64,000 bases of DNA, taken from Gammaproteobacteria bacterium. GTDB taxonomy: Bacteria; Pseudomonadota; Gammaproteobacteria; Steroidobacterales; Steroidobacteraceae. Under the pieces are notes generated by a model that ran no database searches, had not been told where the DNA came from, and saw nothing but the letters and a program-made list of their open reading frames with translations. Shown here piece after piece: positions 1-64,000 of the stretch. Location of the stretch: NCBI GenBank assembly GCA_025358295.1, contig JANYJY010000045.1, forward strand, positions 1 to 64,000, in the 5' to 3' direction. Position 1 is the stretch's first letter; each line of letters starts with the position of its first letter. A program made the position numbers and the translations under genes.

Positions 1-1767
1 GGCATCGGCGCCGCCTTCGCGGTAGATCACACGCACCAGCGCCGTGTCGGCGAACTCATCCTTGGTGGCGCTGCGACCGTCTTCCACCACCGTGCGCGCA
101 GCGTCCGCCATTCCCACCGAGAGAAGGAAGCCGGCCCGCGACCAATACAGATCGAATTCGTCACTGGGCTCGGCCTTCACAGCGGCCGCATTCCAGCGCA
201 AGGCTTCATCGATGAGACCGCGCGATTCAGCCACCCAGGCCAGGCGGTCAGCCGGCGACGACGCCGCGGGCTGCAAGACTCGCGCACGCTCGCAGGCAGT
301 CTTTGCCTCGTCATAGCGGGCCAGATCCATCAACACGGTACAGCGCTGCTCCTGCAACGTGAAATTCAGCGGATCGAGGGCAGCGGCGCGGTCGTAACTG
401 GCCAGCGATTCGTGTGGCCTGCCTTCGAACAGCCAAATCCTGCCCATCTCCGCAATGGCGCCCATGTCGCTGGGATTCAAGGTAACTGCGTGCTGCAAGT
501 CATCGAGCGCGGCCGTCGTGCGGGTCTGGCTGGCGCGCAACGCACCGCGAACCGCGTAGGCCGCCGACAGCCGATCGTCCAAGCGCAGCGCGGCATCGAC
601 CAGAGGCTCTACTTGCGCCGCCACTTCGGTGATGGGCGCGCCGTGAAAATAGCCCTGGTTCAGATAGCCGTAGGCAAGTTCAGTATAAGCCGGCGCGAAC
701 TTCGGATCCGCGCTCAACACCTGCCGATACAGGACAATGGCGCGCTCGGTGGACTCGGGCGTGAGCAATTGAGAGTCATGACGCGCCAGCAAGAACATCT
801 GGTAGGCCCGCGAATCTGTGGTGCGCCGGGCCGCGAACTGCCGCTCGGAATCCGACGTGAGACGCACTTGCATGGTCCCCGCCACCGAGCGCGAGATGTC
901 TTCCTGGACATTGATGGCATCTTCCATCGGCCGATCAAAGTCCTGCGACCAAAGATGAAAGCCGCTGCCGGCATCAATGAGCTGAACGGTGATTCGCAGG
1001 CGATCGCCGGAACGCCGCATCGAGCCTTCGAGTACGCGGTTGGTGCCAAGCGCCTTGCCGATCTTGCGCACATCCTCGCCCTGTCCGCGAAACGCGAACG
1101 CCGAGGTGCGCGCCACGACGCGCAAGGTGGGAATCTGCGCCAGCCAATTCGACAGCTCCTCGGTCAGTCCGTCGCAAAACGCTTGATTGGCTTTGTCCAC
1201 GGACATGTCGACGAAGGGCAGAACCACAATGGACACTGCGAAATCCTCCGGAAGATCGGCCACATGAAATCTCCGCCACAACAACAGGGCCGTTCCCAAG
1301 CAGACGATCAACACAACACCGCCAATGATCAAGGACCTTGCGCCGCGTCGCGGTACGGGCACTGGCGGTGTCGCCAATATCGCCGGCGGCGCGATCGCAG
1401 GCAGATCGGTTGCGCGCCGTGTCAGCTTCGAGCCGTCACAGCGGGTGACCGAGGCGATGAGCCGATAACCCTTGCGCGGTATGGTCGCAATATAGGTCGG
1501 GTCGGGATCCACATCGCCCAGGAGCTTGCGAAGTTGCGACACGGCTTGATATACGGACGCGGAACCGACCACGACGCCGCTCCACACTTCGGTCAACAAG
1601 CGATCGAGGCTGACCACGGTGCCGCCGGACTCTGCCAGGCACATGAGCAGCCGCATGGTCCGCGGCTCGAGCTTGTGGGTCTCGGCGCCACGGGAAATCG
1701 TATCGAGCGAGGGATCGACAAGCCACTCGCCTATCCTCACCGCGTCGCCAGAGTGTCCAGTCGTCAT
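1..1767 (-). CDS. CadC-like winged-helix regulator with TolB-like and TPR domains (C-terminus cut by window edge)
   Basis: This gene is absent from the ORF track because it runs off the left edge; I read it on the minus strand. It opens MTTGHSGDAVRIGEWLVDP, after a GGAGGCGAG ribosome site. Residues about 8-105 form an OmpR/CadC-type DNA-binding winged helix (ending in IPRKGYRLIASV). One membrane helix lies near residues 145-165 (SLIIGGVVLIVCLGTALLLW). A TolB-like segment follows (VLPFVDMS..DGLTEELS..LEGSMRRSGDRLRITVQLID), then TPR-like helices to the window edge. The architecture is that of membrane-bound one-component regulators that sense in the periplasm. Its ligand and target are unknown; the adjacent urcA genes are only candidate targets. 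The 478-residue plus-strand ORF over it is a shadow. Confidence 0.85.
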   Translation of the reverse strand, partial: MTTGHSGDAVRIGEWLVDPSLDTISRGAETHKLEPRTMRLLMCLAESGGTVVSLDRLLTEVWSGVVVGSASVYQAVSQLRKLLGDVDPDPTYIATIPRKGYRLIASVTRCDGSKLTRRATDLPAIAPPAILATPPVPVPRRGARSLIIGGVVLIVCLGTALLLWRRFHVADLPEDFAVSIVVLPFVDMSVDKANQAFCDGLTEELSNWLAQIPTLRVVARTSAFAFRGQGEDVRKIGKALGTNRVLEGSMRRSGDRLRITVQLIDAGSGFHLWSQDFDRPMEDAINVQEDISRSVAGTMQVRLTSDSERQFAARRTTDSRAYQMFLLARHDSQLLTPESTERAIVLYRQVLSADPKFAPAYTELAYGYLNQGYFHGAPITEVAAQVEPLVDAALRLDDRLSAAYAVRGALRASQTRTTAALDDLQHAVTLNPSDMGAIAEMGRIWLFEGRPHESLASYDRAAALDPLNFTLQEQRCTVLMDLARYDEAKTACERARVLQPAASSPADRLAWVAESRGLIDEALRWNAAAVKAEPSDEFDLYWSRAGFLLSVGMADAARTVVEDGRSATKDEFADTALVRVIYREGGADA

Positions 1768-1847
1768 CCGACTCGCCTCCGGGGACCAGTATACGGCCAG
1801 TCCTCCGGTGAATCGCATTGGCGGGTGATTTACCCAACATTCAGATG

Positions 1848-1886
1848 AAAAAATCGGCGATTCGCGGCTACATCGCAAATCGCCGA
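1848..1886 (-). terminator. Rho-independent terminator of the urcA pair
   Basis: On the minus strand TCGGCGATT pairs perfectly with AATCGCCGA across a 15-base loop and is followed by a run of T. It lies 26 bases past the stop of the downstream urcA gene and before the CadC-like gene, so it should separate the two transcripts. Confidence 0.75.
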
Positions 1887-1911
1887 GCGAGGATCATCCC
1901 CGCGAGTGGAC

Positions 1912-2292
1912 TCAATGCGTGCTGACGCCCTTGGTAGGGAGCTTGGCGCTCGCCAGCCGCGTTGATCTTTCGATCTGACCCAGGGCATTGGCGGTGGTCT
2001 CATCGACACAGGCCGTATAGTCGGGCTGATGCGACACGCTCCAGGGGTTGATCACCTTGCCGCACAGCTTGCGCGCCGTCTCATGAACCCGATTGCGGGC
2101 AACCTGCATGCCCTGGTCCGTCGCGAGGTCGAGGTCGACCAGCGACACCATGGCGGTGCGGGTGTCCGCAGCATGGGTGGGCGCCGGCTTGCCGACGGCG
2201 GCGACCAGGATCGCCCATAGGACCATCAATATCAGGCGTCCGTAGCCTGAATTCTGCCGCGATTGCGTGGGAATGTTTTCGTAGTTGTTCAT
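1912..2292 (-). CDS. UrcA family protein (second of pair)
   Basis: Small exported protein of 126 residues with the UrcA family pattern: after a hydrophobic segment (LILMVLWAILVAAVG) ending THAAD comes VSLVDLDLATDQGMQVARNRVHETARKLC and later YTACVDETTANAL, with two spaced cysteines. UrcA proteins are periplasmic and of unknown function, and are common in sphingomonads, Caulobacterales and Steroidobacteraceae. It lies 33 bases downstream of another urcA gene on the same strand and ahead of a terminator, so the two probably form an operon. The N-terminus is longer than usual, so the true start could lie slightly inside. Confidence 0.8.
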   Translation of the reverse strand: MNNYENIPTQSRQNSGYGRLILMVLWAILVAAVGKPAPTHAADTRTAMVSLVDLDLATDQGMQVARNRVHETARKLCGKVINPWSVSHQPDYTACVDETTANALGQIERSTRLASAKLPTKGVSTH

Positions 2293-2325
2293 TTGAGTCT
2301 CTCCATTAATTGCATCAATTGAATG

Positions 2326-2682
2326 TCACTTGCTGGCAAGGCGAACATCGCTGCCGAAGCGCAGCGCCGTGAGCGCGGGTGTGTTGACCTTTTTCACGGC
2401 GTTATCGATGGCCTTTTCAATGCAGGCATGCCCGATCTCGCGTTCCAGCCAGTCACCGTTCATGGAATATTCGCAAACGTCTCGCGCTGCACCACGAATG
2501 CGGCTGTAGAGAATCTTTGCAGCGGCCGGCTTGCTCAGATCGAGATCGTCGAAGCGGACGGTTTCGGTACGCAGGTCCTGGTCGGGAGCCGCCGATGCGG
2601 ACATCGACACGGTGCAGAGCGCGGCTGCGCCGAAGGCCATACCGATGACTGAAAGGAGAGTCGTATGTAGAGTCGATTTCAT
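2326..2682 (-). CDS. UrcA family protein (first of pair)
   Basis: Protein of 118 residues with a signal peptide (LLSVIGMAFGAAALCTVSMSASA) and the UrcA core: VRFDDLDLSKPAAAKILYSRIRGAARDVC followed by GHACIEKAIDNAVKKV. The spaced cysteines match its neighbour, although the two sequences have clearly diverged. A GAGGA ribosome site overlaps the stop codon of a possible small upstream ORF. UrcA function is unknown; periplasmic location is inferred from the signal peptide. Confidence 0.82.
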   Translation of the reverse strand: MKSTLHTTLLSVIGMAFGAAALCTVSMSASAAPDQDLRTETVRFDDLDLSKPAAAKILYSRIRGAARDVCEYSMNGDWLEREIGHACIEKAIDNAVKKVNTPALTALRFGSDVRLASK

Positions 2683-2692
2683 GGTCGTATCC

Positions 2693-2818
2693 TCATTGCT
2701 GTTTCAGGGAGTCGAGAACCGCCACCGGCTTCGCACCGATGGCTTGAGCCACGGTGTACGGCGCCTTGCCGCCAAAAGTCCTCAAGGCCTGCTGAGGGAT
2801 ATTTAAAGGTTGTCTCAA
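2693..2818 (-). CDS. Possible small ORF or gene remnant upstream of urcA
   Basis: A 41-codon reading frame on the minus strand (TTG start, ending KPVAVLDSLKQQ) stops 10 bases before the urcA ATG. The urcA ribosome site lies over its stop codon. Third positions are mostly G or C, as in true genes here. I see no ribosome site for it and do not recognise the peptide. It may be a leader peptide, the tail of a decayed gene, or chance. Confidence 0.2.
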   Translation of the reverse strand: MRQPLNIPQQALRTFGGKAPYTVAQAIGAKPVAVLDSLKQQ

Positions 2819-2886
2819 CGAGTCAAAATCAATAACTTAGACGTCCCCGAGACCACGGCAATGTTGAATTTGGGAGCGGGATTTCC

Positions 2887-3900
2887 ATGGCCATCGCAAA
2901 AACCAAGAGCAAAACCAGCCGCGCCCGCAAGCCGAAGTCCGTGAAACGCGCTCGCGGCAAGCTGGCGCCGGGCCGCAACGCCCGAGGATTGGATGCCGCC
3001 CAAGTGGCGATCGCCCTGGACGCCGCGGAAATCGCGGAAGTGGTCGCCCTGGTGCGCAGCGCCGGCGGCGCGCCCATTGGCGCGTATCGAGAACCCTTGG
3101 GAGGGCGGCCGCTGGTGATTGCCTCCCTGCCGCTCAACGCCGTGCAGCCGACCCCGTTTCAACGCGATCTCTCGCCCGCGCACGTGAAGCGCCTGGCATT
3201 GAAAATCGATGAGACCGGCGCTTTTTTGGATCCGTTGATTGTCGTGCGCGGCGAGGAGGGCCGCTTTTGGACGCCGAACGGCCGGCATCGGTTGGCCGCG
3301 GGCAAGGTTCTCGGACTGCAACAGATCACCGCTTTGATCTCGCCGGATGACACGCTCGCCTACCGCATTCTCGCTCTCAACACCGAGAAGGCTCACAACC
3401 TGCGCGATCGCAGCCTGGAAGTGATTCGCATGGCACGCAGCCTTGCCAAGCAACAGGCGACGACCAAGGAAGCGACGTTTGCGGCGCAGTTCGAGTCCCC
3501 TGAATTGCTGACCCTCGGCATCGTGTACGAAAAATCTTCGCGCTTTGCCGGTGGCGCCTACAGCTCTTTTCTAAAAAAGGTGGACCGCTTCAGCGATAAG
3601 GGTCTTGCCGTAGGCTTGCGCGAGCGCGAGGGTACCGCAGCTCGCCTGTTGGCTATCGATGCGCAAGCGAAGCGCGTCATCGACAGCCTACAGTCGCGCG
3701 GATTCAAGTCGCCCTACCTGCGCAATTACGTCGTGGCGCGGATCAATCCGGTGCGCTTTCACAAGCTGAAAAAGGGCGACAGCAAACCGCCCATGCCGCT
3801 GGCGCAGGCACTCACCCGCATGGCGGCCGCGATCAAGAATTTCAAAGTGGACTCGGTTTCGAATTCGGACCTTGCCTGGGTGGCGGCGGGTGCCGAATGA
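2887..3900 (+). CDS. Orphan ParB/Srx-domain protein
   Basis: A 337-residue protein with a very basic Lys/Arg/Ala-rich N-terminus (residues 1-32), then a ParB N-terminal-like domain: LPLNAVQPTPFQRDLSPAHVKRLALKIDETGAFLDPLIVV, then the signature GRHRLAAGKVLG and the loop NTEKAHNLRDRSLE. ParB-family proteins bind DNA, and many use this fold as a CTP-dependent clamp. There is no parA nearby, so it is unlikely to be the main chromosome partition protein. The 70-residue C-terminal part is unassigned. A GGGAGCGGG ribosome site precedes the ATG. A free-standing ParB-like transcription or nucleoid factor is the best reading. Confidence 0.75.
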   Translation: MAIAKTKSKTSRARKPKSVKRARGKLAPGRNARGLDAAQVAIALDAAEIAEVVALVRSAGGAPIGAYREPLGGRPLVIASLPLNAVQPTPFQRDLSPAHVKRLALKIDETGAFLDPLIVVRGEEGRFWTPNGRHRLAAGKVLGLQQITALISPDDTLAYRILALNTEKAHNLRDRSLEVIRMARSLAKQQATTKEATFAAQFESPELLTLGIVYEKSSRFAGGAYSSFLKKVDRFSDKGLAVGLREREGTAARLLAIDAQAKRVIDSLQSRGFKSPYLRNYVVARINPVRFHKLKKGDSKPPMPLAQALTRMAAAIKNFKVDSVSNSDLAWVAAGAE

Positions 3901-3941
3901 CTGAACGCCGACGGGAAATCGCCTGCCGCGGCACAGCACTT

Positions 3942-5708
3942 CTATTCCAGCACGGCGCCTCGGTCGCCGGGCATTAAGAGCTGGCGGTGCGCCCACCAGG
4001 GCGCGATGCCATCCATCATCACACGCTCGTGGAATTCACGCAGATTGAATGCCTTGCCGCGCATCGCCTGGTAATCGTGCCGCAGCTTGAATGCCGCCAT
4101 CTTGCCGAGGAAATAGCCGCCGTAGGTCGGGTCATAACTGCCTCGCACCGCCTCGCGATTGGCGGCCAACGACGTCATATGTGCTTCTTTCTCGAACATG
4201 CCGCTCGCCTGCTCGATAGTCCATTCGCCGCTGTGCAGCTTGATGCCCACGACGAGCCGACAAATCCGCTTCACGGACTCATTGATCTGAGCCAGACGAT
4301 ATCGAGGATCATCGGCCTTGAAGCCCTCGTCACTGATCATCTGTTCGGCGTAGTGGGCCCATCCGTCCTGTCCCGACGACGGTTGCGGAAAAGGATTGAG
4401 ACCGATCCAGATCCGCCGTACCTTACCCGGCGTCTTGCGCATGAACAAACTATGGACGTAGTGGCCGGGAGCCACTTCGTGCGCGCTGATATCGGCCAGA
4501 GTCGCGTAATTGAACGTGCGCAGCCACGCCTCTTGTTGCGCAACAGGCCAATCCGCGGCGGCGTCGGTGATGTAGTAGACACTCTGGACGGGGTGCGGCT
4601 CGAGTGGCGGCGAGGAATGCATGGAGGCGAGTCCGAGATCGTAAACCGGGGCCGGTGCGACCTGAACGTGTTCACTGGGCGGCAGAGTGATGAGTTGACG
4701 GTCGCGGATATAGGCGAACAGCTCATCGACAATGGCACGCGCCGCCGGAACTACCTGCCCTCGCAGGGGATGATCATCCTGCACACCGCTCCACACGTCC
4801 CGCGCGGATTTTTTTGCATCGATGCGCGCGGCGACCTGGATGAACTCTGTTTGCTTGGACTTCAGCTCACGCATACCGATCGCCAGCAGTCTGACAGCGG
4901 AAAGATCGATCAATTCTTCGTCACGATAACGCGCTTCGACGTTCGCGATCCCGACGACGAAGCTGCCGTTTGCCGCCGGCAACACCCGGGTCTGCAAATC
5001 TTGCTGGTACGCAGCCAATTGCGCGTTCGCGGACTCGGCCGCCGCCAGCAGCCGGCCGCGCAGCGCCGTATCGTTGGCGTTCGCAAAGGCCAGCGGCAGG
5101 TCGTGAGACAGCAGATCCGCGACGCCGCCCAACATGGCAACCGCGCGCTCGACGAAGACCTTGGGCGGCGCATGAACATTGCCGTTCGCAGCAGCGATGA
5201 GCAGCGGCACGGCCTGAAGCTTGGTCAAAATGCGCTGCATGCGGACTTCCGGCGCAGCCGATTCCATCGCGACCAAATCATGCACGCCGTCCGAGACGGC
5301 GGCGACGTATATCATCGGATTCCGCGCCCAGGTGCGCACCGTCTCCAGATCGAGTAGCCAGCCGTCGACCACTCCCTGAAGTATTCGGCGGTCTACCCGC
5401 TCATCCGGCGTCAGATTGCGGGCGTCAAATCCGTCGAGTTCATGGCGCACCGAATGCAGCCATACGGTCTCGGTCGCTATGGATGCGGCCGAGAAGTCCT
5501 CGAGTTCGCCATCGTGATCGTGTAGGCCGTTGCCGCCGGCAATCGACGGATGGAAGCGGCCAAAACGGTCGAGGTAGTCGTCGACGAATGCGGCAAAGCT
5601 GGGGGCGGAAGGCGCGGCGAGCGAGCCTGCCCGCGACGGCTGGGTAATCGCCGGCAGCAAGCCGCATATGGCCATCATCAGCAATCGTCTTAAGCTCGCA
5701 GCCCCCAT
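3942..5708 (-). CDS. DUF885 family secreted metallopeptidase-like protein
   Basis: I start this at MGAASLRRLLMMAICGLLPAITQPSRAGS, preceded by AGAGGGAG at good spacing; the longer ORF in the track adds 39 residues without support. The N-terminus is a signal peptide. The mature protein (about 560 residues) has the DUF885 hallmark HEVAPGHYVH, a likely zinc-binding and catalytic site, and further family blocks (GWAHYAEQMI, PTYGGYFLGKMAAFKLR). DUF885 proteins are thought to be zinc peptidases related to M3/M32 folds; the substrate here is unknown. The gene diverges from the histidine kinase, sharing a 165-base promoter region. Confidence 0.85.
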   Translation of the reverse strand: MGAASLRRLLMMAICGLLPAITQPSRAGSLAAPSAPSFAAFVDDYLDRFGRFHPSIAGGNGLHDHDGELEDFSAASIATETVWLHSVRHELDGFDARNLTPDERVDRRILQGVVDGWLLDLETVRTWARNPMIYVAAVSDGVHDLVAMESAAPEVRMQRILTKLQAVPLLIAAANGNVHAPPKVFVERAVAMLGGVADLLSHDLPLAFANANDTALRGRLLAAAESANAQLAAYQQDLQTRVLPAANGSFVVGIANVEARYRDEELIDLSAVRLLAIGMRELKSKQTEFIQVAARIDAKKSARDVWSGVQDDHPLRGQVVPAARAIVDELFAYIRDRQLITLPPSEHVQVAPAPVYDLGLASMHSSPPLEPHPVQSVYYITDAAADWPVAQQEAWLRTFNYATLADISAHEVAPGHYVHSLFMRKTPGKVRRIWIGLNPFPQPSSGQDGWAHYAEQMISDEGFKADDPRYRLAQINESVKRICRLVVGIKLHSGEWTIEQASGMFEKEAHMTSLAANREAVRGSYDPTYGGYFLGKMAAFKLRHDYQAMRGKAFNLREFHERVMMDGIAPWWAHRQLLMPGDRGAVLE

Positions 5709-5873
5709 CTGAAAACTCCCTCTGACGTTGAAACGCAACCCAAAGGGAGATTGTGCCCTACGGCGCGGACTGTCGCTGCACCAGCGCCTCGCTTGGGTGG
5801 TAGTGCCGCTTGCGTCGCGTGTCACTCCCCACTATCGTCGCTCAATTTACTGCCCAGAATCGAAGGGGCTCTG

Positions 5874-7301
5874 ATGATGGGTGACGCCGAGGATCCTTCG
5901 CAACGCTGGGACGACGCAATGTTGCTCCAGTCAGCGGTGTGGGCCGCCGATCTCGGCGCTTACGAGTGGGACCTCGCCACCGACCGAGTACGCTGGCTGA
6001 ACCAGTGGTGCGAGTACTACGACATCGACCCCTGCGAGGGCGAGCACCACGGTGAGCGCTGGAGAGACCTGGTGCATCCCGACGATCTTGCTCTGGCACG
6101 GCGCGAGTTCGACGCGCACATCGCCGGACTGCGCGAGCGTTACGAGTCGGAGTATCGGATGCGGACCTTGAGCGGCGGCTGGCGCTGGATACGCAACCGC
6201 GCCTACATCATCCGCTCGCCCACGAATGGGCGCGGCGATCGATTGGTCGGCGCCTGCGTCGACGTGGATGAGCGCAAGCGCGCGGAACTCGCGCTCGGCC
6301 GCACGCAACGCCAGCTCGAAGCGCTGGCGGCCACGGCGCCCATCTGGATGGTACTGACGGATGCCGACGGGACAATCGAGTTCGTCAATCGGCCCATGCG
6401 CTGCCTTGCTCCCGGCAATGTGATCGGACGCAAAGTCGTCAGCCTGTTTACCGAACCCGCCGAGGCCGCACGCATCGAAGAATTCCGCAGAAATCTGGTG
6501 AACGAACACGGCCCTAAAATGCACACCATGATGTTGGAGGATGGCCGCGCGCTCACCACCTGGGCGCAACCCATCGTCGAGGATGGCCGGGTCGTCGGCA
6601 TTGCCTCTGCGACCGCCGATGTGTCCGAACGGCAAACTCGCGAAAGAGAGGTGCTCGCGGCAGTCAACTCCGAACAACAGCGCTTCAGCAGGGACCTGCA
6701 CGACGGCCTGGGCCAGGAACTGACCGGCATCGCGCTGCTGGTCAGATCGCTCTGCAACCGTGCCGACAAGGAGGCGCCGGCGCTGGTGGCAGGCATGGAA
6801 GAAGTGCTGCGCCATGTGACCACCGCGATCGCCACCACTCGCACCGTGGCGCGCGGCGTATCACCCGTTGGGCGCGAACACGGCGGGCTCGCCCGAGCGC
6901 TGCAAGACCTGGCGCAGCACTGGCGCGAGACCCAGCGCGCCAATATCCACTGCCTCGTGCGCATGTCCGACAACCGTGAGCTCGATCCCATGTTGGCCGA
7001 CAATTTTTATCGTATCGCACAGGAAGCCCTGACCAACGCAATGCATCATAGCGGGGCGCGTGAAATCTGGATGGAATTGCTTCAATCGCCGCAGCGGCTG
7101 ACGCTCACCATCACGGATAACGGCTGCGGCATTCCGCCTGCCGTCGCTCGCCGCAGCGGGCTCGGCCTCAATATCATGCGTTCCCGCGCCGAGCTCACCG
7201 GAGCCCAGCTCACAGTTGCGGTCAACCGGGACGGCGGGACTCGGCTTGAGTGTCGCTACATATGGCGCGGCTCCGGCGACAGGGCCCAGGCGCCGGACTA
7301 G
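5874..7301 (+). CDS. PAS-PAS histidine kinase of the NarX/UhpB (HisKA_3) type, orphan
   Basis: I place the start at MMGDAEDPSQRW, after GAAGGGG; the 41 extra upstream residues in the track look non-coding. Order of domains: a PAS_3 domain (about 20-130, with VHPDDLALARREFD and RTLSGGWRWIRNRAYI), a second PAS (about 145-265), then a HisKA_3 dimerisation helix with phospho-acceptor His in RFSRDLHDGLGQEL, and an HATPase_c domain (RIAQEALTNAMHHS, TDNGCGIP, SGLGLNIMRSRAEL). There is no membrane segment, so it is cytoplasmic. These kinases pass phosphate to LuxR/NarL-type regulators, but no regulator gene is adjacent, so it is an orphan in this window. Confidence 0.88.
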   Translation: MMGDAEDPSQRWDDAMLLQSAVWAADLGAYEWDLATDRVRWLNQWCEYYDIDPCEGEHHGERWRDLVHPDDLALARREFDAHIAGLRERYESEYRMRTLSGGWRWIRNRAYIIRSPTNGRGDRLVGACVDVDERKRAELALGRTQRQLEALAATAPIWMVLTDADGTIEFVNRPMRCLAPGNVIGRKVVSLFTEPAEAARIEEFRRNLVNEHGPKMHTMMLEDGRALTTWAQPIVEDGRVVGIASATADVSERQTREREVLAAVNSEQQRFSRDLHDGLGQELTGIALLVRSLCNRADKEAPALVAGMEEVLRHVTTAIATTRTVARGVSPVGREHGGLARALQDLAQHWRETQRANIHCLVRMSDNRELDPMLADNFYRIAQEALTNAMHHSGAREIWMELLQSPQRLTLTITDNGCGIPPAVARRSGLGLNIMRSRAELTGAQLTVAVNRDGGTRLECRYIWRGSGDRAQAPD

Positions 7302-7450
7302 CGAATCATTCGATGCGGTCGACGCGCCGGCGGCGCAGACCGACTCGATCGCGGAGCTTGCCGCGGCCTGACCTGGTATGCGGCGTCTGGCGCGTGCGCG
7401 GAGCACCTATATCGGCGAGAATGGGGCATTACACGAGATAGGGAGTTCCC

Positions 7451-8578
7451 TTGACTCACGCTGCCATTGTCGGCTGGGGCAAATGCCTGCCGCCCTCGAT
7501 CCTGACCAATAGCGATCTCGCTACTTTCCTGCCGACGGATGATGAGTGGATCACCTCCCGAACCGGCATGAAGGAGCGGCGCATTTCGCACGTTCCGGGC
7601 ATAGAGTTGGCCATAACCGCGGCGCGCCGGGCCATTGCCTGCGCCGGCATGAGCGGCAAGGATATCGAGCTCGTCATTTACGGCAGCTGCAGCAACGATG
7701 AATTGGTGCCCAACAGTGCCTCCGGCGTGCAGCAGCGCATCGGGGCGACTCAGGCAGCAGCATTCGACGTGAACACGGCGTGCACTAGTTTCATGTATGG
7801 ACTGTCGATCGGCTCGTCGATGATCAAGACCGGCATCGTCAAGAATGCCTTGGTGATCGGCGTCGAGCTGATCTCCCAATACATGGACTGGGACAATCGC
7901 AATGTCGCCGTGCTGTTCGGCGACGGCGCGGCCGCCATGGTGCTGCAATCGTCCGATCAGGAATACGGTGTCATCGCCGAGAAGCTTCAGTGCTATGCGG
8001 ACTCGCGCCACATCCTGCGGGTTCGCGGCATGGGCACCATGTACGCCAACTTGGGCGTGCAATACGGACAGACGAGTTGGGACTTCGACGGCCAGGAGAT
8101 TTTTCGCAAGGCCGTGCAAGGCATGAGCGAGGCCAGCCTCGACGTCATGCGGCGCACCGGCGTCACCATGGATGATATTGCGCTGGTCGTGCCGCACCAA
8201 GCCAATTTGCGCATCATCGACGCGGTCGCTAAGCGCGCGGGCGCGGGTCCGGAAAAGGTGTACCTGACGGTGCAGAAGTACGGCAACATGAGTTCGGCCA
8301 CGGCGCCGGTCGCACTGGTCGAGGCTGTGGAGGATGGCCGCTTGTCGCCGGGTAACCTGGTGCTGATGCCGGCCTTCGGCGGCGGATTGACGCTGTCCGC
8401 GCATTTGATTCGCTGGGGTGAGCGCATGACGCCGCTGCAGGTCAGCGATGCCGAGCTGCCGCCGTGCACCAAGACCGCACTGGAAATGGTGAACGAGATC
8501 CGCGCGCAGAAGAAACCCGGCGAAGCCGAGGCCGCTCGGCTCGGCAACTTGAGCTTCTCGGAAAATCGCACCGGATGA
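7451..8578 (+). CDS. Beta-ketoacyl-ACP synthase III family protein
   Basis: Thiolase-fold condensing enzyme of 375 residues. The catalytic triad of the FabH family is visible: Cys111 in NTACTSF, His249 in VPHQANLRI and Asn279 in GNMSSATAPVAL. FabH enzymes join an acyl-CoA to malonyl-ACP in the first step of fatty acid synthesis; relatives make other ketoacyl products. The start is TTG, supported by AGGGAG seven bases upstream. It is about 45-55 residues longer than housekeeping FabH because of a C-terminal tail, and no fab genes are nearby, so a specialised acyl-CoA substrate is likely. I do not assign the symbol fabH. Confidence 0.85.
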   Translation: MTHAAIVGWGKCLPPSILTNSDLATFLPTDDEWITSRTGMKERRISHVPGIELAITAARRAIACAGMSGKDIELVIYGSCSNDELVPNSASGVQQRIGATQAAAFDVNTACTSFMYGLSIGSSMIKTGIVKNALVIGVELISQYMDWDNRNVAVLFGDGAAAMVLQSSDQEYGVIAEKLQCYADSRHILRVRGMGTMYANLGVQYGQTSWDFDGQEIFRKAVQGMSEASLDVMRRTGVTMDDIALVVPHQANLRIIDAVAKRAGAGPEKVYLTVQKYGNMSSATAPVALVEAVEDGRLSPGNLVLMPAFGGGLTLSAHLIRWGERMTPLQVSDAELPPCTKTALEMVNEIRAQKKPGEAEAARLGNLSFSENRTG

Positions 8579-8602
8579 ATGCGCGCGGCGTGGCCTTGCG
8601 CG

Positions 8603-9124
8603 TTAACGCATGAAAGCTTGTCGCTCGACCTCGATGGCTTCTTGATTGCGTTTCTGAGCGCGCAAGGCATCGACTAACAGCTTGCCTGCCTGGGCCTGCG
8701 TGGCGCGATCACCGCTCGCCAACGCAAGCGCCTTACGGCCGCAGCCCTCCGCTTGATGTGCATCGCCTTCCGCCAACCGCAGACGCCCTCGCTCTATCCA
8801 TAGCAGAGGATTGTTGGGCTCGATGCGCAAGGCGCGGTCGAGCGTCGATGACGCTGCATCGAGATCTCCACGCGACATCAGGGTTTGTGCCTGAGTCACC
8901 AGCGAGCGCGTCGCAGGCGACAGATGATTTTCACGCGGCGGGGACGACGCAGGCGGCTGCGCGCGAGGCGGCGGCGGCGGCAACAAGGGAACGGAGCCTT
9001 GCGGCGCCGGAATTGAGGTGATCGGCGGCGACGGGCGCGGCGCCGGCGCCAGGCAGCCGCCGAGCATCAAGCTTAGGGCCAGTCCGGCGGCCGGCGCTCT
9101 CAGTGAACGATATGATTGAGCCAT
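8603..9124 (-). CDS. TPR lipoprotein co-transcribed with PBP1b
   Basis: Protein of 173 residues with a lipoprotein signal (ALSLMLGGC, cysteine at about 24), a proline-rich linker (residues 28-65) and a small TPR region (LVTQAQTLMSRGDLDAASSTLDRALRIEPNNPLLWIERGRLRLAEGD). It overlaps the end of the PBP1b gene by 25 bases, so it is translated from the same message. Position and lipid anchor suggest a partner or activator of PBP1b, loosely like LpoB in role, but sequence shows only a TPR lipoprotein; the partnership is inference. Confidence 0.8.
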   Translation of the reverse strand: MAQSYRSLRAPAAGLALSLMLGGCLAPAPRPSPPITSIPAPQGSVPLLPPPPPRAQPPASSPPRENHLSPATRSLVTQAQTLMSRGDLDAASSTLDRALRIEPNNPLLWIERGRLRLAEGDAHQAEGCGRKALALASGDRATQAQAGKLLVDALRAQKRNQEAIEVERQAFMR

Positions 9125-11403
9125 GTCTTGATCTTGTCACCCACCGAGGGTGTTGGCGAGTTGCTCGTTGCCGTGGACAGGCACCCGGGCTTAGCCGGCA
9201 GCACCGTGCCCGTCGGCACGGAAACCGTAACCGCATCCGCGCTGCATGCTGCCGTGGTCTCCAAGCCGTCGGCGAACCCGATCACTCGGTCCTGGACCTG
9301 GTCCGGCGGCACGGGGTCGAAGGACGAGGATTTGAGCTTTGCCATCGTGTCGCCCCACACCGGCAACGCACCGGCGGCGCCCGTAAGTCCGGTCGCACGA
9401 TTGTCGTCGTATCCCACCCAGGCGACGGCGAGATAACTGCCGGTAAATCCCGCAAACCAGCTGTCGCGGGTATCGGAGGACGTGCCGGTCTTGCCGGCGA
9501 TGACGATACCGCGCGGCAGACGGGCGGCAGCACCACGGCCCGTGCCATGCGTGGTCACCAAGGTCAGCATCCGATCAAGCTCATAGACGGCGGCCGGTGC
9601 CGCCGCCTGTTCGACCTGGACCTTGAAAGTCTTCAGCGGGCGGCCGTTCTCGTCGAGCACCGCACGCACCGCGCGCAGGCGCGCGCGAAAACCACCGTTG
9701 GCCAGAGAGGTGTAGACCTGAACCACCTCCAGCGGCGTCATCTCGACGGTCCCGAGCAGCAGCGAGGGATTGAGCGTGGGCGAACTCTCGAGCCCGAGCC
9801 GCTGCAGAGTATCCGCGACGTTGCGCAGACCCAAGTCGAGCCCCAATTTCACCGTCGCCAGGTTCATGGATTCGGCGAGAGCACGCGCCATCGGCACGCG
9901 CCCATAGACTTCATGCTCGAAGTTCTGCGGCGCCCAGATGCTGCCGTCTCCGAGCTTCAGTTCGACCGGCGCATCCTCGATCAGAGTGGCCGCGTTATAG
10001 CGCCCGGTCTCGAGCGCCGTCAGATACACGGCGGGCTTCACCAGCGAGCCGATCGGCCGGCGCGCATCGAGGGCGCGGTTGAAACCATCACTGCCGGCAT
10101 CGCGGCCGCCGACCACGGCCACCACATCGCCGCTGTTCGGCTCCGCGACGATCACCGCACCGTCGAGATGGCCGCCGCGCACCCGGCTCGACGCATCGAG
10201 TCGCTTGAGATTGACGGTCAACGCATGCTCCGCCGCCGCTTGTGCGCGCGGATCGAAGCTGGTGTAGACGGCAAGTCCGGCGGCGGCGAGAGCCGCCTCG
10301 GCATAGTCGCGCTTCAAGTGGCGCCTGACCAAATCTAGATACGCCGGTACATAGCTGCCCCCTGGAGGCCGTAGTCCAAGCGGGGTGGCTGCGGCGCGCT
10401 TCGCCGCAGCATCGTCGATGAGATGTGCGCCGCCCAGCTCCTGCAGGACCAGGTTGCGCCGCTCGCGCGCGCGGTCGGGATGCTTGCGCGGATCATAAAA
10501 GGAAGGACCTTTGACCAGCCCGATCAGCATGGCCACTTCTCCAGGCTCGAGCTCCGCGAGGGGCTTGGCGAAATAATACTCGCTGCCGAGTCCGAAGCCA
10601 TGAATTGCACGCGGCCCGTCCTGCCCGAGATAGACCTCGTTCAAATACGCCACGAGAATCTCTTCTTTGGAGAAATGCGCCTCGAGCCTGAACGCCATGA
10701 CCGCCTCGGTCGCCTTGCGACCAAAGCTTTGCTCATCCGAGAGAAAATAATTCTTCACCAGCTGCTGGGTCAGCGTGCTGCCGCCCTGGACAACTCGCCC
10801 GGCACGCAGGTTTGCCCACATCGCACGCATGATTCCGCGCATATCCACGCCGTCGTGCTCATCGAAGCGGCGATCCTCGATCAGCTTGATCCCCGAACGC
10901 AGCAATTGCGGCACATCCGCGGGGGACAGGATCAGCCGGTCTTCGCCGTGAATCGGAAATACGCTGCCGATCACCGGGGGATCGAGACGGAACACGGGCA
11001 GATCCGTCCCATCGCCGTGCCTCATGCTCGTGATTGCATTCGAATCGGCGCTGATCGAAACAACTTGCGCATCGCGCAACTCGTCGATGAAGCGCACGCG
11101 GCGCGCATGCAGATCGAAGGCATTTCCGCGCCGACGATAAAAGCCGGCGCCCGACGCGGGATCACCGAGACGGTAGTGCAGCCGGTGAAGCTCCTCTTCC
11201 AGGTCGCTCGCGGCGAGCGGGGCGCCGACGTAGAGCTCCAACGGAGCCGCGTACACGCGCGCCGGCACGGACCAATGCCGCCCGTTGAATTCCTGAATAA
11301 CCACGCGATCCAGGTGCGCGATCCAAATGGCGACCGTGGCCGCCGCGACCAGAATCACGAGGATGAGCGCGACGCCCCAGCGACGCTTTTTGGAACGTGC
11401 CAC
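9100..11403 (-). CDS. mrcB: Penicillin-binding protein 1B (bifunctional glycosyltransferase/transpeptidase)
   Basis: Class A PBP of 767 residues that polymerises lipid II and cross-links peptidoglycan. A single N-terminal membrane helix (WGVALILVILVAAATVAIWIA) anchors it. A UB2H-like segment follows (RVYAAPLELYVGAPLAASDLEEELHRLHYR), typical of PBP1b. The GT51 domain shows EDRRFDEHDGVDMRGI and GGSTLTQQLVKN. The transpeptidase domain has SLVK (in RPIGSLVKPAVYL), SMN (AESMNLATVKL) and KTGTS. The C-terminus is short, with cysteines (TTAACSADA, KPGCLS). The start is GTG. Length is a little below E. coli PBP1b. It heads a two-gene unit with the TPR lipoprotein. Confidence 0.93.
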   Translation of the reverse strand: MARSKKRRWGVALILVILVAAATVAIWIAHLDRVVIQEFNGRHWSVPARVYAAPLELYVGAPLAASDLEEELHRLHYRLGDPASGAGFYRRRGNAFDLHARRVRFIDELRDAQVVSISADSNAITSMRHGDGTDLPVFRLDPPVIGSVFPIHGEDRLILSPADVPQLLRSGIKLIEDRRFDEHDGVDMRGIMRAMWANLRAGRVVQGGSTLTQQLVKNYFLSDEQSFGRKATEAVMAFRLEAHFSKEEILVAYLNEVYLGQDGPRAIHGFGLGSEYYFAKPLAELEPGEVAMLIGLVKGPSFYDPRKHPDRARERRNLVLQELGGAHLIDDAAAKRAAATPLGLRPPGGSYVPAYLDLVRRHLKRDYAEAALAAAGLAVYTSFDPRAQAAAEHALTVNLKRLDASSRVRGGHLDGAVIVAEPNSGDVVAVVGGRDAGSDGFNRALDARRPIGSLVKPAVYLTALETGRYNAATLIEDAPVELKLGDGSIWAPQNFEHEVYGRVPMARALAESMNLATVKLGLDLGLRNVADTLQRLGLESSPTLNPSLLLGTVEMTPLEVVQVYTSLANGGFRARLRAVRAVLDENGRPLKTFKVQVEQAAAPAAVYELDRMLTLVTTHGTGRGAAARLPRGIVIAGKTGTSSDTRDSWFAGFTGSYLAVAWVGYDDNRATGLTGAAGALPVWGDTMAKLKSSSFDPVPPDQVQDRVIGFADGLETTAACSADAVTVSVPTGTVLPAKPGCLSTATSNSPTPSVGDKIKTWLNHIVH

Positions 11404-11560
11404 GCTAAATCAAGACAATGACGCCGGACGGCGCCTTGAGCTCGTATGCGACACGAAGCGGCAAGCGCTGCGGGATGGTGGGCATGGGTTTCACGGTAGC
11501 GGGATAGTTTGACGATGTGGGCACCCATGTCAACACGGGCGTACCGACATACAATGGAGC

Positions 11561-13099
11561 ATGGAAACGCCAAATCCAGGTTCCGACACCGTGCTTTCCG
11601 AAGACGAAGTGCTCGCCTGCGTGCGAGTGCTGCGCGCCATCGAGGCCGATCGCTCGCACCTGACGCACCTGACCCCGGCACGGCGCCGCGAATTACTGAC
11701 GCTTGCAGGCCTGGTGGCAAAGCCCGAGCGCCACGACCTGGTTAAAATGGCGAAGGCATTTCGCCGCACCGAGCGCGAGGCCGTGAAACAGCACGACCGC
11801 CAGGTCATCGAAACGGCGGGCCTGCGCCGGCAGCGCCGCGCACCGGTCTATGCGCCTCTGTGGCTCGAACCGCCCAAGCCTGAAGACCTCGGCGCACGCG
11901 GAGTGCTCCATGCCGAGCTCAACTGCTATGTCTGTAAACAGCCGTTTACCACCATGCATCGCTACTACGATTCTTTGTGCGAGGCCTGCGGTGATTTCAA
12001 TTATGCCAAGCGCGAACAAACGGCGGACCTCAGCGGTCACTATGCGCTCATCACCGGCGCACGGGTCAAAATCGGCTTTCAATCGTCCTTGAAACTGCTG
12101 CGCGCCGGCGCGCACGTCATCGTCACCACGCGCTTTCCTGTCGATGCCATTGAGCGATACTCAGAGGAGCCGGAATTCTCCGCGTGGCGCGGGCGCCTGC
12201 AAATTCATGGGCTTGATCTGCGGCATACGCCGAGCGTGGAATTGTTCGCGCGTTTCCTGACCGAGCGGCTGCCGCGGCTCGACTATATCCTGAACAATGC
12301 CTGCCAGACGGTGCGCCGGCCCGCAGGTTTTTTTCAGCATCTGCTGGCGCGGGAATCCACACCGCCCGGCTCTCTACCCGAGACCCTGCGGGGTCCCTTG
12401 GCGAGTCACCATGAATTGCTGCACATTCTGGAGAGCCGACAGGAATCCGGCACAGGCGCGCTGGTGTCTTCGCATTCGCGGCGGCACGGGGAGGGACTCT
12501 TGCACAGCGCGGAACTCTCGCAGAGGCGCTACCTTGACGAAGACTATCACGACGGAGAAGCGCTGTTCCCCACCCATCACTATGACGAGGACCGGCAGCA
12601 GGTGGATCTGCGCGCGGTCAACAGCTGGCGGCTGCGCATGCATGAAGTCGAGACACCCGAACTCCTGGAAGTGCAGCTGGTGAACGCGGTCGCGCCGTAC
12701 ATTCTCAATGCTCGCTTGAAACCGCTGATGCTGCGCATCCCCGGGCGCCACAAGCACATCGTCAATGTCAGCGCCATGGAGGGTCAGTTTTATCGGTCCA
12801 CCAAGACCGACAGGCACCCCCATACCAACATGGCAAAGGCGGCGCTCAACATGATGACGCGAACCTCCGCGCCGGACTACGTTAAGGATGGGATTCACAT
12901 GAATGCCGTCGACACAGGATGGGTCACCGATGAAGATCCGGCCGTTCATGCAGCCCGCAAGGCTGAACTCGGCTTCGCACCGCCGCTCGACATCATCGAC
13001 GGTGCCGCGCGCATCGTCGACCCCATATTCGCCGGGCAGATCACCGGCAACCATGTGTGGGGACAGTTCCTGAAGGACTACAAGCCAGCCCCCTGGTAG
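11561..13099 (+). CDS. SDR-family oxidoreductase with N-terminal CxxC pair and no catalytic tyrosine
   Basis: A 512-residue protein. Residues 1-110 are helical and basic. Near residues 124-146 two CxxC pairs (CYVCKQPF, CEACGDFN) look like a small zinc ribbon. A Rossmann domain follows (ALITGARVKIGFQSSLKLLRAGAHVIVTTRFP, LDYILNNACQ). Where SDR enzymes have YxxxK the sequence is HTNMAKAAL, so the Lys is kept but the Tyr position holds Thr; the upstream Ser is present (IVNVSAMEGQ). It is therefore an SDR by fold with an altered active site. NAD(P) binding is likely; the substrate is unknown. It diverges from mrcB. Similar long SDRs are widespread as uncharacterised proteins, to my recollection. 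Confidence 0.8.
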   Translation: METPNPGSDTVLSEDEVLACVRVLRAIEADRSHLTHLTPARRRELLTLAGLVAKPERHDLVKMAKAFRRTEREAVKQHDRQVIETAGLRRQRRAPVYAPLWLEPPKPEDLGARGVLHAELNCYVCKQPFTTMHRYYDSLCEACGDFNYAKREQTADLSGHYALITGARVKIGFQSSLKLLRAGAHVIVTTRFPVDAIERYSEEPEFSAWRGRLQIHGLDLRHTPSVELFARFLTERLPRLDYILNNACQTVRRPAGFFQHLLARESTPPGSLPETLRGPLASHHELLHILESRQESGTGALVSSHSRRHGEGLLHSAELSQRRYLDEDYHDGEALFPTHHYDEDRQQVDLRAVNSWRLRMHEVETPELLEVQLVNAVAPYILNARLKPLMLRIPGRHKHIVNVSAMEGQFYRSTKTDRHPHTNMAKAALNMMTRTSAPDYVKDGIHMNAVDTGWVTDEDPAVHAARKAELGFAPPLDIIDGAARIVDPIFAGQITGNHVWGQFLKDYKPAPW

Positions 13100-13186
13100 T
13101 CGGCAAATGGAGACGCTGCGCGATTATTCGCGCCCTCTGGGCTAGTATGGGACACCCAACAGCCTAAACTGGGGGCGTAACCGACG

Positions 13187-14539
13187 ATGTCCGAAGACTG
13201 GACCCAATGGGAGAACCGGCTCATCGGCGGGGTGTACCCCCTGCGCCGCTTCCTGGGACAATCGGATCACAGCGTCGTTTTTCTGACCGAGCACCGGGCC
13301 AAGGGCCTGGCCCAAGCGGCGATCAAGCTCATTCCGGCCGACCCTGCGCTGACCGCGGTGCAGCTGTCTTATTGGAGGTCGGCCGCCACCCTGAGCCACC
13401 CTCACTTGTTGCCCATTCTCGATGCCGGCAGTTGCGCTCTCGGCGGGCATCCCTTTCTGTTCGTTGTCCTTGAATATGCGGAAGAGACTCTCGCGCAAAT
13501 CCTTCCGCAGCGCGCGCTGACTACCGATGAAGTGCGCGGCATGCTGCGCCCCATGCTCGAAACCCTGGCCTACCTTCACGGCAAGGGCTGGGCGCACGGG
13601 CAACTCAAATCGCCGAATGTCCTGGTCGTCGGCGATCAAGTAAAACTTGCCGGCGACAACCTACTGCCCATCGGCAAGTCGAGGCCGGTATTCACCAAGC
13701 CTTCGCCTTATGATCCGCCGGAATCCAAGGGCGGCGCCGTATCCGCCGCAGGGGATGTCTGGGGTCTCGGCGTCATCCTGGTCGAGGCACTGACTCAACG
13801 CCTGCCCGCGCTCAAGGATGACTCTGCAGTCGAGCCGGCGGCTGTGGTTGCACTGCCGGACTCCGTCCCACCGCCGTTCGTTGACACGCTACGCCGGTGT
13901 CTGAGCCGCGATCCCACCCGCCGCCCCCCGATCGCGGAACTCAACGATCGATTCTATGCAGCGCCGCCGCCCGCGTCGGAAGCGCCACCCGCAGTGGATC
14001 ATGTACCGGTGATTAGCGTTCCGCTGTGGAATGCGTTCAATCATGGCTGGATACTGAGCGCGGCCGCGGCTGCCCTCCTGCTGATCATCACCGCCTCGGT
14101 TGGCCTGTCCCTGCGGCACGCCCCGCCGCCGTCGCCGGCCGGCGTCTCTCCCGATTCGTCGGCGGTCTCCGCGCCGTCCGCAGCGGCGCCGCCGAATCAG
14201 AATGCACCGTTGGTGCGGCCGGCGCCCTCCTCGCAACCTGCAGCCGATGCCGCGCAGACGGTCCTGCACGAAGAGATTCCCAACGTGTCGCGCAGCGCGC
14301 GCGAATCGATTCACGGCGACATCAAAGTAGCGATTTATGTCACCGTCGACCGCTCCGGCAAGGTGGTCGGCCAGAAAATAGAGCTGCATGGCGGCAGCAA
14401 GTATTTCGCGCGCTTGGCCAGCGAAGCGGCCAAAAAATGGAGCTTTGTTCCGGCGGACCATCCCAACTCCCGCGGGTGGCTGTTGCGGTTCGAGTTCACC
14501 CGCGCCGGCGCAACGGCGCACGCCACTGCCCGCCCATAA
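13187..14539 (+). CDS. Ser/Thr protein kinase-like (probable pseudokinase) fused to a TonB-type C-terminal domain
   Basis: A 450-residue membrane protein. Residues about 10-265 have a protein kinase fold with the ATP-binding Lys (AAIKLI) and a conserved LEYAEETL hinge. The catalytic loop reads HGQLKSPNVLV where kinases have HRDLKxxN, so the catalytic Asp is Gln; the DFG site reads LAGDNL. Kinase activity is therefore doubtful. One membrane helix (ILSAAAAALLLIITASVGLSL, about 285-305) leads to a Pro/Ala-rich linker and a periplasmic TonB_C-like domain (IYVTVDRSGKVVGQKIELHGGSKYFARLASEAAKKWSF). It could relay a periplasmic contact inward, or act as a scaffold. A possible partner is the SUMF1-like membrane protein downstream. 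Confidence 0.8.
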   Translation: MSEDWTQWENRLIGGVYPLRRFLGQSDHSVVFLTEHRAKGLAQAAIKLIPADPALTAVQLSYWRSAATLSHPHLLPILDAGSCALGGHPFLFVVLEYAEETLAQILPQRALTTDEVRGMLRPMLETLAYLHGKGWAHGQLKSPNVLVVGDQVKLAGDNLLPIGKSRPVFTKPSPYDPPESKGGAVSAAGDVWGLGVILVEALTQRLPALKDDSAVEPAAVVALPDSVPPPFVDTLRRCLSRDPTRRPPIAELNDRFYAAPPPASEAPPAVDHVPVISVPLWNAFNHGWILSAAAAALLLIITASVGLSLRHAPPPSPAGVSPDSSAVSAPSAAAPPNQNAPLVRPAPSSQPAADAAQTVLHEEIPNVSRSARESIHGDIKVAIYVTVDRSGKVVGQKIELHGGSKYFARLASEAAKKWSFVPADHPNSRGWLLRFEFTRAGATAHATARP

Positions 14540-14612
14540 CGCAGCCGAGAACCATGCGTTATTGCCCGGCTTGCGTCAAAATGACGCATTGCTGGACCAC
14601 GAGGAGAGATTG

Positions 14613-16145
14613 ATGACTGATTCAATTGAACCGGGCTTAAGCCGGCGCGATTTCGTGCAGGGCGCCGTCTCGGGTGCCGTATTGGCTGCCGCACCGGCGG
14701 CGGTGATGGCCGCGAGCGGCGAAAAGAACGCCGATAAGGCAGCGGTGTTGGCCCAGGTGCCGAAAATGCACGCGGAAAACGTGCAGCGGCTGCAGGACTG
14801 GGTCGCTCTGCCTTCCATTGCGGCGGAGAACCGCAATTATCCGCAAGGTGCCGAGTACATGGCCAAGCTTGCGGAAGCGGCAGGCTTCAGCGGCGTAAAA
14901 ATCATTCCGACCTCGGGGAAGCCAGGAGTGTTCGGCCGCCTGGATTCAGGCGCCAAGACCACGATGGCGATCTATTTCATGTACGACGTGAAGCAATTCG
15001 TTCCCTCGGAATGGAGCTCGCCTCCGCTAGAAGCCCGGTTGGTGGAAAAGCCCGGCCTGGGCACGGTGTGCATGGGACGCGGCGCCGTGAATCAAAAAGG
15101 ACCGCAAAACTCCTTCCTGGGGGCACTCATGGCATTCAAGGCCACGGGCAAAAAATTACCTGTCAATCTGGTCTTGGTGTGCGAAGGCGAAGAGGAAATT
15201 GCCTCGCCACACTTCGGTGAAATCGTCAACAGTCCCGATGTATTTCCGCATATGAAATCCTGCGTCGGCGTGATGCTGCCGGAGGCCAGCCAGGGACTGG
15301 ACGGCAGCGTACAGTGCGATGCCGGCGCGAAGGGCGTGGTGGAATTGGAACTGGTGTCGAGCGGAGAAAGCTGGGGACGCGGGCCAAAGCGGGATATTCA
15401 CTCGAGCCTGGAAGCGCAGGTGGATTCGCCGTCCTGGCACTTGATTCAAGCGCTCAACACTCTGGTCGAAAAAGATGGCCACACGCCGGCCGTCGAGGGG
15501 TTTTTCGACAAGGCCAAGCCGCTGACCGATGCGCAGAAGAAAATGGTGTTGGCGTATGCCGCGGCGGTGCCCGAAGCCACCTCGAAGGCTGAATTCGGCG
15601 TCGATCACTGGGTGCACGATCTGAACTGGCAGGACTCCTTGCTGCGTCTGTACTCACAGCCCACCATCAATATCGAGGGACTCGTGGGCGGCTACACCGG
15701 ACCCGGAGGCAAGACGGTGCTACCGCATCGGGCAGTCGCCAAAATCGACATGCGTCTGGTGCCCGACATGACCGCCGCCGACACCTTGGCCAAGCTCAAA
15801 GCGCATCTGGCCAAGCATGGTTTCGGCGACATCGAAGTCAATATGAGCGGCGGCTATGACCCCACGCAGACGGATCCCAACAGCAAGTTCTTCAAGGCGG
15901 TGCTGGCAACATTCAACAAGCTCGGTTCACCGCCCCTCGTCGTGCCGCGCAGTCCGGGTTCTTGGCCCGGCTATCGATTCACGAGCCCACCGTTAAGTCT
16001 CCCGGCCGGTCAATTTGGACTGGGGCATGGCACCGGCGCGCACGCTCCGGATGAGTACTACTTGATCGACTCGAAGAATCCAGCGATCAAGGGATTGGAC
16101 GGTGCGGTCGCATCGTTCGTCGAGTTCCTGTACGCCATGGCTTAA
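14613..16145 (+). CDS. M20-family peptidase-like protein, Tat-exported, with altered metal ligands
   Basis: The start at MTDSIEPGLSRRDFVQG is supported by GAGGAGA; upstream track residues are spurious. SRRDFVQGAVSGAVLAAAPAAVMA is a Tat signal, so the 510-residue protein is exported folded. The M20 fold is clear (CEGEEEIASPHF, RDIHSSLEAQVDSPSWHLIQALN, a closing GHGTGAHAPDEYYLI). Two metal positions differ from the family: HxD is M-Y-D (YFMYDVKQF), and the bridging Asp of GRGAxDxKG is Asn (GRGAVNQKGP). The general-base Glu and final His remain. It may bind one metal, use a different chemistry, or be non-hydrolytic. Its last bases overlap the convergent TPR gene. Confidence 0.83.
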   Translation: MTDSIEPGLSRRDFVQGAVSGAVLAAAPAAVMAASGEKNADKAAVLAQVPKMHAENVQRLQDWVALPSIAAENRNYPQGAEYMAKLAEAAGFSGVKIIPTSGKPGVFGRLDSGAKTTMAIYFMYDVKQFVPSEWSSPPLEARLVEKPGLGTVCMGRGAVNQKGPQNSFLGALMAFKATGKKLPVNLVLVCEGEEEIASPHFGEIVNSPDVFPHMKSCVGVMLPEASQGLDGSVQCDAGAKGVVELELVSSGESWGRGPKRDIHSSLEAQVDSPSWHLIQALNTLVEKDGHTPAVEGFFDKAKPLTDAQKKMVLAYAAAVPEATSKAEFGVDHWVHDLNWQDSLLRLYSQPTINIEGLVGGYTGPGGKTVLPHRAVAKIDMRLVPDMTAADTLAKLKAHLAKHGFGDIEVNMSGGYDPTQTDPNSKFFKAVLATFNKLGSPPLVVPRSPGSWPGYRFTSPPLSLPAGQFGLGHGTGAHAPDEYYLIDSKNPAIKGLDGAVASFVEFLYAMA

Positions 16146-16531
16146 TGCGACTGCCCTTCCGGGGCCGCATTCGAAAAATGTTTGGCGGGGGCCGCGTGCG
16201 GCGCGCGGCTCCTGGCCAACTTTGCCGCCGCCGCGCGGATTTTAGCGCCGATGCCGCGCATGTCCGGCGCCAGTTCGGCAGCGCGCTGATAGGCGCGAAG
16301 CGCGTCTGCCGGGCGATTCGCGCCTTGCAGCGCATCGCCGAGAGCCGCGAGGACCACAGGATCGTTCGGATTCCAGCGAATCGCGTCGTAGCAAGACTCA
16401 AGGACGGCGTGCACACGACAGTTGCCGATATCGCGTTTCAGCGCACCAGGCGGGGGCTGCGCCGCCGTCGCTGGTTCCCATGCACATACGGTCGTGAGTA
16501 CCAACAGCGCTAAAAGAATATGCCGTCTCAT
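16142..16531 (-). CDS. Small exported TPR protein coupled to the SUMF1-like gene
   Basis: I start this at MRRHILLALLVLTTVCAWEPATAA, whose ATG overlaps the TGA of the upstream gene (ATGA), a standard coupling arrangement; the longer track ORF reads through the neighbour in another frame. The 129-residue product has a signal peptide and a TPR pair (VVLAALGDALQGANRPADALRAYQRAAELAPDM), with two cysteines near IGNCRVHAVLESCYDAI. It is probably periplasmic and works with the upstream membrane protein. It converges on the M20-like gene with a four-base overlap. Confidence 0.75.
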   Translation of the reverse strand: MRRHILLALLVLTTVCAWEPATAAQPPPGALKRDIGNCRVHAVLESCYDAIRWNPNDPVVLAALGDALQGANRPADALRAYQRAAELAPDMRGIGAKIRAAAAKLARSRAPHAAPAKHFSNAAPEGQSH

Positions 16532-18438
16532 GGCGTAATTTCCCTGACCAGCCGAATACCCACGCTGCTGGTCCGGTAGTTCGCGGCGAAGTGGTTGCGG
16601 TAGCTGGCCCGCACATAGGCAGGATCGCTGAACCAGGATCCGCCGCGTAGCTCGTGGTCGGAGCAATTGCCTTCCGTGCGCGCAGAGCCATCGACCGGCG
16701 CGCCCGTGTAATCCGGATACCAGCAATCTTCGGTCCACTGAAAGACATTGCCCAGCATGTCGTTGAGACCAAATAGGTTGGCCAGGAAGGAGCCGACCGG
16801 CGCCGTGAAGGCATAGCCGTCATCGCAGGCGAATACCGTCCATCCCGGATACCGATGCGCCGCACTTTGATCGGCCACGTTGGCATTGGCGCAGACACCG
16901 GATCCGTCAGCACTCCACGGCTGAACCAACTCGCCGCCGGCACGCGCCGCGTATTCCCATTCCGCTGCGCTCGGTAATCGGTAGCGTTGCCCGGTGCTCT
17001 TCGACAACCATTCGGCGTAGGCCTTGGCATCGTTCCAAGATACGCATGTGACCGGGTGCAACTCGGTCTGCTCGAAGCCCGGACTCTCCCAATTGCTTGC
17101 CGGCCGCTGCCGCCATTCACCATCGTAGGTATCGCAGTCCTTCATATCCCGACCGGTGGCGGTGACGAAGGCACGGAACTCATCCACGGTCACGGCGTTC
17201 GTCGACATCGCAAACGAATCATCAATCGCCACACGATGCTGTGGCTTTTCAGCAGCGGGCGCACCCGCCAGATCGGCGGCGGACCCTTGCTTGAAACTGC
17301 CGGTGGGCAGCACCGTCACGGCGGGACAGGTCGGGCAGTCTCGTATGATGCTGCCGGGCTTCGGCAGAACCGGCGTCACGACCACGGGCGCCTTCGGCGG
17401 CGGGGGTGGACGGTGCAGCAAAGACCAGGCCGCCACGGCGAGTACCACGACCGCCGCCAGCATACCAAGCACTCGATTGATTGAACCTCGTTTGCGAGGC
17501 GCGGGAAGTTCCGGCGGCAATGGGTCCGCGATCCGTTCGGAGCGCTCGATGGGCTTGGGCACGATAACTTCGTGCTCAATCGGCTCCTGCGCACTCGGCT
17601 CACGCACAATCGTCTCGCGCTCGGTCGGCTCGTGCTGAGACGGCTCGTCCGCCGGCACCTCGGCCGTTTCGAGATTCATCTGCAGTGCGGCCACCTGCGC
17701 TCGCAACTGATCCCGCTCGGCGCGAAGCGTCACTAATTCGCGCTGCGCTTTGAGCGTGGCGGCGGCCGCGCGTAATTCCGTCTCCACGGTGGTCGGGCGC
17801 GACTCGAGCGCGCCGGGGTCCATGTCGTACTCCTGTTGTTGCGCGGCCAGCGTGGCCTCACGCTCCGTGAGCGAGTGCCGTATCTGCGCAATGGCCTGAT
17901 CGCGCGCCGCGAGCGAGTCCCGCACGGTGCGCAGTTCGGCAAGGTACCGCTCCGCTTTTCGCTGCGAGTCTTCGTAACGCGATTGCGCGTCTTCTTCGGC
18001 GGCTGCTTTATCGGCAAGCGCCTGTTCGAGTTCGCTGATCCTGGCTTGTTCGGATTCCATCGCAGCTCCGTCCGCCCCGGTCAGCGCGACGGACGCCAAC
18101 TCTTGGAGTTGAAGCCTTTCGGGCTCGGCGGGCTGCACCGCAGCGCGCTCCATCGCCTCATTGAGAATACGGATGACTTCGACATGCGCCTGCTCAGGAA
18201 GCGGCTCGATGGACTCGTGACGCTGAACGACGTTGAGCAACTCCCGCGGAGAAGTGCCGCTCGTCAACAGCCGGCTGAGCTGGGATTGCACATCCGGAAA
18301 GAGGAGGTCGCCGAATTCAAAAGCCTGCAAGACCTTCTCGAAGCTCGAGGCCGGTAGTGATTTCGTGCTGCCCATCCGATCGGTGCGTCTCTTGTGTGCC
18401 GATGCTTGCGTGCCCAGGATCTTCGCCTCGCCCCGCAC
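16528..18438 (-). CDS. Membrane protein with coiled coil and formylglycine-generating-enzyme (SUMF1) domain lacking catalytic cysteines
   Basis: About 636 residues if the GTG start (after GGTGGAG) is used; MGSTKSLPAS, 21 residues in, is the alternative. An N-terminal helical part is followed by a long coiled coil (about 125-265, rich in Glu/Arg/Ala/Gln), a Glu/Pro linker, one membrane helix (VLGMLAAVVVLAVAAWSLL), a proline stretch and a SUMF1/FGE-type domain (CVSWNDAKAYAEWLSKSTGQRYRLPSAAEWEYAARAG, FGLNDMLGNVFQWTEDCW, RGGSWFSDPAYVRASYR). True formylglycine-generating enzymes carry a cysteine pair in the last block; here it is absent, so sulfatase activation is unlikely. SUMF1-like domains are often ligand-binding modules beside bacterial Ser/Thr kinases, fitting the pseudokinase upstream. 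Confidence 0.83.
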   Translation of the reverse strand: MRGEAKILGTQASAHKRRTDRMGSTKSLPASSFEKVLQAFEFGDLLFPDVQSQLSRLLTSGTSPRELLNVVQRHESIEPLPEQAHVEVIRILNEAMERAAVQPAEPERLQLQELASVALTGADGAAMESEQARISELEQALADKAAAEEDAQSRYEDSQRKAERYLAELRTVRDSLAARDQAIAQIRHSLTEREATLAAQQQEYDMDPGALESRPTTVETELRAAAATLKAQRELVTLRAERDQLRAQVAALQMNLETAEVPADEPSQHEPTERETIVREPSAQEPIEHEVIVPKPIERSERIADPLPPELPAPRKRGSINRVLGMLAAVVVLAVAAWSLLHRPPPPPKAPVVVTPVLPKPGSIIRDCPTCPAVTVLPTGSFKQGSAADLAGAPAAEKPQHRVAIDDSFAMSTNAVTVDEFRAFVTATGRDMKDCDTYDGEWRQRPASNWESPGFEQTELHPVTCVSWNDAKAYAEWLSKSTGQRYRLPSAAEWEYAARAGGELVQPWSADGSGVCANANVADQSAAHRYPGWTVFACDDGYAFTAPVGSFLANLFGLNDMLGNVFQWTEDCWYPDYTGAPVDGSARTEGNCSDHELRGGSWFSDPAYVRASYRNHFAANYRTSSVGIRLVREITP

Positions 18439-18958
18439 GATAAATTACTCCACCAATGGGTATTTAACAGTAGATTGATCCCAATTGTGCGGCCGCCGGA
18501 GGGAAAATGCCTGAACTCGTGACGCGCGTCTCGCGGCGTCTTGCCGAATGGACCGAGTGTCGATGCCGAGAGTTACGTTTCGAATAAGCAGCGCGATCCC
18601 GGTCACGTAGGCACCACGCTGCCGGCCGCATTAACGCCGGTACGCAACAGGGCAGCGGTCAGTAACTCTTCGCATTGGCCACTCGAGCGCGCAATTAGAG
18701 GCTGAATCTAATATTGGCTCGGCTCCACGGGTCCTCGCCACCCAACATCACAGAAGTTCATGCCTATAATTTTGCTGTCGCACCAAGTTTCGTAAGGTCA
18801 TCGGATAAGGACGGTAGTCGAACCGCAACCACGTCAGCGAGCCCGGAGGTCTTCCGGAGAATCGCGGCTAGCTCAACGTATCTCAAATCCTCCTCTTGAT
18901 CCCCTATTCAATTGATTTTTATATAATTATTCCATAACGCCAATGTTCGACTGCGACA
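18439..18958 (+). other. Gene-poor stretch
   Basis: About 520 bases with no convincing gene except a 26-codon ORF at its left end. The right part is AT-richer (ATTGATTTTTATATAATTATTCC near 18,910-18,935). The 61-residue track ORF at 18,714 has no ribosome site and no recognisable features. With the methyltransferase remnant to its right, this looks like a site of past deletion or insertion. Confidence 0.4.
18507..18587 (+). CDS. 26-codon ORF with a strong ribosome site
   Basis: ATG preceded by GGAGGGAAA encodes MPELVTRVSRRLAEWTECRCRELRFE and stops. The ribosome site is better than most in the window. It may be the surviving 5' end of a deleted gene, possibly the one whose tail lies at 18,959-19,267, or a true small protein. 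I do not recognise it. Confidence 0.25.
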   Translation: MPELVTRVSRRLAEWTECRCRELRFE

Positions 18959-19267
18959 ATGGCTCATGCCCGAAAAGCTCGTCCGCGATCACTATCGCAA
19001 CACACGTGGGTCCCGTCTATTCCTGGATGTTGGGCGGCGTGGAATCAGCCCTGCTTCCTGGAATATGAAGCGGGCTCGGTCGTGGTCCACGATCTCCTGC
19101 ACGAGCGCGACAATGAGGCCTGGCGGTTGCGCGTCAGCAGCTATAGAAAATTGCGCCTCGCGCCTCATTGGTTGACGGTCGAACTCGCGCAATGCGGATT
19201 GACGGTCGCTGCGGACTCAGGATCCGCCGGCCTGGTGCGACTGACGGCGCGTCAAAATTTTTCCTGA
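18959..19267 (+). pseudogene. C-terminal remnant of a SAM-dependent methyltransferase-like gene
   Basis: The frame ends in a stretch that reads like the tail of class I methyltransferases: FLEYEAGSVVVHDLLHERDNEAWRLRVSSYRKLRLAPHWLTVELAQCGL, ending LVRLTARQ. No SAM-binding N-terminal motifs (DxGxGxG) occur upstream; the sequence before residue 25 seems unrelated. I read it as a gene whose front was deleted. It overlaps the convergent DUF6614-like gene by 16 bases. The family call rests on my recognition of the tail only. Confidence 0.4.
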
Positions 19268-19602
19268 CCGTACACGCGCGTCTCATCCGGAAAGTCACGG
19301 TACAGCGCAAAGAAAATGTTGTCGACTTTCGAATTGACCGCATGGTGCAATGATTCAATGGGGTCGGCCCGAGACGCCGCCTTGTCGAAGGCGGTTTGCA
19401 GCTGCGCCAGATCCTGGAAATCCATGGTGATGTGAAAGTCGCGCAGTTGCGGCGGCTTGAGGCCGAGCTTTGCACGCGTAATGCGATAACCAACCAATTG
19501 CTGAGTGGACTTCAGCGTGTCGAGGTACTGCCGGACGTCTTGCACGAAATCAGCGTCCCTGACTCCGGGCTTCAGGTCGCACCAAACATGATAAATGTCC
19601 AT
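19252..19602 (-). CDS. DUF6614-like protein
   Basis: Small cytoplasmic protein of 116 residues beginning MDIYHVWCDLKPGVRDADFVQDVRQYLDTLK. The ATG has GGAGAGG just upstream; the track start four codons earlier is less likely. The sequence HITMDFQDLAQLQTAFDKAASR and HHAVNSKVDNIFFALYRDFPD matches my memory of the DUF6614 family, a ferredoxin-like fold of unknown function. No signal peptide. It lies before the divergent amine dehydrogenase operon. Confidence 0.7.
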   Translation of the reverse strand: MDIYHVWCDLKPGVRDADFVQDVRQYLDTLKSTQQLVGYRITRAKLGLKPPQLRDFHITMDFQDLAQLQTAFDKAASRADPIESLHHAVNSKVDNIFFALYRDFPDETRVYGQEKF

Positions 19603-19747
19603 CAGCCTCTCCACGGTCCATCGGCCTCAAGCGCCCCGCCATCTTATGCCGCGCGTCCTTCCGCGACCAATTTGACGTCCCGGGTGGTGCGTGGTTTGAT
19701 CCGGTTTCCAATAACGACCCCCAAGATGTGGGCACGAGGGATTTTCG

Positions 19748-20938
19748 ATGCTCCGCGCTGCACTGAACAATGCACTAGTACTCACCTCCCTGGCATCCAC
19801 GTCACTCTTAGGCCTGCCCTGCTTGGCCGCCGGCGTGACTGCGGAAGTCAGCGACGTCGCCACTCTGACACCGAACACGCCGCACCGCTTTTTCACCGGG
19901 GGCTTCCGCGAGCCGGGGTTCATCATTTTCGACGGCGACAGCGGCAAGATGGAAGGCAGTATCCCGGCGGGCTATATCGCGAACCTCGCCATCGCTCCCG
20001 ACAACAGCCAATTCTATGTCGCCGAGACTTACTGGGCCCATGGGGCGCGCGGCAAGCGCGACGACATGGTCACCATCTACGACGCGAAGACGCTCAATCT
20101 GGTCAAGGAAATCATGCTCCCGGGCCGGGCCCTGGTCAGCAGGAAGCAAAATTTCGATATCAATGCAGCCGGCTCACGCGCCTACGTGTACATCATGCTG
20201 CCCGTAGCCTCGGTGGTCTGGGTCGACTTAAAGAAACAGTCGGTGGGCGGCACGGTGGAAATCCCCGGCTGCGCCCAGGTCTTTCCCTGGGGCGAACAAG
20301 GTTTCTCCTCACTGTGCGGCGATGGTTCTCTCGCCAGCGTCACCGTCCCCGCATCCGGCCCGGCCAAAGTCACCCACACCAAGCCCTTCTTCGACGCCAA
20401 CAGCGATCCGATTTTCGACGACGGCTTCGTCGACCGCGCCACCGGCAAGGCGATTTTTTTCTCCTACACCGGCCTGGTGTACGAGGCCAAGCTCGGGCCT
20501 GAATCAACGATCAGTGCACCCTGGTCCATTCAGAAAGCTGCCGGCTATGCAGCGGCCGGTACCGGCGTACAGGAGCTGGCATGGCGCCCCGGGGGCGCGC
20601 AATTGGCCGCCTTCCATAAGGCGAGCGGCAAGTTATTCGTCTTGATGCATCCCGGGAATTTCTGGACTCACAAGCATGGCGGCACCGAAGTGTGGGTGCT
20701 CGACACCAAGACTCATGCGCTGGTGTCGCGCTTCCCGCTGCGCGCCGTTCCGTCCAGCGGGCTCGGCGATGACGCGATTCCCTATTATATGAATATCGGC
20801 GTCTCTCAAGACGCCAAGCCCCTGCTCTATCTCTTAAACGATCAAGGCAATGACGTGGTGATGGACGCAACAACAGGTGAGCAATTGCGCAAGATTGAAT
20901 TTGCCGCCGGCAATAACATTTCGGTTCCGGGCTATTGA
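19748..20938 (+). CDS. aauB: Amine dehydrogenase heavy (large) chain
   Basis: Exported 396-residue beta-propeller subunit of a tryptophan tryptophylquinone (TTQ) amine dehydrogenase, which oxidises primary amines to aldehydes in the periplasm. It has a signal peptide (ALVLTSLASTSLLGLPCLAAG) and family blocks PHRFFTGGFREPGFIIFDGDSGKMEG, PDNSQFYVAETYWAHGARGKRDDMVTIYDAKTL and HKHGGTEVWVLDTKTHALVSR. A GAGGG site precedes the ATG. First gene of a five-gene operon whose order (B, E, D, A, cytochrome c) resembles the aromatic amine dehydrogenase cluster of Alcaligenes as I recall it. mauB is the equivalent name for the methylamine enzyme; the substrate cannot be decided from sequence. Confidence 0.9.
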   Translation: MLRAALNNALVLTSLASTSLLGLPCLAAGVTAEVSDVATLTPNTPHRFFTGGFREPGFIIFDGDSGKMEGSIPAGYIANLAIAPDNSQFYVAETYWAHGARGKRDDMVTIYDAKTLNLVKEIMLPGRALVSRKQNFDINAAGSRAYVYIMLPVASVVWVDLKKQSVGGTVEIPGCAQVFPWGEQGFSSLCGDGSLASVTVPASGPAKVTHTKPFFDANSDPIFDDGFVDRATGKAIFFSYTGLVYEAKLGPESTISAPWSIQKAAGYAAAGTGVQELAWRPGGAQLAAFHKASGKLFVLMHPGNFWTHKHGGTEVWVLDTKTHALVSRFPLRAVPSSGLGDDAIPYYMNIGVSQDAKPLLYLLNDQGNDVVMDATTGEQLRKIEFAAGNNISVPGY

Positions 20939-21498
20939 TGGGGGCGACGGCTGCGATGGCGGAGGTCGCGTTGTCCATCCGAACCTTGCTGGGCCTCGTC
21001 TTTCTGACGGCGGCGTACGGCAAGCTGCGTCATTGGGCGGTGTTTCAAGGAGTGGTGGCCAATTACCGCCTGCTGCCGGAAGTGCTGGTGCTACCGGTCG
21101 CCTATGCGTTGCCGCCCGTCGAAGCCGCGTTGGGCGCGGCGCTGCTGCTCGGTCTGGGATTTCCACTGCCTGAGATCGGTGCGATCGCTCTATTGCTGCT
21201 GTTTGCATTCGCCATGGGCCTGAACATTGTGCGTGGTCGTCGTCACATCGATTGCGGCTGTTTTCAAAGCGCACTGCAGCAAACACTCAGCTGGACTTTG
21301 GTGTTGCGCAATCTTGTGCTGGTATCGCTGCTCGCCGTGCTGCCGCTGTCCGGCGGCACGCCATCCGATCTGTTCGCGATCGTGAACGGCCTGTTGGTGG
21401 GCGGCGTCCTGTTCATCATTCTTCAGGCGCTCAACATCCTGCAGAGCATCGTCCCCGCCTGGCGCCATGCCAAGCATTCCGGTGGAGTAATGTCATGA
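20938..21498 (+). CDS. mauE: MauE: membrane protein for amine dehydrogenase biogenesis
   Basis: Polytopic inner-membrane protein (about 186 residues) with four or five hydrophobic segments, of the MauE/DoxX-like family. The ATG overlaps the TGA of the heavy-chain gene (TGATG), so they are coupled; the track TTG one codon earlier is unnecessary. A cysteine motif, IDCGCFQSAL, sits after the RGRRH loop, a feature of MauE proteins thought to work in the redox pathway that forms the six disulfides of the light chain. Confidence 0.88.
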   Translation: MGATAAMAEVALSIRTLLGLVFLTAAYGKLRHWAVFQGVVANYRLLPEVLVLPVAYALPPVEAALGAALLLGLGFPLPEIGAIALLLLFAFAMGLNIVRGRRHIDCGCFQSALQQTLSWTLVLRNLVLVSLLAVLPLSGGTPSDLFAIVNGLLVGGVLFIILQALNILQSIVPAWRHAKHSGGVMS

Positions 21499-22094
21499 CG
21501 CCCGTGATCATTACTCTGACCTTGTTGTGGGTGGTGGTGATTTGCCTGAGCGTTGCGGTGCTTGCGCTGGCGCGTCAGGTGGGCGTGCTGCACGAGCGCG
21601 TCTCGCCCGCCGGCGCCCTGATCAGTGCCGCGGGCCCGGGAGTCGGTGAGCAATCGCCCCTTCTCGAAGTGCACGCCTTGGCCGGCAATGCCATCACCGT
21701 GGGTGCCAAGCTCGCCACCGGCAAGGCACTGCTGCTGTTGTTCGTCTCGCAGAGCTGCCCCATCTGCAAAAAATTGATTCCTATTGCCATGGATTTCGCC
21801 AAAAGCGAGCGCTTGGATGTGCTGTTCGTTGGCGATGACGAGATGAGCGCGCAGCAGAAGCTAATCGCCCAATTCGGTCTTGCGGAGAATCGCTTCGTCA
21901 ACGGCCCCACCGTCGGCATGGCCTATCGCGTCGACAAGTTACCCTATGCGGTATTGCTCGATGACTTGGGGGTGATTGCCGCCAAGGGATTGGTCAATAG
22001 TCGGGAGCACTTCGAAAGCCTGATCATCGCCAAGGAAACGGGATTCGCCTCGATTCAATCCTATTTGAAGGCCCAGCCCGAGATCGTCAAATGA
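21495..22094 (+). CDS. mauD: MauD: thioredoxin-like protein for light-chain disulfide formation
   Basis: A 199-residue thioredoxin-fold protein with one N-terminal membrane anchor (VIITLTLLWVVVICLSVAVLALARQV) and a periplasmic domain containing the redox motif CPICK (FVSQSCPICKKLIPIA) and a cis-Pro loop (VDKLPYAVLLDD). MauD with MauE is needed to make stable light chain. The ATG overlaps the stop of mauE by four bases (ATGA); the larger track ORF from 21,252 reads through mauE in the wrong frame. Confidence 0.9.
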   Translation: MTPVIITLTLLWVVVICLSVAVLALARQVGVLHERVSPAGALISAAGPGVGEQSPLLEVHALAGNAITVGAKLATGKALLLLFVSQSCPICKKLIPIAMDFAKSERLDVLFVGDDEMSAQQKLIAQFGLAENRFVNGPTVGMAYRVDKLPYAVLLDDLGVIAAKGLVNSREHFESLIIAKETGFASIQSYLKAQPEIVK

Positions 22095-22145
22095 TTCATG
22101 CCATGCGGTGTTATCGTTGCATCTTCTTGAAAAAGGGAAGCGTCC

Positions 22146-22685
22146 GTGTCGAAATCCCCCATTGATATGCTCAGCGAGCGGCTCACCCGCAAACTCGCCG
22201 GATTCTCATCGCGCCGCAGCTTCATCGCCCGACTTGGCATGGCGTTGGCGGCAGCACCCGTACTGCCCCTGCTTCCCGTCGCACGCGCCTCGGCGGCCGA
22301 TGCCCCCAAGACCGATTTTGAGCGCAACGCCCAGGCCACCGACGCCACCAAGTGCAATTACTGGAAGTACTGCGGCGCGGACGGCGTGCTGTGCAGCTGC
22401 TGCGGCGGTGGTTCGCATACCTGCCCACCCGGCGCTGAACCCTCGCCCATTTCCTGGATCGGTACCTGCCTCAATCCCCAGGACCATCGCGCTTACGTCA
22501 TCGCCTACCGCGACTGCTGCGGCAAACCTGCCTGCAGCGCCGGCAAGTCCTGTTGGTGCGATGGTGCCGACCGGGAATTGCCCACCTATCGCAGCCCGCT
22601 CAACAACGACATCATCTGGTGTTTTGGGAATGCGTCGGCGACCTATCACTGTTCCACCGCCGCAATGGTGGGGCTGGCGAACTAG
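22146..22685 (+). CDS. aauA: Amine dehydrogenase light (small) chain, TTQ-bearing subunit
   Basis: The 179-residue subunit that carries the TTQ cofactor. The signal is Tat-like (SSRRSFIARLGMALAAAPVLPLLPVARASA). The mature part is cysteine-rich (YCGADGVLCSCCGGGSHTC, RDCCGKPACSAGKSCWC, YHCST), matching the disulfide-laced light chain. Both tryptophans expected to be cross-linked are in place: ISWIGTC and DIIWCFG. The start is GTG after GGGAAG. It is in the same operon as the heavy chain and MauED. TTQ formation needs the di-haem enzyme MauG in methylamine users; no such gene is seen here. Confidence 0.92.
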   Translation: MSKSPIDMLSERLTRKLAGFSSRRSFIARLGMALAAAPVLPLLPVARASAADAPKTDFERNAQATDATKCNYWKYCGADGVLCSCCGGGSHTCPPGAEPSPISWIGTCLNPQDHRAYVIAYRDCCGKPACSAGKSCWCDGADRELPTYRSPLNNDIIWCFGNASATYHCSTAAMVGLAN

Positions 22686-22718
22686 GCTCACCGATGAGGT
22701 GAGTGATGCGCTGCACTC

Positions 22719-23207
22719 ATGACCACCTCGGCTCGCTGCATCGCGATTCTCTTAGGCCTATTGAGCGCGACTGGTTCCGGCGCTGCAGAGCCTGCCGCGC
22801 AATTCGCGCCGGCGCAGGGCAATTTCATCTTGGGATGCGCCGGCTGTCACGGTCTGACCGGCGTCTCCAATTCCACGCTGGTGCCCAGCTTGAAAGGACT
22901 GGTCGGCTACTACCTCAACGTCCCCGACGGCCGCGCCTACTTGTCACGCCTTCCCAATGTCGCCTTTTCTACGTTCAATGACCGCGAACTCGCTGCTGTA
23001 CTCAACTACATGGTGTTCAACATCGGCGCAGGCAGCGCACCCGCCGGCGCGCGCCCGTATAGCGCGGCCGAAGTGGGCAAGTGGCGCAAGCAGCCGCTCA
23101 CTGAAGTCACTCTTTCGGCCTATCGCAAAAAGCTCGTCGAAACTCTGATTAGCTCGTACCAAGCTCCTGCCGAAATGCGGGGTTATAGCGCTGCGGCCAC
23201 GCAGTGA
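22719..23207 (+). CDS. Mono-haem cytochrome c, likely electron acceptor of the amine dehydrogenase
   Basis: Exported 162-residue protein with a signal peptide (IAILLGLLSATGSGAAEPA) and one haem-binding motif, CAGCH (FILGCAGCHGLTGVS). Candidate axial Met residues lie in the later part (NYMVFNIG). It follows the light chain by 33 bases and ends the operon. In place of the amicyanin or azurin used by other systems it probably takes electrons from the TTQ enzyme and passes them to the respiratory chain. Confidence 0.85.
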   Translation: MTTSARCIAILLGLLSATGSGAAEPAAQFAPAQGNFILGCAGCHGLTGVSNSTLVPSLKGLVGYYLNVPDGRAYLSRLPNVAFSTFNDRELAAVLNYMVFNIGAGSAPAGARPYSAAEVGKWRKQPLTEVTLSAYRKKLVETLISSYQAPAEMRGYSAAATQ

Positions 23208-23268
23208 GCCGGGCTGGAGACATCGGACGATGCCTTTGAGGAATCAAATGCCTACGTGCATAGCACGC

Positions 23269-23661
23269 CTACTTGCGTGCTGCGCTCAGAGTCTCAATCT
23301 TCGCCGCCACTGCCCGACACGCATAGATCAGATCAGCCACCAACCGCTCGTCGATATTGAGATCGCCTTCGTACTCTCCGAGATTGCGAACGGAATGACA
23401 TTTAGCGAGGATTCGCCATACGTCCGGTCCTAATCCAAGTGTCTCGGGGAGTAGTTGAAAGACGACGTATCGGTTCGCGGGCCGGTACCCGTGCCAACGA
23501 AGGGCCGCCAAACTGAACGCATGAGCGGCGTTGTACGCGAGATCGAACCGGCTCTCCAAGGAGTTGGCGGTACGCGCCGCATCCTCCAATCTCGCTAAGG
23601 CAGAACGCTTAAGTCCGGAGAACTCCTTGGCTCCCTTTGGAGTGGCTTCCCCGGCCCGCAC
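23269..23661 (-). CDS. HEPN-domain protein, probable toxin partner of the MNT gene
   Basis: Helical protein of about 130 residues with the HEPN layout: RFDLAYNAAHAFSLAALRWHGYRP, then VWRILAKCHSVRNLGEYEGD and RLVADLIYACRAVAAKIETL. GTG start seven bases after the stop of the MNT gene, with little ribosome site, so translation is probably coupled. HEPN/MNT pairs are toxin-antitoxin modules in which the MNT enzyme modifies the HEPN protein. The RNase signature R-X4-6-H of active HEPN toxins is not seen; the motif here is RNLGEY, so it may belong to the non-nuclease HEPN class. Confidence 0.7.
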   Translation of the reverse strand: MRAGEATPKGAKEFSGLKRSALARLEDAARTANSLESRFDLAYNAAHAFSLAALRWHGYRPANRYVVFQLLPETLGLGPDVWRILAKCHSVRNLGEYEGDLNIDERLVADLIYACRAVAAKIETLSAARK

Positions 23662-23667
23662 AGGTTT

Positions 23668-24279
23668 TCAAACGGCGAGGGAATTGGCGTCTCCAATGAC
23701 CCACAGCTTAGACTGACTTAGGACGCGACTCAGGAACGCATTTCCGTCGCGAACCCTCTTCTTGATTTCCTTTCTCGAATAGACCGTTGGATTGACGGTT
23801 CGGCCCAGCAGGGTTGTTGCGGACTCCAAGACTGAGAAAATATCTGCATAGGCAAGATCATCGCTCACGACCATCAGATCTATGTCGCTTGCCGCAGTGT
23901 CGCTTCTTTTGGCAACGGACCCGAAAATAAAGGCCGCATCGATCTGCGCCGCCAGCGGCGCCAATGCCGCACGAATCACATCTACAAGACCAGAAGTCTT
24001 GAGTACCAACCCACGTAGTTCCTCAAAAACTGGAGCCGCAGAATTGGCCTGGTAATGCTTCTGATTGCCTACGCGTTTGGCGGTCACCAACTGAGCTGCC
24101 TCGAGCCGGGACAGCAGCCTCTGGACCGCTCCAGATCCTGAACCCGCCAAGGCAATCAACTCGTTGGCGTAGAAACTGCGTGATGAATTGCCGAAGATCA
24201 CCGCTAGAACGCGCTGCTGCACCTTCGTGAATAGAACATCGGCAATGCCCGATTCGACCGGCAAGTTCTCTCGCTTCAT
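23668..24279 (-). CDS. Winged-helix/MNT nucleotidyltransferase fusion, probable antitoxin and autorepressor
   Basis: I start at MKRENLPVESGIADVLFTKVQQRVL (203 residues); the longer track start reads through the operator. Residues 15-85 form a winged-helix domain (SFYANELIALAGSGSGAVQRLLSRLEAAQLVTAKRVGNQKHYQAN). A nucleotidyltransferase domain follows, with GSVAKRSDTAASDIDLMVV, the GS-x10-DxD pattern of MNT enzymes. The two palindromes directly upstream of the ATG are the expected target of the winged helix. The HEPN gene follows in the same operon. Self-repression is inferred from this arrangement. Confidence 0.78.
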   Translation of the reverse strand: MKRENLPVESGIADVLFTKVQQRVLAVIFGNSSRSFYANELIALAGSGSGAVQRLLSRLEAAQLVTAKRVGNQKHYQANSAAPVFEELRGLVLKTSGLVDVIRAALAPLAAQIDAAFIFGSVAKRSDTAASDIDLMVVSDDLAYADIFSVLESATTLLGRTVNPTVYSRKEIKKRVRDGNAFLSRVLSQSKLWVIGDANSLAV

Positions 24280-24290
24280 ACTTCGCTTTA

Positions 24291-24327
24291 TGCCCATTTT
24301 GGGTATGATAATACCCTTTTTGGGTAT
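24291..24327 (-). promoter_or_regulatory. Tandem palindromic operator of the MNT/HEPN operon
   Basis: Two inverted repeats in a row: ATACCCTTTTTGGGTAT (24,311-24,327, perfect 6-bp arms) and TGCCCATTTTGGGTA (24,291-24,305, one mismatch). Centres are about 21 bases apart, close to two helical turns, and they end 11 bases before the MNT start codon. This is a good fit to binding of two dimers of the winged-helix antitoxin over the promoter or leader. Confidence 0.75.
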
Positions 24328-24435
24328 AAAAGAGTATTTCGAGTGACAGCCCCCCCTAATCTTTATGTAATTCAATTACATAGAAATATTGTTGCCGTCG
24401 AAAGCCATGCCCCAATCGTCGCACCCCGAACCGAG

Positions 24436-24681
24436 TTATAGCGGGCGACCACGCGGCGAGCAGGCGACGAGCAGGCGGCGAGCAGGCGGCGAGCAGGCGA
24501 TCGAAAATCGTATTTTTTCGTTCGGATCCTTGGCAACGACCTTGCCATTTTCCCAAACATAAATCGGGGTGCCATACATGCGCGCAATTTTACGTGCGGT
24601 ACGCGCTGCGCGCCTCAGGCCACAACCGACCCCGGCGGCGAAACTTTCAGGTTTCTTCGTAGCCTTACGCCGCGTAGTCAA
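24436..24681 (-). CDS. Small zeta-toxin-associated protein with a repeat-altered C-terminus
   Basis: The 81-residue frame starts at an ATG overlapping the stop of the zeta-like gene (ATGA). Residues 1-55 look genuine (ARTARKIARMYGTPIYVWENGKVVAKDPNEKI), resembling small proteins often paired with zeta-type kinases, as I recall. The last 25 residues (ACSPPARRLLVACSPRGRPL) come from an 11-bp tandem repeat and are probably not original, so the gene may have been extended or broken at its end. Function as antidote is a guess from context. Confidence 0.5.
   Translation of the reverse strand: MTTRRKATKKPESFAAGVGCGLRRAARTARKIARMYGTPIYVWENGKVVAKDPNEKIRFSIACSPPARRLLVACSPRGRPL
24457..24500. repeat. 11-bp tandem repeat, four copies
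   Basis: CGAGCAGGCGA/G is repeated four times exactly without spacer over 44 bases, with only the eleventh base varying. Because 11 is not a multiple of three, copy-number change shifts the reading frame of the small gene it lies in. Copy number could vary by slippage. Confidence 0.85.
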
Positions 24682-25040
24682 GGCCCACGCTCCAATAATT
24701 TCGGTGTCGACTCTGAATTCTCATATACCGCCCAAGTATCTGCCAAGGATCGATAAACATCGCGGAAATTGATCCATCCACGCTTAAATCGGCGTTCAAC
24801 ATCCGCCTTAGGTACGTTATGACCGCCCCGGCGAACGCGCCTCAGAGCGACTAGCTTGCCGGCCGCCATCACGGCCATTTCAGGACGTAGTGGGGATAGG
24901 CCGCCGGCTACGAGGTCTGCGTTAACGAAATAGATAACCCCCGCAATGCCAGGTAAGTAATCGCGTGCGAACGTGGTCTTTCCTGATCCATTTGGACCCG
25001 AGATGATGATGCAGCGAGGTTTCACGCGCTTCCTGGCCAT
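24678..25040 (-). pseudogene. Zeta-toxin family P-loop kinase with an internal deletion
   Basis: I start at MARKRVKPRCIIISGPNGSGKTTFARDYLP. The Walker A motif GPNGSGKT and the next blocks (FVNADLVAGGLSPLRPEMAVMAAGKL) are intact, as is the C-terminal block (ALRRVRRGGHNVPKADVERRFKRGWINF..YRSLADTWAVYENS). In intact relatives about 60 residues, including the central FExT(L/T)S region, separate these blocks; here AAGKL runs straight into VALRRV in frame. The product lacks the middle of the kinase fold and is almost certainly inactive. Its small partner gene follows with a four-base overlap. Confidence 0.7.
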
Positions 25041-25157
25041 CCGTGAAATGTACAATCTAACGACATAACAGGGGCTGGTTGTCCAAGAACGCAAAGATTC
25101 AAATCCGATGCGTTCACCAGGAAAGATTGAGGGCTACGCTCAACCCCGGCAGCGCGT

Positions 25158-26726
25158 TTAGATCTTCTGCAGCCCGAAACGCCGCACCTTGGCGAGCAAT
25201 TCTCGATTGCTGGATAGCGATCCGCTCAAAGTCTTGGCGTAACGGCCCGTCTCTCTTATTTTCTCCCGCGCTGTCGCTCTGTCGCGATCATTGAGCAGGG
25301 ATAGCGGTGTCTTGGTCTCGAAGCCCATGCCGTAGAGAATGTATTGATAACTAGCCGCCGAAAAGACCTCCTCGCGATGCGGGAAATCTTCATGCCAGGG
25401 ACTGTGGTGTTCCCAATACTCGAGTTTCTCCTGCAAGCTCTCCGGAATCGACTCTCGGCGTCGGTTATCGGACCAAAAGGTCGAATCCGTTCGCCGGCTC
25501 AGCAGGTAATGCAGTTTCAGGAAGTCGACGATACGTTCCCAACGGTAGCGGAATGTCTCGTTGAAAATCTTTGCCGCGTGCGGCATGTCGTCCCGGCAGC
25601 CCGGCAGTAGATTGGCAATGGACTTCGCCGAGAGCTCGATCATGACGATGGCGGACGCTTCAAGGGGTTCCAAGAACCCAGCGGACAGGCCCACGGCGAC
25701 ACAATTGCGGCGCCAATATTCTTGGCGGTAGCCGGCGTTGATTTCGATCTTGCGAAAATTTAACGCAGCCGCTGGGTCGCCATTGTCTGCCAGATAACGA
25801 CGCAGTTCCTCCAGAGCTGCATCGTCCGACACGTAATCGCTCGCGAACACGTAGCCCACACCCCGGCGAGTGGTGAGTCCAATGTCCCACACCCAGCCGG
25901 ACGACACGGCCGTGGATCGGGTCACGGATGCGATGGGCGCCTCCTCCGATACATAGGGAACCTGCACCGCCCATGCTCGATCGACGAACAAAACATCCCG
26001 CTTCGGGAGAAACGGCACGCCGAAGTGCTTGCCGATCAACACCGAGGCGAAGCCGGTGCAATCAATGAACAGGTCGGCGCTCAATTCATTTCCCGATTTC
26101 ATCGCCAGATGCGAGATGTCGCCGTGCTCATCGGAGTGCACGCTCACGATTTCATCGTACACATGGCTCACCCCGAGTTTCTCGATGCAATGCCTCTGCA
26201 GGAAGGGCACGAATTTTCCGGCGTCCAGATGATAGGCATAGTTCGCGAGCCCCGCGAACTCCGGGGTCGTGATCAGCTTCGGCGCCAGCGAGTTCTCGCA
26301 CAGCGGCGCTTGAAAACTCAAGGACGCCGCGAAGCTCGAGTCCTGCGCGCCCTCCAGCCAATACGGTGCCAAGTTGCGCTCTTCATAGCCCGCCGGCAAG
26401 GTAAAGGGATGGTAGTAGGTATCCCCGCCGCTGCCATCCGTCCACTTTGCAAATTGGGTGCCTTGCTTGAAGGAGGCATCGCATTCGCGCAGAAAATCCG
26501 TTTCACTCACGCCGATCTGTTGCAGGGTTGCGCGAATGGTCGGCCAGGTGCCTTCACCGATGCCGATCGGTGGGACGCCTCTGGATTCGACCAACGTGAT
26601 CGAGACACCCTCCTCGCCGCGCTCCGGAAATCGCGATGCCAGCACGCCGGCGGTAATCCAGCCCGCCGAGCCGCCGCCGACGATCAGTATGTGTCGAATC
26701 GGCCGTGAATCATTGCGGGAGGGCAT
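25158..26726 (-). CDS. Flavin-dependent tryptophan-halogenase family protein
   Basis: FADH2-dependent halogenase family member, 522 residues. FAD motif GGGSAGW (HILIVGGGSAGWITAGVLA) at the start; catalytic Lys region ASFKQGTQFAKW; Glu in FLEPLEASAI, matching the PrnA active-site Glu. The family motif WxWxIP reads WVWDIGL here, with Pro replaced by Gly. It overlaps the SapC gene by 17 bases, so they share a message. In TonB-linked clusters these enzymes are common but their natural substrate is unknown. No flavin reductase gene is visible in the cluster. Confidence 0.88.
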   Translation of the reverse strand: MPSRNDSRPIRHILIVGGGSAGWITAGVLASRFPERGEEGVSITLVESRGVPPIGIGEGTWPTIRATLQQIGVSETDFLRECDASFKQGTQFAKWTDGSGGDTYYHPFTLPAGYEERNLAPYWLEGAQDSSFAASLSFQAPLCENSLAPKLITTPEFAGLANYAYHLDAGKFVPFLQRHCIEKLGVSHVYDEIVSVHSDEHGDISHLAMKSGNELSADLFIDCTGFASVLIGKHFGVPFLPKRDVLFVDRAWAVQVPYVSEEAPIASVTRSTAVSSGWVWDIGLTTRRGVGYVFASDYVSDDAALEELRRYLADNGDPAAALNFRKIEINAGYRQEYWRRNCVAVGLSAGFLEPLEASAIVMIELSAKSIANLLPGCRDDMPHAAKIFNETFRYRWERIVDFLKLHYLLSRRTDSTFWSDNRRRESIPESLQEKLEYWEHHSPWHEDFPHREEVFSAASYQYILYGMGFETKTPLSLLNDRDRATAREKIRETGRYAKTLSGSLSSNRELLAKVRRFGLQKI

Positions 26727-27483
26727 CGCCCACCCCGTCGCGCGGCGCCGCAGTCACGCCCGCGAGCCGCTTGTTCTTGCGTGCGACCAGAGCCGAGACA
26801 TGCGCCAGGGACGCCATCTGAAAATACAGCCACTCGAGATACTCGCGGTCGCGCAGTTCCGCCAATTGCGCCGCCGGCAAGGACTTCAGCGCCGCGGCGG
26901 CAATCCAGTACAGTCCCTGCATTTGCGTGGTACTGCGGTTGACGAACTCGATGTCGATGGCCACCGGCTCGATGAGATTGAGTTCGGCGAGTCGCCGCGT
27001 GAAGGCATACGCCTCGTTTGAGCCGCTCACCAGCGCCGACATCATCGAGCTGATGTTTTGCAAGAATTTCGTGGGTCGACCATCGTCTTGGAACAGGCGC
27101 TCGCCGTCGTTTGCCTGGACGTGTGGGCTGCTCAAGTCCAGTGCCAGATCGAGCGCAGGCTGCGCATTCGCCTCGGCGGGCGCCGGGCGAGGAATTAGCG
27201 CGAAGGGCTGACGCTGGATCTGCAACGGTATGTAAACCGCATCCCAAGAGCTTTCCGACAAGAACAGGTTCTCGCCGCGATCGAACCCCAGCAGCGCCGC
27301 CGGCTCGAACTGCCCATTGTCCGGGCTCTTGGTAAAAAAGATCGGGTAATTGGCCAACAGCCTGGGGAATTCGCGCGGAATCACGCTGACGACATTCACA
27401 CGGGCGTGATCGAGCAAGGCGCGCGCCGGCTCGAGCCGCAGGATGCGATGCGTTTGGCTGTTGAGGGCCACCAAGTTGGTCAC
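26710..27483 (-). CDS. SapC family protein
   Basis: I choose the GTG at VTNLVALNSQTHRILRLEPARALL, since AGGAGA lies six bases before it and family members start this way; the track start would include the ribosome site. The 257-residue protein has SapC blocks VVSVIPREFPRLLANYPIFFTKSPDNGQFEPAALLGFDRGENLFL and ERLFQDDGRPTKFLQNISSM. No signal peptide is seen. SapC proteins occur with tryptophan-halogenase homologues and TonB-dependent receptors; the old surface-layer link does not explain this setting and the role is unknown. Confidence 0.85.
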   Translation of the reverse strand: MTNLVALNSQTHRILRLEPARALLDHARVNVVSVIPREFPRLLANYPIFFTKSPDNGQFEPAALLGFDRGENLFLSESSWDAVYIPLQIQRQPFALIPRPAPAEANAQPALDLALDLSSPHVQANDGERLFQDDGRPTKFLQNISSMMSALVSGSNEAYAFTRRLAELNLIEPVAIDIEFVNRSTTQMQGLYWIAAAALKSLPAAQLAELRDREYLEWLYFQMASLAHVSALVARKNKRLAGVTAAPRDGVGDALPQ

Positions 27484-27552
27484 TATTCTCTCCTGAAGCA
27501 TAAGATCTATACGATGCGCGCCCAACGTTAAGCGGTAGCGCGCCGCGTTACA

Positions 27553-28590
27553 ATGACTGTCATGACGTCACAGCCTACACCCGCCGCCGAATGGTCCGCA
27601 GTCGATGCCGGCCTTTTTGAGCGGACCATCAGACCCCGCGGCCGGCCGGCGATTCTGCGCGGCGTGGTGCAGGAATGGCCCGCCATTGCGGCGGGTCAAA
27701 CATCGCCCCAGGCGATGAGCGCGTATCTTAAAACCTTCTACAGTGGCCACCCCGCTCCGTTGTTCGAGGCGCCGGCCGCCATCAACGGCCGCTTCTTTTA
27801 TAACGAACGATTGGATGGCTTCAATTTCGAGTCCAAGCGCGCCTTGCTCACCGATGTGTTGGATCGTCTCTGCCATGGCATCGGCAAACCATCGGCGCCC
27901 TGCCTGTATTCGGGCTCGGTTTCACTGCCCATCTATCTGCCGGGTTTCTCCGCCGCCAACAATGCGCGCCGGCTGGTATTCGCCGAATCGGTGCTGGAAT
28001 CCATCTGGATCGGGAACCGCACTTGCATCCCGGCGCATTTCGACAACACGGGAAATCTGGCCTGCGTGGTGGCCGGTCGGCGCCGCTTTACCATGTTCCC
28101 TCCCGATCAGATCCGTAATCTCTACGTCGGACCGTTGGACCTCACCCCTGCCGGCCAGCCGGTTAGCCTGGTCGACATTCGTCATCCGGACCTGGCGCGT
28201 TTTCCCCGCTACGCCGAGGCGTTGACAGACGCAGAAGTTGCGGAGCTCGGGCCCGGCGATGCGGTGTATATCCCCGCCCTATGGTGGCACCACGTCGAAG
28301 CGCTCGACGAATTCAATGTGCTCGTGAATTATTGGTGGCGCGACGTCGCCGACTATTTCGACTCCCCCTCGAGCAGCCTGTTGCACTGTCTGCTCACCAT
28401 CAAGAGCCTGCCGGCCGATCAGCGGCGACGCTGGCAGGCACTGTTCGAGTACCTGATTTTCCAACCGGACGAAGCGGCGCTTCTGCATCTACCGCCGGAA
28501 ACGCGCGGCCTTTTCGGTGAGCTGACCGCCGACAAGGCGGAGCGCATCCGCGCCATCCTACTGAAGAACCTGTCGCGCAAGCCGAGCTGA
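27553..28590 (+). CDS. Cupin-like (JmjC/cupin_8) domain protein of the halogenase cluster
   Basis: A 345-residue protein. The Fe(II)/2-oxoglutarate oxygenase pocket is visible: HFD in IPAHFDNTGNLACVVAGRRRFTMFPPDQ and the second His in AVYIPALWWHHVEALDEFNVLVNYWW. Such cupin_8 proteins hydroxylate proteins or small molecules. It is divergent from the SapC-halogenase operon with 69 bases between starts, probably a shared promoter region, and converges on the TonB receptor gene at a strong hairpin. An alternative start is three codons in (MTSQPTP). Confidence 0.85.
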   Translation: MTVMTSQPTPAAEWSAVDAGLFERTIRPRGRPAILRGVVQEWPAIAAGQTSPQAMSAYLKTFYSGHPAPLFEAPAAINGRFFYNERLDGFNFESKRALLTDVLDRLCHGIGKPSAPCLYSGSVSLPIYLPGFSAANNARRLVFAESVLESIWIGNRTCIPAHFDNTGNLACVVAGRRRFTMFPPDQIRNLYVGPLDLTPAGQPVSLVDIRHPDLARFPRYAEALTDAEVAELGPGDAVYIPALWWHHVEALDEFNVLVNYWWRDVADYFDSPSSSLLHCLLTIKSLPADQRRRWQALFEYLIFQPDEAALLHLPPETRGLFGELTADKAERIRAILLKNLSRKPS

Positions 28591-28616
28591 CTCGGCGAGA
28601 GATTCGCGCCGCGGCC

Positions 28617-28647
28617 CCAAGTCCGCCCATGACTCGGGCGGACTTGG
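28617..28647. terminator. Perfect 12-bp hairpin between convergent genes
   Basis: CCAAGTCCGCCC pairs completely with GGGCGGACTTGG around a 7-base loop, 26 bases after the cupin stop and 11 bases after the receptor stop. It lacks a clear T run on either side, so it may work as a bidirectional stop assisted by its stability. Confidence 0.7.
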
Positions 28648-28658
28648 AACTCTAGCAA

Positions 28659-31607
28659 TTACAGGGCGACGCGGAAGCCCAGCTGATAGCGCGCGAACCC
28701 TTCCGATGCTGAATAGAACTGTTCCTCGTATCGACCGTGTTGCCGCTGCGACGCGGAGGTCAAATTGATGCCGTCGAAGAATATGCCGAAGTGGCGGTTG
28801 AAGTCGTAGCTCGCGCTCATATCGAGCTGTCCGTACGCCGCCGTGTACACCGGCTCATTCGCCTGCTGGATCTGCCCCAGGCCGGCCAGGAACTCGCCGC
28901 GATGGCTGTATGCCACGCGGGTCTGGAAGCCCCACTTCTCGAAGAAGCCGACGACGTTGTAGGAGCGACTCAAACCCGGCAGCGCGAACTGCGAACCGTT
29001 GATCAGGGCATTCCACTGCGCACCGCCGGTCGGAATGGACCAGTTCGCCTGCACGCCAAAGCCGCTGTCGCCGAACACATGCTGAACCGCGAATTCGAAG
29101 CCGTGGATCTGAGTCGTGTTGGCATTCGACGGCGCCGTGATGTCCCAAATGACCAGAGGATCGCCGGGTTGGCCGGTGAACGTCAGCTTGCCGGGATTGT
29201 CCGCCAGAATCTGCCCGAAAATGCTTTGCGCAGTGATCGCTTTGCCCGCTGCAGCCAACTCGGCCTGGGCCTTGGTGGACGCTGCGCCGGTGTACGGATC
29301 GGTGATTCCGAACAGGGGTCCCTGCTTCGTCGTCTGCGTCAGGAAGTTGGTCACATGCTTGGTGAACCAGTTGGCCGACACATAGCTGTCCTTGGCGTAG
29401 TACCACTCGGCGGCGAGATCGAAGTTATTCGACTCGTAGGGCAACAGACCGGGATTGCCGGCGGTGGCCGTGCGTGATCCCGGCTTCGGGAAACCCGTCA
29501 CAGAGGTGGTGCCGATCATGGAATTCAGGTCCGAGCGGCTCATGGTCTTGCTGTACGACGCGCGCAGCAGCACATCCGGCAATACCTGCAGACTCGTATC
29601 TAAGCTGGGCAGGAATTCATCATAGCCCGCGCGCACGCTACTGTAGCTTGCGTTGGCGGCGTAATTCGTAAAAAACTCCGTCGGATTGCTCCACTGAATC
29701 GACGTCGGCACCTTCTGCAGACTGGCAGCAGTGATGGTGCTGTGCTCATAGCGCAAGCCCGCAAGTGCCTTGAGCTGCATGCCGTCGAACTCCGTGTCGA
29801 AGTCCATCTGGACGAAGGGAGCCGGCGTGTCCTCCTTGATGTGATCATCATTGTTCGGCGAACGCGACTGCGCGAAGGTGTACGGCGGAAAGTTTCCATC
29901 TCCCGGCTTGCCGCCTGGCTGCGTGGCCGCGATGGCGGCGCCCAGCGGGAAGCTATAAAAATACGGCACGGCAATGCCGCAACCACCGCCGGAGAAGGAC
30001 TTCAGAATGCTGCAGCTCGACACCTTGGTGAAGGCGCTGCCCGGAATCATGCCGAGGTAGGCGGGATTGTAGTATCCCCACGCGAAATTGCCGCTGTTGA
30101 ACGCTTCCGCCTTGCTGGTCATGCGCTTCAAGTCGATGCCGGCCGTGATGGATTTAAGCCCACTCTGCGAGCCGTTCTTCCAGGTCGCGTCCAGCTTCAA
30201 CTCATCGATCACGGTCTTGAAAATATTGTTGTTGGCCTGGCCGAACAGCGGATCAATCGTTGCCGTGCCCAAGTTGCTGGTGTTGTACGGCGCTTTGTAG
30301 GTCCAGGAGGTGATCGGAATCGTCGTGCTGCCGAGCGAGAAATACTTATTGAGAGACAACTGTGGGTTCTGGCCGATGATGCCGAAATTATTGTTGCCCG
30401 ACGCGCCGCCGCCCGAATCCGCGGTGGAATGATGGCCGTCAAATTCCACGCTGATGTTGTCGGAGGCCTGCCATTTGACATTCAGGCCGGCCGATCCGTT
30501 CTGATTCATGAACTCATCGGCTGCCGAGAAGTACGACAGATCGCTGCCGGTATCGACCAGGTTCGTGACCGTGCCATGGGAATTGATCGTGGCGCTGGTC
30601 GGATTCGGGCCGTAATCGAACCAAGCACCGAAGGTGTGGCGGTTGACGTTGTCCTTGTAGAACGAATAGGTGTAGTCCGCCGTGGCCACCAGCGAGTCGA
30701 GGGGCCGAAATTGCAGCACAGCCTGGCCGTTGACGCGGCTGCGCTCATGATCGACCACGCCCCAACCCTCGTTCCGCGGGGCCCAATTGTGGCCGTCCGG
30801 ATTGCTATTGCTGCTGGTGACGCGCGGGTCGCCGGACGCAAATTGATCCTGCAGCCAGCCATCGATGTTGGCGTCCTGCTCCTGGCTATTGCGCTTTGAG
30901 TAGGACCCGTTGATCAGGAATCCCACGCGATCATCGAAAAAAGTATCGCTGAACAAGCCGGAGAACTCCGGCGTGATCTTGGCCCCGACCTTGCTCGACG
31001 TGTCGTCGGTGGCCTTGGCCTGAAACGTCGCGCGAATGCCGTGGAAATCGAAGGGGCGCGAGGTGGTGATATTGATGGTAGAACCGATGCCGCCGCTGGG
31101 CACGTCGGCGCGGCCGGTCTTGTAGACCGTTATGCCGGCGATGCCGTCGGAGGAGATATTGGCGAAATCGAAGGAACGTGTCGCACCCGGCTGGCCCGGC
31201 GTCAAACTGCCCGGCATGGAGCGGCCGTTCAAGGTGATCAGATTGAAATCGGGGCCGAAGCCGCGCACCGTTACCCGCGAGCCTTCGTTGTTGATGCGAT
31301 CGATGGTCACGCCGGGAATGCGCTGGATGGATTCGGCCAGGTTCGTGTCCGGAAACTTGCCGATATCCTCGGCGGTAATCGCGTCGACCACACCGGCGGA
31401 GTGCCGCTTGATGCTCTCGGATGTGACCAATGATTGGCGCAACCCCGTGACCACGACCTCTTGCAGCTGATCCGAGGCAGCTTCGGTCGTTGCCGCCGCG
31501 GCACCGGAACAGTACATCGCGACCAACACTGCCAGTGGCGTCATCGTCAATTGCGGTAAAGGTTGATGCGCCTTCTTGCAGGCGCGCGCAAGGCTCGACT
31601 TCTTCAA
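28659..31607 (-). CDS. TonB-dependent outer-membrane receptor
   Basis: I choose the TTG at LKKSSLARACKK, five bases after GGGGAGAG, giving 982 residues; the track start 45 codons upstream would run over the operator region. A signal peptide (MTPLAVLVAMYCSGAAAA) leads to a TonB box-like LQEVVVTGLR, a plug domain (IQRIPGVTIDRINNEGSRVTVRGFGPDFNLITLNGR) and a 22-strand-type barrel ending YQLGFRVAL. Size and plug match the large receptors used for oligosaccharides by Proteobacteria. LacI-type palindromes upstream and the divergent sugar transporter indicate a carbohydrate ligand, probably a beta-glucoside given GH1 and GH3 genes. Confidence 0.93.
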   Translation of the reverse strand: MKKSSLARACKKAHQPLPQLTMTPLAVLVAMYCSGAAAATTEAASDQLQEVVVTGLRQSLVTSESIKRHSAGVVDAITAEDIGKFPDTNLAESIQRIPGVTIDRINNEGSRVTVRGFGPDFNLITLNGRSMPGSLTPGQPGATRSFDFANISSDGIAGITVYKTGRADVPSGGIGSTINITTSRPFDFHGIRATFQAKATDDTSSKVGAKITPEFSGLFSDTFFDDRVGFLINGSYSKRNSQEQDANIDGWLQDQFASGDPRVTSSNSNPDGHNWAPRNEGWGVVDHERSRVNGQAVLQFRPLDSLVATADYTYSFYKDNVNRHTFGAWFDYGPNPTSATINSHGTVTNLVDTGSDLSYFSAADEFMNQNGSAGLNVKWQASDNISVEFDGHHSTADSGGGASGNNNFGIIGQNPQLSLNKYFSLGSTTIPITSWTYKAPYNTSNLGTATIDPLFGQANNNIFKTVIDELKLDATWKNGSQSGLKSITAGIDLKRMTSKAEAFNSGNFAWGYYNPAYLGMIPGSAFTKVSSCSILKSFSGGGCGIAVPYFYSFPLGAAIAATQPGGKPGDGNFPPYTFAQSRSPNNDDHIKEDTPAPFVQMDFDTEFDGMQLKALAGLRYEHSTITAASLQKVPTSIQWSNPTEFFTNYAANASYSSVRAGYDEFLPSLDTSLQVLPDVLLRASYSKTMSRSDLNSMIGTTSVTGFPKPGSRTATAGNPGLLPYESNNFDLAAEWYYAKDSYVSANWFTKHVTNFLTQTTKQGPLFGITDPYTGAASTKAQAELAAAGKAITAQSIFGQILADNPGKLTFTGQPGDPLVIWDITAPSNANTTQIHGFEFAVQHVFGDSGFGVQANWSIPTGGAQWNALINGSQFALPGLSRSYNVVGFFEKWGFQTRVAYSHRGEFLAGLGQIQQANEPVYTAAYGQLDMSASYDFNRHFGIFFDGINLTSASQRQHGRYEEQFYSASEGFARYQLGFRVAL

Positions 31608-31681
31608 GTTACTCTCCCCATTCCCGGCGTTGCGGGAAAACACCGTTTTCTGTTCTGCCAGCGTCGTGCGCCAGTTCTTTA

Positions 31682-31708
31682 TGCGACCGGTTTCTGAAAC
31701 CGGTTGCA
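31682..31708. promoter_or_regulatory. Pair of LacI-type operators upstream of the receptor gene
   Basis: TGAAACCGGTTGCA (31,695-31,708) is an even palindrome centred on CCGG of the form TGNAACCGGTTNCA. A weaker copy, TGCGACCGGTTTCT, adjoins it at 31,682. A degenerate CAACGGTTTTTGA element follows near 31,721. They lie 75-100 bases before the receptor start and are good targets for the LacI regulator encoded at 33,449. Confidence 0.75.
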
Positions 31709-31827
31709 GATTTATACTGCCAACGGTTTTTGAAAATTGCAAGTGCTATCGCCCTATATTTTCAGCCGATTGGGCCAATCATGACAAACCGGCCTTGACA
31801 GCAGGCGCCCAAACCAAGCAGCATTCT

Positions 31828-31841
31828 TGAAACCGGTTGCA
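31828..31841. promoter_or_regulatory. LacI-type operator upstream of the MFS transporter
   Basis: TGAAACCGGTTGCA occurs here again, identical in all 14 bases to the receptor-side copy, 40 bases before the transporter start. Matching sites on both sides of the divergent promoter region argue for joint control of uptake genes. Confidence 0.78.
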
Positions 31842-31881
31842 AGAGCGAGCTTGAGACTCGCGCTCGGGGGGGGGAAGATAT

Positions 31882-33384
31882 ATGAGTGGCGGATTGGCAC
31901 GTCGGGAACGATCGTCCGAGGCGTCGGAGCACACCGCAACGCTCGATAGCGGTGCTAAATTTGCACCCGAACCTGAGAAACCCGATGGCGCGGCGATAAT
32001 GATCAACCCTTTGAAATTGTTCGGCATCGCGCTCACGGTGGCCATGGGCGGCTTTTTGGTGGGGTTCGATGCCACGGTCATCTCCGGGGCGGTGCCCTTC
32101 ATTCGCAACTACTTTGGTCTGGGCAGCGCCGCCGGCACATTGAATTTGGGATGGGCGGTTAGCAGCCTGGGCTGGGGCGCCATGGCGGGAAACTTGAGCG
32201 CCGGGTTTTTGAGCGACCGCTTCGGACGCCGAGCCGTATTGTTGCTGACGGCCGTATTGTTTCTGGCTTCCTCGCTGGTCGCGGCGCTGGCCACGAGCTT
32301 TCCCTTGTTCATCGCGGCACGAATTGCCGGAGGCTTGAGCGTCGGCGCAGCCATTCTCATTGCGCCCGTCTATATCGCCGAAATCGCGCCCGCCCGCAGC
32401 CGCGGCAGTCTGGTCTCCGTGAATCAATTGATGATCGTCATTGGCATCTCGGTTTCGTTCTTCTCGAATTATTTTCTTCTGTCCCTGGGCAGCAATAACT
32501 GGCGCTGGATGCTGGGAGTGCAGAGCATCCCGGCCGCGCTGTACTTCGTGCTGCTCTACCTGGTGCCCGAGAGTCCGCGATGGTTGATGAGCAAAGGGCG
32601 CGAATTGGATGCGCGCGCGGTGCTCGACGCCGTTCACGGCAAGAGCGCTGCCCAGGAATTCGACGTGATCAAGGGCAGCCTCGCTGGAAAATCACGACGA
32701 GTGGGCATCCGCGATCTCTTTTCCTTACAACTGCGACGCTTGATGCTGTTTGGGTTCGGCATTGCCTTCTTCCAGCAAGCCAGCGGCATCAACGCCATTT
32801 TCTACTATTTGCCGACGATTTTCGCGCAGGCGGGCGGCGGGCTCTCGACGGCTTTCGCTCAGTCCGTCCTGGTGGGTCTCGTCAACGTCGTGATGACCGT
32901 CGTCGCAATCCGGCTGATTGATCGCGTGGGACGGCGTCCGCTGCTGCTCTTCGGCGTCGCCGGTATGGCGATTTCTCTGCTTGCCATCAGCTGGGCCTTT
33001 CATGCGGCGCCCGGCTCTTCGGGCGGAACCAGCCCCATTGGCGACGAGCGTATCGTGCTCATCGCCATCATCGCGTACGTGGCCTGCTTCGCGATCTCCT
33101 TGGGACCTGTCATGTGGGTGTTGTTATCCGAGATCTTTCCGAATGAACAGCGTGCCGCGGCAATTTCCATCGTGGGATTTTGGAATTCCTTGGTGAGCGC
33201 CAGCATCACCTTGGTCTTTCCCACGGAGATCGCCCACTGGGGTCCGAGCGGCACTTTTCTCGTCTATGGCACGGTGGCGGCAGCGGGATTTGTGTTCTTG
33301 TCGGCGCTTGCTCCCGAGACGCGCGGCAAGTCGCTCGAGGAATTGGAAGGCATGCTGGTGCGCCCGGCCCACAGGGCTGCGTGA
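31882..33384 (+). CDS. MFS sugar porter
   Basis: Inner-membrane sugar transporter of 500 residues with twelve predicted membrane segments after a hydrophilic N-terminus of about 45 residues. Sugar-porter signatures are present: DRFGRRAVLLL after segment 2, PVYIAEIAPARSRGSLVSVNQL, PESPRWLMSKGR, FFQQASGINAIFYYLPTIF, DRVGRRPLLLFG and PETRGKSLEELE. GGGGGAAG precedes the ATG. It probably imports the glucoside or glucose by proton symport. The unusually long N-terminus could instead mean a start at MINPLKLFGIAL. Confidence 0.92.
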   Translation: MSGGLARRERSSEASEHTATLDSGAKFAPEPEKPDGAAIMINPLKLFGIALTVAMGGFLVGFDATVISGAVPFIRNYFGLGSAAGTLNLGWAVSSLGWGAMAGNLSAGFLSDRFGRRAVLLLTAVLFLASSLVAALATSFPLFIAARIAGGLSVGAAILIAPVYIAEIAPARSRGSLVSVNQLMIVIGISVSFFSNYFLLSLGSNNWRWMLGVQSIPAALYFVLLYLVPESPRWLMSKGRELDARAVLDAVHGKSAAQEFDVIKGSLAGKSRRVGIRDLFSLQLRRLMLFGFGIAFFQQASGINAIFYYLPTIFAQAGGGLSTAFAQSVLVGLVNVVMTVVAIRLIDRVGRRPLLLFGVAGMAISLLAISWAFHAAPGSSGGTSPIGDERIVLIAIIAYVACFAISLGPVMWVLLSEIFPNEQRAAAISIVGFWNSLVSASITLVFPTEIAHWGPSGTFLVYGTVAAAGFVFLSALAPETRGKSLEELEGMLVRPAHRAA

Positions 33385-33448
33385 TGACCTTGTTGAACGT
33401 GCTTTGGATATTTGAGGCTTGTGCCTGTGACGTATACGCGGTGTTAAG

Positions 33449-34537
33449 ATGAAATCGAAACTCCCGACCCGAATTCCCGGGAAAAGTGGCCCGCGACCTG
33501 GGCAATCCGCGACCTTGCGCATCGTGGCTCGTGAAGCGGGCGTCTCGGCCAGCACCGTGTCGCGCATCATCAACGGCACGGTCAATGTCAGCGAGGGGCT
33601 GAAACGTGCGGTCGATGCGGCCATCGTCAAGTTCGATTTTCGGCCGAACGCCGCCGCACGCGGTCTGGCGCTTGGTAGAACGTCGACCATCGGCGTCGTC
33701 GCGCAGGCAATCGACAGCCCATTTTACGGTGAGGGGCTGCGAGGAATCGAGGCGGGCCTGAGGCAACGCGGCTATGCGCCGCTCATCATGAGCGGCAACT
33801 GGCGCGTCGAGGACGAGGAGCGCTGCGTACAGGAGCTCATTGCCCGCGGCGTCGACGGGGTCATCGTCTTTGCCGGGCGCTTGAGCGATGCCAAATTGAA
33901 AATGTACGCGAAGAGCGTACCGGTCGTCATCACCGGTCGCCGCTTGCGGGCGCCGCACTTGTTTAGCCTGCAAATCCAAGATGCTGAAGGCGCGACCCTC
34001 GCAGTGCGGCACCTCGCGGGTCTGGGTCACCGACAAATCGCATTCATTACAGGCTCCGAGAATCACCCGGACGCCATTGAGCGCCTGCGCGGCTACCGGC
34101 AGGCCCTGAGCGACGCGGGAATCGAGTTCAATCCCAAACTCGTCGCCGTCGGCGATTGGCATGAGGAGGGAGGCGTCAGGGCGACCATGGAACTGCTCGA
34201 CACGAAATTAGAATTTACCGCGCTCTTTTGCGTGAATGATCAGACGGCTTACGGCGCGTGCCTTGCCCTGTATCGGCAGGGGTTATCCGTGCCGCAGGAT
34301 GTGTCGGTGATTGGATTCGACGATCTGCCGTCATCGACCTACCGACTCCCGCCGCTCACCAGCGTGCGCCAATCGATTGGCGAACTCGGTGAGCGCTCTG
34401 CGCACGCCATTCTCGATCTGGTCGCCGGACGCCGGCCGCGCATGGTTGCGCCCAGCGTCGAATTGGTGGTCCGAGAATCGACGGGGCCCAGGCCCGAGAC
34501 CCGCAAAACGCCTCGACGCAGCGGTCGAAACGCATGA
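33449..34537 (+). CDS. LacI-family transcriptional regulator
   Basis: Sugar-responsive repressor of 362 residues: LacI helix-turn-helix (LRIVAREAGVSASTVSRIINGTVNVSEGLKRAVDAAIVKFDFRPNAAARGLA, about 22-75) and a periplasmic-binding-protein-like sensor domain (GVVAQAIDSPFYGEGLRGIEAGL, ALFCVNDQTAYGACLALYRQGLSVPQDVSVIGFDDLP). It follows the transporter on the same strand, 64 bases apart, and precedes GH1. The CCGG-centred palindromes at 31.68 and 31.83 kb are its likely sites. Confidence 0.93.
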   Translation: MKSKLPTRIPGKSGPRPGQSATLRIVAREAGVSASTVSRIINGTVNVSEGLKRAVDAAIVKFDFRPNAAARGLALGRTSTIGVVAQAIDSPFYGEGLRGIEAGLRQRGYAPLIMSGNWRVEDEERCVQELIARGVDGVIVFAGRLSDAKLKMYAKSVPVVITGRRLRAPHLFSLQIQDAEGATLAVRHLAGLGHRQIAFITGSENHPDAIERLRGYRQALSDAGIEFNPKLVAVGDWHEEGGVRATMELLDTKLEFTALFCVNDQTAYGACLALYRQGLSVPQDVSVIGFDDLPSSTYRLPPLTSVRQSIGELGERSAHAILDLVAGRRPRMVAPSVELVVRESTGPRPETRKTPRRSGRNA

Positions 34538-34561
34538 ATCCTCAGAAGATCAACGCCATCC

Positions 34562-35944
34562 ATGACTGACTCGGAATCTCTCGCCGCCCTGTCCCACCGC
34601 TTCCCGAAGAATTTTCTGTGGGGGGTTGCCAGCAGCGCTTTTCAGATCGAGGGCGCTGCCGCGACCGGCGGCAAAGGCGCATCGATCTGGGATGATTTTT
34701 GCCGCATCCCTGGTGCCATCGCCGACGGATCGGATGGCCAAATCGCCTGTGACCACTACCATCGACTCGATGCCGACCTAGACTTGATTGCGGGCCTGGG
34801 GGTCAAAGCCTACCGGTTCTCCATCTCCTGGCCTCGAGTTCAGGCCATGGGATCGGGCCCTTCGCTGAAATCCGGCATTGATTTCTATAATCGTCTCGTC
34901 GATGGCTTGCTCCTGCGCGGTATCGAGCCCTATGCGACCCTGTATCACTGGGACCTGCCGGCGGAACTGCAGCGCAAACATCAGGGCTGGGCGGATCGCA
35001 GCACCGCCTATCGCTTCGCGGAGTATGCCGCCCTCATCGCCCACGCCTTGGGAGATCGAGTGCGCTCGTTTGCGACGCATAACGAACCCTGGGTCACCGC
35101 GACTTTGGGCCATGAACTCGGTATTTTTGCGCCGGGTGTGAAGAATCGTGGTATCGCGATGCAGGTTGCGCACCACTGTCTCTTGAGTCATGGTCTGGCC
35201 GCGCAGGCCATGCGCAGCGCGCGTCGGTCTGTGGATGTCGGGATCGTTCTCAACCTGTCGCCGGTGTATGCGGCCAGCGCTTCGCTGGCCGATCATCGCG
35301 TGGCTGCGCGCGAGGATGGCTTGCTGGTGCGCTGGTACATGGATGCACTCTTGCGCGGAGCCTATCCCCGCGATGTCCTAGAGTACCTCGGGGCCGATGC
35401 CCCGCAGATCTCAGCCGGCGATGAACAATTGATCGCGCAGTCCTTGGACTTCCTCGGGGTCAACTACTACCACCCCATCATCTGCAGCGTGGCGCGGCCG
35501 TTTTCCCACGCTCGTGAGGGGGTGCCCGTGACCGACATGGGCTGGGAAGTGGCGCCCGCGAGTTTCACGGAGTTGCTGGTGCGTCTGGATCGCGACTACG
35601 ATTTGCCACCGCTGTACATAACCGAGAACGGCGCGGCCTACCGCGATGTTCTGGTCGAGGGGGGCGTCGAAGACCCCGAACGGCGTGCTTACATCGAATC
35701 CCATGTCAGCGCGGTCGCGGACGCGATCGGACAAGGCGTCGATGTACGCGGTTATTTTCTCTGGTCGCTGCTCGATAATTTCGAATGGGCGTCGGGCTAT
35801 ACCAAACGCTTCGGCATCTACTATGTCGACTACGCCACTCAGGCGCGAACCCTGAAACGCAGCGGCGTGTGGTTTAAAAATCTGGCGGCCGCCTTCCATC
35901 GTGAGCGCACCGGCGCGGCGCTCGCCGCAGAGCTGCGTCCATAG
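34562..35944 (+). CDS. Glycoside hydrolase family 1 beta-glucosidase
   Basis: Cytoplasmic retaining beta-glucosidase of 460 residues without signal peptide. FLWGVASSAFQIEGAAATGGKGASIWDDF is the GH1 N-terminal signature; the acid/base Glu is in ATHNEPWV and the nucleophile Glu in YITENGAAY; FLWSLLDNFEWASGYTKRFGIYYVDY closes the active site. It should release glucose from imported beta-glucosides. It lies 24 bases after lacI and just ahead of GH3, probably in one operon with the transporter. Confidence 0.93.
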   Translation: MTDSESLAALSHRFPKNFLWGVASSAFQIEGAAATGGKGASIWDDFCRIPGAIADGSDGQIACDHYHRLDADLDLIAGLGVKAYRFSISWPRVQAMGSGPSLKSGIDFYNRLVDGLLLRGIEPYATLYHWDLPAELQRKHQGWADRSTAYRFAEYAALIAHALGDRVRSFATHNEPWVTATLGHELGIFAPGVKNRGIAMQVAHHCLLSHGLAAQAMRSARRSVDVGIVLNLSPVYAASASLADHRVAAREDGLLVRWYMDALLRGAYPRDVLEYLGADAPQISAGDEQLIAQSLDFLGVNYYHPIICSVARPFSHAREGVPVTDMGWEVAPASFTELLVRLDRDYDLPPLYITENGAAYRDVLVEGGVEDPERRAYIESHVSAVADAIGQGVDVRGYFLWSLLDNFEWASGYTKRFGIYYVDYATQARTLKRSGVWFKNLAAAFHRERTGAALAAELRP

Positions 35945-35966
35945 CAATCCATCGGTGACACCCCTC

Positions 35967-38171
35967 ATGCAATGTCGTTATCTCATCGGGCTCGCACTTC
36001 TGTTCACCGCATGTGAGGCGGGCGCCTTAGCTGCCGCACCCGAACCACCGCGGCCGTGGATGAACGCCTCGCTCACGCCGGATCAGCGGGCCGATCTCGT
36101 CATCGCGGAACTGACCTTGGATGAAAAAATCCAGCTGGGGCATGGGATCGGCTGGGGTCCTCTGCGTGAGGGCGCGCCGGTGCCCGCCGACAATAACGGC
36201 GGCGCCGGACAGATATTGGGAATTGCCCGCCTCGGCATCCCTTCCGTGCAGCAGGCGGATTCCGCGGTCGGCGTGCGGATGGCGGCGCCGCAGAGCCGCT
36301 ATGCGACGCTGCTGCCGTCGGTGCTGGGTGTCGCATCGTCCTGGAATTTGCAGACAGCGCATTTATACGGCGATGTTATTGGCCGCGAACTGCGGGCTCA
36401 AGGCTACAATCAGTCGATCGGCGGGGGCGTCAATCTCGCGCGCGACCCGCGCAATGGGCGGTTATTCGAATACGCCGGCGAAGATCCCTTGCTGGCCGGC
36501 ATGATGGTGGGGAATCTGATTCGTGGCGTGCAAGACAATCAGGTCATGGGCGATATCAAGCACTACGCCCTGAACGATCAGGAGACCGGCCGATTCGTCG
36601 TGGATGCCCAAATTTCACACAAGGCCGCGCGCGAAAGCGATCTGCTTGCCTTCGAGATCGGCATTCGCATCGGACAGCCTGCCTCAGTCATGTGCAGCTA
36701 CAACAAGGTGCGCGCAGATTGGGCCTGCGAGAACGCTTGGCTGCTGAACCAGGTGCTGAAAGGCGCCTGGAAATTCCCCGGATTCGTAGTGTCGGATTGG
36801 GACGGCACGCACTCCACTGAGAAGGCCGTGACGGCGGGGCTGGACGTGCAGATGCCGGGCGAAGAGTTCTTGGGTCAGCCGCTGAAACAGGCGATCACCG
36901 AGGGCAGGGTTCCGATGCGGCGCCTGGACGACATGGTGCACCGGGTTCTGCGCTCCATGTTCAATGCCGGTGTCATCGATCATCCGCCGATGCCACGCCG
37001 TGTCGTCGATCCTTTCAAGGGCTTGGCGGATGCGCAGCATATCGCTGAAGAAAGCATCGTCTTGCTGAAAAATAACGGCGTATTGCCACTCGATGCCGCT
37101 GCATTGCGCTCCATCGCAGTAGTCGGCGCCCACGCCGATGTCGGAGTCCTGTCGGGCGGAGGCTCAGCGCAGGTTGATGCCCCGGGCGGCAACGCCATTG
37201 ATCCGGACGCCCCGACCGCATGGGGCAAACCCGTGTACTTTCCGTCGCCGCCGCTGCGCTACATTCGCGAACAAGCGAGGGCTGCCCAAGTTCAATTTGC
37301 GTCGGGGAGGGATGTCGCGGCGGCTGTCTCGCTGGCAAGAACCTCAGACATTGCCATCGTGTTTGCGGACCAGTACATGAGCGAGGAGGGAGATGCGTCC
37401 ACGCTATCCCTGCCGGGCAAACAGAATGAGCTCATTGCGGCCGTCGCAGCCGCCAATCCGCGGACTGTAGTCGTGTTGGTGAATGGCAATCCCGTCACCA
37501 TGCCCTGGATCGGCAAGGTCGCCGGTGTGATGGAGGCCTGGTATCCCGGCATCGGCGGCGGACAAGCTATCGCCAATCTCCTGTTCGGCAACGTCGCGCC
37601 CACCGCCAAATTGCCGATCACCTTTGCCAAGAGTGCAGCTGACCTGCCCCACCTTGAAATTTTCGGCGCAGCGCCGCATGCCGCGGGTGAGTCTAACGGC
37701 TCCTGGACCCAAGACAGCGAAAGACTGTCCAGCTTTCCTGCGAACTACAGCGAAGGCGCGCGCTTCGGTTACAAATGGTTTGACTCCGAAGGCAAAGAAC
37801 CGTTGTTTCCCTTTGGCTATGGACTGTCCTACACCACCTATGAATACCGGAGTCTGAGCGTCGACCCAAAGGCCCGAACGGCGACTTTCACGGTGGCGAA
37901 TTCCGGAAAGCGCAGTGGGACGGAGATCGCGCAGGTGTACGTGGAATTGCCGGCCCGCAGCGGTGAGCATTTCCATCGGCTCGCCGGCTGGCAGCGAGTT
38001 GCCCTGGCTGCCGGGCAGCAAAAAGTGGTGACGGTAGCGATGGAACCGTTGACTCTCGCCGCCTTCGACGAGAAAAAAGATGCCTGGAGCTGGCCCAAGG
38101 GTCGCTACCAGGTGCTCGTCGGCGGCTCCTCGCGTAGCTTGCCGCTCCACCTGGACGTGTCGCTGAATTAG
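35967..38171 (+). CDS. Glycoside hydrolase family 3 beta-glucosidase, exported
   Basis: I place the start at MQCRYLIGLALLFTACEAGALA, which is a signal peptide; the track start lies inside GH1. The 734-residue protein has the GH3 N-terminal barrel (nucleophile Asp in GFVVSDWDGTHS, QSIGGGVNLARDPRNGRLFEYAGEDP), the second alpha/beta domain (VVGAHADVGVLSGGGSAQV) and a fibronectin III-like C-terminal domain (VANSGKRSGTEIAQVYVELPA). It probably trims oligoglucosides in the periplasm before import. The Cys at position 16 lacks a standard lipobox. Confidence 0.9.
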   Translation: MQCRYLIGLALLFTACEAGALAAAPEPPRPWMNASLTPDQRADLVIAELTLDEKIQLGHGIGWGPLREGAPVPADNNGGAGQILGIARLGIPSVQQADSAVGVRMAAPQSRYATLLPSVLGVASSWNLQTAHLYGDVIGRELRAQGYNQSIGGGVNLARDPRNGRLFEYAGEDPLLAGMMVGNLIRGVQDNQVMGDIKHYALNDQETGRFVVDAQISHKAARESDLLAFEIGIRIGQPASVMCSYNKVRADWACENAWLLNQVLKGAWKFPGFVVSDWDGTHSTEKAVTAGLDVQMPGEEFLGQPLKQAITEGRVPMRRLDDMVHRVLRSMFNAGVIDHPPMPRRVVDPFKGLADAQHIAEESIVLLKNNGVLPLDAAALRSIAVVGAHADVGVLSGGGSAQVDAPGGNAIDPDAPTAWGKPVYFPSPPLRYIREQARAAQVQFASGRDVAAAVSLARTSDIAIVFADQYMSEEGDASTLSLPGKQNELIAAVAAANPRTVVVLVNGNPVTMPWIGKVAGVMEAWYPGIGGGQAIANLLFGNVAPTAKLPITFAKSAADLPHLEIFGAAPHAAGESNGSWTQDSERLSSFPANYSEGARFGYKWFDSEGKEPLFPFGYGLSYTTYEYRSLSVDPKARTATFTVANSGKRSGTEIAQVYVELPARSGEHFHRLAGWQRVALAAGQQKVVTVAMEPLTLAAFDEKKDAWSWPKGRYQVLVGGSSRSLPLHLDVSLN

Positions 38172-38361
38172 GATTGCACACATTTCGGGACTCAGGCGAT
38201 CCATGGCGTCCTCGTGCGATGCGCCTGACCGCACTTCGAACAGACATCGAGCGACTGCACCGTCGTTGAGTGAGACCGCTTGTATAGACGACACTGCGGC
38301 GCGGCCGAGTCACACGCTTCGGCTGCGCCAGCAGCCGCCGGCCTTTCATATAAGCAGTAGC

Positions 38362-39987
38362 TCAGTGCCGGCCTGTCAGCTCGCTCATTACGGCATGAAG
38401 CTGCGCACCGGCATCGGGGCGGGAGCCCACGACTCGCCAAGCGATAACGCCGTCGGGCCGCAACAGGAGTGCGCCATCAGCATGGATTCCGGCGATCGCT
38501 TCGAAGTGGCCGTCGGGGTCCGCAAGATCGCCGTCGCGCGCGATTCGATACGCTTTCAGCGGCGCTCCTTCCCCGGCCAGGGCTTTGGCGGCATCCGTCC
38601 AAGCGCGGCCGCCGGCGCCCGCAATCAAGACGAAGCCGTACTCCGGCAGATCGTGCGTCGAGACAGACGTACTCCCCCGTCGCAACATGATGTGGGGTAC
38701 GCGTGTTCCCGGCCGGCCGCTCGGATGGTGCGGGTCTTCAAGCAGCGCGTCATCGCGGCGTCCGTCGCTCGCGTCCAGAATGGCACCGGACGCATAAACC
38801 GATCCAAGCTCAATGGCCGCGTCGTCGAGCAGGGGAGCAAGATTCGTCGTGAGAAGGCTGGAGTCGACGCGTTTGATGTAACGGCTATAGGCCTGCTCGA
38901 CGATCAGCTCGCACAGCGGTTTGCGCTCGGACTCATAAGTATCCAGTAACGAGGCACCCGCCTGGCCCTTGATCACCAGGGCCAGCTTCCAGGCGAGATT
39001 GTGCGCATCGGCGACGCCAGTGTTGCCGCCGAAACCGCCGGTCGGCGGCATGACATGCGCGGCATCCCCGGCAAGGAAAACGTTTGCCTTGCGAAAGGCG
39101 GCGGCCGTGGCGGCAGTGGCACTCCAAGGTTGGACGTCGTCGATTGCGACGGGGAAGTCGGCGCCGACCCCGAGCGCTGCCCGCACAAGCGCGGCACAGT
39201 AGGCGGCAGAAGCGTCCTGTCCCACACGGCTGTTGCGGGCGCCGTCCTGATCGAAAGTCGCGAACACGGCCAGGAAGCCGGCGTCCCCGGTGATGGAGAA
39301 TCTGAAGAAGGCCAGCAACCGGGGCTGGTTCACGTACACGACGCTGAGGTTGCGGCTGCCAATCAGGGCGCGCATATCGGCCTTGAAGTAGATGGTCATG
39401 CAGTCCGCAAAGCTGCCGCGACCTTGCATTTCGATACCGAGTTGCTTGCGCAAAACGCTGTGCGCTCCATCGGCGGCAACCACGTATCGGGCCCTGACCG
39501 CGCGCGGCGGACCGCCATCGCGCGGCCGCAGCACCGCATTAACGCCCTGATAGTCCTGCTCGAGTGACTCCACCTCCGTGCCGTAGTGGAGCTCTGCGCC
39601 GAGTTCGCGGGCTCGCTGACGCAGCACCGGCTCCAGACCGATCTGCGTGACAAACAATCGCGAGGTCGGACTCAGCCCTTCGACCCCCTGATTGAACGAG
39701 CGGTAGAAACATGCCAGCTCCTTGCCGCTCAACGTATCGACAGCAATGATGGCGCCATTCTGCGCGAACTCGCGCTGGGCGGCAGCCTCCACCGCCTCCT
39801 GCAAGCCGACGCTGCGGAAGATCTCCATCGTGCGTTGATGGAAAGAGGCGGCGCGCGGATGGATCGCCGTGCCGCGGTGCCGTTCCACAAGCAGGTGGCG
39901 AATGCCATGCGACGCCAGCAGGACCGAAGTCGACAGCCCAACCAGGCTTCCGCCAATTACCAACACCGGAACGGGTTCTGCGGTCAT
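38362..39987 (-). CDS. FAD-dependent monooxygenase (phenol/polyketide hydroxylase type)
   Basis: I start at MTAEPVPVLVIGGSLVGLS, directly after GGGGGAG; the 72-residue upstream extension in the track overlaps the GNAT gene. The 541-residue product has the FAD GxGxxG-type motif (VIGGSLVGLSTSVLLASHGI), the DG motif (YVVAADGAHSVLRKQLGI) and the GD motif (VFLAGDAAHVMPPTGGFGGNTGVADAHNLAWKL), plus a thioredoxin-like C-terminal domain (LPEYGFVLIAGAGG). Class A flavoprotein hydroxylases of this length act on aromatic rings using NAD(P)H. The substrate is unknown; the clustered alcohol oxidases fit a catabolic role. Confidence 0.88.
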   Translation of the reverse strand: MTAEPVPVLVIGGSLVGLSTSVLLASHGIRHLLVERHRGTAIHPRAASFHQRTMEIFRSVGLQEAVEAAAQREFAQNGAIIAVDTLSGKELACFYRSFNQGVEGLSPTSRLFVTQIGLEPVLRQRARELGAELHYGTEVESLEQDYQGVNAVLRPRDGGPPRAVRARYVVAADGAHSVLRKQLGIEMQGRGSFADCMTIYFKADMRALIGSRNLSVVYVNQPRLLAFFRFSITGDAGFLAVFATFDQDGARNSRVGQDASAAYCAALVRAALGVGADFPVAIDDVQPWSATAATAAAFRKANVFLAGDAAHVMPPTGGFGGNTGVADAHNLAWKLALVIKGQAGASLLDTYESERKPLCELIVEQAYSRYIKRVDSSLLTTNLAPLLDDAAIELGSVYASGAILDASDGRRDDALLEDPHHPSGRPGTRVPHIMLRRGSTSVSTHDLPEYGFVLIAGAGGRAWTDAAKALAGEGAPLKAYRIARDGDLADPDGHFEAIAGIHADGALLLRPDGVIAWRVVGSRPDAGAQLHAVMSELTGRH

Positions 39988-40142
39988 CGGCTCCCCCCCC
40001 CTGATTGCCTTTGCAATCGCCTGCCATGGGCGCAATGTCCTCATGTCGCGCAATCCACCGTGCTGTTGTCGATCCACTCCTCGCCTCGAGTGGCATCGGG
40101 AACCGGCCATTGAGAACGCCTGTTTCGGGTCTTGGTGCAACC

Positions 40143-40673
40143 TCAGTCTAGAGCTTTTTGAAGAAGAGCGGATGCTCCGGCAAGCTGGAGCAGCATCCAA
40201 CAATCATTATGACCATGACCCGTTCGGCCAATTGGCGCTGGTAACCGACGAAATCCGTGACTTTTATAGAATAAGATGGCGGCGGTCATCTCAGATATAG
40301 TTTCTGCGTAGCATTTATCAAACTGGAGTTGTAGTGCCAGCTGAATACATGCGCTGAGTAGCGCATGGCCTGTGCCGTGCCCCCTGCTCTGAGGTCGTAA
40401 ATACATCCGCTGCAGCTCACACGTTCGAGGATCTTCTCCCTCCAGAGGTGCGATACCGGCGCCACCGGCGATGTCTCCGTCCTCCATCGCCACAAAATAG
40501 CCGGACCTGTGCCGAGCGTTAGTTTCGAGAAGGGCGTAGTCGGTGGGCCCAAGAAGGGATTCCACTCGACCTTCCAGCCCATATTCTCGGCGGCATCGCT
40601 CAATGATTTGCAAAACCGCTGCAACGTCAGCAACGGCCAAGCGGAGTATAACAACGCGATTTCTGTAGTTCAT
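40143..40673 (-). CDS. GNAT-family N-acetyltransferase
   Basis: A 176-residue acetyltransferase. The acetyl-CoA-binding motif is ELQRMYLRPQSRGHGTGHALLSACIQLA, preceded by a beta strand (GYFVAMEDGDIAGGAGIAPL) and followed by ETISEMTAAILFYKSHGFRRL. The substrate cannot be told. It is upstream of the monooxygenase on the same strand with about 155 bases between, and diverges from the alcohol dehydrogenase gene. Confidence 0.82.
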   Translation of the reverse strand: MNYRNRVVILRLAVADVAAVLQIIERCRREYGLEGRVESLLGPTDYALLETNARHRSGYFVAMEDGDIAGGAGIAPLEGEDPRTCELQRMYLRPQSRGHGTGHALLSACIQLALQLQFDKCYAETISEMTAAILFYKSHGFRRLPAPIGRTGHGHNDCWMLLQLAGASALLQKALD

Positions 40674-40707
40674 TATTTAGCATCCCAAGACTCCCTAGTC
40701 GGATGAT

Positions 40708-41853
40708 ATGTCGGGTACGCTCAAGATGAAGACGCTCGGCGCCGTGTTGCGGTCAGCGGGAAAGCCACGCCCGTATTCGGTCAGTCGGCCGCTCGAACTG
40801 GTCGAATTGGAGTTGGATCCACCGGGACCCCATGAGGTCTTGGTCGAGCTTCGCGCCGCCGGCATTTGTCATTCCGATCTGTCCGTTATAGATGGCAGCC
40901 GCCAACGACCGACACCCATGTTGCTGGGACACGAAGCCGCGGGGATCGTGCTGCAAACAGGTCGCAATGTCATCCACCTTAAGACAGGGGATCATGTGGT
41001 CGCCGTGTTCGTTCCGGCCTGCCGGCATTGTGGGTCGTGCGACGCCGGACGCCCGGCGCTCTGCGCCGCGGGAAATGGCGCCAACGGTGCGGGTACCTTG
41101 TTATCCGGTCAGCGCCGTCTGCACGCGGGCGCGGAAGCCATCCATCATCATTGCGGCATATCCGGGTTTTCGAAATTCGCGGTGATGGCCGAGAATTCCC
41201 TGGTGCGCATCGACAAATCCGTGCCCTTCGACATCGCCGCCCTGTTCGGATGCGCGGTGCTGACCGGGGTCGGCGCAGTGATGAACTCGGCAAAAGTGAC
41301 TGAAGGGCAGCATGTGGCCATCCTCGGCTTGGGGGGTGTGGGTATGGCGGCGGTCCTCGGTGCGCGGGCCGCCGGTGCCGCATCGATCACAGCCATAGAC
41401 ACCGTGCCGCACAAGCTCGCGCAGGCACTAAAGCTTGGCGCGACCGCCACGTACTGCGCCGATGCGGCCGATGTCATCGACAGGGTGCGCGAAGCCACCC
41501 AGGGTGGGGTCGACGTGGCGTTTGACATGTCAGGATCCGTAAAAGCTCTGGAATCGGCTTGGCATATAACCCGGCGCGGCGGCAGAACGGTGAGCTGCGG
41601 CCTGCCTGACCCCAAGCATCTGCTGTCGCTCTCGCCCGCGCAGTTGGTTGCCGAAGAACGGATACTGCAGGGCAGTTACTTGGGCGGCGGCGATCCCGCG
41701 CTCGATATCCCGCGCTACGTCAATTGGTACCAGAACGGCAAGCTCCCGGTCGATGCCTTGATTTCCGCCAGTCTGCCGCTGCTGGAAATCAACGAGGGGA
41801 TGGACGCACTCGCGTCGGGAACCGCTCTTCGTCAAATCATCGTTTTTCACTAG
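40708..41853 (+). CDS. Zinc-dependent alcohol dehydrogenase (MDR superfamily)
   Basis: A 381-residue medium-chain dehydrogenase. Catalytic zinc ligands: Cys in GICHSDLSV, HE in GHEAAG, and a later Cys (FGCAVLTG). Structural zinc: CRHCGSCDAGRPALC. NAD site: ILGLGGVGMAAVLGARAAG. It resembles class III-like or aryl-alcohol dehydrogenases of the Zn type. MKTLGAVL, six codons in, is an alternative start. The GMC oxidoreductase gene follows after 8 bases, so they form an operon oxidising an alcohol. Confidence 0.9.
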   Translation: MSGTLKMKTLGAVLRSAGKPRPYSVSRPLELVELELDPPGPHEVLVELRAAGICHSDLSVIDGSRQRPTPMLLGHEAAGIVLQTGRNVIHLKTGDHVVAVFVPACRHCGSCDAGRPALCAAGNGANGAGTLLSGQRRLHAGAEAIHHHCGISGFSKFAVMAENSLVRIDKSVPFDIAALFGCAVLTGVGAVMNSAKVTEGQHVAILGLGGVGMAAVLGARAAGAASITAIDTVPHKLAQALKLGATATYCADAADVIDRVREATQGGVDVAFDMSGSVKALESAWHITRRGGRTVSCGLPDPKHLLSLSPAQLVAEERILQGSYLGGGDPALDIPRYVNWYQNGKLPVDALISASLPLLEINEGMDALASGTALRQIIVFH

Positions 41854-41861
41854 AGAAGCAT

Positions 41862-43535
41862 ATGGCCAGCGAAAAGGACTTCGATTACATCATCGTCGGC
41901 GCGGGCTCTGCCGGCTGCGTGCTCGCGAACCGTTTGAGCGAGGACGAGACTCAGCGCGTACTGTTGCTCGAGCACGGCGGTTCGGATCGCTCGATGTACA
42001 TCCAGATGCCGAGCGCGCTCGGCATTCCGATGAATTCGGAAAAGTATGATTGGGGTTACTACACCGAGCCGGAGCCGCATCTTGGCGGCCGCCGCCTGCA
42101 CGCGCCACGCGGCAAAGTCCTCGGAGGCTCTTCCTCGACCAACGGCCTCGTTTACGTGCGCGGCAATCCGCTCGACTTCGAACGCTGGCAGTCCGAAGGT
42201 GCTACCGGCTGGGGATATCGCGATGTATTGCCCTATTTCCGCAAAGCAGAAACACGCGCCAGCGGCGGCGATGCCTATCGCGGCGACTCGGGGCCGCTTG
42301 CCACCCGCTACGGCAGTCTTGCAAATCCGCTGCACGAAGTGTGGTTGACGACCGGCACGCAAGCAGGCTATTCGCGCAGCCCAGACCTCAATGGCTTCCG
42401 ACAAGAAGCCTTTGGCCGCTTCGACATGACGGTCGGCGGTGGCCGTCGCAGCAGCACCTCCAATGCCTACTTGCGCCCTGCGCTCGGGCGAAAGAACCTG
42501 GCAGTGCAAACGCACTCGCACGCGACCAAAATCCTGTTCGAGGGACGGCGTGCCATCGGCGTCGAGTATCAGCGTGACGGATATGACGGTGCGCAAGTCG
42601 CGCGAGCAAGTCGCGAGATCATCGTCGCGGCGGGCGCCATAAACTCGCCGCAGCTGCTGAAGCTGTCGGGAGTCGGCCCCGCGGCGGAACTCGCCGAGCA
42701 TGGCATCGCCGTGGTGTGCGACCGGCCAGGAGTCGGCGAGAATCTACAGGACCACGCTGAATTCTATTTTCAAGTAGCCTGCAGCGAACCCATCACGCTG
42801 TACTCGGTCATGAATCCCTTCTCGAAGGCACTGATCGGGCTGCGCTGGTTGCTGTTCAAGAACGGGCTCGGCGCCACCAATCATTGCGAGTCCGGCGGAT
42901 TCATCCGGAGCCGCGCCGGCGTGCGCTACCCCAACATCCAATACCACTTCCTGCCGATGGCCATCGTCACCTATAACAAGAGCGCGCAGGCCAGAGAACA
43001 CGGCTTTCAAGCCCATGTCGGCCCTATGCAGTCGAAGAGCCGCGGCTCGATACGATTGGCTTCCGCCAATCCTCTGGCGGCACCGCGAATTCAGTTCAAT
43101 TACATGAGTCACGAGGAGGATTGGGCCGACATGCGCGCTTGCGTACGTTTGACACGGGAGATTTTCGGTCAACCCGCCTTCGAGAGATTCTATTCCCGCG
43201 AAATCATGCCCGGCGCCCACATCACCAGCGATGCCGACATCGATGCATTCATCAAAGAAAAGATGCAGAGCGGTTATCACCCCTCCTGCAGCTGTCGCAT
43301 GGGCGCCGCGAGCGACCCCCTGGCCGTCGTCGATCCCGAGACTCGTGTCATCGGGGTCGAGGCCCTGCGAGTGGTTGACGCGTCCATCATGCCGTCCATC
43401 ACCAACGGCAACTTGAATGCGCCCACCATCATGATCGCAGAGAAGGCTGCGGACTTGGTTCAAGGCCGAGCCCCTCTGCTGCAAGCGAATGTCGATTGGT
43501 ACGAGGACGAGAACTGGCGAACCAGTCAGCGGTGA
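41862..43535 (+). CDS. GMC-family FAD oxidoreductase (choline dehydrogenase-like)
   Basis: Start at [26 protein letters not shown], after AGAGAAG; the track start lies in the upstream gene. The 557-residue protein has the ADP-binding motif, GMC signature 1 ([26 protein letters not shown]), signature 2 ([16 protein letters not shown]) and the C-terminal catalytic block ([39 protein letters not shown]). It oxidises an alcohol and hands electrons to oxygen or the respiratory chain. No signal peptide, so cytoplasmic or membrane-associated. Confidence 0.92.
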
Positions 43536-43753
43536 CTTTACTGGCATGGGGGCGCCGCTAGCGGTGAACCCACTCGTGACCATCGAGAGCCTGTTGTTCG
43601 CGAATTGCGGGTCGACTGTGCCGATAGTGCACGAACTTACGACCATGAGTGTCATCGTAGGTCCGTCTCCTGCCACGTGACCGTACTCCGACAGTTCCTC
43701 TAGACGCGGTCGTGTTAAAAGATCATTGCATTGCCAATATACAAGAGGATTTC

Positions 43754-45604
43754 ATGCCGAATTCTAGTTCCGCCGCTCCGAGATTTGCGTGGACGCTCAC
43801 TGCGGTGTTCATGGTCTCGCTGTTGCCGGCTGAGGCATGGTCGGCGGCGGCGCCCCCTTTCGACGGGCATACGCTGTACGACCAGTACTGTTCCACTTGC
43901 CACGACCATCCCCAGGGCCGAATCCCCGCCCGCGCGACCATCGCCGCGCACTCGGCGGACGAAGCGCTGCAGACCCTCACCACAGGACTCATGCGCGCCC
44001 AGGCCGCGGGACTCAACTTGAATGAGCGTACGGCGTTAGCCACTTTCGTCACGGGCAAGACATTGAGCGGTAATCTCGCCGCGCCGCCCGAGACGAATGT
44101 GTGCGCAAAGCCAGATACGCCGCTCGACATGAAGGCAGCCCAGTGGAACGGTTGGGGTCGTGACCTTGATAATTCCCGATTTCAGCCGCATCCGGGATTG
44201 ACTGAATCAGAAGTTCCGCGGCTAAAGCTGTTGTGGGCATTCGGCTACCGCGGCACACCGGTCTACGGACAGCCCACCATCGTGGGGGGACGTCTGTTCG
44301 TGACCAGCGTGACCGGGCGAGTATATTCATTAAATGCGCGCACGGGATGCACCTACTGGACATTCGATGCACCGGCGCCGGTACGCGCACCGATATCCAT
44401 TGCGGTCGTGCCCGGCATGGCTGCGGCCACGCCCGTGGCGTTCTTTGGCGATGACTCTGCAACCGTGTACGCGCTCGAGGCGACGAGCGGTCGTCTCCTG
44501 TGGAAAACGCGGCTCGATGAGCATCCCGCCGCGCGCATCACCGGCGGCCCAGCATTCTTCGGCACGCGCTTGTACGTGCCCGTTTCTTCACTCGAAGAGG
44601 TATCGGCAAGCGCTCCCGGATATGAGTGCTGCAAATTTCGCGGCAGCGTAGCGGCGCTCGATGTAAAGAACGGGAGCTTGACCTGGCAGACGTACACGAT
44701 CGATACGGTGGCAATGCCTTACCGCAAGGCCAAGGACGGGACACAGCTGTATGGGCCTGCTGGTGGCGCCGTGTGGACCGCGCCGACCGTGGATCCGCAG
44801 CGAAGACTCCTCTTCGTCGGTGTCGGCAATTCGTACACCGATGTTCCAGCGTCGCGTACGGACTCGATCCTCGCACTTCGCCTCGACGATGGGCATATCG
44901 CATGGGGTTACCAGTTCACAGCAAACGATAACTATGTAGTCGGGTGCGAACGCGGCTCGACCGGCAATTGTCCGCTCAACGTGGGGCCGGACATCGACCC
45001 CGCTGGTTCTCCGATTCTGCGGACGCTGCCCGGCGGTCGGCAGCTCTTGATGGCGGGTTCAAAGTCCGGCCTAGTACACGCACTGGACCCTGACAGTGGC
45101 ATACAGCAATGGTTAGCGCGGGTAGGTGTGGGCTCGGCGCTGGGCGGTATTGAATGGGGGTCGGCGGCCGATGCTGGGCATCTCTACGCCGCGGTGTCCG
45201 ACATCACGGTCGCCGACGGCAAGGGGCCCGGCGGTCTGACGGCCATTCGCGTGGCTAACGGTGAGAAAGCCTGGTTCACGCCTGCGCCCAAGCCCATCTG
45301 TGCGTGGGGCACCCGGAACTGCACGGCGGCACAGTCTCAGGCCGTAACTGCAATACCGGGAGTCGTCTTCTCCGGCTCTCAAGACGGCCACCTGCGCGCT
45401 TTTTCGGCTGCCGACGGGCGCGTCATCTGGGATGTGGACACCGCCCAGCCGGTGATAACGGTCAACGGCGTTCCAGCGATCGGCGGCTCACTCGATGTCG
45501 GAGGCGCCACCGTTGCGGGCGGCATGGTCTACGTTAATTCGGGATATGGTCGCATCACCGGACAGCCTGGCAATGTCCTCCTGGCCTACGGGCTCGAGCG
45601 ATGA
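43754..45604 (+). CDS. Cytochrome c-PQQ quinoprotein dehydrogenase (polyvinyl-alcohol-dehydrogenase-like)
   Basis: Start at MPNSSSAAPRFAWTLTAVFMVSLLPAEAWSAA, a signal peptide after AGAGGA. An N-terminal haem-c domain (YDQYCSTCHDHPQGR) precedes an eight-bladed PQQ propeller (WNGWGRDLDNSRFQP, VYSLNARTGCTYWTF, VYALEATSGRLLWKT, VAALDVKNGSLTWQTY, RAFSAADGRVIWDVD). A vicinal CC (GYECCKFRG) matches the disulfide ring near PQQ in quinoprotein alcohol dehydrogenases. The haem-first order resembles PVA dehydrogenase. It should oxidise an alcohol in the periplasm. No pqq synthesis genes are in the window. Confidence 0.87.
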   Translation: MPNSSSAAPRFAWTLTAVFMVSLLPAEAWSAAAPPFDGHTLYDQYCSTCHDHPQGRIPARATIAAHSADEALQTLTTGLMRAQAAGLNLNERTALATFVTGKTLSGNLAAPPETNVCAKPDTPLDMKAAQWNGWGRDLDNSRFQPHPGLTESEVPRLKLLWAFGYRGTPVYGQPTIVGGRLFVTSVTGRVYSLNARTGCTYWTFDAPAPVRAPISIAVVPGMAAATPVAFFGDDSATVYALEATSGRLLWKTRLDEHPAARITGGPAFFGTRLYVPVSSLEEVSASAPGYECCKFRGSVAALDVKNGSLTWQTYTIDTVAMPYRKAKDGTQLYGPAGGAVWTAPTVDPQRRLLFVGVGNSYTDVPASRTDSILALRLDDGHIAWGYQFTANDNYVVGCERGSTGNCPLNVGPDIDPAGSPILRTLPGGRQLLMAGSKSGLVHALDPDSGIQQWLARVGVGSALGGIEWGSAADAGHLYAAVSDITVADGKGPGGLTAIRVANGEKAWFTPAPKPICAWGTRNCTAAQSQAVTAIPGVVFSGSQDGHLRAFSAADGRVIWDVDTAQPVITVNGVPAIGGSLDVGGATVAGGMVYVNSGYGRITGQPGNVLLAYGLER

Positions 45605-45770
45605 CACTGGCGCGCAGCATTGACATTACTCCGATCAGTCGTCGATCATAAGTTCGTTGCCCTGCTCTAAGATGTATTTCCTCGGCGTAGCCTTACAATA
45701 GACTTGGCTCATTTTAGGCTGGGCCCCCGCTATGACAGGGCGGACCCAATTGCGCTAGGCTGCGCATAGC

Positions 45771-47741
45771 ATGCGCGTCTTACTCGTCACCCCGCCGATG
45801 ATCCAACTCAATACGCCCTATCCCGCGACGGCGTATTTGACCGGATTTCTGCGCCTGCATGAAACCCGCCTCGGCCTCAAAGTCACGCAAGCAGACGCGT
45901 CGCTCAGTTTGTTCCTTCGGCTCTTCTCGGCTCCGCTGCTGGCGCGCATGTCCAAGGAATTGGATCTGCGCGCCCGCAAGCTCGGCAAGCGCGCTGCTGT
46001 GCCGCCGTCGATCAAGCAATTTCTGGCCCATGCCGAGCGTTACATCGACACGGTGGAGCCCGCCATACGATTCCTGCAAGGCCGCGATCCGAGCTTGGCA
46101 TTTCGCATCATCGGGCGCTCCTTTCTTCCCGAGGGCCCGCGCTTCGAACATTTGAGCCCGCCACCGACAGCGGAGCAAGCGGCGCTGGACGAGCAGCTGT
46201 TGTCCGCCTTCGGTACCATGGGCTCCACGGAGCAGGCTCGTTACCTGGCGAGCTTGTACATCGACGACCTCGCCGATGTGTGGCGCCAGGGCATCGACCC
46301 GCGGTTCGAATTCGCACGCTACGGTGAGCGCCTGGCTGCAAGCGCCGGCTCGTTCGAGCCCCTGCATGAGGCTCTGGCAGGCGAGCCGACTCTCATCGAT
46401 ACCACGCTGGATGAGCTAACGCTGGAACTCGTCAACTCATCGCAACCAGACGTCGTTGCGTTAACCACGCCATTTCCCGGCAACGTTTACGGCGCATTTC
46501 GAATGGCGCGAGCGATTCGGGCGGCCAGGCCCAAAACGACGCTGATCCTCGGCGGTGGCTGGGTCAACACCGAACTGCGCGGCTTGCGCGAACCGCGTGT
46601 GTTTGACTACTTCGACTACGTAACGCTGGACGATGGCGAACGTCCCTTGCTGAATCTGCTGACTCGCTTGAGCGGTCGCCGGTCATCGCTGGTGCGCACC
46701 TATGTGCGCCGCGACAATGTCGTCGTACTCGAGAACGATATGACACAGCATGACATCGCGCAGCGCGATACCGGCATACCGACCTACGAGGGCTTACCGC
46801 TCGAACAATATGTGTCGCTGTTGGAAATGCTGAATCCCATGCATCGTCTCTGGTCGGACGGTCGCTGGAATAAGATTACGCTGGCGCATGGCTGTTACTG
46901 GAAGAAGTGCTCGTTCTGCGACGTCTCGCTCGACTACATCGGCCGTTACGATCGGCCGGGCACCGACCTCGTCATGGAGCGCATTCGCGCTCTGATCAAG
47001 GAGACCGGCCAGACGGGCTTCCACCTCGTCGATGAGGCGGCACCGCCGGCAGCAATGGGTGCACTGGCGAAGCGGCTGATTGCGGAGAACCTTCAAGTCA
47101 CGTGGTGGGGCAACATACGCTTCGAAAAGGCTTTTACTCCCGTGCACTGTCGCCTGCTGGCCGATGGCGGTTGCGTGGCAGTGAGCGGTGGGCTCGAAGT
47201 TGCGTCGGATCGATTACTCGAACTGATGAAGAAGGGCGTCACAGTCGAGCAGGTTGCGCGCGTCACGCGGGCGTTCACCGATGCCGGGATCATGGTGCAT
47301 GCGTATTTAATGTATGGATTTCCTACCGAGACGACCCAAGACACCATCGATGCACTCGACCGCGTGCGCCAGCTGTTCGCCGCCGGCTGCATTCAGTCGG
47401 CCTACTGGCATCGCTTCGCGGCAACGGCACATTCGCCCATCGGCCTGCATCCCGCAAAATACGGTATTACTCTGCGCCCTCCCCCAAACATCACCTTTGC
47501 CCACAACGACTTACAGTTTGACGATCCGGTCGGCACGGATCATGACTTTTTAGGTATCGGTCTACGAAAAGCGCTCTACAGTTACATGCTTGGCGCCGGC
47601 CTCGATCAAGACGTGCGCCTGTGGTTCGAGCCGCCCGAGGATCGTCCGCGCAGCGCAGGTCGCCAACGCCGCGGTGCTGTTTCCTACGCTGTCCCCGCCA
47701 CCACGGTGCCGCCCGACTTGATTGAGCAATGCTTGGCCTAA
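45771..47741 (+). CDS. B12-binding-like radical SAM protein with Cx4Cx2C cluster motif
   Basis: A 656-residue protein. The N-terminal half resembles the cobalamin-binding Rossmann fold (QPDVVALTTPFPGNVYGAFRMARAIRAARPKTTLILGGGWVN) without the DxHxxG histidine that ligates cobalt. The radical SAM domain begins near residue 370: HGCYWKKCSFCDVSLDYIGRY. The cysteines are spaced Cx4Cx2C rather than the usual Cx3Cx2C; the codons confirm this. Later blocks (VSGGLEVASDRLLELMKKGVTVEQV, AGIMVHAYLMYGFPTET) are typical of the family. Substrate unknown. It lies 10 bases before the RluE gene. Confidence 0.82.
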   Translation: MRVLLVTPPMIQLNTPYPATAYLTGFLRLHETRLGLKVTQADASLSLFLRLFSAPLLARMSKELDLRARKLGKRAAVPPSIKQFLAHAERYIDTVEPAIRFLQGRDPSLAFRIIGRSFLPEGPRFEHLSPPPTAEQAALDEQLLSAFGTMGSTEQARYLASLYIDDLADVWRQGIDPRFEFARYGERLAASAGSFEPLHEALAGEPTLIDTTLDELTLELVNSSQPDVVALTTPFPGNVYGAFRMARAIRAARPKTTLILGGGWVNTELRGLREPRVFDYFDYVTLDDGERPLLNLLTRLSGRRSSLVRTYVRRDNVVVLENDMTQHDIAQRDTGIPTYEGLPLEQYVSLLEMLNPMHRLWSDGRWNKITLAHGCYWKKCSFCDVSLDYIGRYDRPGTDLVMERIRALIKETGQTGFHLVDEAAPPAAMGALAKRLIAENLQVTWWGNIRFEKAFTPVHCRLLADGGCVAVSGGLEVASDRLLELMKKGVTVEQVARVTRAFTDAGIMVHAYLMYGFPTETTQDTIDALDRVRQLFAAGCIQSAYWHRFAATAHSPIGLHPAKYGITLRPPPNITFAHNDLQFDDPVGTDHDFLGIGLRKALYSYMLGAGLDQDVRLWFEPPEDRPRSAGRQRRGAVSYAVPATTVPPDLIEQCLA

Positions 47742-47751
47742 GACGACGCCC

Positions 47752-48309
47752 GTGTTGATCGCCTTTAATAAGCCCTTCGGTGTCCTCTGCAAGTTTCGCC
47801 CGGAACCGGACCGTCGCACGCTGGCCGACTTCATTTCCGTCAAAAACGTGCACCCGGCCGGTCGACTGGATGCGGACAGCGAAGGATTGTTGCTGCTCAC
47901 GGACAACGGCGTCTTGCAAGCACGCATCGCAAGCCCGCGGGACAAACTCCCAAAAGTCTATTGGGCCCAAGTAGAAGGCGAACCGACCCCTGCGGCGCTG
48001 CTCGCACTCCGCAGTGGCATGACGTTGAGCGATTTCACCACACAACCTGCCGGCGCACGCCTCATTGAGCCACCTAAAAATCTTTGGCCGCGAGATCCCC
48101 CGATTCGTTATCGAGCAAAGATTCCGACGGCCTGGCTCGAGTTGACGCTGCGCGAAGGCAAGAACCGCCAGGTCAGACGCATGACAGCCCATGCGGGCTT
48201 CCCGACGCTGCGCTTGGTACGCGCCAGTATCGGACAAGTCACGGTGGAGGGTTTAGCGCCCGGTGAGTGGCGCGAAATTGACGCCGGCTCACTGTGGGCT
48301 GCGCGATGA
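47752..48309 (+). CDS. rluE: 23S rRNA pseudouridine synthase, RluE type
   Basis: RsuA/RluB/E/F-family pseudouridine synthase; RluE modifies U2457 of 23S rRNA in E. coli. I take the GTG giving MLIAFNKPFGVLCKFRPEPDRRTLADFI, which fits family N-termini; the track uses a TTG 10 codons upstream inside the previous gene. The catalytic Asp is in AGRLDADSEGLLLLTDNG, and the family block LTLREGKNRQVRRMTAHAGFPTLRLVR is intact. At 185 residues with no S4 domain it fits RluE better than RluB/F. Confidence 0.87.
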   Translation: MLIAFNKPFGVLCKFRPEPDRRTLADFISVKNVHPAGRLDADSEGLLLLTDNGVLQARIASPRDKLPKVYWAQVEGEPTPAALLALRSGMTLSDFTTQPAGARLIEPPKNLWPRDPPIRYRAKIPTAWLELTLREGKNRQVRRMTAHAGFPTLRLVRASIGQVTVEGLAPGEWREIDAGSLWAAR

Positions 48310-48435
48310 AGCGCGTTCCGGCCGAAACCCGGTCTCCGACCCTATGCGCTTAGATCCTCACGCAGGTGGATCAAGTAACCCTTTCCATTTTGGTCAAAGA
48401 AGTCGGGTTCAAGTGATGCTCCGGTGCGGGACTTG

Positions 48436-50292
48436 ATGGGTACAATGCGCCGCATGGTTGATTTAGCGCATTCTCTTCATCGCATCTTCGGATTTACCGC
48501 CTTCCGTCCCGGCCAGGAAGCCGTCGTTAGGGATGCCCTCGCCGGGCGGGACGTCATTGCCCTGATGCCCACCGGCGGCGGAAAATCTCTTTGTTTTCAG
48601 CTGCCGGCGGTGTTGCAACCGGGCGTCAGCATCGTGGTGTCGCCGTTGATCGCCCTCATGCAGGACCAGGTGCGACTACTCGAAGATAACGGCATCGCTG
48701 CAACCTTTATCAACTCATCGTTGCCCAGGGACGAGGTTCAGCAGCGGATCGCGGCGATGCTCCGTGGAGACTTTAAGCTGGTGTATCTGGCGCCTGAACG
48801 GCTGCTCATGACCGATTTTCTCACGGGTCCGTTGGAGCAGCTGGCGGCGAACCCGGGAATCAATGCCTTCGTCATCGATGAGGCGCATTGCGTGTCCGAA
48901 TGGGGACATGACTTCAGACCCGAGTATCGTCAGCTGTCGACGCTTCGTCGACGCCATCCGCGCGTTCCCATACTCGCCTTTACCGCCACGGCCACCTCTC
49001 GAGTACGTTCGGACATCATCGTGCAGCTGGCGTTACGTGAAGCCGCCGTGCATCTCTCGAGCTTCAACCGGCCCAATCTTTTCTACGATGTGCATCAGAA
49101 ACACGCGGGTACCTATGCAGAGCTGTTGCGACTCGTGAGAGCCGGCGGCTCCGGTATCGTTTATTGTCTGTCGCGCAAGCGTGTCGAGGAAATCTGCGCA
49201 CAGCTGACGTCCGACAGTGTCGCAGCGCGACCGTACCACGCCGGTTTGGATGCGGTGGCGCGCCGTACGAATCAGGATGCCTTCATCCGCGACGATGTGC
49301 AGGTCGTCGTCGCTACCGTCGCCTTCGGCATGGGCATCAACAAACCCGACGTACGCTGGGTCGTGCACTACGATCTACCGCGTACCCTTGAGGGTTACTA
49401 CCAGGAATCGGGGCGGGCAGGACGCGATGGAGATCCTGCACGCTGCACGCTGTTCTTCGGGCTGGGTGACATTCGAACCGCGGATTTTCTTATCCAGCAA
49501 AAGGTCGATCCCGACAGCGGCGAGCCACTGGAAGACGAGCAGCGCATCGCCCGGCAACAGCTGCGCCAGGTATTGAACTACGCCGAGTCGACCGAATGCC
49601 GTCGCGCCATCCAGCTACGCTACCTGGGCGAGGACTACACGCCGCCCTGCGGAGCATGCGACAACTGCTGCGAGCCTCGGACACTCGAAGACTGGAGTCT
49701 CGAAGCCAAGCAGATGCTCTCTTGCGTGGCACGGCTGGCGCAGCGTCATGAGCGTTTCGGAGCCGCACACGTCATTGAGATACTGCGCGGCAGTCGCTCC
49801 GCGCGTGTGGTTTCGCGTAATCACGACGAATTGAGCGTCCACGGCATCGGCAAGAACCATTCCACACAAGAGTGGCGCAATCTCACCCGTGCGCTACTGC
49901 ATCAGGGCCTCCTTGCGGAAACGCAGGACGGATACCCCGTGCTTGTTCTCAACGCAGCAAGCTGGCGGGTGCTCAAGGAAGAACAAGCCGTGCAGATGGC
50001 TGTTGCGCCACGATCCACTGCCCCGGCACGACGAGAAAGCGCCTCGTCGACGGCTGCTGCCCTCGGCAACGGCGACAGAACTCTATTCGAAGCATTGCGT
50101 GCGCTGCGCAAACAGCTGGCCGACGAGCATGGGCTTCCGCCGTACGTGATCTTCCACGATGCGACGCTGCGCGAGATGGCCCAACAGCGTCCCGGGACGC
50201 TGCATGATTTTTCCCGCATCCGCGGCGTCGGTGAGGCGAAGCTTTCCCGTTATGGAGAGCGCTTCATCGAGGCGATTCGACAAGCTAGCTAA
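48436..50292 (+). CDS. recQ: ATP-dependent DNA helicase RecQ
   Basis: 3'-5' DNA helicase of about 618 residues for recombination and fork repair. Motifs in order: GFTAFRPGQEAVV (motif 0), MPTGGGKSL (I), DEAHCVSEWGHDFRPEY (II and the aromatic-rich loop), FTATAT (III), NQDAFIRDDVQVVVATVAFGMGINKPDVRWVVHYDLP and QESGRAGRDG (V, VI). The RQC zinc site is CRRAIQLRYLG..CGACDNC, followed by a winged helix and a C-terminal HRDC domain (LFEALRALRKQLADEHGLPPYVIFHDATL). The start is uncertain among GTG 48,424 and ATGs at 48,436, 48,445 and 48,454. Confidence 0.93.
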   Translation: MGTMRRMVDLAHSLHRIFGFTAFRPGQEAVVRDALAGRDVIALMPTGGGKSLCFQLPAVLQPGVSIVVSPLIALMQDQVRLLEDNGIAATFINSSLPRDEVQQRIAAMLRGDFKLVYLAPERLLMTDFLTGPLEQLAANPGINAFVIDEAHCVSEWGHDFRPEYRQLSTLRRRHPRVPILAFTATATSRVRSDIIVQLALREAAVHLSSFNRPNLFYDVHQKHAGTYAELLRLVRAGGSGIVYCLSRKRVEEICAQLTSDSVAARPYHAGLDAVARRTNQDAFIRDDVQVVVATVAFGMGINKPDVRWVVHYDLPRTLEGYYQESGRAGRDGDPARCTLFFGLGDIRTADFLIQQKVDPDSGEPLEDEQRIARQQLRQVLNYAESTECRRAIQLRYLGEDYTPPCGACDNCCEPRTLEDWSLEAKQMLSCVARLAQRHERFGAAHVIEILRGSRSARVVSRNHDELSVHGIGKNHSTQEWRNLTRALLHQGLLAETQDGYPVLVLNAASWRVLKEEQAVQMAVAPRSTAPARRESASSTAAALGNGDRTLFEALRALRKQLADEHGLPPYVIFHDATLREMAQQRPGTLHDFSRIRGVGEAKLSRYGERFIEAIRQAS

Positions 50293-50576
50293 CGTCACCC
50301 TGACTTTAGGCCATTAGCCGTGTGGGTGAGTGTCGATGCACGCTGCGCTCGTATCGTCCGGATGCCAAATTAGTGGTAGCTCGAATATCTCGTGTTTATG
50401 CAGATACGCGATTGAGCGATGAATTGACGAAAGGTGCGAGAAATCAAGCTGAGAATGAGTACCAGTTCTCCTTTGAGCCCTCCAGAATCCGCGCGCGATG
50501 ACGATCCATTGTGAGTGATTGCCTAGAGCGGGATCGCTTAGGCGCGACATTACGATTCTAGATGGGAGATGGCTGC

Positions 50577-50738
50577 ATGAAATTCTTGATCTGCCTGCTT
50601 GTGACGGTAACAGCGACCGGCTGGTTGTCCGGATGCTCGAGCGGCGCGACCGCGCCAGCCGCGGCGACCCCTCCCCCAACCGCCACGGTCAATGGACTCG
50701 ACACCCCCAAGTCCGTGTCGGTCGTCACAGCCAATTAA
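50577..50738 (+). CDS. Small lipoprotein of 53 residues
   Basis: Too short for the track. ATG after GGGAG encodes MKFLICLLVTVTATGWLSGCSSGATAPAA and ends VNGLDTPKSVSVVTAN. A clean lipobox (WLSGC) puts the lipidated Cys at residue 20, leaving a 34-residue mature peptide rich in Ala, Thr and Pro. It is 27 bases before the large secreted protein gene, so the two are probably co-transcribed. Function unknown; small lipoproteins in this position may assist export or surface attachment. Confidence 0.7.
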   Translation: MKFLICLLVTVTATGWLSGCSSGATAPAAATPPPTATVNGLDTPKSVSVVTAN

Positions 50739-50765
50739 TCGTCTCAGCGAATCAAGAGCGTCATC

Positions 50766-52991
50766 ATGAATTCCAAAACAATTCGAATCGCTATCGTAGT
50801 CGCCACAGTGCTGCAATGGAGCGTTGCGGCCACACCGGCTCAAGCGGCAATGCCCGCCACCGCCCCATACCTCACGGACCTGCAGAGTGAACACGTACAG
50901 GACATGACGGCGGAAGGGATCTCAAGCCTCAACATGGTGCTTTGCGTGATTGGCTCGATGGATGCCGGCGCCATGGTGAACGTTGGCCCGTACATTGCAT
51001 TGGTCGACATGAACAAATGCGATAGCAAGCAAGGCAGCAGCAGCGCGGCGGGAGCTACCAATTTCGCCACCGCGACCGTCGACGTGACGCGCAAATCCAA
51101 CGCTGATCCGATGATCGGGAAAATATGGCTATCGATGGCCGAGGGCGGCGGCGGCACGACCACCGTGTATGCGTACCTCAGCGCCACCCAGTCGCCCACC
51201 GCAACTCAACCCTATGGTCTTTTTCGGATGGACTACTTGGGTAAAAAAAGCGGCGTGACAGCATTTAACGGCTACATCGACTCTCAGGCCGCCTCGATCA
51301 GTCAATACGAAACTGGCCAGAACTCGAGCAATACCGCGATGGCGCTGTCGGCCGGCACCACAAATTCAGGCTCAGGCACGATTGCCAGCATGGGCGGCAC
51401 TTCCTATAACTTTGCCTATAACGCCAACTATTTTCGGCGTAGCGACGGAACCAACGACGAATGTTTCGATCGCTCCAAGGCCAATGCCGATATATCGGTA
51501 TGGCAATATGGCACCTACAATGCCAACGACGGCTCACGCGTCGACATGGCGCATCCCGGATTCCCGATTCAGGCCACTTATTCGGGCAGTTCCTACTATG
51601 GCTTCGCCAATTATTGGGGCATCAATTTCGATGGCTTGGACCTGAACAGCATTGCCGACGCGCAGCCGATTGCGGGATTGGCGGTTGTCGACCAACGTCC
51701 GAATAACAGCACGAAATACAATCTTGCCAAAGTCGGCGGAAAGCTGACCAAGTGGACTCAGCAGGCCACCACACTCGATTCGCTGGATAATATCCCGATA
51801 TCCTTTGGAGCCGATTTGACCGGCGTCACCAGCGGGAATTCAGCCGTTACTGGATATCAGAATTGGATCATCCAGTGGAATTCAGCCAACCTGAACTTCA
51901 GCGTGACCGGGATGCAACAATGCAGCAATAACGGTTGCGTGCAGTCGAATATTTCTCCCGTCGCGATCATCGCCTCAAGTGCATTCGCGAATACGCCGGT
52001 CTCGGGCTACGCTAATTCCTACGGCGGCAATATCAACATTGCACCCACGGGCGCGGCGCACACGCCATCGGATGTCGTGAACTACTATGCACAGTCCGCC
52101 GTAATACCCGGCAGCGCATCTATCCAACTCTATTGCTTAAGCCAGTGTCCGACCGGCGTGTCATTGGCTGCTTTCCAATCAGGGAACAGTCAAACGACCC
52201 CTTACGGCAACGGCACTGAAATGCAGTGGTTCAGCGCCCCCAGTTCGAACACGGTCAGCTATATGTTCGATGCGGGTGGCCTGGAGGACATTTCCGGCTC
52301 CGTGCCGGTGCCCATGGTGCTGGAACACTCGAGTGCCTACCCCTCAGGCTCGCAGTACGCTCAAAACGGAATCAATACGGGTCGGTTATTTGACGCCCCG
52401 CTTACAGCGGCGAATTGCCCGGTCGGCACGCCCGCTCAAACCGTGTGCGAGCCGGCGAATCCCACTAGTTACTACAACTGGGTCACGGGGCCTCAACAGT
52501 GGCAGCAATCCTTGTGGCTGACCAACCAGAACACCATCGTCACGTTCGATGCACCGCAGAATATTGCATACACGGTGCCGACGGGCGCCGCTTACGGCAG
52601 TTACGCCGGTGTGCCGATATTGCTGCAGTTTAACGGGTTCGGAAACTTATCCGGGATCCCCGGCAGTTGCGTCGACCCAGTCAACAACGCGTCGGTCGAT
52701 TGCAGCACACCGAACGCACGCTACGTACCGCAATTCTCGATTCCCGACGGCGCCACGATGACTCTGGCGACGCCCTCGACGCCATTGATCGTCAAAGCCT
52801 TAAACGGCGAGATTCGACTCAAGAACTTAGGGGCGAGCGCGACGTCCGCGTGCGCATCAATGCCCTTGACGCCCGTGACCCTACCCACCGGTGGAACCCA
52901 TGATCCGTCGAATTCTTCTGACGTGGAGTACCTCGGCAGCAAACCCACGGTCACCGCTGCGCCGGCCGTGATCGATGGGGTTGTGCAGTAA
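50766..52991 (+). CDS. Large secreted protein of unknown function
   Basis: A 741-residue exported protein: signal peptide MNSKTIRIAIVVATVLQWSVAATPAQA, then a mature chain rich in Ser, Thr, Asn, Gly and Tyr with about a dozen scattered cysteines and no membrane anchor. The composition suggests a beta-rich extracellular or periplasmic protein (GTTNSGSGTIASMGGTSYNFAYNANYF, YYGFANYWGINFDGLDLNS). No known catalytic motif or repeat is evident to me. Base composition looks less GC-biased than in flanking genes such as recQ, compatible with transfer. It shares a unit with the small lipoprotein and ends at a hairpin. Confidence 0.75.
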   Translation: MNSKTIRIAIVVATVLQWSVAATPAQAAMPATAPYLTDLQSEHVQDMTAEGISSLNMVLCVIGSMDAGAMVNVGPYIALVDMNKCDSKQGSSSAAGATNFATATVDVTRKSNADPMIGKIWLSMAEGGGGTTTVYAYLSATQSPTATQPYGLFRMDYLGKKSGVTAFNGYIDSQAASISQYETGQNSSNTAMALSAGTTNSGSGTIASMGGTSYNFAYNANYFRRSDGTNDECFDRSKANADISVWQYGTYNANDGSRVDMAHPGFPIQATYSGSSYYGFANYWGINFDGLDLNSIADAQPIAGLAVVDQRPNNSTKYNLAKVGGKLTKWTQQATTLDSLDNIPISFGADLTGVTSGNSAVTGYQNWIIQWNSANLNFSVTGMQQCSNNGCVQSNISPVAIIASSAFANTPVSGYANSYGGNINIAPTGAAHTPSDVVNYYAQSAVIPGSASIQLYCLSQCPTGVSLAAFQSGNSQTTPYGNGTEMQWFSAPSSNTVSYMFDAGGLEDISGSVPVPMVLEHSSAYPSGSQYAQNGINTGRLFDAPLTAANCPVGTPAQTVCEPANPTSYYNWVTGPQQWQQSLWLTNQNTIVTFDAPQNIAYTVPTGAAYGSYAGVPILLQFNGFGNLSGIPGSCVDPVNNASVDCSTPNARYVPQFSIPDGATMTLATPSTPLIVKALNGEIRLKNLGASATSACASMPLTPVTLPTGGTHDPSNSSDVEYLGSKPTVTAAPAVIDGVVQ

Positions 52992-53027
52992 CGAAGTAAA
53001 GGCTCGGGTATTCCTGATTAGGATCTT

Positions 53028-53068
53028 CAGGGGCGGCGGAAATCCAGCATCCGTCGGCCCCTGCTTTC
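53028..53068 (+). terminator. Hairpin terminator after the secreted protein gene
   Basis: CAGGGGCGGCGGA pairs with TCCGTCGGCCCCTG around AATCCAGCA with one bulge, followed by a short T stretch. It sits between the convergent secreted-protein and HipA-like genes. Confidence 0.5.
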
Positions 53069-53098
53069 CCGCCCTCCGTACTGCCCTTTTTTGACCAT

Positions 53099-54226
53099 TC
53101 AAATCAGCTGCTTCATGGTGTCGACGAGGATAGTGTGTCGCACGACATTCAGCACTCGAGTCTCTGCCGCCTGGGTCAATCTCAACACATCGAGGGCATT
53201 GTTAGCGTCTGTCGCGGGCTCAGCACCGGTTTGCCGCTCGCGTTCACGGCCGATTTCGAGAATGATCTCATCGGCATGGCTTAGAATGTCCCTTAGCATC
53301 GTCTCGAGAACGCGCTGCGCGGTGGCGGACGTGATCCCAAGGACCTTTGCCGCCTCGATGAGATGCGATCGGCGCACTTCCGAAAACGCGGTCGCAGAAC
53401 CAATCGGAATGACGAGCGGAGATTGCGGCCAGTGGGCACTGTCAGTCGCGAACGCACAAGTTTCGTAAGCGGCCGTGCTCAGTAGGTCGTACGCGGGTGC
53501 GATACGAATACCGCCCGCATCAACCTTGAAGGAAATATTCTTCAAGTGGTTATCGCCGTTGCCAATCAGGAAATTGAACACCAGCCAGGCATAGAGCTGC
53601 AAGCGTGCAGAGGCACGCTCGCGGCAGGCGGTCGCGGCCTGCGTGAGCGTATTCACTTGCGCGCTCGTGTACTTGAAGGCGCGTGCTTTATTGAGCAACT
53701 GGCAGGTGTCTATGACGTGCAGGCGCTTGGCGTCGGTCGATCCCGCCACTTCGATCCGATCGAATCGCTCGACGATGTACACGGGCTCTGGAACATAGAG
53801 CCGGGTGACGGCGGGCACGGACAATCCCAAGGCACGCGCCAGGCGCATACAGAAAAACTCATTGATGACGCTCGCCGGGTACCCGGGATCGAGATGATTA
53901 GGCTTGAGAATGTGCGTAGACGGGGTTCCTGAGAGCGGCTCAAATAATTGCCCCGCGCTGAGCACCACGAGAAGCTTGTGTTGCGCGCCCGCCAGGGACA
54001 TTTTCTTGGGCGCCTCCTTGGTCAAGGACGCTCGCGGGAGATTGCGGATGCGGCGGCTTAACTCGGGAAATGGCAAAGCCTTAAGTCCCCACTCCACTGC
54101 GCGTGGATGGACGCTGGGACCATCATCTCGGGGATCTGTGGCGTTGGGTGTCACGATTGAGCGCCGCGAAAGGCGAGCCCTAACCGACGCCCCATTGCCC
54201 TCACCAACTTGAAGCATCCAACGCAT
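53099..54226 (-). CDS. HipA-like kinase with a shortened N-terminus, no HipB nearby
   Basis: A 375-residue HipA-family Ser/Thr kinase. Core motifs are intact: SLAGAQHKLLVV, the ATP-Lys in STHILKPNHLD, the catalytic loop FLIGNGDNHLKNISF and the metal-binding APAYDLLST. Only about 85 residues precede the SLAGAQ block, against roughly 140-150 in classical HipA, and the quinone oxidoreductase gene leaves little room for more. No helix-turn-helix HipB gene is adjacent. HipA toxins phosphorylate tRNA synthetases to arrest growth; HipT-type kinases lack the N-terminal subdomain, so a stand-alone short form is plausible. The exact start (M1 or M4) is unsure. Confidence 0.8.
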   Translation of the reverse strand: MRWMLQVGEGNGASVRARLSRRSIVTPNATDPRDDGPSVHPRAVEWGLKALPFPELSRRIRNLPRASLTKEAPKKMSLAGAQHKLLVVLSAGQLFEPLSGTPSTHILKPNHLDPGYPASVINEFFCMRLARALGLSVPAVTRLYVPEPVYIVERFDRIEVAGSTDAKRLHVIDTCQLLNKARAFKYTSAQVNTLTQAATACRERASARLQLYAWLVFNFLIGNGDNHLKNISFKVDAGGIRIAPAYDLLSTAAYETCAFATDSAHWPQSPLVIPIGSATAFSEVRRSHLIEAAKVLGITSATAQRVLETMLRDILSHADEIILEIGRERERQTGAEPATDANNALDVLRLTQAAETRVLNVVRHTILVDTMKQLI

Positions 54227-54394
54227 ACCATCGGCACCGGGGCGGACGATGCCTGGACCAGGCTGGGTTAGTACCAGGGATCGCGCATGATGGCCTGTGG
54301 ATTCGCAGGCACAGCCAGCAGTCGACTCTGGATATCAGCCAATTGTCCCAACCCGACGGCCTGCACGCTGGGCGTGAACCTGAGCTGTTCCCAG

Positions 54395-55384
54395 TTATTC
54401 GATTTTGATTACCGGCTTTCCGACCGTGTGTCGGTTTTCGAGTTCTTGGTGTGCCCGTTCCACATCGTCGAGCGTGTAGCGTCCTGCAATCTCGATCGAC
54501 AGCGAGCCGTCGATCAAAGCCGTGAAGATGTCCGCCGCCCGGCGACGGATGGTCGCAGCATCGGTCAGATGGTCAGCGAGGCGAGGCCGCGTCAAAAAGA
54601 GCGAGCCGGCCTCGCCTAGTTCGATCGGATCGAGGTCCTTAACGTTTCCCCCAACGCTGCCAAAACTGACGACGAGGCCTTTGGTCCGGGTTGCGCGCAT
54701 GCTGTCGCGCAAGGTCGGCTGGCCGATCGCATCGAACACGACATCGACCCCATGGCCTCCGGTCAAATTGCGCACCGTGTCGGCAAAACCTCCCTCGTCG
54801 TAGAGAAAGGCCGCGGTGGCGCCACGCTTTCGGGCGACCTCAGCTTTCCGCTCGGTACTCGTGGTCGCGTAGATAGTCGCGCCCAATCGGGCGCCTAATT
54901 GGACCAGTATTTGGCCGATTCCGCCCGATGCCGCATGCACTAGGCATGTGACACCCGGGCCAAATTTGCCGAGATCGTAGGCCAGATAGTGAGCGGTCAA
55001 GCCATGGAACATCGAAGCGGCAGCCACCTCGAGCGGCAATTCCTCGGGCACGTGGACGACACGCCACGCGGCAACGACCGCGAAGTCGGCGTAGCTACCC
55101 CAGGACAGGCAATAGGCCACCTTGTCGCTCACATGAAAATCCACGACGCCGCTACCGACCGCCTCGATTGTGCCGGCGCCTTCGATGCCGAGCGTCGTTG
55201 GCATCGTCTGGGGGTAGGTGCGCGACGAAGCGTATTTACCCTGACGCGTGTGGATGTCCATGAAGTTGATGCCGGAATAAGCGAGCCGGATAAGCACCTC
55301 CCCGGGCCCTGCCGACGGCGTTGGTAGGTTCCTCCGGACGATAACCTCTGGGCCGCCATAACCGTCGATTTGAATGGCTCTCAC
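54395..55384 (-). CDS. NADPH:quinone oxidoreductase family protein (zeta-crystallin type MDR)
   Basis: I start at the GTG of VRAIQIDGYGGPEVIVRRNLPTP, after AGGAGG; the 86 upstream residues in the track are non-coding. The 329-residue protein lacks zinc ligands, as quinone oxidoreductases do, and shows the family signature (LVHAASGGIGQILVQLGARLGATIYATTST) and DAIGQPTLRDSM. It reduces quinones or enones with NADPH. A perfect-armed palindrome 46 bases upstream suggests control by a TetR- or HxlR-like repressor, which is not encoded next to it. Confidence 0.9.
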   Translation of the reverse strand: MRAIQIDGYGGPEVIVRRNLPTPSAGPGEVLIRLAYSGINFMDIHTRQGKYASSRTYPQTMPTTLGIEGAGTIEAVGSGVVDFHVSDKVAYCLSWGSYADFAVVAAWRVVHVPEELPLEVAAASMFHGLTAHYLAYDLGKFGPGVTCLVHAASGGIGQILVQLGARLGATIYATTSTERKAEVARKRGATAAFLYDEGGFADTVRNLTGGHGVDVVFDAIGQPTLRDSMRATRTKGLVVSFGSVGGNVKDLDPIELGEAGSLFLTRPRLADHLTDAATIRRRAADIFTALIDGSLSIEIAGRYTLDDVERAHQELENRHTVGKPVIKIE

Positions 55385-56154
55385 GATAGCTTTCCTCCTC
55401 CTGCAAGCATTCAATCGGGTGTTCTTAGTTAGTGCGTACACTATGCCTGGAAGTAGGCAGTAACCGGATGGCGACAGCGCCTTGACACTGAATGCTATTC
55501 TGTGGGGTGGCCGTATTTGGCTTTGGTGAGTGGAGCGAATATGCAGTTTAGCTTGCGGGGACCGCCTCCGTGCAATCCGCTTTGAGGGTAGCTGAGCTCC
55601 TACAGTCTTGAGTCGCGCGGATCGCGACACAGCACCTGCCATCCAGATGTGTCGATGGTGATTTTGGTCAGCTGCTCGCTAATAATCTGCTGTATGCGCT
55701 TGTGACAGACTAGTTCCCAGTCGTCTGACATGAGCGGTTTTATTCGGTAAATCTACCCGACGAGAACGCCCGCAAATGTATCTAAAGTATCGGTGTCTGT
55801 GGACCACGCGGTTGAGGGACGCTCGGTCTGCAGAAAGTTCGCCGTTGCCAATCCATTTCCATTGGCTCTTGGGCTCTCCACCGGATCCGCGTTGGCCAAA
55901 TAGGAAAGGACCGACCAGCGAGAGGATGCCGACTGCGCCAATTCCCCACTTCGCCTGGGCCATTGGAACGGCTGCGAAGCCAAGCGCAGCGTCGTCATCG
56001 AATCCAACGTCTTTGACCCTCTGTGGTGGCTCAAAACATACTGGAGACTTCTGCCTGGGCCGGGCCCTTTTGACCCACGAGCGAGGAATGTAAATGCGGC
56101 GTTGGAATTGCGCGCAACTTCGAAGAGTATTTCACCGCATCTGCGGTCGGCAGT
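55385..56154. other. Gene-poor 770-base stretch
   Basis: Apart from the operator-like palindrome near its left end I see no supported gene. Several overlapping frames stay open on both strands between 55,680 and 56,100. One minus frame (VKDVGFDDDAALGFAAVPMAQAKWGIGAVGILSLVGPFLFG) reads somewhat like protein with a hydrophobic segment, but has no ribosome site and a long unstructured tail. A decayed gene is possible. Confidence 0.35.
55430..55443. promoter_or_regulatory. Operator-like palindrome upstream of the quinone oxidoreductase
   Basis: TAGTGCGTACACTA has perfect 5-base arms (TAGTG/CACTA) around CGTA, and is preceded by a partial repeat of TTAGT. It lies 46-59 bases before the GTG start, where a repressor would cover the promoter. 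Similar GTGCGTAC-type sites are used by HxlR and TetR regulators of redox genes. Confidence 0.5.
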
Positions 56155-57438
56155 TCAATGTGAGAATACGCAGCGGCTGCCGCTGGCGAGCTTGATCTCC
56201 TTAAGCGAAAACCGCTTACACGCGCGAAGGTGACCATCGATTAGATAGTGAATATCGGCAATCACCGAGCGATTGTCACCATAATACGAATGCCCGAGAA
56301 AGCCGGTGTCGACGCTCGACGCGTCAATGTATTCCAGTCCCGCCAGCATGAGCTGCAGGTCCCCCGCATCGCCCGCGCGCGCATAGCCGTGGAATTTTTT
56401 GGATGCCAGCAGCGCTTCATCCTTAGAGGATGCGTACAAGGTCAGATGCGTCGTCGGCAACTCGGCGGCAATAATGCGCGGGGCGATTTCATCCTTGAAG
56501 GTGTCGGCATCGATATCGGGTGCGGCCAGGATGATTTCGCGAATCTTGGCTCGAAGTTCCGGATGGGTGGTTTCAATATCGACGACGCTATTGGCGAGGG
56601 CACGGTTGCCCATACTGTGTGCGATGAGATAGACATCAGTAGCGTCGGTCTTGCTTAAGACGTCGATAAGGAACTGCGTCAGGTGTGGCCTCGCCCATTC
56701 GACATTGGTTTCATCGACCGCATAATCTTGCGTCTTACCGACGGAGGGCCAGCTAAAAAAGATGGGCGCGCCTGGAAATTGCAAGTCGAAGGTCATCTGC
56801 GCGGTGCGACGAGCCGCGTCGGCAAACGAGACGTTGTAGCCGTGGACGAAGACCAAAGCGCTCTTGCTTGTTGCGCTCTGAACGGTCTCGGTCAGCAAGT
56901 GAAAATACTCATCCGCCGATAACACGGAAATCTTTCGGAGCACGACGTGCTTCTTGGGGTCTGGCGAGAACTCCAAGCGCAACAAGGACGGCGTTTCGAG
57001 ATTTCCCAAACGATGATCGGGCGGGATACTCACTTCCGCTGTTCCATAGCTGATTGTCCCGCGGCCGCCCCCGAATCGCGAGGCCAGGGGATTTTTGGCC
57101 TGATAGCTCCGATCGGTGCCAAAGAACACCTGCACGAGGTTGGAACCGCCTGATCCGGGCGTCGAGTTGGATCCAGTTGGGTCGGAAGACGGCGCTGTCG
57201 GAGGCGGCGGTTTCGCGTGCTGTCCGGGCTGCGGGGCCGCGGCGGCATCAGCGGGAATGGCCGGCGTCGGAGCTTCTGCAGAACCATCAGCCGCCGCGTC
57301 CGCCGCTGCGGGTGGTGGTGGTGGCGCAGTATCAGCGGCTGGGGCGGGAGCTTGCGGCGGTGCGCTGCACCCGTCCAGTATTCCGAGAAGGATCGCAATT
57401 GCAATGAAAGCGACCGACATCGATTTAGAGATGTTCAT
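56155..57438 (-). CDS. DUF900-family alpha/beta hydrolase lipoprotein
   Basis: Start at MNISKSMSVAFIAIAILLGILDGCSAPP, after GGAGG; the 68-residue upstream extension is not supported. A probable lipoprotein signal (ILDGC) is followed by about 80 residues of Pro/Ala-rich linker, then an alpha/beta hydrolase domain: oxyanion strand LVFVHGYNVSFADAARRTAQM, nucleophile Ser in LIAHSMGNRALAN, the acid in ILAAPDIDADTF, and a late GHSYYGDNRSV His. DUF900 proteins are hydrolases of unknown substrate. It diverges from the subtilase gene; both may act at the envelope. Confidence 0.83.
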   Translation of the reverse strand: MNISKSMSVAFIAIAILLGILDGCSAPPQAPAPAADTAPPPPPAAADAAADGSAEAPTPAIPADAAAAPQPGQHAKPPPPTAPSSDPTGSNSTPGSGGSNLVQVFFGTDRSYQAKNPLASRFGGGRGTISYGTAEVSIPPDHRLGNLETPSLLRLEFSPDPKKHVVLRKISVLSADEYFHLLTETVQSATSKSALVFVHGYNVSFADAARRTAQMTFDLQFPGAPIFFSWPSVGKTQDYAVDETNVEWARPHLTQFLIDVLSKTDATDVYLIAHSMGNRALANSVVDIETTHPELRAKIREIILAAPDIDADTFKDEIAPRIIAAELPTTHLTLYASSKDEALLASKKFHGYARAGDAGDLQLMLAGLEYIDASSVDTGFLGHSYYGDNRSVIADIHYLIDGHLRACKRFSLKEIKLASGSRCVFSH

Positions 57439-57631
57439 TGGGCCTCCGTGCCGTGGCGCTTCGCGCCGCTTGAGTGTATCAAAAGCCCGGCTCTCAAATG
57501 ATGAGATGAGACTGACGTTTAAGTAGTGCAGTGCGACAGAGAGACAGTGCGTGACGCGATGTGCGCCTCCACTCGGTGTACTATCGCTGAGGCGAGTTAA
57601 GGGATTTAACGCACGACTACAGGAGTAGACC

Positions 57632-59197
57632 ATGGCCATCATAAACGGTCAGTTGCCAACCCCCACTTCCACTTCCGAACCGCTGCAGCCGCGCGTGGTG
57701 GTCAAGTTTAAGTCACACGTGAAATTGCCGTACTCCTCGGAAGCCGTATCTCAATTGGATGCGCCGTCGAGCGCCGCGTGGCGTGATCTCGCAACGGCTC
57801 AACCCGGCATTGAACTCGTGCCCTACTTCGCCACCTTGGGTGAAATGGCATTGCGAAATTTAGCGCAAAGAACGCCGCGAGAGGCGGCTGCTCCGATTCT
57901 CGCGCAATTTACGCAGTATTTCGCAGTGCGATCAGCGGCTGGCGTCGATGTTGAAGCGATCGTCCGGACAATCGCGCAGTGGCCCGCGGTGGAGCTTGCC
58001 TACGTCGAGCGAGGCCCCGTGCCTCCACCGGTCAATCCCGCAGATGACCCGTTGAGCGCCGCCGAAGGTTATTTAAATGCAGCGCCAGTAGGCCTGGACG
58101 CCCGGTTTGCATGGAACTCGGCGGATGGCAGTGGCATCGGGTTCGTCGATCTGGAGCGAGGCTGGACCCTTGATCATGAGGATTTGGCTGCCGCCGGTAT
58201 CACGATCATCTCCGGATTGAACCACGACTACCCTGGGCACGGCACGGCGGTATTGGGAGAGGTGCTTGGCGTCGACAATACCATCGGGGGCATCGGCATC
58301 GCGCCCCATGTGCATGCCCGCGTCGTGTCGCAGTGGCGCACCCTGTCCGACTACAACACCGCGGAAGCGATCTTGAGCGCCGTCGCAGTTATGCGAGCCG
58401 GTGACGTGCTGCAGCTCGAAGCGCAGAGCATCTATTTGGGCTCGTATGCACCGGTAGAAGTGGAAGCCACTACATTCGATGCCATTCAATACGCAGTGTC
58501 GCAGGGCATCATCGTGATCGAGGCCGGCGGAAATGGGTCGATCGATCTCGACACGGTCATGGACGCTAACGGCAAGACCTTCCTCAATCGCGGCAGCACA
58601 GATTTTCGCGATTCTGGCGCCATTCTGGTGGGTGCCGCATCCTCCACCGCACCGCATTCGCGACTGTCCTTTTCGAACTATGGCAGCCGGATCGATTGTT
58701 ATGCCTGGGGCGAGAACATCACGACCTGCGGCGATGGCTGGACCGGAAACTTAACCAATAGCTATACCAACGGTTTCGGCGGCACCTCGGGTGCGACACC
58801 GATGGTCACGGGCTCGGCGCTCTTGGTGCAATCCTGGCGCGTCAAGCAAGGATTCGCGCGTCACTTGCCGGACGCAATGCGCGGTACTTTGAGCGCCGCA
58901 GACAATACACCGAGCGCCAACCCCTCATCCGACCGCATTGGCGTCATGCCTGACCTGAAGTCAATCCTCAGCCGGGAGGCACGTGTCCGCTGGATTCTCT
59001 TTCTCGCGTGGGCGTGGATGATCCTGGTCGGCGGGTTGCTCATCACGCCAGGGGGCGTGCTCTGTATCCGCTGCGGACCGCAGGGCCCGAACTTTATCGG
59101 CGATATCGCCGCCATCGTCTTAGGTGTGGTGTCGGTAGTGTTCGGCATTGTCGGTCTGGCGAACGTGGCAGGTCAACGGGTCAGGGCTAACGGATAG
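57632..59197 (+). CDS. S8 subtilisin-like peptidase with C-terminal membrane anchor and no signal peptide
   Basis: A 521-residue protein. The N-terminal 130 residues resemble a propeptide (VVVKFKSHVKLPY). The catalytic triad is visible: Asp in GIGFVDLERGW, His in YPGHGTAVLGEV, Ser in GGTSGATPMVTGSAL; the oxyanion Asn is in EAGGNGSID. Two hydrophobic segments close the protein (ILFLAWAWMILVGGLLITPGGVLCI and IGDIAAIVLGVVSVVFGIVGLANVAG). There is no secretion signal, so the protease domain may face the cytoplasm, or be exported by another route. The ATG follows AGGAG. Target unknown. Confidence 0.85.
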   Translation: MAIINGQLPTPTSTSEPLQPRVVVKFKSHVKLPYSSEAVSQLDAPSSAAWRDLATAQPGIELVPYFATLGEMALRNLAQRTPREAAAPILAQFTQYFAVRSAAGVDVEAIVRTIAQWPAVELAYVERGPVPPPVNPADDPLSAAEGYLNAAPVGLDARFAWNSADGSGIGFVDLERGWTLDHEDLAAAGITIISGLNHDYPGHGTAVLGEVLGVDNTIGGIGIAPHVHARVVSQWRTLSDYNTAEAILSAVAVMRAGDVLQLEAQSIYLGSYAPVEVEATTFDAIQYAVSQGIIVIEAGGNGSIDLDTVMDANGKTFLNRGSTDFRDSGAILVGAASSTAPHSRLSFSNYGSRIDCYAWGENITTCGDGWTGNLTNSYTNGFGGTSGATPMVTGSALLVQSWRVKQGFARHLPDAMRGTLSAADNTPSANPSSDRIGVMPDLKSILSREARVRWILFLAWAWMILVGGLLITPGGVLCIRCGPQGPNFIGDIAAIVLGVVSVVFGIVGLANVAGQRVRANG

Positions 59198-59627
59198 CGC
59201 AGTGATGCGCAAGGGACGAGACCGCCCGCAGCGGTAGGATCGCTGAGAAGAAGGGAATTAATCCCGACCACGCCATTGCCCGTGCCAGATTCGGATATTT
59301 TTACACGATCGAGCAGTCACGATCGACGAAATCCTTACGCTCCAGGGGCCGGCGCGCCGCAAAGCTGCGATCGCCAGACTCGAGGCCGTCCTCGGCGACA
59401 GTGCGTCTAATTGCCCGACGGCGACACCGATGCTCCGTCAATGCAACCGTGGGTTCGGATAGGCCGCCGGCGATCCCTTGCAATGTAAAGAATTGGAATC
59501 GAAATTTCTTCGGCGCGGAATGAGCTTGGAGGTATTGATTGTCAATTGAGCAGCATTCCATTGTCCGATCGGGGCATTATGACTGCTCCGTTTGGGTGCA
59601 CTCGCATGCCGTTGAGGCTTTCTTTAC
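59198..59627. other. Intergenic 430 bases with a coding-like fragment
   Basis: No complete gene is supported. One plus-strand frame reads VTIDEILTLQGPARRKAAIARLEAVLGDSAS (about 59,318-59,410), which looks like a real helical protein piece but lacks a start and soon reaches a stop. It may be the remains of a lost gene. Confidence 0.35.
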
Positions 59628-60182
59628 CTAGTTGAGAAGTTCCTCGAGACGATCGGCCGCGTCACGGCCAAATCGCCGCGTCACCGCCCGCAACAGATCG
59701 AGATCCACGGGGCCCTGCGCGCCCTGGAAGGCAGCTCGGGCATCTGCGAGGTCCTGCGGACCGCCCGCAAAGCATTTCATGGCAATGAAGTCTTCTCGAC
59801 CGACGATGCGCAAATTGACGCCGTGAAAGGGCACTTCGATGGCTCGCGAAAAGAGCGTTGGATCCAGGCCGCGTAGCCCCCCGAGAAGCTCCACTCGATT
59901 GCCGTGGGAGTCGCTCAAGATGAGCATGCTCAAAATCGGATCGTTGTAATCCCCGCGCCGAAGCGTCACCTCGAAGTGAGCGGCTGCAAGTGTCGTGGAG
60001 ATCGTCGCGAGGCGCGAGTAGGAGACGCTGAGTAAAGCGTCCACGTCACTCGACGCTCGCACCACGGCATGCGCGGCGAGCGCGAAGGCACCGATCACCA
60101 CATAGTCGATGTTCTCGCGAGTCAGGATTTCAGCGACATCAATGAAGAGGAGCGCCGATTGACCCGGTCGCTCTGTTCTCAC
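59628..60182 (-). CDS. Nucleotidyltransferase-fold protein paired with an XRE regulator
   Basis: A 184-residue protein of the nucleotidyltransferase superfamily (DUF6036/AbiEii-like): YVVIGAFALAAHAVVRASSDVDALLSV carries the GAxAL and xDVD elements, and a later LRIVGREDFIAMKCFAGGPQDLADARA matches the family tail. The usual GS start of the motif is GA here, common in AbiEii-type members. Its start codon overlaps the stop of the XRE gene by four bases. Such pairs act as toxin-antitoxin or phage-defence modules; which partner is toxic is not certain. Confidence 0.75.
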   Translation of the reverse strand: MRTERPGQSALLFIDVAEILTRENIDYVVIGAFALAAHAVVRASSDVDALLSVSYSRLATISTTLAAAHFEVTLRRGDYNDPILSMLILSDSHGNRVELLGGLRGLDPTLFSRAIEVPFHGVNLRIVGREDFIAMKCFAGGPQDLADARAAFQGAQGPVDLDLLRAVTRRFGRDAADRLEELLN

Positions 60183-60643
60183 GCGGTGCCCACCGTTGCG
60201 TATAGCCGCCGCTGCTCAGCGGCGCGACCCGCCTGATGCAGCGCACCCAGGAGTTGGTTGTGTTCCAGAAACGCTTCGAGCCGCGCGCCTGGAGTCAGAC
60301 GACGTTCGGACTCTCCTGACGATTCTCGGGCTTCCTGCGCGAGTTTGGATCCGGGCGCATTCGTGCCTCGTCTAGGGAGACCCGAGACGAACGCGCCCGC
60401 CTCCTTGGCGTCGCGACCAGTTTGCAACGTGATCGGCAGTCCCACGCGAACGGCAATCCGGAGCAGAAATTCGATCGACAGATCGGACACGCGACCATTG
60501 ATGATCTTGCTCAATGTTGGCTGGGGTACGCCCAACCGCCGGGCAGCCGCCACTTGCGTGTCACCTAAACGTCGCGCAGCTCTCGATACTTGCAGCGCAA
60601 TATCGCGGCGCAACGATTGGATGGTGGCTTCATCGGGTAGCAT
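60179..60643 (-). CDS. XRE-family helix-turn-helix protein
   Basis: A 154-residue protein with an N-terminal Cro/XRE domain (LGDTQVAAARRLGVPQPTLSKIINGRVSDLSIEFLLRIAVRVGLPITL, about 26-75) and a basic, polar tail of unknown role. It precedes and overlaps the nucleotidyltransferase gene. The region just upstream is strikingly AT-rich and holds an imperfect palindrome, TTATAGTAAATTCATTATAA (60,661-60,680), a candidate site for autoregulation. Probably the antitoxin or repressor of the pair. Confidence 0.78.
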   Translation of the reverse strand: MLPDEATIQSLRRDIALQVSRAARRLGDTQVAAARRLGVPQPTLSKIINGRVSDLSIEFLLRIAVRVGLPITLQTGRDAKEAGAFVSGLPRRGTNAPGSKLAQEARESSGESERRLTPGARLEAFLEHNQLLGALHQAGRAAEQRRLYATVGTA

Positions 60644-60660
60644 CAGAAAGCGCTCAGCGA

Positions 60661-60680
60661 TTATAGTAAATTCATTATAA
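60661..60680 (-). promoter_or_regulatory. AT-rich promoter/operator of the XRE-nucleotidyltransferase pair
   Basis: The imperfect palindrome TTATAGTAAATTCATTATAA lies 18 bases before the XRE start, in a 60-base AT-rich island unlike the rest of the window. On the minus strand it includes TATAAT, a fair -10 element, but I see no strong -35. Confidence 0.4.
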
Positions 60681-60836
60681 TCCCTAATATACTCTAAATA
60701 CTACTATATTATTCAACTAGTTATGATACCAGCAGATGAGATGCTCTCGGTTGGCGGGCTGATGAGAAAAGCAAGCAGCCGGTTTCTGCGCATTCGCAGA
60801 TAGCCCTCAGCCGTCAAACCGGAGTCAGACTCGGAA

Positions 60837-61208
60837 TTAGGGCTTACGCTCCTTCAACTCGATGATCAGGCCTCGCATTTCCGTGGCGCCGGTGTTCTCA
60901 CCGATATGAGAGGTTGCCGAAATCCACCGTACGTCTCCCAACTTGCTGTGGCGCTCCGTCGGCGGTTGGCCGGGAATGATGTTGCGCACACTATAGTCAC
61001 TCAGGGAGACGGCAACACTGTCGGGATGCGAATGCACTGGCCACTTCTGCCCTGGCTCGGTTACGAACCCAAGTACTCGAACGCGCTCATTCTCAAACAC
61101 GACTTTGTAAACGTTCGGCGCGACTTGCAGTGCGTCCATCTTGTTATCGGCTGTCGCGGCGCACAGAACGCCGCACATAGCTAACAGTCCTACACTCACA
61201 TAGCGCAT
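60837..61208 (-). CDS. Exported cupin-domain protein
   Basis: A 123-residue protein with a signal peptide (MRYVSVGLLAMCGVLCAATA) and a single cupin barrel: NVYKVVFENERVRVLGFVTEPGQKWPVHSHPDSVAVSLSDYSVRN, with HSH as metal-binding candidates, and a late strand MRGLIIELKE. GGAGG precedes the ATG. Periplasmic cupins of this kind are of unknown function. It stands alone between the XRE pair and DUF2252. Confidence 0.78.
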   Translation of the reverse strand: MRYVSVGLLAMCGVLCAATADNKMDALQVAPNVYKVVFENERVRVLGFVTEPGQKWPVHSHPDSVAVSLSDYSVRNIIPGQPPTERHSKLGDVRWISATSHIGENTGATEMRGLIIELKERKP

Positions 61209-61363
61209 ACGATATTGCCTCCGCGAGGATTGCTCAGATCTGGTTTCAACTCATGGGTTCTTTTACGGCACGCCGGCTTGGGTGGCGGCGTCGAGCTCTT
61301 CCCCGCGTTGGGCGCCGCCGGTTTTAGCTTGCTGTCTTTAAAGCGAGGCTGCGTTTCATTGTG

Positions 61364-62572
61364 CTACGCCAACGCATACGTTCGACAATGCTCAAGATAC
61401 GCCGCCTCGTGGGCAGCCGCGAGTTCCACGACGCTCGACCAAAGCCACGGCGGAGCATCGAGGCGCTTGGCACGGCGAGCGCGCAAACTCGATCGAAATT
61501 CGCGACGCGTGGAGGAATCCATTTGCCGCGCATGCGCCCGGCCGACCACGCTGGCGAGATATCGGGCAGCGCTCACGGCCTCCTCCCGAGTCAATTGGTC
61601 TATCTCCAGCTTCAAATCCTGCGGCATGAGTTCACGTAAAAACACGGAACGACCGAGCAGACGCGCCGGCATCATGCGCTCGCCGAGCGCTGGCGAGAGA
61701 CTTCGCGCCCCCTCCACCACGCGCTGTGCGTTATCGGTGGGCATCTTGGCACGCGCTGCGTGGGGAGCCGCGGCCGGGGTCGCTTCCTTGATGTCGATCA
61801 GGCAATAATCATCTTCTTTATTTTTGCCATTGCTGACACCCAAAAGTACCGCATATCGAAGTCGCCCGAGGGAGCTGCACCCCTTCATCCAATAGGCGGC
61901 GTCCAATACTTCGATCTTAGAATCATCATTACGAAACTTAAGCGAGGCGACAAGTCGCCGCACGGGTTCCTCTGTAAACAATTTACCGATCGCGCGCTTT
62001 TCCTCTTTTGACAGAGGCCAGAAGCGCGTACCAAGGGGAATATTCGGTTTCAAATCCCGTAGTCGCTCACGTGCCAAATGCTTCCAGGTGCGGCTCATGG
62101 CCTGTCGCATCACCACACGAACACACTCGGGCTTTTCCTCAAATGCACCTCCGCGAGGCGGCGCAATCAGTGCGCGCTCGTAACCTTGCATCATCTGTTC
62201 GAGCATGTGGGCCGTTGTGACGCCGGGCAAATCGGAGCCGCGTGCCGCAGAACTTAAAGACAACGCGAGGCGGATGAGATCGTGGTTGGGATTACCAATC
62301 ACCGTCTGATCGAGATCGCGTATTTGAATGTGAATCTTGCCTTTGGAGTCCGCCAAAGGACCTAAATTGCCGACATGGCAGTCCCCGCAGATCCAAACCG
62401 GCGGGCCCTTCGGTACGACTCGCTGGCCGCCCTCGGCGAGCCACTTATAAAATTGCACGGTGCTGCCACGCACGTAGGCGTGCGCCGAGGCCGCCATCTT
62501 GGCATTTCGCCGCTCGGTAAGCGCTCGAGCACGGGCGCTTATCGTTGGAATATGCTCTTTTTTAGCTTTCAT
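61364..62572 (-). CDS. DUF2252 family protein
   Basis: A 402-residue cytoplasmic protein with the DUF2252 pattern: MAASAHAYVRGSTVQFYKWLAE, VWICGDCHVGNLGPL, IQIRDLDQTVIGNPNHDLIRLALSLSSAARG, and a late block FLRELMPQDLKLEIDQLTREEA..GRAHARQMD. The family has a kinase-like fold (GDCHVGN and DLDQT resemble catalytic and metal loops of aminoglycoside phosphotransferases), but no activity has been assigned to it as far as I know. It lies alone on its strand. Confidence 0.85.
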   Translation of the reverse strand: MKAKKEHIPTISARARALTERRNAKMAASAHAYVRGSTVQFYKWLAEGGQRVVPKGPPVWICGDCHVGNLGPLADSKGKIHIQIRDLDQTVIGNPNHDLIRLALSLSSAARGSDLPGVTTAHMLEQMMQGYERALIAPPRGGAFEEKPECVRVVMRQAMSRTWKHLARERLRDLKPNIPLGTRFWPLSKEEKRAIGKLFTEEPVRRLVASLKFRNDDSKIEVLDAAYWMKGCSSLGRLRYAVLLGVSNGKNKEDDYCLIDIKEATPAAAPHAARAKMPTDNAQRVVEGARSLSPALGERMMPARLLGRSVFLRELMPQDLKLEIDQLTREEAVSAARYLASVVGRAHARQMDSSTRREFRSSLRARRAKRLDAPPWLWSSVVELAAAHEAAYLEHCRTYALA

Positions 62573-62781
62573 AGCGTGGGCAGGGACCTGATCCGAAGAA
62601 TATCAGCATTTTGAGATACATGAACCTGTCTAGTGATGTGGGACCAACGCTGCCGGCGCCAGAGAATAAAAGACGACCGGCATGTCAGCGATCGGCACCG
62701 AATTACGTATTCCTATTATAGGAACGAGTCCCTCTTGCCGATCCACCGACCGGGCATTGGTCGAAAACATAACAGGGGTAC

Positions 62782-63468
62782 ATGATGAAAATTAACACTG
62801 ATGGAGTCAGGCGCGCAGCGGTAGTCGCTTCCGTCGCCTTGATAATAGCGGGTTTCGGCGTCAGCGCGACCCGAGCCGACGACGATGACTTTGGCGTCGA
62901 ACGGTCACGCGTCCGTATCGGCTTTGCAGTTGCGCCTGTCCCGCTGAACGTGAGGGGCAAGGATCGAGAACTCGTGGGCCTTGGAAGCTACCTCGTCAAC
63001 GTGGTTGCGGATTGCAATGGCTGCCATAGCCCTCCACGATTCGCTTACGCAGGCGGAGGAAATCCTTATTTCAAGGGCAATCAGCCGAAGGTCGTCAACC
63101 AGGCCGTGTACTTGGGTGGCGGGCAGGACTTCGGCCAGCTAATCCCGGGAACGCCGAACATCGTCTCTCGCAACTTGACCCCCGATAAGTCAGGACGTCC
63201 TGCGGGCGGCCGGTCGTGGTCAGAGTTTCGCCAAATCATCCGGACGGGAATCGATCTGGATCATTTACACCCCAATTGCTCGGATTCCGCCAGCACGAAT
63301 TGCTTTCCCGCCATGCAACCGTTTAACGGAGATTTACTGCAAATCATGCCTTGGCCTGCATTTGAGAGTCTGACGGATCATGAACTGCGCGCGATCTATG
63401 CCTATTTGAGCGCCATTCCCTGCATTTCTGGACCGCCCACCGGCATATTGCATAACGATTGTATCTAG
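62782..63468 (+). CDS. Exported mono-haem cytochrome c
   Basis: A 228-residue protein with signal peptide (AAVVASVALIIAGFGVSATRA), an acidic DDDDFG stretch, and one haem site: LVNVVADCNGCHSPPRFAYAGGG. A likely axial Met is in LLQIMPWPAFESLTDHELRAIYAYLSAIPC. Two extra cysteine pairs in the second half could form disulfides. Such proteins serve as electron-transfer subunits of periplasmic dehydrogenases, but none is adjacent. Confidence 0.87.
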   Translation: MMKINTDGVRRAAVVASVALIIAGFGVSATRADDDDFGVERSRVRIGFAVAPVPLNVRGKDRELVGLGSYLVNVVADCNGCHSPPRFAYAGGGNPYFKGNQPKVVNQAVYLGGGQDFGQLIPGTPNIVSRNLTPDKSGRPAGGRSWSEFRQIIRTGIDLDHLHPNCSDSASTNCFPAMQPFNGDLLQIMPWPAFESLTDHELRAIYAYLSAIPCISGPPTGILHNDCI

Positions 63469-63491
63469 CCGCAGTCGATTCGCATTGAGAG

Positions 63492-63522
63492 GCAAGAAGT
63501 CCGCCGAGCGCGGACTTCTTGC
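63492..63522 (+). terminator. Perfect 13-bp hairpin after the cytochrome c gene
   Basis: GCAAGAAGTCCGC pairs completely with GCGGACTTCTTGC around CGAGC, 24 bases past the cytochrome stop. A T run is lacking, but the stem is strong and the position is right for a terminator. Confidence 0.6.
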
Positions 63523-63915
63523 TCGCTTGCCCGCAAACCTCCAGCGCGAGAGGTCTAAACCGGCGCTGCCTCAGGCCCGAGATACCGCTGACAGTGAAGT
63601 CAGGCGGGCGCTGCACACCGGCGCCAGTCATGTCTCACGACGGAGCCATGGAACTGGCGGTGATGTGGATGAGCTAAGTGACCACCGGTTGTGTTGCCGA
63701 TCTGCGACCCCAGACCGGAATCTGATCCACGCGCAGCTATGCGTCCACCACAGACCAGAACACCGTCCTACAGTTCACACCCTTAAAGAAGGCCGGCTGC
63801 AAGCTGGTATTCCAGTATCGGCTGCAACCGTTTCTATGGCAGCATGATGTGGAAGTCCGCACCGCCGGAACCCGCGCGATAAAGGACATCGATCTGGAGG
63901 CTTTCGGGGCAATCA
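63523..63915. other. Intergenic 390 bases, nothing recognised
   Basis: The 120-residue track ORF across this region (from 63,485) starts within the hairpin, has no ribosome site and shows no family resemblance. I see no gene. Confidence 0.4.
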
Positions 63916-64000
63916 ATGACGGGAAAGTTCAGGCATACCGCGATCACGGTACTTCTTCTGGGGGCTGCCATTTGCTCAGAGCCGTCGAGCGCGCTGCCTG
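63916..64000 (+). CDS. Start of an exported protein (cut by window edge)
   Basis: The last 85 bases encode MTGKFRHTAITVLLLGAAICSEPSSALP, which has the shape of a signal peptide: basic N-region, hydrophobic core and small residues before the likely cleavage site. The rest is outside the window. A second open frame overlaps, so this is moderate evidence only. Confidence 0.45.
   Translation, partial: MTGKFRHTAITVLLLGAAICSEPSSALP

Follow-up and report, generated by a model that had tools for sequence, protein, structure and literature searches.

An exported M20-like protein from a widespread, conserved branch predicted to lack one zinc site

By its sequence, the protein encoded at 14613..16145 of the analysed stretch of DNA (64,000 nucleotides; hereafter the window) is an exported soil-bacterial protein of a widespread and conserved M20 branch that lacks one zinc site. 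The loss of this site from an otherwise intact active site suggests that the protein, here called P0001, may be an enzyme using one metal ion or none. Proteins of this branch match M20 metallopeptidase models and their homologues carry the annotation M20 metallo-hydrolase, but the branch itself has only part of the metal centre that defines such enzymes. If its members are active, they show that a di-zinc hydrolase with co-catalytic metals can lose the better-occupied of its two sites and still work. Site loss of this kind is known in M28, and in the literature searched for metal-less or mononuclear M20 proteins we found nothing relevant and no description of a similar M20 subfamily. If they are inactive, they would form a widespread exported pseudo-peptidase family, and in both cases the annotation as M20 metallo-hydrolases would mislead.

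Gene, fold and active-site positions

The P0001 gene has a GAGGAGA ribosome site directly 5' of its start, and the features of the gene and its product are as follows.

14613..16145, + strand: coding sequence of the M20-like protein P0001, 510 aa plus stop (Pfam match and open reading frame)
14601..14609, + strand: ribosome-binding-site-like GAGGAGAGA ahead of the ATG at 14613 (sequence)
14613..14714, + strand: putative N-terminal Tat-type signal, SRRDF at residues 10-14 and then a hydrophobic stretch (sequence)
14979..14981, + strand: Met123, replacing the first His metal ligand, HYD to MYD (alignment and conservation)
14985..14987, + strand: Asp125 of HxD, kept (invariant in all groups)
15090..15092, + strand: Asn160, replacing the metal-bridging Asp (conservation)
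15192..15194, + strand: Glu194, catalytic general base, kept (invariant in clades A, B and C and in canonical relatives)
15195..15197, + strand: Glu195, Zn2-site ligand, kept (conservation; role by homology to ArgE E145, PMC11270798)
15279..15284, + strand: Pro223-Glu224, the usual place of the third Zn1-site ligand, Asp/Glu (alignment and conservation)
15399..15401, + strand: His263 of the dimerisation domain, partner-subunit catalytic His, kept (role by homology, PMC10122368)
15714..15716, + strand: Thr368, equivalent to DapE N245, partner-subunit substrate contact, kept (motif spacing)
15753..15755, + strand: Arg381, equivalent to DapE R258, substrate-binding Arg, kept (conservation)
15957..15962, + strand: Gly449-Ser450, equivalent to DapE G324-T325, substrate-binding turn, kept (conservation)
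16041..16043, + strand: His477, Zn2-site His ligand, kept (role by homology to ArgE H355)

The earlier note had called the product M20-like, and this was borne out. P0001 matched the Pfam models Peptidase_M20 (5e-11) and M20_dimer (9e-10), with PF01546 and PF07687 above their gathering scores (43.2 vs 24.6 bits and 39 vs 21 bits, respectively), and it contains the catalytic domain with the inserted dimerisation domain that mark the M20 superfamily. The AF2 model (mean pLDDT 86, pTM 0.85) predicts an M20 fold, for which the closest folds were Sso-CP2 (4mmo; TM 0.87) and the carnosinase-type dipeptidases (TM 0.84), both values being on the target. Both by sequence and by fold, the nearest solved structures are Sso-CP2, 2pok and the carnosinase/DUG1 group. 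Residues 1-34 had pLDDT values below 50, and the blocks holding the active-site loops (121-140, 191-200, 361-370, and 471-480) had values of 65-78. The active-site pLDDT of the Met/Asn family was lower than that of a canonical control at equal effective depth (Neff80 of 28.7 and 28.8).

Metal ligands, conservation and export

The metals of M20 enzymes are bound by His, a bridging Asp, Glu, Asp/Glu and His, and catalysis uses the HxD Asp, a Glu base and a His contributed by the partner subunit (PMC10122368). In E. coli ArgE, Zn1 is bound by H80, E169 and D112, and Zn2 by D112, E145 and H355; each of the two crystal forms contains Zn1, and occupancy is lower at the second site (PMC11270798). We set the ligand positions of P0001 by alignment to Sso-CP2, 2pok, DUG1 and CN2, in which its motifs AIYFMYDVKQ (M123), MGRGAVNQKG (N160), VCEGEEEIAS (E194/E195), and GTGAHAPDE (H477) align to HYDVQP, RGAxDxKG, EGEEEIGS, and HAPNE. 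Since the motifs align in this way, M123 stands at the first His ligand and N160 at the bridging Asp. In terms of ArgE, H80, D112 and E169 correspond to Met123, Asn160 and the Pro223-Glu224 position, while E145 and H355 correspond by homology to Glu195 and His477.

For the comparison, a pattern-based scan of GTDB genomes gave 80 loci; one scan pattern held MYD, and whole-genome profile searches were added to lessen this bias. The set for the clade of P0001 (clade A) comprised 112 non-redundant sequences, 111 of them covering the Met/Asn region, and 41 canonical M20 relatives served for comparison. First, position 123 is Met in 111/111 clade-A and 13/13 clade-B sequences and Met or Gln in clade C, and His in all 41 canonical relatives. 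Second, position 160 is Asn in every covered sequence of clades A, B and C and Asp in 41/41 canonical relatives. Third, clade A has S (44), E (23), L (15), F (11) or D (5) at position 224, so that no acid is conserved in the clade at 223-224; the third Zn1 ligand is lost as well, and with it, by sequence, the whole Zn1 site. The Met/Asn pair is not a matter of chance or sequencing error, because all 111 covered clade-A sequences have both residues and none of the 41 canonical relatives does. The search for homologues sharing these motifs, proposed in the earlier note, had thus found a conserved clade. Both of its observations on the metal centre held: Met and Asn do occupy two ligand positions, and the usual di-zinc centre could not form, as only Glu195 and His477 of the five ligands are present. 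It had understated the loss, in that the change at the third Zn1 ligand went unnoticed there.

The residues expected at the rest of the active site are kept. Glu194, Glu195 and His263 are present in 112/112 clade-A sequences and invariant across clades A, B and C, in which His477 is found in all but one covered sequence, in agreement with the earlier claim that the Glu base and the last His are retained. The catalytic residues of M20 enzymes, namely the base Glu194, Asp125 of HxD and the partner-subunit His263, are therefore all in place. When the DapE substrate contacts were put on P0001 by motif and spacing, without structure superposition, the carboxylate-binding residues Thr368, Arg381 and Gly449-Ser450 were the same as in canonical relatives. 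These comparisons indicate that the Zn2 pair Glu195/His477 survives within an intact pocket. The active-site loops contain one new His, H472, which we considered as a substitute metal ligand and rejected as essential on grounds of conservation: although most clade-A and clade-B sequences have His there, some clade-A members have N, Y or R, and other residues occur at this position in clades B and C. The Asps specific to the three clades (D111, D271, D288, and D406) all lie outside the catalytic motifs.

Clade A has members in Acidobacteriota, Gemmatimonadota, Verrucomicrobiota and Pseudomonadota, in the sampled genomes of which it is sparser than around the source genome, where 17 of 60 genomes gave a strong match. 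Among those 60, clade A lies within the family of the source and clade B in the other families of the order. The source genome has a second copy (G000 contig C31), 55% identical to P0001, and a tblastn search of plasmids found one close copy (66% identity) on a 1.04-Mb replicon of Gemmatirosa kalamazoonensis. The signatures of the sister clades are MMYDVQP/ARGATNQKG in clade B, which includes lipoproteins, and W[MQ]YDTMP/GRGATNSKG in clade C, where tandem copies and lipoproteins are frequent; Asn160 and the lost Zn1 site are common to both. In a tree built with the seven ligand columns removed, clades A, B and C form one side of a branch with support of 100/98, and the Met/Asn state requires a single change and has a single origin on this tree. 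P0001 belongs to this group by its Met123 (Gln in some members) with Asn160, its Glu194-Glu195 pair, His477 and its place on this branch. The dN/dS values of 0.06-0.11 between close relatives, a rough ratio since dS is at least 1, indicate purifying selection.

More degraded relatives were also seen, and the tree has long branches, so that their outer placements are unsure. The M20 relatives L140:1495-2886 and L142:1492-2907, which branch outside clades A, B and C, lack ligands of both metal sites, with Glu195 and His477 absent together, and are likely true pseudoenzymes. In a separate M20 lineage, L141:1450-2931 and L143:1408-2886, His123 and His477 are kept, the bridging Asp is Asn, and the Glu pair is replaced (EGEDALGS) with Glu195 absent; this partial loss of the metal centre is apparently a separate event.

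Based on its N-terminus, we infer that P0001 is exported. The motif RRx[FLMI] was found in 88/110 clade-A N-termini and no signal in 39/41 canonical relatives, although the test was crude and missed many clade-A signals too, and export seems to go with the subfamily. The earlier note had read Tat export as consistent with an enzyme that folds, perhaps with a cofactor, in the cytoplasm. The Tat-type N-terminus stands, but the link to a cofactor is weak: Tat is not tied to the odd metal site, because lipoproteins occur in the sister clades, whose active site is the same.

Gene neighbourhood and candidate functions

The P0001 gene is flanked by a Ser/Thr kinase gene and by a gene with an FGE-sulfatase domain that converges on it, and there was no sign of a functional operon around it within the window. 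In about 80 loci, clade A had no conserved partner gene and its neighbours varied, so the neighbourhood was set aside as a clue to clade-A function. As a raw count, MacB/FtsX permeases were among 5/91 clade-A neighbours, and the second copy in the source genome adjoins two amidohydrolase genes. A clade-C cluster recurs in Acidobacteriota genomes (L196, L198, L199, and in part L200). It contains an OMP_b-brl_4/TonB-type outer-membrane barrel, two to three M20 genes in tandem whose products are Met/Gln-Asn lipoproteins, a MacB-type ABC ATPase with permeases, and a 454-aa lipoprotein-like protein without a Pfam match. Elsewhere in the window, the Ser/Thr protein kinase at 13187-14539, for which Pfam gives the kinase only, has a C-terminal part that by eye resembles a TonB C-terminal domain; 19748-22094 holds, also by eye, methylamine dehydrogenase-like genes for a MauB-like beta-propeller and a MauD-like thioredoxin-fold protein; and 11561-13099 encodes a short-chain dehydrogenase that is extended far at its N-terminus and whose two matched SDR parts are widely separated.

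We give roughly an even chance to the reading that P0001 is an exported mono-metal enzyme, working with the Zn2 site on dipeptide-like or N-acyl-amino-acid-like substrates. Its subfamily of M20 would be a distinct and ancient one: site 1 (His, bridging Asp, and Asp/Glu) has been dismantled in it, while Glu195, His477, the base Glu194, His263 and the substrate-binding residues are held under strong selection. The ligands of the single metal ion may be Glu195, His477 and either the Asn160 side-chain oxygen or a water, and the protein may hydrolyse amides or transfer acyl groups outside the cytoplasm, with such small molecules as substrates. We infer retained catalysis, one metal at site 2 and this substrate class; catalysis is argued for by the conservation of the base, the Zn2 pair and the substrate pocket and by purifying selection across phyla, and the joint loss of Glu195 and His477 in L140 and L142 is what one would expect of residues that form one site. 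Several points count against this mono-metal reading: Asn is a poorer ligand than the bridging Asp, the mono-zinc form of ArgE keeps Zn1, the very site lost in P0001, and clade A is without a conserved gene neighbourhood. The less confident AF2 active-site loops, which are suggestive only, also count against it, and they would suit a site which has ceased to bind metal as well.

That P0001 is instead a non-catalytic pseudoenzyme which binds peptides or amino acids, for example as a scavenging or sensing component, seems rather unlikely to us. The metal site is lost, and the acidobacterial clade-C cluster with its barrel and MacB-type transporter could suit binding; however, a base is needless for mere binding, and Glu194, Glu195, His263 and His477 are invariant or nearly so in clades A, B and C, whereas L140 and L142 have shed Glu195 and His477. 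A metal-independent enzyme is also doubtful. In such an enzyme, the base Glu194 would be assisted by His477 and His263, and in clade A by Lys127, instead of by metals, in a reaction needing little electrophilic activation. All site-1 ligands are gone, the catalytic Glu is kept and 111/111 clade-A sequences have Lys127 where the canonical residue is Gln, but we rejected Lys127 as a shared metal substitute since clade B has Gln there and clade C has Met, and the retained Glu195/His477 pair is most simply read as a metal site. By analogy, the clade might be to M20 what the one-zinc branch is to M28: a mono-metal family that works outside the cytoplasm by acyl transfer or cyclisation, in reactions that form bonds or rings instead of hydrolysing. 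We regard this as improbable. Finally, it is very improbable that P0001 is an ordinary di-metal M20 peptidase with its second metal still held by Met, Asn or other residues: the M20 fold and pocket are conserved overall, some metals are bound by Asn and Met, and Glu224 of P0001 lies close to the place of the third ligand, but three ligand positions of one site are altered, most of the clade has Ser, Leu or Phe at position 224, and Gln replaces Met in half of clade C.

Comparison with known systems

The M28 one-zinc cyclases retain the bridging Asp, which is Asn in P0001. The glutaminyl cyclase branch of M28 binds one zinc, the same has been argued for GPAA1, and human GPAA1 has Pro in place of the site-1 His (PMC7522609). 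These proteins are a precedent for a one-zinc branch inside a co-catalytic di-zinc family and an analogy only, M28 being a different family from M20; M28 models gave no match to P0001 at E 0.001, which places it outside the M28 one-zinc cyclases. Among curated NCBIfam models, the M20 dipeptidase-like PRK06446 (E 7.5e-62) and PRK08201 (E 1.1e-46) scored best for P0001, far under their cut-offs (209.5 of 369 bits and 159.8 of 441 bits, respectively). The catalytic residues and substrate contacts of DapE and ArgE, M20 enzymes with mono- and di-zinc forms, map one to one onto P0001, but their mono-zinc form retains Zn1 (His/Asp/Glu), the ligands of which P0001 has lost. Sso-CP2 and the carnosinase-type M20 dipeptidases (4mmo, CN1/CN2, and DUG1) share with P0001 the fold, the two-domain layout, the HAPNE motif, the catalytic Glu, the partner His and the substrate-binding Arg/Thr/Gly-Ser. 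P0001 differs from this group, to which it is 21-29% identical in fold alignments, in the change of the site-1 His to Met and of the bridging Asp to Asn, the loss of the third acid, and its export signal.
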